From Clostridia bacterium (lineage in GTDB: Bacteria > Bacillota_A > Clostridia > UBA1212 > UBA1255): DNA of 15,839 nt. The stretch is from positions 1 to 15,839 of the forward strand of contig JAFWZH010000318.1 in the NCBI GenBank assembly GCA_017522515.1. Reading direction: 5' to 3'. The notes beneath the pieces were generated by a model. The model did no database searches and was not told the origin of the DNA. It was given only the letters and a program-made list of their open reading frames with translations. Numbering within the stretch: position 1 is the stretch's first letter; every line of letters begins with the position of its first letter. A program made the position numbers and the translations under genes. Shown one piece after another: positions 1 to 15,839 of this stretch.

Positions 1-43
1 ATAATTTCTCTCTTTTGCATAGCATAACAGGCTGTAATCAAGG

Positions 44-61
44 AACCTAATTAATTAGGTT
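44..61. repeat. Perfect 18-bp palindrome upstream of the regulator gene
   Basis: The sequence AACCTAATTAATTAGGTT equals its own reverse complement over all 18 bases. It lies about 34 bases upstream of the -35 box of the promoter at 95-123. No T-run follows it on the plus strand, so it is a poor terminator. A binding site for the downstream HTH regulator is possible but unproven. The rest of 1-94 shows nothing else I can name. Confidence 0.5.
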
Positions 62-94
62 TATAAGGTAAAATTTTTATCAACGCACAGTAGG

Positions 95-123
95 TTGCAT
101 CATCTCTAAGTGGTTGTTATAAT
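95..123 (+). promoter_or_regulatory. Sigma-A promoter for the HTH-desulfoferrodoxin gene
   Basis: TTGCAT at 95-100 and a perfect TATAAT at 118-123 are separated by 17 bases. Transcription would start near 130. That leaves a leader of only about 17 bases, which contains the ribosome binding site AAGGAG at 132-137. Confidence 0.6.
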
Positions 124-146
124 GATTTCATAAAGGAGTGACCGAG

Positions 147-731
147 ATGGATACCTACATAACAGGACAAACAATAAAGAATCTTCGCGAGAAAAAAGGC
201 TTCACTCAAGCAGAACTTGCTGAAAAATTGGGTGTAAGCAGCAAGGCGGTTTCAAAATGGGAAACAGCTAAAGGTTTACCTGACATTGCCTTAATTGAGC
301 CTCTTGCAAATGTGCTTTCTGTTTCGGTTATGGAATTGATGACAGGCAATGCAGTTGTTAACAAAAATATAGCCTCAAACATATTGCGTTCGAAATTCTA
401 TGTATGTCCTTTGTGCGGAAATATTATCCGAACCGTAGGTGATGCGGTTATAAGTTGCTGCGGAATTATATTGCCGCCACTTGAGGCTGAAGAAACTGAT
501 AATGAACACAATATAACCATTGAAATAGTGGAAGACGAGCATTTTATCACTATTAACCATAATATGACAAAGGAACATTATATTTCTTTCATTGCCCACA
601 TAACGTATGACAGAGTGCAGTTTGTAAAGTTTTATCCTGAGGGAAACGCCGAAACACGACTAAATTTACGAGGCGGCGGATGGTTGTATTTCTATTGTAA
701 CAAGCACGGACTGATGAAAACGAAAATCTAA
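147..731 (+). CDS. XRE-family HTH regulator fused to a desulfoferrodoxin (superoxide reductase-like) domain
   Basis: This is a 194-residue protein. Residues about 7-62 form a Cro/CI-type helix-turn-helix (the TQAELAEKLGVSSKAVSKWE stretch). Residues 87-105 carry CPLCGNI followed by CCG, the Cys-x2-Cys...Cys-Cys iron site of a desulforedoxin domain. Residues about 120-194 resemble the superoxide reductase domain. His121, His138 (NHNM), His144 (KEHYI), Cys184 and His187 (CNKHG) match the four-His one-Cys iron centre of that family. Desulfoferrodoxin normally reduces superoxide in the cytoplasm of anaerobes; attached to a DNA-binding domain it could instead sense superoxide or iron (inference). 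The ATG at 147 is preferred over the GTG at 138, because AAGGAG at 132-137 directly abuts the GTG but sits nine bases from the ATG. The gene is monocistronic by spacing, with its own promoter. Fold assignments rest on motifs only. Confidence 0.85.
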   Translation: MDTYITGQTIKNLREKKGFTQAELAEKLGVSSKAVSKWETAKGLPDIALIEPLANVLSVSVMELMTGNAVVNKNIASNILRSKFYVCPLCGNIIRTVGDAVISCCGIILPPLEAEETDNEHNITIEIVEDEHFITINHNMTKEHYISFIAHITYDRVQFVKFYPEGNAETRLNLRGGGWLYFYCNKHGLMKTKI

Positions 732-815
732 TATAACTTTCGCTTTGTGCAAGTGTCACTCCGCTCGTTTTTTTAGACGCGTTGTCTCGTCTCACCAAGT
801 AGTGCGGTTGGCAGA

Positions 816-834
816 CTACCGGCTAAGCCGGTGG
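816..834. repeat. GC-rich hairpin in the gap before the next operon
   Basis: CTACCGGC and GCCGGTGG can pair around a TAA loop (eight pairs, one G-U). There is no T-run, so it is not a classic terminator. The 732-889 gap is noticeably richer in GC than its flanks and otherwise contains only the promoter at 841-869. Confidence 0.4.
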
Positions 835-840
835 TGTTGA

Positions 841-869
841 TTGCGGGAGGACGGAGAAGATGCTATAAT
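841..869 (+). promoter_or_regulatory. Probable promoter for the two-gene operon 890-1736
   Basis: A perfect TATAAT at 864-869 stands 17 bases downstream of TTGCGG at 841-846, a weak -35. The predicted start of transcription falls close to the ribosome binding site (AAGAGGTG, 876-883), so the leader would be very short, as for the promoter at 95-123. Confidence 0.45.
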
Positions 870-889
870 GAAATCAAGAGGTGATGCGA

Positions 890-1279
890 ATGTTTAGCAT
901 AATAAAAACAAAAGAGAATGTAGAGAACTTCCTTGATAAAACAAATGCATTACACGACGGATATATCATTAGCGTTCAGTACACCAATGGTGGTGTTACA
1001 AAATTAGATTATGGGTATCATTTTAATCACGAAAAAACAAAGTTAATTATTCAAGTTTTGGTTACAAGTATTTGGGATAGTATTATTGAAATTGAATTTG
1101 AAAACCTTTTGGAATGGCAGATTAAAGACGGGCAGTGGGGTATTACTGATTCAAGTATTATATTTGATGAAAATGGTTCGATTATATGGTTGGATGATGT
1201 ATATACAACTGCCGAAGAAATGAAAAAAGGTTCTTATGTCATTGCAAAAAATATGAAGTGGAGAATAATAGATAATTAA
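890..1279 (+). CDS. Small conserved protein of unknown function, first gene of a pair
   Basis: This 129-residue soluble protein has no signal peptide or membrane segment. It is rich in aromatic and acidic residues, with an N-terminal LHDGYI segment, a central VTSIWDSIIEIEFE stretch, and a W-rich second half (EWQIKDGQWGI, IIWLDD, MKWRI). That pattern suggests a small beta-rich fold. I recognise no catalytic motif. The ATG at 890 is chosen over GTG 881 and ATG 884 because AAGAGGTG ends seven bases before it. The same 13-base sequence precedes the next gene at the same spacing. It lies 16 bases upstream of the gene at 1296, so the two are probably co-transcribed. Small paired proteins of this kind are often immunity- or stress-type accessory genes, but nothing here proves that. 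Confidence 0.6.
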   Translation: MFSIIKTKENVENFLDKTNALHDGYIISVQYTNGGVTKLDYGYHFNHEKTKLIIQVLVTSIWDSIIEIEFENLLEWQIKDGQWGITDSSIIFDENGSIIWLDDVYTTAEEMKKGSYVIAKNMKWRIIDN

Positions 1280-1295
1280 ATCAAGAGGTGTTTGT

Positions 1296-1736
1296 ATGAA
1301 TATATTAGACAATCTAAAATCAGACGAATTACGTGCGAAATATATACAAAACTTTGTTAACACAACAAAAGATTACTTTGTTGAACTTATTGAACGAAAA
1401 ACAGAGTTTAGCGATGGATTATGCTATACCGGGTATTTGTGGGACTGTCTTAAAAATCCGCAAGTTATTTCCGAAACAGAAGCCACCCGTATTTTACAAG
1501 AGAAGAAAAACATTTATATTATGTGGGATATCCATTCCTGCGAAAGAATCTTTATTCCTAATTACTGGAAATATCCTAAAACCAGTGTGCTTTCAACAGA
1601 AATGTGGTCTGATTCTTTTAGGAAAAATTTGCCCGAAGATATTTATTTGTTTGATGATACATTCAGTTGGAGTGTTATTTTTACCCATGAAACAGACGAG
1701 AAAAACAACGATTTTTATTTGTATGTTGAGGTATGA
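1296..1736 (+). CDS. Conserved hypothetical protein, possibly DUF4275-like
   Basis: This 146-residue soluble protein has no signal peptide. Residues about 40-55 read CYTGYLWDCLKNP, followed by an alpha-helical segment, then IYIMWDIHSCERIFIPNYWKYP and an acidic FDDTFSWSVIFTHE segment near the end. The YLWDCL and IYIMWDIHS segments faintly recall the DUF4275 group of small Firmicutes proteins, but I cannot confirm the assignment. The start is supported by AAGAGGTG at 1283-1290, five bases upstream. It forms an operon with the gene at 890. An overlapping second frame across 1333-1749 has no ribosome binding site and poor protein character, and is taken as a shadow. Confidence 0.6.
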   Translation: MNILDNLKSDELRAKYIQNFVNTTKDYFVELIERKTEFSDGLCYTGYLWDCLKNPQVISETEATRILQEKKNIYIMWDIHSCERIFIPNYWKYPKTSVLSTEMWSDSFRKNLPEDIYLFDDTFSWSVIFTHETDEKNNDFYLYVEV

Positions 1737-1741
1737 AATAG

Positions 1742-2030
1742 CAGTATGATAATTTATACGACATCATTTTAACCGAGGATAAAAATGCAAACATTTGGTA
1801 TATCTTTTTTTGTGCTATTACTGCATACGGTTGGTTTTTTATATACTATAAATTCACTCAGCGCAAGAATTGGTTTGAACGAAAATGGACAGCTATGAAG
1901 AGTTTTTTGACGAATATGTAGCTATCATGAGAAAATATTGCATCGAAAAGTTCTGCAATATTTTTCTGTTATCGAAATAATTGTTTTTATATTGCTTTTA
2001 ATAACATCAATCTTCTTGTTTTACATGTAA
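1742..2030 (+). pseudogene. Decayed small membrane-protein gene (frameshifted, no start codon)
   Basis: This 345-base gap after 1736 holds two open stretches that look protein-like but are not intact. Frame 1 runs 1742-1921 (59 codons) directly after a TAG and has no ATG, GTG or TTG near its beginning. It encodes an aromatic membrane segment (NIWYIFFCAITAYGWFFIYY) followed by a basic stretch. A second frame, open from about 1908 to the TAA at 2028-2030, encodes a basic stretch and then another hydrophobic helix (IIVFILLLITSIFLFYM). Joined by one frameshift near 1900-1920 they would give a two-helix protein. A 31-codon ATG frame at 1885-1980 overlaps both and has no good ribosome binding site. 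I call it a remnant; family unknown. Confidence 0.35.
1930..1967 (+). repeat. AT-rich hairpin, possible terminator
   Basis: AGAAAATATTGCA at 1930-1942 pairs with TGCAATATTTTTCT at 1954-1967 (13 pairs, one bulged T) around an 11-base loop. The 3' arm contains a T-run, so it could end transcription from the operon 890-1736. It is weak in GC. Confidence 0.35.
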
Positions 2031-2044
2031 GATAGTTGTATAAT
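2016..2044 (+). promoter_or_regulatory. Probable promoter for the P-loop protein gene
   Basis: TTGTTT at 2016-2021, a 17-base spacer and a perfect TATAAT at 2039-2044 lie just upstream of the gene at 2082. The leader would be about 30 bases and contains the ribosome binding site AAGGA. Confidence 0.5.
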
Positions 2045-2081
2045 ATGCCCGGTATATAAGAATTCGGTAAGGAAAAAACGT

Positions 2082-2747
2082 ATGAAAATAGAGAACAATA
2101 TACTAAAATATTACCTAAAAAACGTATATTTCATTACAGGTACAGCCTATGCAGGAAAGTCAACTACAGTAAAAATGCTTGCTGACCGATACGATATGGT
2201 TTTTTGCGGAGAAAATTATCATTCTGCAGTATCGGATATTGTAGCAACTCCTGATGCACAACCCGATATTTGTTTTATAAATAACTTAACAGATTGGAAA
2301 GAGTTTGTTAAGCGTACTCCCGAAGAGTATGAACGTTGGATTTACAGCACAGCAAAGGAAGCTGCCGAGTTTGAGGTGGCAGAGCTGATTTCAGTATCGC
2401 AAAACAGAAAAGTAATTGTTGATACTAATATTTCCGTTGATACACTAAAAGAAATATCCGACTACAATCATGTTGCTGTTATGCTTTCGCCTCTTTCTAT
2501 GAGTGTAGAGCGTTTTTTTGACCGAAGCGACCCCGAAAAGCAGTTTTTGCTAAAGGTAATTGAAAGTTGCGAGGATTCGGAAAGGGTTATGGAGAATTAT
2601 AGGCGCGGACTCGAATTAATAAATGGTAAGGTGCATTATGATGAATACGCAAACAGTGGATTTTTCACAGTGGTACGCCAAGATAATGATGTAGATACAA
2701 GAGAAGAGGTATGTGATGTAATAGCAAAACATTTTGGTTTGATTTGA
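2082..2747 (+). CDS. P-loop NTPase, small-molecule kinase-like protein
   Basis: This 221-residue cytoplasmic protein has a clear Walker A motif, GTAYAGKST, at residues 20-28, right after a short hydrophobic strand (VYFIT). This is the arrangement of nucleoside, shikimate and gluconate-type kinases and of AAA-like ATPases. A strand with a possible Walker B-type acid, KVIVDTN, lies near residues 110-117. A later Arg/Asp-rich segment, ERFFDRSDPEK near 143-153, could be the lid. I do not recognise the substrate. The C-terminus is charged and lacks a second domain. The start is supported by AAGGA about ten bases upstream. It sits alone, with its own probable promoter and no visible terminator before the next promoter. 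Confidence 0.7.
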   Translation: MKIENNILKYYLKNVYFITGTAYAGKSTTVKMLADRYDMVFCGENYHSAVSDIVATPDAQPDICFINNLTDWKEFVKRTPEEYERWIYSTAKEAAEFEVAELISVSQNRKVIVDTNISVDTLKEISDYNHVAVMLSPLSMSVERFFDRSDPEKQFLLKVIESCEDSERVMENYRRGLELINGKVHYDEYANSGFFTVVRQDNDVDTREEVCDVIAKHFGLI

Positions 2748-2816
2748 GAAATACCTGTAAAACCGGTGGAGGTTACTTTCAGCCGAGTGGGGTATACAAT
2801 CTGATTTAAATAGAAA

Positions 2817-2845
2817 TTGCAATTTATTAATTGCAGTGATATACT
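2817..2845 (+). promoter_or_regulatory. Promoter with overlapping inverted repeat (candidate operator)
   Basis: TTGCAA at 2817-2822 and TATACT at 2840-2845 are 17 bases apart and precede the lipoprotein gene at 2889. The perfect inverted repeat TGCAATT-N4-AATTGCA at 2818-2835 covers the -35 box and much of the spacer. That is the usual place for a repressor site. Confidence 0.5.
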
Positions 2846-2888
2846 AAAAAAAACTTATGTAAAGTCATAATGGAAAGGGTAGGAGAAT

Positions 2889-3887
2889 ATGAAAAGAATT
2901 TTAATGTTCATGATGGTTATTTGCATGAGTATTTCATTTTTTATTGCTTGTGGTAACAACTTAGATAAAAATACAGATGCTACAAAAGCACCTGCAACAG
3001 AGAAAAGGGATGATTCTATGGATTCAAAAAGGGAACAAGTTATAGTTTGCTTTGGTGACAGTATTACTGAGGGTATGGAGATGGCTAGAAAGGATTGTTA
3101 CCCTTCTGTGTTAAAAGCAAATATCAATGATGAGAAATTTACGGTTCTTAATTCAGGTGTCGGCGGTGAGGGAAGTTATACAATTTCCGCGAGAGCTAAC
3201 GCACTTGAATTTACATTAACAAAAGACATTGTTTTTGAGAAGGGTGTTAAAGAAGTCCTTTGCGATTGGAAGCTTTTTAGCGGCATTAACGGCGAGGAAA
3301 TGAAATTCCGTTACGGCACGATGGGACGAGAATTGCCTATAACCAAGCCGGTGATTGATGGTAAGCCTTATACGCTTCGCTTTGAATACGGTGAAACAGA
3401 AGAAGAAGGCCGTTATTACATTGGCAGAACTGATGTTTCAAATGCTGAGACTATTAAGGTTGGCAGTAAGTGTGTGTTCGATTACTCAGAATATTTTGAT
3501 AAACCATACTGTATTGTCGTTTTGATGGGAGCAAACGATGCAGGTATAGAAACTTCTGTATTGATTTCAAGATATAAGGCAATAGAGGCAACAACTGACA
3601 GATTTATTGCAATTATTCCTCATTTTCGCCCAAGTGCAGCGGCAGAGTTCGAAAAGGCTTTTGGTGATAAATGTGTAAATCTTTACGAATATTGCACAAC
3701 GAAGGTTTTTGAGGACTACGGTTTTGATAAGACTCCTGAGGACGAAATTGATATAAATGCTGGCAGAATGCCTCGCTCAGTTCTTTTCAAAAACAACGTG
3801 GGCGATTGCCATTTAAATGAAAAGGGTTACAAAGCTCTTGGTGATTTGGTTTATAAAAAGGGCGTTGACCTTGGTTATTGGGGTTAA
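2889..3887 (+). CDS. SGNH/GDSL-family hydrolase, lipoprotein
   Basis: This 332-residue protein probably acts as an esterase or carbohydrate deacetylase on the outer face of the membrane. Residues 1-20 form a lipoprotein signal ending at Cys21 (FFIAC), followed by a polar linker to about residue 50. The catalytic core shows block I, CFGDSITEG, with nucleophile Ser58; a GVGGEGS turn at 90-96 that can serve as block II; GAND at 214-217 as block III; and a C-terminal His308 in DCHLNEKGY. Between blocks II and III (about residues 110-205) lies a beta-rich insertion absent from minimal SGNH enzymes. The usual Asp-x-x-His spacing is altered: Asp306 is two, not three, residues before His308. The ribosome binding site AGGAG is close to the ATG (three bases); an upstream GAAAGGG may help. 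The substrate is unknown. Confidence 0.8.
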   Translation: MKRILMFMMVICMSISFFIACGNNLDKNTDATKAPATEKRDDSMDSKREQVIVCFGDSITEGMEMARKDCYPSVLKANINDEKFTVLNSGVGGEGSYTISARANALEFTLTKDIVFEKGVKEVLCDWKLFSGINGEEMKFRYGTMGRELPITKPVIDGKPYTLRFEYGETEEEGRYYIGRTDVSNAETIKVGSKCVFDYSEYFDKPYCIVVLMGANDAGIETSVLISRYKAIEATTDRFIAIIPHFRPSAAAEFEKAFGDKCVNLYEYCTTKVFEDYGFDKTPEDEIDINAGRMPRSVLFKNNVGDCHLNEKGYKALGDLVYKKGVDLGYWG

Positions 3888-3973
3888 AATTACAAGCATT
3901 GTATTTTGCGCTTTTATTTGGTATAAAAAGAAAAATTAATACAGTATAAACTGCTACCGAGTAGTAGAATGTT

Positions 3974-4029
3974 AAAAGCATTCGTTTGCACATCATTAGG
4001 TCATAGAAGATGTGTATACGGATGCTTTT
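3974..4029 (+). repeat. Long near-perfect hairpin with T-run
   Basis: Bases 3974-3994 pair with 4009-4029 over 21 positions with one mismatch and two G-U pairs, around a 14-base loop. T residues follow the 3' arm. It could terminate transcription from the lipoprotein gene 87 bases upstream. It also sits exactly at the edge of the pnuC remnant, so it may instead mark a rearrangement point. Bases 3888-3973 show nothing I can name. Confidence 0.6.
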
Positions 4030-4214
4030 TGTTGTACGGGATTATTTCGTTTACTTTTGCATATTATGGAGAAATGATTACTTACCTTGGTATGACAATG
4101 CCTATGGCGATATTTGCGCTTGTGTCCTGGCTACGAAATCCTTACAACGGCAACAAAGCAGAAGTTAAGGTAAACACTATCAGCAAAACGGAATGTATAA
4201 ATTATTACATTTAG
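4023..4214 (+). pseudogene. pnuC: Fragment of a PnuC-type nicotinamide riboside transporter
   Basis: An open frame that can be read from an ATG at 3969 contains, from about 4023, a stretch I recognise as the middle of PnuC: LLYGIISFTFAYYGEMITYLG, then two hydrophobic segments, then SWLRNPYNGNKAEVKVN. PnuC imports nicotinamide riboside across the membrane and is normally about 200-250 residues with several helices; only about 55 residues remain. The 5' part of the frame (3969-4022) is hairpin sequence and not PnuC-like. After VKVN the frame loses similarity and stops at 4212-4214. No ribosome binding site precedes 3969. I therefore call it a remnant and not a gene. The PnuC match is from memory of the family and has not been searched. 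Confidence 0.65.
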
Positions 4215-4227
4215 TATTATTTTTTGT

Positions 4228-4256
4228 TTGATGTTTTAATGTAAATATGATAATAT
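4228..4256 (+). promoter_or_regulatory. Possible promoter for the X25-domain protein gene
   Basis: TTGATG at 4228-4233 and TAATAT at 4251-4256 are separated by 17 bases, about 45 bases upstream of the start codon at 4301. Both boxes are imperfect (four of six each) in very AT-rich DNA. Confidence 0.3.
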
Positions 4257-4300
4257 TACAGTGTAAATTAATTTTAAAATATTTATGGAGTGTGAAAAAA

Positions 4301-5254
4301 ATGAGAGTTTTAAACAAATTTTTTGTATTTATGCTTGTGGCTGTTTTGGTTGTTTCCTTTAGTGCAATTAATGTATTTGCAGAAAATACATACGTTGTAG
4401 CAGGTGTCGAGGGCCTTTGCGGAACCAATTGGAATCCCACAGACGAGAAAAACAAAATGACATTTGACAGTGGTCTTGGATGCTACAAGAAAGTATATTC
4501 TAATGTTCCTGCAGCAGAGGCATATATGCTCAAAGTTGTTGCTAATGGCAGTGATTGGCATGGTGATTCTACAGGTAACAATGTAACTTTCAATGTTACA
4601 TCACCTTGTACAGTAACCGTTCTCTTTAATGCTGATACCAAGGAGATTAAGGTAGAAGGTTCTAACGTTTCGTTTGCCAATGAGTTTTCTTATTCTAAAG
4701 TGGCAACAGTTGGTAATGGTTCGGGAGCTTGGCTTAACGGGGCATCTTGGGATCCTGCAGCATCAAGCAACGTTATGACAGAGATTGAAAAGGGCTTATT
4801 TGAGATAACATATAAAAATGTTCCGGCAGGTGAAAACTACGAAGTTAAATTTGCATTCGATGGTAGTTGGTCAGATAATTTCGGTAAGGGAGCATCATTT
4901 GAAGTAGGCAGTTTTTGCGATGCAGCATATAATGGTGGAAATATTTCCTTTAATATGACTGAGACATCTGATGTAAAGGTTACTCTTGATATTAGAGATT
5001 TTGATTATTCTTCTAAATCAGGAGCTATATTCAAAATTGAGTTTGTTAAAGAACAAACACCTTCTAAGCCAACAGAAACTCCTTCTGAAAAGCCTACAGC
5101 TACACCGTCTGTTAAACCATCTGAAGGTACGGGAAATTCCGGAAACGTTAATACCGGTGATTCATCTGAGATTATTATTACAACAATGGTAGCTGTATTT
5201 GTTATTTCTGCAGTTGTTTTTGCAATAACAACACTTAGAAGAAAAGCTCATTGA
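4301..5254 (+). CDS. Secreted, membrane-anchored protein with two X25-type starch-binding-like domains
   Basis: This is a 317-residue protein. Residues 1-27 are a signal peptide (basic start, hydrophobic core, VFA cleavage site). Two related beta modules follow, at about 33-120 and 133-248. Both have a W-x-P near the start (NWNP, SWDP), an NVPA turn, a Y-x-L/V-K-V/F strand, and an S-x-W/D-W...GN segment. This resembles the X25 module of pullulanases and SusE-like starch binders. A Pro/Thr/Ser linker (251-275) leads to NVNTGD (282-287), a membrane helix (about 289-311) and a basic end RRKAH. That layout recalls a sortase-type sorting signal, but not classic LPxTG. It probably binds extracellular alpha-glucan at the cell surface and carries no catalytic domain. 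The ATG at 4301 is preferred over 4247 because a GGAG and the signal peptide fit only the former. Confidence 0.75.
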   Translation: MRVLNKFFVFMLVAVLVVSFSAINVFAENTYVVAGVEGLCGTNWNPTDEKNKMTFDSGLGCYKKVYSNVPAAEAYMLKVVANGSDWHGDSTGNNVTFNVTSPCTVTVLFNADTKEIKVEGSNVSFANEFSYSKVATVGNGSGAWLNGASWDPAASSNVMTEIEKGLFEITYKNVPAGENYEVKFAFDGSWSDNFGKGASFEVGSFCDAAYNGGNISFNMTETSDVKVTLDIRDFDYSSKSGAIFKIEFVKEQTPSKPTETPSEKPTATPSVKPSEGTGNSGNVNTGDSSEIIITTMVAVFVISAVVFAITTLRRKAH

Positions 5255-5286
5255 TAAAATTTTGGTGACTAAATAATAAAACTTAG

Positions 5287-5329
5287 AAAAAGACCTTGTA
5301 GGATTACTGACCTATAAGGTCTTTTTTTT
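5287..5329 (+). terminator. Rho-independent terminator after the X25-domain gene
   Basis: Bases 5287-5302 pair with 5311-5326 over 16 positions (one G-U) around an eight-base loop. Eight T residues lie at 5322-5329. It starts 32 bases after the stop codon at 5254. Confidence 0.9.
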
Positions 5330-5346
5330 GAAAAAAATATGATAAT

Positions 5347-5396
5347 TTGCACATACTATACTCGTAATAATTATAATATAAGGGTGTAACGAGTAT
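5347..5396 (+). promoter_or_regulatory. Promoter region with inverted repeat reaching the start codon
   Basis: TATAAT at 5372-5377 is preceded by TTGCAC at 5347-5352, a weak -35 at 19-base spacing. ATACTCGT at 5358-5365 and ACGAGTAT at 5389-5396 form a perfect eight-base inverted repeat. It spans the -10 box, the ribosome binding site AAGGGTG and the first two bases of the ATG at 5395. Confidence 0.4.
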
Positions 5397-6690
5397 GAAT
5401 TCTCTTTGGACAGAAATATCAAAAAAACCAAACTTTAACAGCTTAGATGGAAATATTAAAACTGATGTATTAATTGTCGGTGGAGGACTTACCGGCATTT
5501 TATGTGCATATATGTTGCAAGAAACAGGTATCGATTATACATTGATTGAAGCAAATAATATATGTAGCGGAATAACTCAAAATACTACTGCAAAAATAAC
5601 GATGCAACACGGTTTGATTTATCACAAGATTATTAAAAAATATGGTATTAAGGCAGCAAAACTATATTACAAAGCTAATTCCGAAGCTATAAGGTATTAT
5701 AAAAATTTATGTAAAATATTTGATTGTTGTTTTGAAACTCAAGATGCCATAGTATATTCAACTGCGGATATAAGAAAAATAACAGAAGAGTACAAAGCGT
5801 ATGGTGTGATAGGTATTCCGTCAGAGTTTATTAAAGAGCTTCCGCTGCCGATGAATATTCTTGGAGCAGTAAGAATACGGAATCAAGGCCAAATTCAGCC
5901 GCTACAACTCTTATATAAATTATCTCAAAAGCTCAATATAAAAGAACATACAAAGCTGATTGAGATTACACCCGATTGTGTGCAAACAGATAAGGGAAAC
6001 ATTTATTACAAAAAAGCTATAATAGCAACACATTTTCCTATAATTAACAAACATGGATATTATTTTTTGAAAATGTATCAGCACCGATCTTATGTTTTGG
6101 CGCTTGAAAATGCCCAAGATGTAAGTGGGATGTATATAGATGAAAACGAAAAGGGTTTTTCTTTTAGAAATTATGATAAATTTTTACTGCTTGGCGGGGG
6201 AAGTCATCGTACAGGAAAAAAGGGTGGTTGTTGGAATGAACTTGAGTGTTTTGCCCAAAAATATTATCCTGAATCGAAAATTAAAAACAGATGGGCAACA
6301 CAAGATTGCATCACTTTAGATTCAATGCCATATATAGGGAAATACTCAAAAAACACACCAAATCTATTTGTAGCAACGGGATATAACAAATGGGGTTTTA
6401 CGTCATCTATGGTGGCCGCGGAAATGCTGTGCGACCTTGTGCAAGAAAAACGAAACGAATATGAAGAACTGTTTTCTCCATCGCGAAGTGTAATACATCC
6501 ACAGCTCGCAGGAAATGCAGCAGCGGCTGCTTTTAATCTGATTACACCAACATCACCTCGTTGTCCACACATGGGTTGCGCGTTAAAATACAATAAATAT
6601 GAACACACTTGGGATTGTCCGTGCCATGGTTCTCGCTTTACAAGCGACGGAAAGTTATTAGACAATCCTGCAATGAAAAGCTTAAAATAA
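5395..6690 (+). CDS. FAD-dependent oxidoreductase with C-terminal Rieske [2Fe-2S] domain
   Basis: This 431-residue cytoplasmic protein starts with a dinucleotide-binding fold (VLIVGGGLTG, residues 25-34; acidic end of strand 2 at IEAN, 51-54), as in the DadA/glycine-oxidase superfamily. A long central substrate region follows, and an FAD-contacting segment, NLFVATGYNKWGFTSSMVAAE, lies around residues 323-343. The last 45 residues form a compact Rieske domain: Cys389-Pro-His391-x2-Cys394 and Cys408-Pro-Cys-His411 with GSRF provide the two Cys-His pairs. The same fusion occurs in Bacillus YhfW, which is longer (from memory, about 500 residues). The electron donor and substrate are unknown. The gene converges on its neighbour with only 11 bases between stop codons and no visible terminator. 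A weak AAGGGTG is the ribosome binding site. Confidence 0.85.
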   Translation: MNSLWTEISKKPNFNSLDGNIKTDVLIVGGGLTGILCAYMLQETGIDYTLIEANNICSGITQNTTAKITMQHGLIYHKIIKKYGIKAAKLYYKANSEAIRYYKNLCKIFDCCFETQDAIVYSTADIRKITEEYKAYGVIGIPSEFIKELPLPMNILGAVRIRNQGQIQPLQLLYKLSQKLNIKEHTKLIEITPDCVQTDKGNIYYKKAIIATHFPIINKHGYYFLKMYQHRSYVLALENAQDVSGMYIDENEKGFSFRNYDKFLLLGGGSHRTGKKGGCWNELECFAQKYYPESKIKNRWATQDCITLDSMPYIGKYSKNTPNLFVATGYNKWGFTSSMVAAEMLCDLVQEKRNEYEELFSPSRSVIHPQLAGNAAAAAFNLITPTSPRCPHMGCALKYNKYEHTWDCPCHGSRFTSDGKLLDNPAMKSLK

Positions 6691-6701
6691 CAACAAATAT
6701 T

Positions 6702-7373
6702 TCAGGGATTATCTTTTGTTGTAATTTTGTTTCGAATTGCAAATATAAGCAGTGCAACATGGAAAAATATAGACCCTATAATATTACAGAAGCTACTAAG
6801 TGTATAGACAGATAAGTAATTTTCCATATAAAAAATTATTGGTTCATAATAGCAAACAAAAGCAATTGAATCAAGAATGAAGTTGGCGAAAATTACAAAC
6901 AATAGAATTACTTTTGAAAATCTTCTAAATAAACCTAATATACTGAATGCACCTAATAAAAGGAAAAGCACGCGTATAAGTGTAATAATTATTCTTGTAA
7001 ACAGCGCAAATGATATTAATTGTGAGCCGATTGCGCCAACAGTATTAAAATAAACAATAAAATAAAACACCGCCAATAAACAAAATACCATTGACATCAG
7101 AAAAAATGATTTTTGTTTTTTGTAAAAAACAAGAGAGTATAGAAAAGTTAAAATGTAAGGAGATAATAGTAATATTACAAATAACACGTCAAAAATACTT
7201 TGTGAGCGTAAAGTTAACTCATAAGAATATATATTCACATCGTGTATGTAATTATGAAACAGAAAGTTTTCGGCACAACTTAATATCATACTGATTAAAG
7301 CAAGAGCCGATAATATTATTATAGCAATTCTGCCTTTTAACTTTTTGGGGACAAGGGAATTTGTTTGACACAT
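6702..7373 (-). CDS. Six-helix integral membrane protein of unknown function
   Basis: This 223-residue protein has six predicted membrane helices at about residues 14-34, 60-84, 88-112, 122-147, 151-172 and 190-212. They are joined by short loops with basic residues (FYKKQKS, LFRRFSK) on one side. The C-terminus is short and basic. No transporter, protease or kinase motif is evident, and I do not recognise the family. The start is supported by AAGGAG eight bases upstream of the ATG. It lies downstream of tRNA-Pro on the same strand, but a terminator (7452-7481) separates them. Its own promoter is not obvious. It is transcribed towards the FAD-Rieske gene. Confidence 0.65.
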   Translation of the reverse strand: MCQTNSLVPKKLKGRIAIIILSALALISMILSCAENFLFHNYIHDVNIYSYELTLRSQSIFDVLFVILLLSPYILTFLYSLVFYKKQKSFFLMSMVFCLLAVFYFIVYFNTVGAIGSQLISFALFTRIIITLIRVLFLLLGAFSILGLFRRFSKVILLFVIFANFILDSIAFVCYYEPIIFYMENYLSVYTLSSFCNIIGSIFFHVALLIFAIRNKITTKDNP

Positions 7374-7451
7374 AATTTTTTCTCCTTAAAAAAACTCGTT
7401 AGTAGATATATATCACATAAAATTATACATGTCAATTTTAAATTTTTTAAT

Positions 7452-7481
7452 AAAAAAACTGCCCTGCAAATAGGGCAGTTT
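7452..7481 (-). terminator. Terminator of tRNA-Pro / PFL operon
   Basis: On the minus strand AAACTGCCCT pairs with AGGGCAGTTT (10 pairs, six-base loop) and is followed by T residues. It lies seven bases beyond the tRNA 3' end, so it would end both the tRNA transcript and any readthrough from pflA. Confidence 0.85.
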
Positions 7482-7487
7482 ACTATA

Positions 7488-7564
7488 TGGTCGGGATGAC
7501 AAGATTTGAACTTGCGGCCTCTGCGTCCCGAACGCAGCGCTCTACCAAACTGAGCCACATCCCG
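7488..7564 (-). tRNA. tRNA-Pro (anticodon CGG)
   Basis: This 77-base cloverleaf on the minus strand has acceptor CGGGATG pairing with CATCCCG, followed by A and an encoded CCA. The D arm contains GGCTCAG and TGGTAGAGC. The anticodon stem CTGCG/CGCAG encloses the loop TTCGGGA, giving anticodon CGG, which reads proline CCG. The T arm contains GTTCAAATC. The short protein-like frames crossing this gene are artefacts. Confidence 0.97.
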
Positions 7565-7576
7565 TAAACCTTGTGT

Positions 7577-7605
7577 ATTTTATCACTATAAGTGCTTTTA
7601 GTCAA
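7577..7605 (-). promoter_or_regulatory. Promoter for tRNA-Pro overlapping the end of pflA
   Basis: On the minus strand TTGACT (7600-7605) and TAAAAT (7577-7582) are 17 bases apart, placing the start near 7570, a few bases before the mature tRNA end at 7564. The -35 box is formed by the last two codons and stop of pflA (GTT GAC TAA). Confidence 0.7.
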
Positions 7606-8353
7606 CATTAATTTGTCTTGATGAACGGATTCCCTCTAAAATTATTTGTTTGGCATTTTGTGTTTGTTCTTTAGTGGCTGAATTAACCTCATTTAAACGA
7701 TAGGGTATACCAAGCTCTGTATATTTATGAACTCCCAAAGTATGATAGGGGATTACATCAAGCGCTTTAAGATTGTGTAAAGTACCTATAAACTTGCCTA
7801 AATCAAATAAATCTTGTCTGTCATCAGTATATCCGGGAATAACAACGTGGCGTACCCATAAAGGGATTTTTTTACGCTCAAGATATTTGGCAAATGAAAG
7901 TATATTGTTATTGTCTTTTCCCGTCAGTTCTTTATGCTTTGCAGGATTCATATGCTTAATGTCCAACATAACAAGGTTTGTATATTTCATAAGCTCATCC
8001 AGCTTGTTTAAATATTCATTATTAAGAGGATTATACGTTGCACCGGAAGTATCAATACAAGTATGTATGCCTTCTGTGGAGGCAGTGCGAAAGAGTTCCG
8101 TAAGAAAGTCTATTTGCAATAGTGGTTCACCGCCTGAAACGGTAATTCCGCCTTTGGTGTAAAACATTTTGTTTTTTTTGTAATTGTGTATTATTTCCTC
8201 CACGGAAAGCTCTGAACCAATGCAGGTTTGCCATGTGTCGGGGTTATGACAATATAAACAACGAAGAGGACAGCCCTGCATAAAAATAACGTATCTTATG
8301 CCGGGACCGTCGACTGTTCCAAAGCTTTCTTGTGAATGAATATATCCTGTCAT
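7598..8353 (-). CDS. pflA: Pyruvate formate-lyase activating enzyme (radical SAM)
   Basis: This 251-residue radical-SAM enzyme uses a [4Fe-4S] cluster and S-adenosylmethionine to create the glycyl radical on pyruvate formate-lyase. The cluster motif is Cys28-x3-Cys32-x2-Cys35 (QGCPLRCLYCHNP). GGITVSGGEPLLQ near residues 68-80 contains the SAM-contacting GGEP. The length matches the usual 240-260 residues. It is the third gene of the operon, 26 bases after the glycyl-radical subunit. I see no good ribosome binding site before its ATG, so translation may depend on coupling with the upstream gene. Its last codons and stop double as the -35 box of the tRNA-Pro promoter. The C-terminus is complete and ends in QINVD. 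Confidence 0.95.
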   Translation of the reverse strand: MTGYIHSQESFGTVDGPGIRYVIFMQGCPLRCLYCHNPDTWQTCIGSELSVEEIIHNYKKNKMFYTKGGITVSGGEPLLQIDFLTELFRTASTEGIHTCIDTSGATYNPLNNEYLNKLDELMKYTNLVMLDIKHMNPAKHKELTGKDNNNILSFAKYLERKKIPLWVRHVVIPGYTDDRQDLFDLGKFIGTLHNLKALDVIPYHTLGVHKYTELGIPYRLNEVNSATKEQTQNAKQIILEGIRSSRQINVD

Positions 8354-8379
8354 AATAAAAATTCAGGCTTTAAAGCTAA

Positions 8380-8622
8380 TTAAATAGAAGAATGAAATGT
8401 TCTTGAAATAATCTCGTCTTGCTGTTCTTTTGTAAGTTTAATAAAGTTTACAGCATAACCGCTGACACGCACTGTAAGCTGTGGGTATTTTTCGGGATGG
8501 GCTTGCGCATCCAATAATGTTTCTTTTGTAAAAACATTAACATTAAGATGATGGCCTCCTTTTTGACAATATCCGTCGAGAAGAGATACTAAATTATCTA
8601 TTTGATTTTCTGTTGCTGCCAT
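8380..8622 (-). CDS. grcA: Stand-alone glycyl-radical domain of pyruvate formate-lyase (GrcA-like subunit)
   Basis: This 80-residue protein corresponds to the C-terminal domain of normal PFL. It contains [18 protein letters not shown] and the radical motif RVSGYAV, with Gly55 as the expected radical site, and it ends SRTFHSSI like whole PFL enzymes. In E. coli a similar free protein (YfiD/GrcA) rescues oxygen-cleaved PFL. Here the main enzyme lacks this domain, so the small protein must supply it. The start at 8622 is preferred over an upstream in-frame ATG at 8688, because a perfect AGGAGG in the end of the large-subunit gene sits ten bases upstream and homology begins only after residue 8. 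One base separates the large subunit's TAA from this ATG, so translation is tightly coupled, favouring equal amounts. Confidence 0.92.
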
Positions 8623-8623
8623 T

Positions 8624-10753
8624 TTAATCGTCCTCCTGTGTATCAAGTCCTTCGAAAAGTGTTGGGGCGGAACATGCGCCTTCGCCACAACAGCATCCGT
8701 CTAATTCAAAATCAGCATCTATTTCGATATCTCCTGCAAAAATTTGGTCATCCTTGCCCAACGCACCCGGTATAATAGAGAAGGTATTGGAAATACCGTC
8801 TTGTGCGTCCTTAAAGGGGAGTTTAGAAACAGATGATAATGAAGCTATTGCGCCGTGTGTATCGCGTCTGTGCATTGGATTTGCACCGGGAGCAAAAGCT
8901 TCTCCTTGTTTACGTCCGTCCGGGGTTGAACCTGTATGCTTACCATAAACAACATTTGATGTAATCGTCAAAATGGATGTTGTGGGTATACTGTCTCTGT
9001 AAGTGTGGTTTTTCTTAATGTGTCCCATAAATACATGAACAATATCGTGTGCAATTTCATCAACACGATCATCATCGTTACCGTACTTCGGAAAGTCTCC
9101 CTCAACCTCATAGTCAACAGCAAGACCTTTGTCATTACGTATAACTTTTACTTTGGCGTACTTTATAGCGGAAAGGGAGTCTGCTACTACGGAAAGTCCC
9201 GCTATGCCTGTTGCAAACCAACGTGTAACGTGTTTGTCATGAAGGGCCATTTGGATTTTCTCATAACAATATTTGTCGTGCATATAGTGTATGATGTTAA
9301 GGGTGTTAACGTAGACATTTGCAAGCCACTTCATCATGGCATTGAACTTTTTAACAACCTCGTCATAATCAAGATACTCAGAAGTTATAGGTCTGTATTC
9401 AGGTCCGACTTGTTGACCTGAAATTTCATCCACACCGCCGTTAATTGCATACAGTAAGCATTTTGCCAAATTGGCACGGGCTCCGAAAAACTGCATTTCT
9501 TTACCGATTCTCATAGAAGAAACACAACAAGCGATTGCATAGTCATCACCGTGTGTAAATCTCATTAAATCATCATTTTCGTACTGAATAGATGATGTTT
9601 CAATAGAGATTTTTGCACAGAAGCGTTTGAAGTTTTCAGGTAATCTCGTAGACCACAAAACTGTCAAATTAGGCTCAGGTGCCGCACCGAGATTTTCTAA
9701 AGTATGAAGATAACGGTATGACATCTTTGTTACCATATGGCGACCATCTATTGCAACTCCGCCGATTGATTCGGTAACCCACTGGGGATCTCCGGAAAAA
9801 AGGGAATTATATTCAGGTGTTCTGGCAAACTTTACAAGACGTAATTTCATAATAAAATGGTCAACCATTTCTTGAAGCTCAGACTCTGTAAAAATACCAT
9901 TTTTTAGATCACGCTCTGCATATATATCAATAAAGGTTGATGTTCTTCCCAATGACATTGCAGCACCATTCTGCTCCTTTACAGCGGCAAGATAGCCAAA
10001 ATACAACCACTGTATTGCTTCTTTTGTATTGCGGGCAGGCTGTGAAATGTCAAAACCATAGCTAAGAGCCATCTTTTTTAATTCTTCTAAAGCACGAATT
10101 TGCTCGGATAGTTCTTCTCGGTCACGAATGACTTTTGAATACATGGCAGAACGTGTGGTTGCTTTTTGCTCTTTTTTGTCATCAATAAGCTTATCCACAC
10201 CATAAAGTGCAACTCTGCGGTAGTCTCCGATTATTCGTCCACGACCATAAGCGTCCGGAAGTCCCGTGATTATGTGACTTGAGCGACAAGCTCTCATTTC
10301 GTTGGTATATGCGTCAAAAACACCGGCGTTGTGAGTTTTCCTGTGTATAGTAAAAAATTCTTTTACGGAAGGATCAAGCTCGTATCCGTGGTCGCGACAA
10401 GCTTTTTCTGCCATACGAATACCGCCGTAGGGCATAAGAGCTCTTTTGAAAGGTTTGTCCGTTTGAAAACCAACAATCTGCTCTTTTTCTTTGTCAAGAT
10501 AGCCCGGACCGTGGGAAGTAATAGTAGAAATTACTTTAGTGTCCATATCAAGAACGCCGCCTGCTTTGATTTCTTTTTTAGAAAGTTCAAGTACTTGATT
10601 CCATAAGTCAACAGTTCTCTTTGTGGGACCTTCTAAAAAGGAAGCGTCTCCGTCGTAAGGTGTGTAGTTGTGTTTTATAAAGCTTCTGACATTTATTTCA
10701 TTAACCCATGTGCCGGGTCCGAATCCATTCCAAAATTCATGTAAATAATTCAT
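8624..10753 (-). CDS. pflB: Pyruvate formate-lyase large subunit lacking the glycyl-radical domain, with Cys-rich tail
   Basis: This 709-residue formate C-acetyltransferase converts pyruvate and CoA to acetyl-CoA and formate in the cytoplasm. Similarity to whole PFL is clear throughout, including the catalytic Cys409-Cys410 pair in AIACCVSSM, then [21 protein letters not shown] and [17 protein letters not shown]. It runs to [13 protein letters not shown], exactly where normal enzymes continue into the glycyl-radical domain. Instead there is a 40-residue acidic tail (about 670-709) holding CCCGEGAC (Cys687-689 and Cys694). The radical domain is the next gene, one base after the stop. AGGAGA stands before the ATG. 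Typical PFL is about 740-760 residues; large plus small subunit add to 789 because of the extra tail. The operon continues to pflA. This reads as an evolved split and not a sequencing error. Confidence 0.95.
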
Positions 10754-10808
10754 TTTTAAATCTCCTGTAAATTACTCTCAATAATCAATATGAACGATTA
10801 CGACGCTA

Positions 10809-10814
10809 ATTATA
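10809..10814 (-). promoter_or_regulatory. Probable -10 box of the PFL operon promoter
   Basis: A perfect TATAAT lies on the minus strand about 56 bases upstream of the pflB start. The -35 region 17 bases further up is only T-rich. An imperfect repeat (AATCAATATGAACGATT, 10786-10802) sits in the leader. I see no clear Rex-type site. Confidence 0.4.
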
Positions 10815-10849
10815 CATAACTTGCAGGAAAAAATAAAGAGGCAAAATAG

Positions 10850-10878
10850 TTGACAAGAAAATAAAAATAGTACAAAAT
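10850..10878 (+). promoter_or_regulatory. Probable promoter for malQ
   Basis: A perfect TTGACA at 10850-10855 is followed after 17 bases by CAAAAT at 10873-10878 (four of six matches). It fires away from the PFL promoter, which lies about 40 bases off, so the 164-base gap holds two divergent promoters. Confidence 0.5.
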
Positions 10879-10917
10879 ATTCTCGTTTAAACAATAAATT
10901 TGTTAGGAGAGTTATAC

Positions 10918-12363
10918 ATGATAAATAAAAGAAAAAGCGGTGTTTTAATGCACGTGTCCTCCTTATGGAGCGAATATTCCGAGGGTTCTTTCGGTAGAGA
11001 AGCTTATCAGTGGATTGATTTTTTGTCAGAGTGTGGATTTTCATATTGGCAGACTTTGCCGTTTGGAGTACCTGATGAATTAAATTCACCTTATAAGTCA
11101 TTTGGATCGTTTAGCGGTAATCCTTTCTTTGTTGATTTACAATATTTATATGAAGAAGGATTGCTTACAAGAGAAGAATTAGACAGTGCGAAGCAAGGAA
11201 ATCCTTACCTATGCGAATTTGAACGTCTCAACAATGAAAGAATGGCACTTTTGTCAAAAGCTGCTTCTCGTATCAAAAATGAAGATGCAATTAACAATTT
11301 TATGGCATCGCATCCGGAAACAGAGAAGTTTTGCGAATATATGGCGTTGAGGGCAGCAAACAATAATTTACCGTGGAATGAATGGACAGTCACAGAGCCT
11401 GATCCTGAGCTTTATAAAACTTGGAGATTTGCTGAGTATGCATTCTTCTCACAGTGGGCACAAATTAAAAAATATGCAAACAGTAAGAATATCAGTATAA
11501 TAGGGGATATTCCGATTTATGTTTCTTGGGACAGTGCCGATGTTTGGAGTTCGCCGGAAAGTTTCCAGTTAGACGAACGCTATAATCCCAAAAGCGTTGC
11601 CGGTGTTCCGCCGGATTATTTCTCAGAGGATGGTCAGTTGTGGGGTAATCCGCTCTATGATTGGAAAAAAATGAAAGAAGACAATTATAGTTGGTGGAGA
11701 CGCAGAATGAGCTTTATGTTTGAGCTTTTTGATGGTGTGAGAATTGACCACTTTAGAGGTCTTCAATCTTATTACAGTATTCCGGCTTCTGAAACAACAG
11801 CTAAAAACGGAAAGTGGGTTAAAGGTCCCGGTATGAGTTTAATTAAGGCATTGCAACCCATTTGTCAAGATAAATTGATTATTGCTGAGGATTTGGGTGA
11901 TATTACACCTGAGGTTGAAAAGCTTGTTAAGGATAGCGGATATCCCGGTATGCGTGTTTTACAGTTCGGCTTTGTTGATGAAGAAGAAACTGCGCATATT
12001 CCGCATAATTATATACAAAATTGTGTTGCGTATACAGGTACTCACGATAATAATACTTTACTTGGTTTTGTTTGGGATCTTGATGAGCCTGCACGCAGAC
12101 GTATGTTTGATTATTTTGGTTATCCGTATGATAATATTAACGATGGTTGTGAGTGTATGATTCGTTCGTTGCTCGCAAGTAATGCGGATATTGTTATTTT
12201 GCCGATTCAGGATATTTTGAAATACGGTGCTGATACAAGAATGAATACACCCGGCGTAGCTGAGGGCAACTGGGCATACAGAGTTAAACGTGAGCAGTTA
12301 TCTGAAATTGACAGAGGCAAATATAAATATTGGAATTCACTTTATTTCAGAGATAATAAGTGA
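10918..12363 (+). CDS. malQ: 4-alpha-glucanotransferase (amylomaltase, GH77)
   Basis: This 481-residue cytoplasmic enzyme transfers alpha-1,4-glucan segments between maltodextrins during starch or glycogen breakdown. Family GH77 signatures are all present: the N-terminal GVLMHVSSLWS and SYWQTLPFG segments; IIGDIPIYVSWDSADVW near residues 194-210; nucleophile Asp277 in RIDHFRG; acid/base Glu324 in IAEDLG; and Asp377 in TGTHDNNT. The length fits the short bacterial type (about 500 residues) and not the longer E. coli form. An ATG at 10918 is chosen over a TTG at 10900 because GGAG at 10905-10908 is positioned for it. It is monocistronic between its own promoter and a terminator. With the X25-domain surface protein it suggests alpha-glucan use. 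Confidence 0.96.
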   Translation: MINKRKSGVLMHVSSLWSEYSEGSFGREAYQWIDFLSECGFSYWQTLPFGVPDELNSPYKSFGSFSGNPFFVDLQYLYEEGLLTREELDSAKQGNPYLCEFERLNNERMALLSKAASRIKNEDAINNFMASHPETEKFCEYMALRAANNNLPWNEWTVTEPDPELYKTWRFAEYAFFSQWAQIKKYANSKNISIIGDIPIYVSWDSADVWSSPESFQLDERYNPKSVAGVPPDYFSEDGQLWGNPLYDWKKMKEDNYSWWRRRMSFMFELFDGVRIDHFRGLQSYYSIPASETTAKNGKWVKGPGMSLIKALQPICQDKLIIAEDLGDITPEVEKLVKDSGYPGMRVLQFGFVDEEETAHIPHNYIQNCVAYTGTHDNNTLLGFVWDLDEPARRRMFDYFGYPYDNINDGCECMIRSLLASNADIVILPIQDILKYGADTRMNTPGVAEGNWAYRVKREQLSEIDRGKYKYWNSLYFRDNK

Positions 12364-12369
12364 TTTTTT

Positions 12370-12395
12370 AGGGCTGTAAAGACAGCCCTTTTTTT
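12370..12395 (+). terminator. Rho-independent terminator of malQ
   Basis: AGGGCTGT pairs with ACAGCCCT (eight perfect pairs, AAAG loop), followed by six T residues. It begins six bases after the malQ stop. The T-run overlaps the stop codon of the convergent DUF11 gene; it has no T-run in the other direction, so it serves malQ only. Confidence 0.92.
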
Positions 12396-13248
12396 ATACT
12401 GTTCCGCTGATAGTAAGCGTTGTAACACCGGGGTTAATTATATAGAAACCTTCTGTTGCACTTTGCGTATATGTTGCGGCAGGTACTGTTATGCTGCCTG
12501 CGACTGTTGCAAATTCGCCGGTGGTTTCGTTATATGTGTAACTTGTTGACGGAAGTGTTACTCCGTCTAATGTTACAGTTAGGTTACTTAAAATCGGATC
12601 AAAGGTATCTGTTATTACAACATTTGATGATGCGTCTGCTGCTGTATTGCCGGAATTTTGAATGATAAACGTGTACGTTAATATACCGTTTTCTGAAACG
12701 GGTACGGGGCTTACTGATTTCGTAATTGTAAGCTCGGGTACATCCTCTGTATATACTGTTTCCGTGGCAGTTATTGTACTTGATAAACCGATTCCGCTTA
12801 TTGTTGCTGTGTTCGTGATTGTGCCTTCCACATCTAAGGGAGCAAATTGATTTGCTTCAGCTTCGTAAACAATTATTGCGTTGCCGCCTGCCGGAATGTT
12901 TAATCCGCTTATTATAAGAGCTGCTTCTGTTGCTTCTACTGTGGGAGCGGGTTGAAGTATTCCGTTTACATAGTAGCGTGCAGAGTTCTCGACATAGGTG
13001 AGAGGTACCAAAGATGTTTCATTCCAGGGATATGCTCCTAAATTGTCTGTTAGGGTAAGTCCGGTGAACGATGCTGTGCCGGAATTTACTATGCTTACAA
13101 TATAGGTTATATCGTCATTTCTAACGTAATCGTCCATAACGGCTGTTTTGGTGGCTGAGAGCACTTCTAAAATCTCGCCGACAGCTATATTGGAGTTGGT
13201 TACGGAATTGTTGTATGATAATTGGGCTTGGTTTGTAAATTGCGCCAT
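12394..13248 (-). CDS. DUF11-repeat protein without a signal peptide
   Basis: This 284-residue protein consists of an N-terminal stretch (MAQFTNQAQLSYNN...) and two DUF11-type beta domains. They lie at about residues 29-165 (ATKTAVMDDYVRNDDITYIV, GLTLTDNLG, NTATISG) and 170-284 (LTITKSVSPVPVSENGILTY, NSGNTAADASSNVVITDTF). DUF11 domains resemble immunoglobulin-like modules of surface and adhesin proteins. Yet there is no signal peptide, anchor, Cys residue or transmembrane helix, so export, if any, would need another route. I recall closely similar leaderless proteins in other Clostridia, but their role is not known to me. A strong AAGGAGG precedes the ATG. It is rich in Thr, Val, Asn and Ser and converges on malQ. 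Confidence 0.8.
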   Translation of the reverse strand: MAQFTNQAQLSYNNSVTNSNIAVGEILEVLSATKTAVMDDYVRNDDITYIVSIVNSGTASFTGLTLTDNLGAYPWNETSLVPLTYVENSARYYVNGILQPAPTVEATEAALIISGLNIPAGGNAIIVYEAEANQFAPLDVEGTITNTATISGIGLSSTITATETVYTEDVPELTITKSVSPVPVSENGILTYTFIIQNSGNTAADASSNVVITDTFDPILSNLTVTLDGVTLPSTSYTYNETTGEFATVAGSITVPAATYTQSATEGFYIINPGVTTLTISGTV

Positions 13249-13343
13249 GTTTTTTCCTCCTTAATTATTGTATTTCTACAATTAAAGTATATGAAATATG
13301 GTGTTGTGATGTTCATAAGTATTTGATTTTGTTAAAATAATAA

Positions 13344-13372
13344 TTGACAAAGGCATTTGCTTAGCTTATAAT
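13344..13372 (+). promoter_or_regulatory. Full-consensus sigma-A promoter for tRNA-Ser
   Basis: TTGACA at 13344-13349 and TATAAT at 13367-13372 match consensus at all 12 positions with a 17-base spacer. The tRNA begins 13 bases after the -10 box. Confidence 0.9.
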
Positions 13373-13384
13373 GCAATTCGTCGT

Positions 13385-13477
13385 GGAGAAATCGCCTAGT
13401 CCGGTCGAGGGCGCACGACTGGAAATCGTGTAAACCGCAAAACGGTTTCGAGGGTTCGAATCCCTCTTTCTCCGCCA
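13385..13477 (+). tRNA. tRNA-Ser (anticodon GGA)
   Basis: This is a 93-base class II tRNA. Acceptor GGAGAAA pairs with TTTCTCC, followed by G and encoded CCA. The anticodon stem CACGA/TCGTG encloses CTGGAAA, giving anticodon GGA, which reads serine TCC and TCT. A long variable arm (AACCG...CGGTT) and the T arm GAGGGTTCGAATCCCTC are complete. Confidence 0.97.
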
Positions 13478-13484
13478 TCTAAAG

Positions 13485-13531
13485 ACACCATTGAAATCTG
13501 AACCCTCAAGTTCAGACTCAATGGTGTTTTT
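13485..13531 (+). terminator. Terminator after tRNA-Ser
   Basis: ACACCATTGA pairs with TCAATGGTGT, and the inner TCTGAAC pairs with GTTCAGA around a six-base loop. Only a small internal loop (AA opposite C) interrupts 17 pairs. A run of T follows at 13527-13531. Confidence 0.85.
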
Positions 13532-13674
13532 ATTATAAAACCCAGTATTTATGCGGCTTTTCGAGGTCGCATTTTCTTTTTGCCAGCTGGACTAAAAACA
13601 GAAAATCTTAAATTTTGCAATTAGAAGATTAAAAAACAAACCTTTTCGAACTCCTCAGTCTATCTGCACGTGTC

Positions 13675-13758
13675 TTATAAACCCGCGTCCTTCAAGGCAT
13701 ATTCCTCTTCCTTCTGTTCGGGAGTCTTGTATTGCAGCTTCTTGTGTGGGCGTTTGTA
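13675..13758 (-). pseudogene. C-terminal remnant of an IS3-type transposase
   Basis: On the minus strand 27 codons plus a TAA read YKRPHKKLQYKTPEQ, then a Glu/Lys-rich tail ending DAGL. The K-R-P-H-x-x-L-x-Y-x-T-P pattern is the usual end of IS3/IS150-family orfB integrases. A stop codon in frame (13759-13761) cuts it off just before arsC. No terminal repeats or start are visible. It is a scar of an insertion sequence at the edge of the metal-resistance block. Bases 13532-13674 and 13759-13774 show nothing else I can name. Confidence 0.6.
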
Positions 13759-13774
13759 TCACCGCCTAATCCTC

Positions 13775-14155
13775 TTACAAACGCATGATGTTACTTTCGA
13801 TCTGTCGTATAACGTCAATAAACACCTCATCACGCTGCCCCGTCGGATCGGGCAAGCCCCAATTATCATCAAATGCTCTGCCGATGAAGGGACAGCCGAC
13901 ATCACATCCCATAGAGATAGCTATATCGGGAGTGGGTATTTTATCAATGGTCTTGCTGTACTGTGTAAGCTCCATATCGATGCCATAGAGCTGCTTCATA
14001 AGCCTAACGGCATCTTGGTTGATCTCCGGTTTGGTTTCCGTACCGGCAGAATAGCTTTCAAATACATCGGATGCCAATTTCTTCCCCAACGCTTCTGCGA
14101 TCTGGCTGCGGCAGGAGTTATGGACACAGATAAATGCCACCTTTTTTCTTTTCAT
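13775..14155 (-). CDS. arsC: Arsenate reductase ArsC, thioredoxin-coupled (LMW phosphatase fold)
   Basis: This 126-residue cytoplasmic enzyme reduces arsenate to arsenite using a cascade of thiols. The N-terminal phosphate loop is Cys10-x4-Cys15-Arg16 (CVHNSCRSQIAEA), with the nucleophile at Cys10. The mobile cysteine pair is Cys84 and Cys88 (SMGCDVGCP), matching the resolving cysteines (82 and 89) of the pI258-type family with shorter spacing. WGLPDPTGQ supplies the catalytic Asp103. The length is normal. It is second in an operon: the CDF gene's stop is four bases upstream, and the AGGAG for arsC lies in the last CDF codons, so translation is coupled. The next gene upstream of the pair is thioredoxin-like and may be its electron donor. 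No arsenite pump gene is visible in the window. Confidence 0.9.
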   Translation of the reverse strand: MKRKKVAFICVHNSCRSQIAEALGKKLASDVFESYSAGTETKPEINQDAVRLMKQLYGIDMELTQYSKTIDKIPTPDIAISMGCDVGCPFIGRAFDDNWGLPDPTGQRDEVFIDVIRQIESNIMRL

Positions 14156-14159
14156 ACTA

Positions 14160-15095
14160 TTATTTCTCCTGTGTTTGAGGGATAGGATTAACGTAAACAG
14201 TAATGTGTTTTATTTTCTCAAATTTGTTCTCAAGAGTATCGTGTACCCGTTTTGAAATCTGATGGCTTTGCGTAAGTGTTATTTCGCCGTCTGCACATAT
14301 TTGGATATCCACATAGATTTTGTTGCCGAAGACACGGGATTGAATGGAGTCTACACCCAGCACTCCGTCCTGATGCATGGCACATTCCACCATGTCTTTT
14401 TCCATTTCATCACTGCAGGAGCGATCAACCATCTTTTCAATAGCATCCTTAAAAATGTCATAGGCTGCTTTTATGATAAAAATGCAAATAACCAAGCTTG
14501 CAACAGTATCCATCAGCGGAAAACCCATTCTTGCACCGGCAATACCGATCAGGGCACCGATAGACGACAACGCGTCGCTACGATGATGCCACGCATCTGC
14601 CATTAAAGCACCCGAATCAAGACGAACTGCGTAAAACCTTGTGTACCAATACATCGCTTCTTTTCCAACAATTGAAATAATTGCTGCAACAAGCGCCAAT
14701 ACACCCGGAACAGTGAATTCCTGCGTGTTGCCGGAACTGATTTTCTCGATAGCGGTATGACCGATAAACAAGCCGCTGATTAACAGAATAACTGCCAGTA
14801 CAATTGCGGCAACACATTCAAACCTTTCGTGTCCATATGGATGGTCTTTATCCGATTCTTTTGCCGAAAGCTTCACACCGATGATAACAATAATACTGCT
14901 AAGAACATCAGATGCAGAATGGACAGCATCGCTGATCATCGCACTGGAGTTTGCTAAAATACCTGCAATGATTTTGAAAAGAGACAAAACAGTATTGCCA
15001 ATAATGCTGACGAGGGATACTTTGACAGCAGTTTTTTCGAATTCATTAGAAAAATCAGCTATCCTTACGTTTTCTTGCTTAGTGTTTTTTTTCAT
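14160..15095 (-). CDS. Cation diffusion facilitator (CDF) family divalent-metal exporter
   Basis: This 311-residue membrane protein exchanges cytoplasmic divalent metal for protons. Six helices span about residues 25-215. The metal site should be His59-x3-Asp63 in helix 2 (SDAVHSASD) and His170-x3-Asp174 in helix 5 (ADAWHHRSDA), with the family signature GHERFE at 88-93. A cytoplasmic ferredoxin-like C-terminal domain (about 220-305) carries the usual VFGNKIYVDIQI strand and a His-containing segment. The His-x3-Asp pairs resemble Zn/Co/Ni/Fe-type CDFs more than the Mn type. Selectivity cannot be read from sequence, but a NiCo riboswitch in its leader points to Co, Ni or Fe. GGAGGT precedes the ATG at 15095. 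It forms an operon with arsC. Confidence 0.93.
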   Translation of the reverse strand: MKKNTKQENVRIADFSNEFEKTAVKVSLVSIIGNTVLSLFKIIAGILANSSAMISDAVHSASDVLSSIIVIIGVKLSAKESDKDHPYGHERFECVAAIVLAVILLISGLFIGHTAIEKISSGNTQEFTVPGVLALVAAIISIVGKEAMYWYTRFYAVRLDSGALMADAWHHRSDALSSIGALIGIAGARMGFPLMDTVASLVICIFIIKAAYDIFKDAIEKMVDRSCSDEMEKDMVECAMHQDGVLGVDSIQSRVFGNKIYVDIQICADGEITLTQSHQISKRVHDTLENKFEKIKHITVYVNPIPQTQEK

Positions 15096-15149
15096 GAAAT
15101 ATACCTCCGAGAGAATATGATATTACTCTATGCTTCTTTTCTCCCGTGT

Positions 15150-15196
15150 ATAAAGAAACCACGGGAGCAGTCGTCGTAACGTGCTGTCCCGTGGTT
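15150..15196 (-). terminator. Riboswitch-controlled terminator in the CDF-arsC leader
   Basis: On the minus strand AACCACGGGA (15196-15187) pairs perfectly with TCCCGTGGTT (15166-15157), followed by TTTCTTT. The 5' arm overlaps the GGGACAG core and a P4 strand of the upstream aptamer. Ligand-bound aptamer and terminator therefore cannot form together, which predicts expression turned on by metal. Confidence 0.75.
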
Positions 15197-15262
15197 AAAA
15201 AATCCACTGTTACATAAGTAACCCGGCTCCAGGCAAAAAGCTCCGGCCTGATCAGTTTGTAC
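15176..15262 (-). ncRNA. NiCo (czcD) riboswitch aptamer
   Basis: The leader on the minus strand has the conserved segments of the NiCo class in order. CTGATCAGG is followed by hairpin P2 (15229-15246), AGCCGGG (15222-15228), hairpin P3 (15209-15222), AACAG (15207-15211), a short P4 (GTGG/CCAC, 15191-15207) and GGGACAG (15184-15190). This matches the known four-way-junction RNA found upstream of CDF exporters. The closing P1 stem is poor here: CTG/CAG plus a bulged GTAC/GTTAC. The class was described as sensing cobalt and nickel and was later also linked to iron(II). Confidence 0.78.
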
Positions 15263-15293
15263 TGTAGCGAAATGCAGTGCAAAGAGTTATTGT

Positions 15294-15322
15294 ATTGTAA
15301 TTGTTTTATAAAGCCTTGTCAA
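15294..15322 (-). promoter_or_regulatory. Near-consensus promoter of the CDF-arsC operon
   Basis: On the minus strand TTGACA (15317-15322), a 17-base spacer and TACAAT (15294-15299) place the start near 15287. The riboswitch follows about 25 bases later. The -35 box is 12 bases past the stop of the thioredoxin-like gene, so the two units are transcribed separately or by readthrough; no terminator lies between them. Confidence 0.8.
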
Positions 15323-15333
15323 GCAAAGCTTTC

Positions 15334-15732
15334 TTATTTTTTCAGTAATTTTTCTACGTCAGAGGTCTTCAATACCTTTCCAACGGAAACGACTTTTTCA
15401 TTGACAACAATAGCGGGCATACTCATCACACCGTATTCCATAACCTTCTCCATGTCGGTGATGTATTCCACTTCCACAGACAGCCTCAGATTGCGGACAG
15501 CTTCCTTGGCATATTCGTATTGATCGTGGCAGGACTTACAGCCTGCACCTAAAACCTTTATGCAGCAGATGCCATCGACAGGCTTTCCGCAGCAGCAGGA
15601 AGTGGTTTTCTCCGCATTAGGCGTGGAACCACAGCAACAGGTAGTTTCCTCAACCTTGGGTTCGCTACTGCCACAGCAGCAGGCAATAGCTTTCTTTTCT
15701 TCTTTCTTTTTGCCAAAGTTAAACAGTGCCAT
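15334..15732 (-). CDS. Thioredoxin-like protein with three N-terminal CCCG repeats
   Basis: This 132-residue protein has two parts. Residues 1-57 carry three CCCG clusters (Cys18-20, 32-34 and 46-48) at 14-residue spacing and then Cys56-57. The intervals between the clusters are Glu-, Ser- and Thr-rich. Residues about 57-132 are a small thioredoxin fold of the Thioredoxin_3 (MTH895-like) type, with Cys65-Lys-Ser-Cys68 as the redox pair and MSMPAIVV containing the cis-proline (Pro106). Such small thioredoxins are common beside ArsP-type permeases and arsenic genes, where they may reduce ArsC or handle metal thiols (inference). The repeats look like a thiol metal-binding or arsenite-trapping tail. 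No signal peptide is present, so it is cytoplasmic. GGAGGT precedes the ATG. The upstream partial gene also ends with CCCG. Confidence 0.85.
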   Translation of the reverse strand: MALFNFGKKKEEKKAIACCCGSSEPKVEETTCCCGSTPNAEKTTSCCCGKPVDGICCIKVLGAGCKSCHDQYEYAKEAVRNLRLSVEVEYITDMEKVMEYGVMSMPAIVVNEKVVSVGKVLKTSDVEKLLKK

Positions 15733-15756
15733 AATATATTACCTCCGTTTTTTGAA

Positions 15757-15839
15757 TCAACAACAATTGGATGTACCGCAGCAGCAGGAAGATGCTGCCT
15801 TTTTCTCTTTACCCGCAAAGAACCGCTTTAAGTTTTCGG
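15757..15839 (-). CDS. C-terminus of a protein with a CCCG...CC tail (partial, cut by window edge)
   Basis: The last 27 codons of a minus-strand gene read ENLKRFFAGKEKKAASSCCCG and end TSNCC before a TGA. The rest lies beyond 15839. The basic, helix-like segment before the cysteines would fit the cytoplasmic end of a membrane protein. Together with the downstream thioredoxin-like gene 24 bases away and arsC, an ArsP-type permease is the best guess. That is an inference from context only. The cysteine cluster matches those in its neighbour. Confidence 0.5.
   Translation of the reverse strand, partial: ENLKRFFAGKEKKAASSCCCGTSNCC

Follow-up and report, generated by a model that had tools for sequence, protein, structure and literature searches.

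A pyruvate formate-lyase probably split by nature into a body and a glycyl-radical subunit, with a cysteine element found in the body tail or in a third small protein

Among anaerobes, pyruvate formate-lyase (PFL) is a key supplier of acetyl-CoA and formate; the part of the enzyme destroyed by oxygen is the glycyl-radical domain. The window, i.e., the whole stretch of 15,839 nucleotides of clostridial DNA analyzed here, encodes a PFL body whose chain lacks this domain, which is encoded instead by the next open reading frame (ORF) (Table 1). The locus thus raises the question whether the enzyme is naturally built of two chains, or is an ordinary fused PFL with a broken frame, or an accessory to another PFL. 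Against the family model TIGR01255, the body scored 1102.4 bits (cut-off 994.2) over model positions 2-665 of 744, while the 80-residue ORF matched positions 663-743; together, therefore, they make up one complete PFL. The small ORF is a member of the NCBIfam family NF038360, ‘autonomous glycyl radical cofactor GrcA3’ (166.2 bits, cut-off 158), and fell below the cut-off of the GrcA/YfiD model TIGR04365 (91.2 against 170 bits, with only model positions 66-125 of 126 covered). The pflA product matched TIGR02493 with 307.7 bits (cut-off 231.75). The first-pass annotation of this DNA had described a separate 80-residue radical gene, one base past the body stop, with its own AGGAGG and with Gly55 in RVSGYAV, and the coordinates indeed agree: the body stop TAA (8626-8624) is followed by the single base 8623 and then by the ATG of the small ORF. 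The adjacent catalytic cysteine pair that it placed at residues 409 and 410 was likewise found, as IACCVSS, and both cysteines are invariant across 47 alignment rows. It was mistaken, however, in ending the body right after PGALGKDD, since the chain goes on for 40 residues past GKDD, with a motif that recurs in relatives; bodies that do end at the GK(D/E)D position belong to other lineages (L145/L190, L166-168, L175, L184-187). Two genes elsewhere in the window may be recorded here: one at 15334-15732 (-) for a Thioredoxin_3 protein with a Cys-rich N-terminus of repeated CCCG motifs ahead of that domain (CCCGSSEP, CCCGSTPN, CCCGKPVD), and one at 138-731 (+) for an HTH_3 regulator with a weak desulfoferrodoxin-like C-terminus, possibly oxygen- or superoxide-linked.

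Table 1. Positions in the window of the two PFL chains, their activating enzyme and the elements within them
Feature	Position	Strand	Evidence or remark
pflB body (formate C-acetyltransferase without glycyl-radical domain), 709 aa	8624..10753	-	TIGR01255 match
Cys409/Cys410 codons of the pflB body	9529-9524	-	sequence IACCVSS
grcA3, separate glycyl-radical subunit, 80 aa	8380..8622	-	NF038360 match
Gly55 codon of grcA3	8460-8458	-	within RVSGYAV
AGGAGG ribosome-binding site of grcA3, inside the end of the body ORF	8632..8637	-
pflA, radical-SAM PFL-activating enzyme, 251 aa	7598..8353	-	TIGR02493 match
C-terminal tail of the body after ALGKDD, residues 670-709, acidic	8627..8746	-
Cys element in the body tail, residues 687-704 (18 residues)	8642..8695	-	HMM of third proteins

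Relatives of the 80-residue protein are encoded in at least 583 stretches of genome contigs, from which the best 80 loci were kept. A radical-less body was found upstream on the same strand in 78 of these 80, including three in which it is cut by the contig end (L004, L033, L075); of the other two, one lies on a contig that begins 212 bases before GrcA3 (L018), and the second is an orphan second copy whose genome also contains a linked pair (L023). Radical subunits made as separate small proteins thereby extend to many gut bacteria. The organisms include Ruminococcus bicirculans 80/3, Lachnoclostridium phytofermentans, Lachnotalea glycerini, Lacrimispora amygdalina, Blautia sp. An81 and Beduini massiliensis. 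A pflA gene follows GrcA3 on the same strand within 1.5 kb at 53 of the 80 loci; of the 69 loci whose downstream sequence extends for 1.3 kb or more, 47 have it. At one locus (L042:5136-5984), pflA lies between the body and GrcA3 and carries a long charged C-terminal extension; the Cys element described below is absent there. Two drawn genome samples were searched in addition. Among 293 genomes from the class of R. bicirculans 80/3, PflB was over the cut-off in 157, and a stand-alone GrcA3 (open frame of at most 111 aa) occurred in 16, 14 of them over the cut-off. Among 195 genomes from the phylum of genome G012, PflB matched at E up to 1e-100 in 57 (54 over the cut-off), and a stand-alone GrcA3 occurred in 29 (9 over the cut-off), two genomes with frame-broken fused PFLs (G371 and G354) having been left out of this number. 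In a plasmid collection, the window body matched 134 of 72,556 records, the best being an unannotated one of Subdoligranulum variabile (OY725839, 81.5%). The first-pass annotation had suggested a survey for the gene pair, and as the arrangement recurs in 78 of 80 loci and in both genome samples, it is not a product of chance.

A superficially similar picture would arise if an error in sequencing or assembly had shifted the frame of an ordinary fused PFL, and frame breaks of this kind do exist: the fused PFL genes of G371 and G354 (L246, L247) each consist of two overlapping ORFs that meet mid-gene in different frames, and the body of L078 is broken mid-gene. The break in the window, however, falls at the domain border and is furnished with a ribosome-binding site and a new ATG; it recurs at 78 of 80 loci with gaps ranging from -17 to 868 bases, and another genome (L139) has the same one-base gap at 98% identity. 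Moreover, the two genes can be far apart. On one G388 contig of 1.37 Mb, close to the size of the genome, GrcA3 is at 492 kb and the body at 961 kb, roughly 469 kb away, and on one G335 contig, likewise of about genome size (1.20 Mb), they are at 443 kb and 342 kb, roughly 99 kb apart; a single polypeptide is therefore impossible in these genomes, and the parts must meet in trans. The recurrence and the unlinked genes together rule out the frameshift artefact, the probability of which we regard as negligible. The conserved break and the unlinked genes support the reading of the enzyme as two polypeptides by design. The two broken fused genes of G371 and G354 were also considered as PFLs with a different split point and rejected, being probable sequence errors or pseudogenes. 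In the lineage with the unlinked genes, the PFL genes read TGA as Trp. GrcA3 is found upstream of the body in G411 and G450. Split PFL occurs in a number of small genomes with TGA=Trp (L172-L174, L177, L178, L180-L182, L250-L253).

GrcA3 could nonetheless be a mere spare part beside another intact PFL, as GrcA/YfiD is in E. coli. To this end, 20 genomes of our choice from the 80 loci were checked for a full-length PflB. Two of them, G005 and G014, have one, which is what a spare part would call for; in the other 18, no further PflB of full length passed the cut-off, although MAGs may be incomplete. The split form is likewise alone in R. bicirculans 80/3, which is a complete-sequence record. 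In the genome nearest to the window (G111), with a body 98.0% identical over the stretch compared, a GrcA3 98.75% identical and the same one-base gap, the search for a second intact PFL, as had been advised, also returned only the split form. Extra GrcA3 genes apart from the body-linked pair, which might also speak for spare parts, are present in four genomes: G016 (C13:113197), G507 (C6, L023), G508 (C5) and G500 (C1, L188). These look like true spare parts, but for the split PFL. Considering in addition that the partner body lacks the domain altogether, it is quite improbable that GrcA3 only backs up another enzyme. The earlier claim that GrcA3 is the sole radical source thus stands for the 18 genomes and G111 and fails for G005 and G014; in most genomes checked, potentially incomplete MAGs among them, PFL apparently has no other source of the radical.

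Structure modeling was used to examine the earlier proposal that the radical glycine and the Cys pair meet in one joint active site. When the body, Cys tail and GrcA3 of a split relative (L011) were modeled as one read-through chain, the mean pLDDT was 85.5, and 743 of 759 residues superposed on E. coli PFL (2PFL) at 1.5 A with 64% identity, whereas the tail (669-704) scored below 50. The proposal agrees with this model; however, docking was partly built in by the read-through chain and by the fused PFLs in the alignment, because of which the fit was expected and shows compatibility rather than proof. In a second chain, joining the body, a third protein (see below) and GrcA3 of L080, the match to 2PFL reached the C-terminus, so that GrcA3 fills the place of the radical domain; the third protein itself had a pLDDT of about 26-64, its part of the alignment being misplaced in the 12 rows that joined third protein and GrcA3. 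In fold searches (entries to April 2026), the first 50 rows contained PFL alongside other glycyl-radical enzymes.

On these grounds, we consider it very probable that the locus encodes a natural split PFL, a two-chain enzyme with GrcA3 as its radical source. The body, with its barrel and Cys409-Cys410, and GrcA3 would be translated back to back and form a complex, in which GrcA3 would dock at the site that the C-terminal domain occupies in ordinary PFL. PflA would then place the radical on Gly55 of GrcA3, and the GrcA3 loop would swing into the barrel to pass the radical to the Cys pair. With the radical carried by a small protein of its own, a GrcA3 cleaved by oxygen could be swapped out without remaking the body; repair by such subunit exchange is plausible by analogy to the work on E. 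coli YfiD.

The body tail, overlooked when the body end was first read, revealed an additional component. At 41 of the 78 loci, a third ORF, 64-110 aa long, lies in the gap between the body and GrcA3. Homology to GrcA3 residues 3-34 was detected in its N-terminal half (hhalign E 3.9e-8), and its C-terminal half carries a Cys segment with the consensus STDC-x(n)-GAC-x2-PT; four residues, D15, H24, C56 and P59, are invariant across all 41. Some of these ORFs showed no start after the body stop, and a programmed frameshift joining body and third protein was considered for this reason; it was ruled out, as starts were found overlapping the body stop. The start is ATG or GTG in 40 of the 41, and L040 has only TTG. 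Five of the 41 proteins, when compared with Pfam and NCBIfam, gave weak hits only, the best being that of the N-half on GrcA3 (E 4e-5), and none to the small Fe-S subunit families (HpdC, BssB/BssC). A protein search with the third-protein alignment retrieved 582 relatives at E up to 1e-3, and the named ones among the 120 listed are hypothetical proteins. In the class sample, the third-protein profile had some match in 73 of 293 genomes and a whole-length match in eight, all of them among the 16 split genomes (Fisher 1e-11, in a test that ignores kinship); the remaining matches covered only the N-half, which is no surprise given that this half is related to the radical domain.

A profile built from the Cys part of the 41 third proteins matched the window tail with 27.5 bits (E 2e-7), compared with 8.8 bits for the best of 1580 shuffled tails. 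By this match, the Cys element of the window tail and the C-terminal part of the third proteins of relatives share one motif. The tail columns are gaps in the fused PFL rows displayed from the alignment. When the 79 tails (78 loci plus the window) were scored, 22 exceeded the best shuffled tail, namely 21 of the 34 labelled as Cys tails and the unlabelled, likewise Cys-bearing, tail of L004; the other 13 labelled tails, short forms such as DCACCEP, did not, and their kinship consists of position and Cys content only. The two carriers of the element exclude each other at the 78 loci: the third protein occurs without any tail Cys at 41, at least two tail Cys occur without a third protein at 35, none has both, and two (L042, L072) have neither. 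The 16 split genomes of the class sample comprise eight with the third protein, six with a Cys tail and two with neither (G240, G186); exceptional layouts among them are those of G154, where the third protein comes after GrcA3, and G196, where the body is broken further upstream. Intermediate tails occur outside the main set: that of G374 has the full motif, those of G411 and G485 have two Cys without it, and that of G450 has one Cys. The short-tailed bodies and most TGA=Trp split bodies have no Cys element, from which it follows that a split PFL as such can do without it.

The history of the two traits was approached by a quick, unrooted tree of 112 bodies (LG+G4, SH-aLRT only), which took in 39 of the 78 Cys-type bodies and omitted near-duplicate or doubtful rows (L209, L225, L072). 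Three changes were needed for fused versus split and eight for Cys tail versus third protein; the starred branches force at least one change for the former, and five to six for each of the two Cys-element labels. Split bodies without a Cys element sit on other branches. From these counts, the split looks old, and the Cys element looks to have changed its carrier several times, gain and loss being indistinguishable on this tree.

What the Cys element may do is a matter of more tentative interpretation. According to PMC8683613, E. coli PFL lacking residues 696-759 reaches wild-type activity with YfiD once activated, yet binding and activation are poor. A natural split enzyme would need an answer to this loading problem, and the third protein or the tethered Cys tail is a candidate solution. 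On the simplest reading, the element has to reach the GrcA3 docking site, for which there would be two routes: an imitation docking module, with the N-half of the third protein mimicking the docking helix and strand of the radical subunit, or a direct tether, as in the tail; a tethered tail needs no docking half, and the docking half is just the part that the tail lacks. There, its role might be that of a placeholder or a redox gate for as long as the radical subunit is absent or in the process of loading; we propose this role as possible and hold it only tentatively. Extended further, the enzyme would be a three-part machine of body, radical subunit and a degenerate mimic in which a Cys loop replaces the radical loop; the mimic, or its tethered Cys part, would fill the docking site when the radical subunit is absent, cap the active site, and quench or sense an oxidised radical, the switch being an exchange of two small proteins. 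In this full form, the scheme is rather speculative and more likely wrong than right.

Two other roles have to be weighed against that of placeholder or gate. The same paper proposes residues 696-733 of cleaved E. coli PFL as a recognition element for YfiD (PMC8683613), and the Cys element could similarly serve PflA or GrcA3 as a signal for docking or recognition, without any redox function; this would suit a third protein whose N-half shares homology with the beginning of the radical subunit. Apart from D15 and H24 of the N-half, however, what the third proteins keep invariant is a Cys and a Pro, a pair more in keeping with chemistry than with a docking patch, and split enzymes without the element exist; a pure signal is conceivable without being the probable answer. 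The second role is that of a metal or Fe-S site tuning the Gly-Cys radical transfer, in the manner of the small Fe-S subunits of benzylsuccinate synthase (BSS). The Fe-S small subunits of glycyl-radical enzymes have a cluster-binding pattern of four Cys, and that of 4-hydroxyphenylacetate decarboxylase bears Cys-bound clusters. The tails of the 78 loci have either no Cys or at least two, never one, and the window tail has four. BSS subunits bind [4Fe-4S] clusters, and the Fe-S subunit BSS-beta promotes thiyl radical formation (PMC12590467). Nonetheless, most Cys elements have two or three Cys with variable spacing, and the third-protein profile matched no Fe-S subunit among PDB sequences, the best hit (E 0.4) being an unrelated growth factor. 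We consider a metal site unlikely.

The Cys element has moved between a separate protein and the body tail, and none of the 78 loci was found to have both forms; this suggests that a textbook enzyme has a control step still to be described. The split PFL itself is the natural counterpart of the laboratory combination of truncated PFL and YfiD, in which exchange repair and radical loading by PflA are directly testable. Among the open-access matches listed, no paper on a split PFL, PflB or glycyl radical enzyme was found, nor one using the name GrcA3; preprints and subscription papers mostly lie outside these matches, and prior publication is possible. In literature passages on R. bicirculans, no formate phenotype was found. 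PFL locus tags of C. phytofermentans are listed in a published table.

Comparison with known systems places the window enzyme as follows. The small subunits of BSS and 4-hydroxyphenylacetate decarboxylase are likewise small partners of glycyl-radical enzymes with Cys-bound clusters, without a sequence link to the third proteins in Pfam, NCBIfam or PDB sequences. The closest solved sequences to the window body are two PDB entries named ‘Formate acetyltransferase’, 38la_A (687 aa, 1114 bits) and 38lb_A (739 aa, 1163 bits), both from other organisms. They are absent from the 34 PDB matches of the radical subunit and from the first 50 rows of the fold searches. 38la ends at the GKED position, whereas 38lb continues with a tail holding ECDMCEM, although its alignment with the window body stops before the window’s Cys. 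Judged by their sequences, these are radical-less bodies, and others have thus worked on such bodies. Fused E. coli PFL (PDB 2PFL, 1H16; TIGR01255) has the same body, Cys pair, radical-domain sequence and activase, while the window has the radical domain on its own chain and an acidic Cys tail in place of the direct link. GrcA/YfiD (TIGR04365, PDB 6OWR) is likewise a stand-alone glycyl-radical domain acting on a radical-less PFL, but it has an N-terminal half of its own and repairs a fused PFL, whereas GrcA3 is apparently the only source in most genomes checked. The NF038360 model, to which the small ORF of the window belongs, describes the small protein alone. Overall, the small protein named by NCBI and the radical-less bodies in the PDB are already known, and what looks new is the third part, the Cys element.
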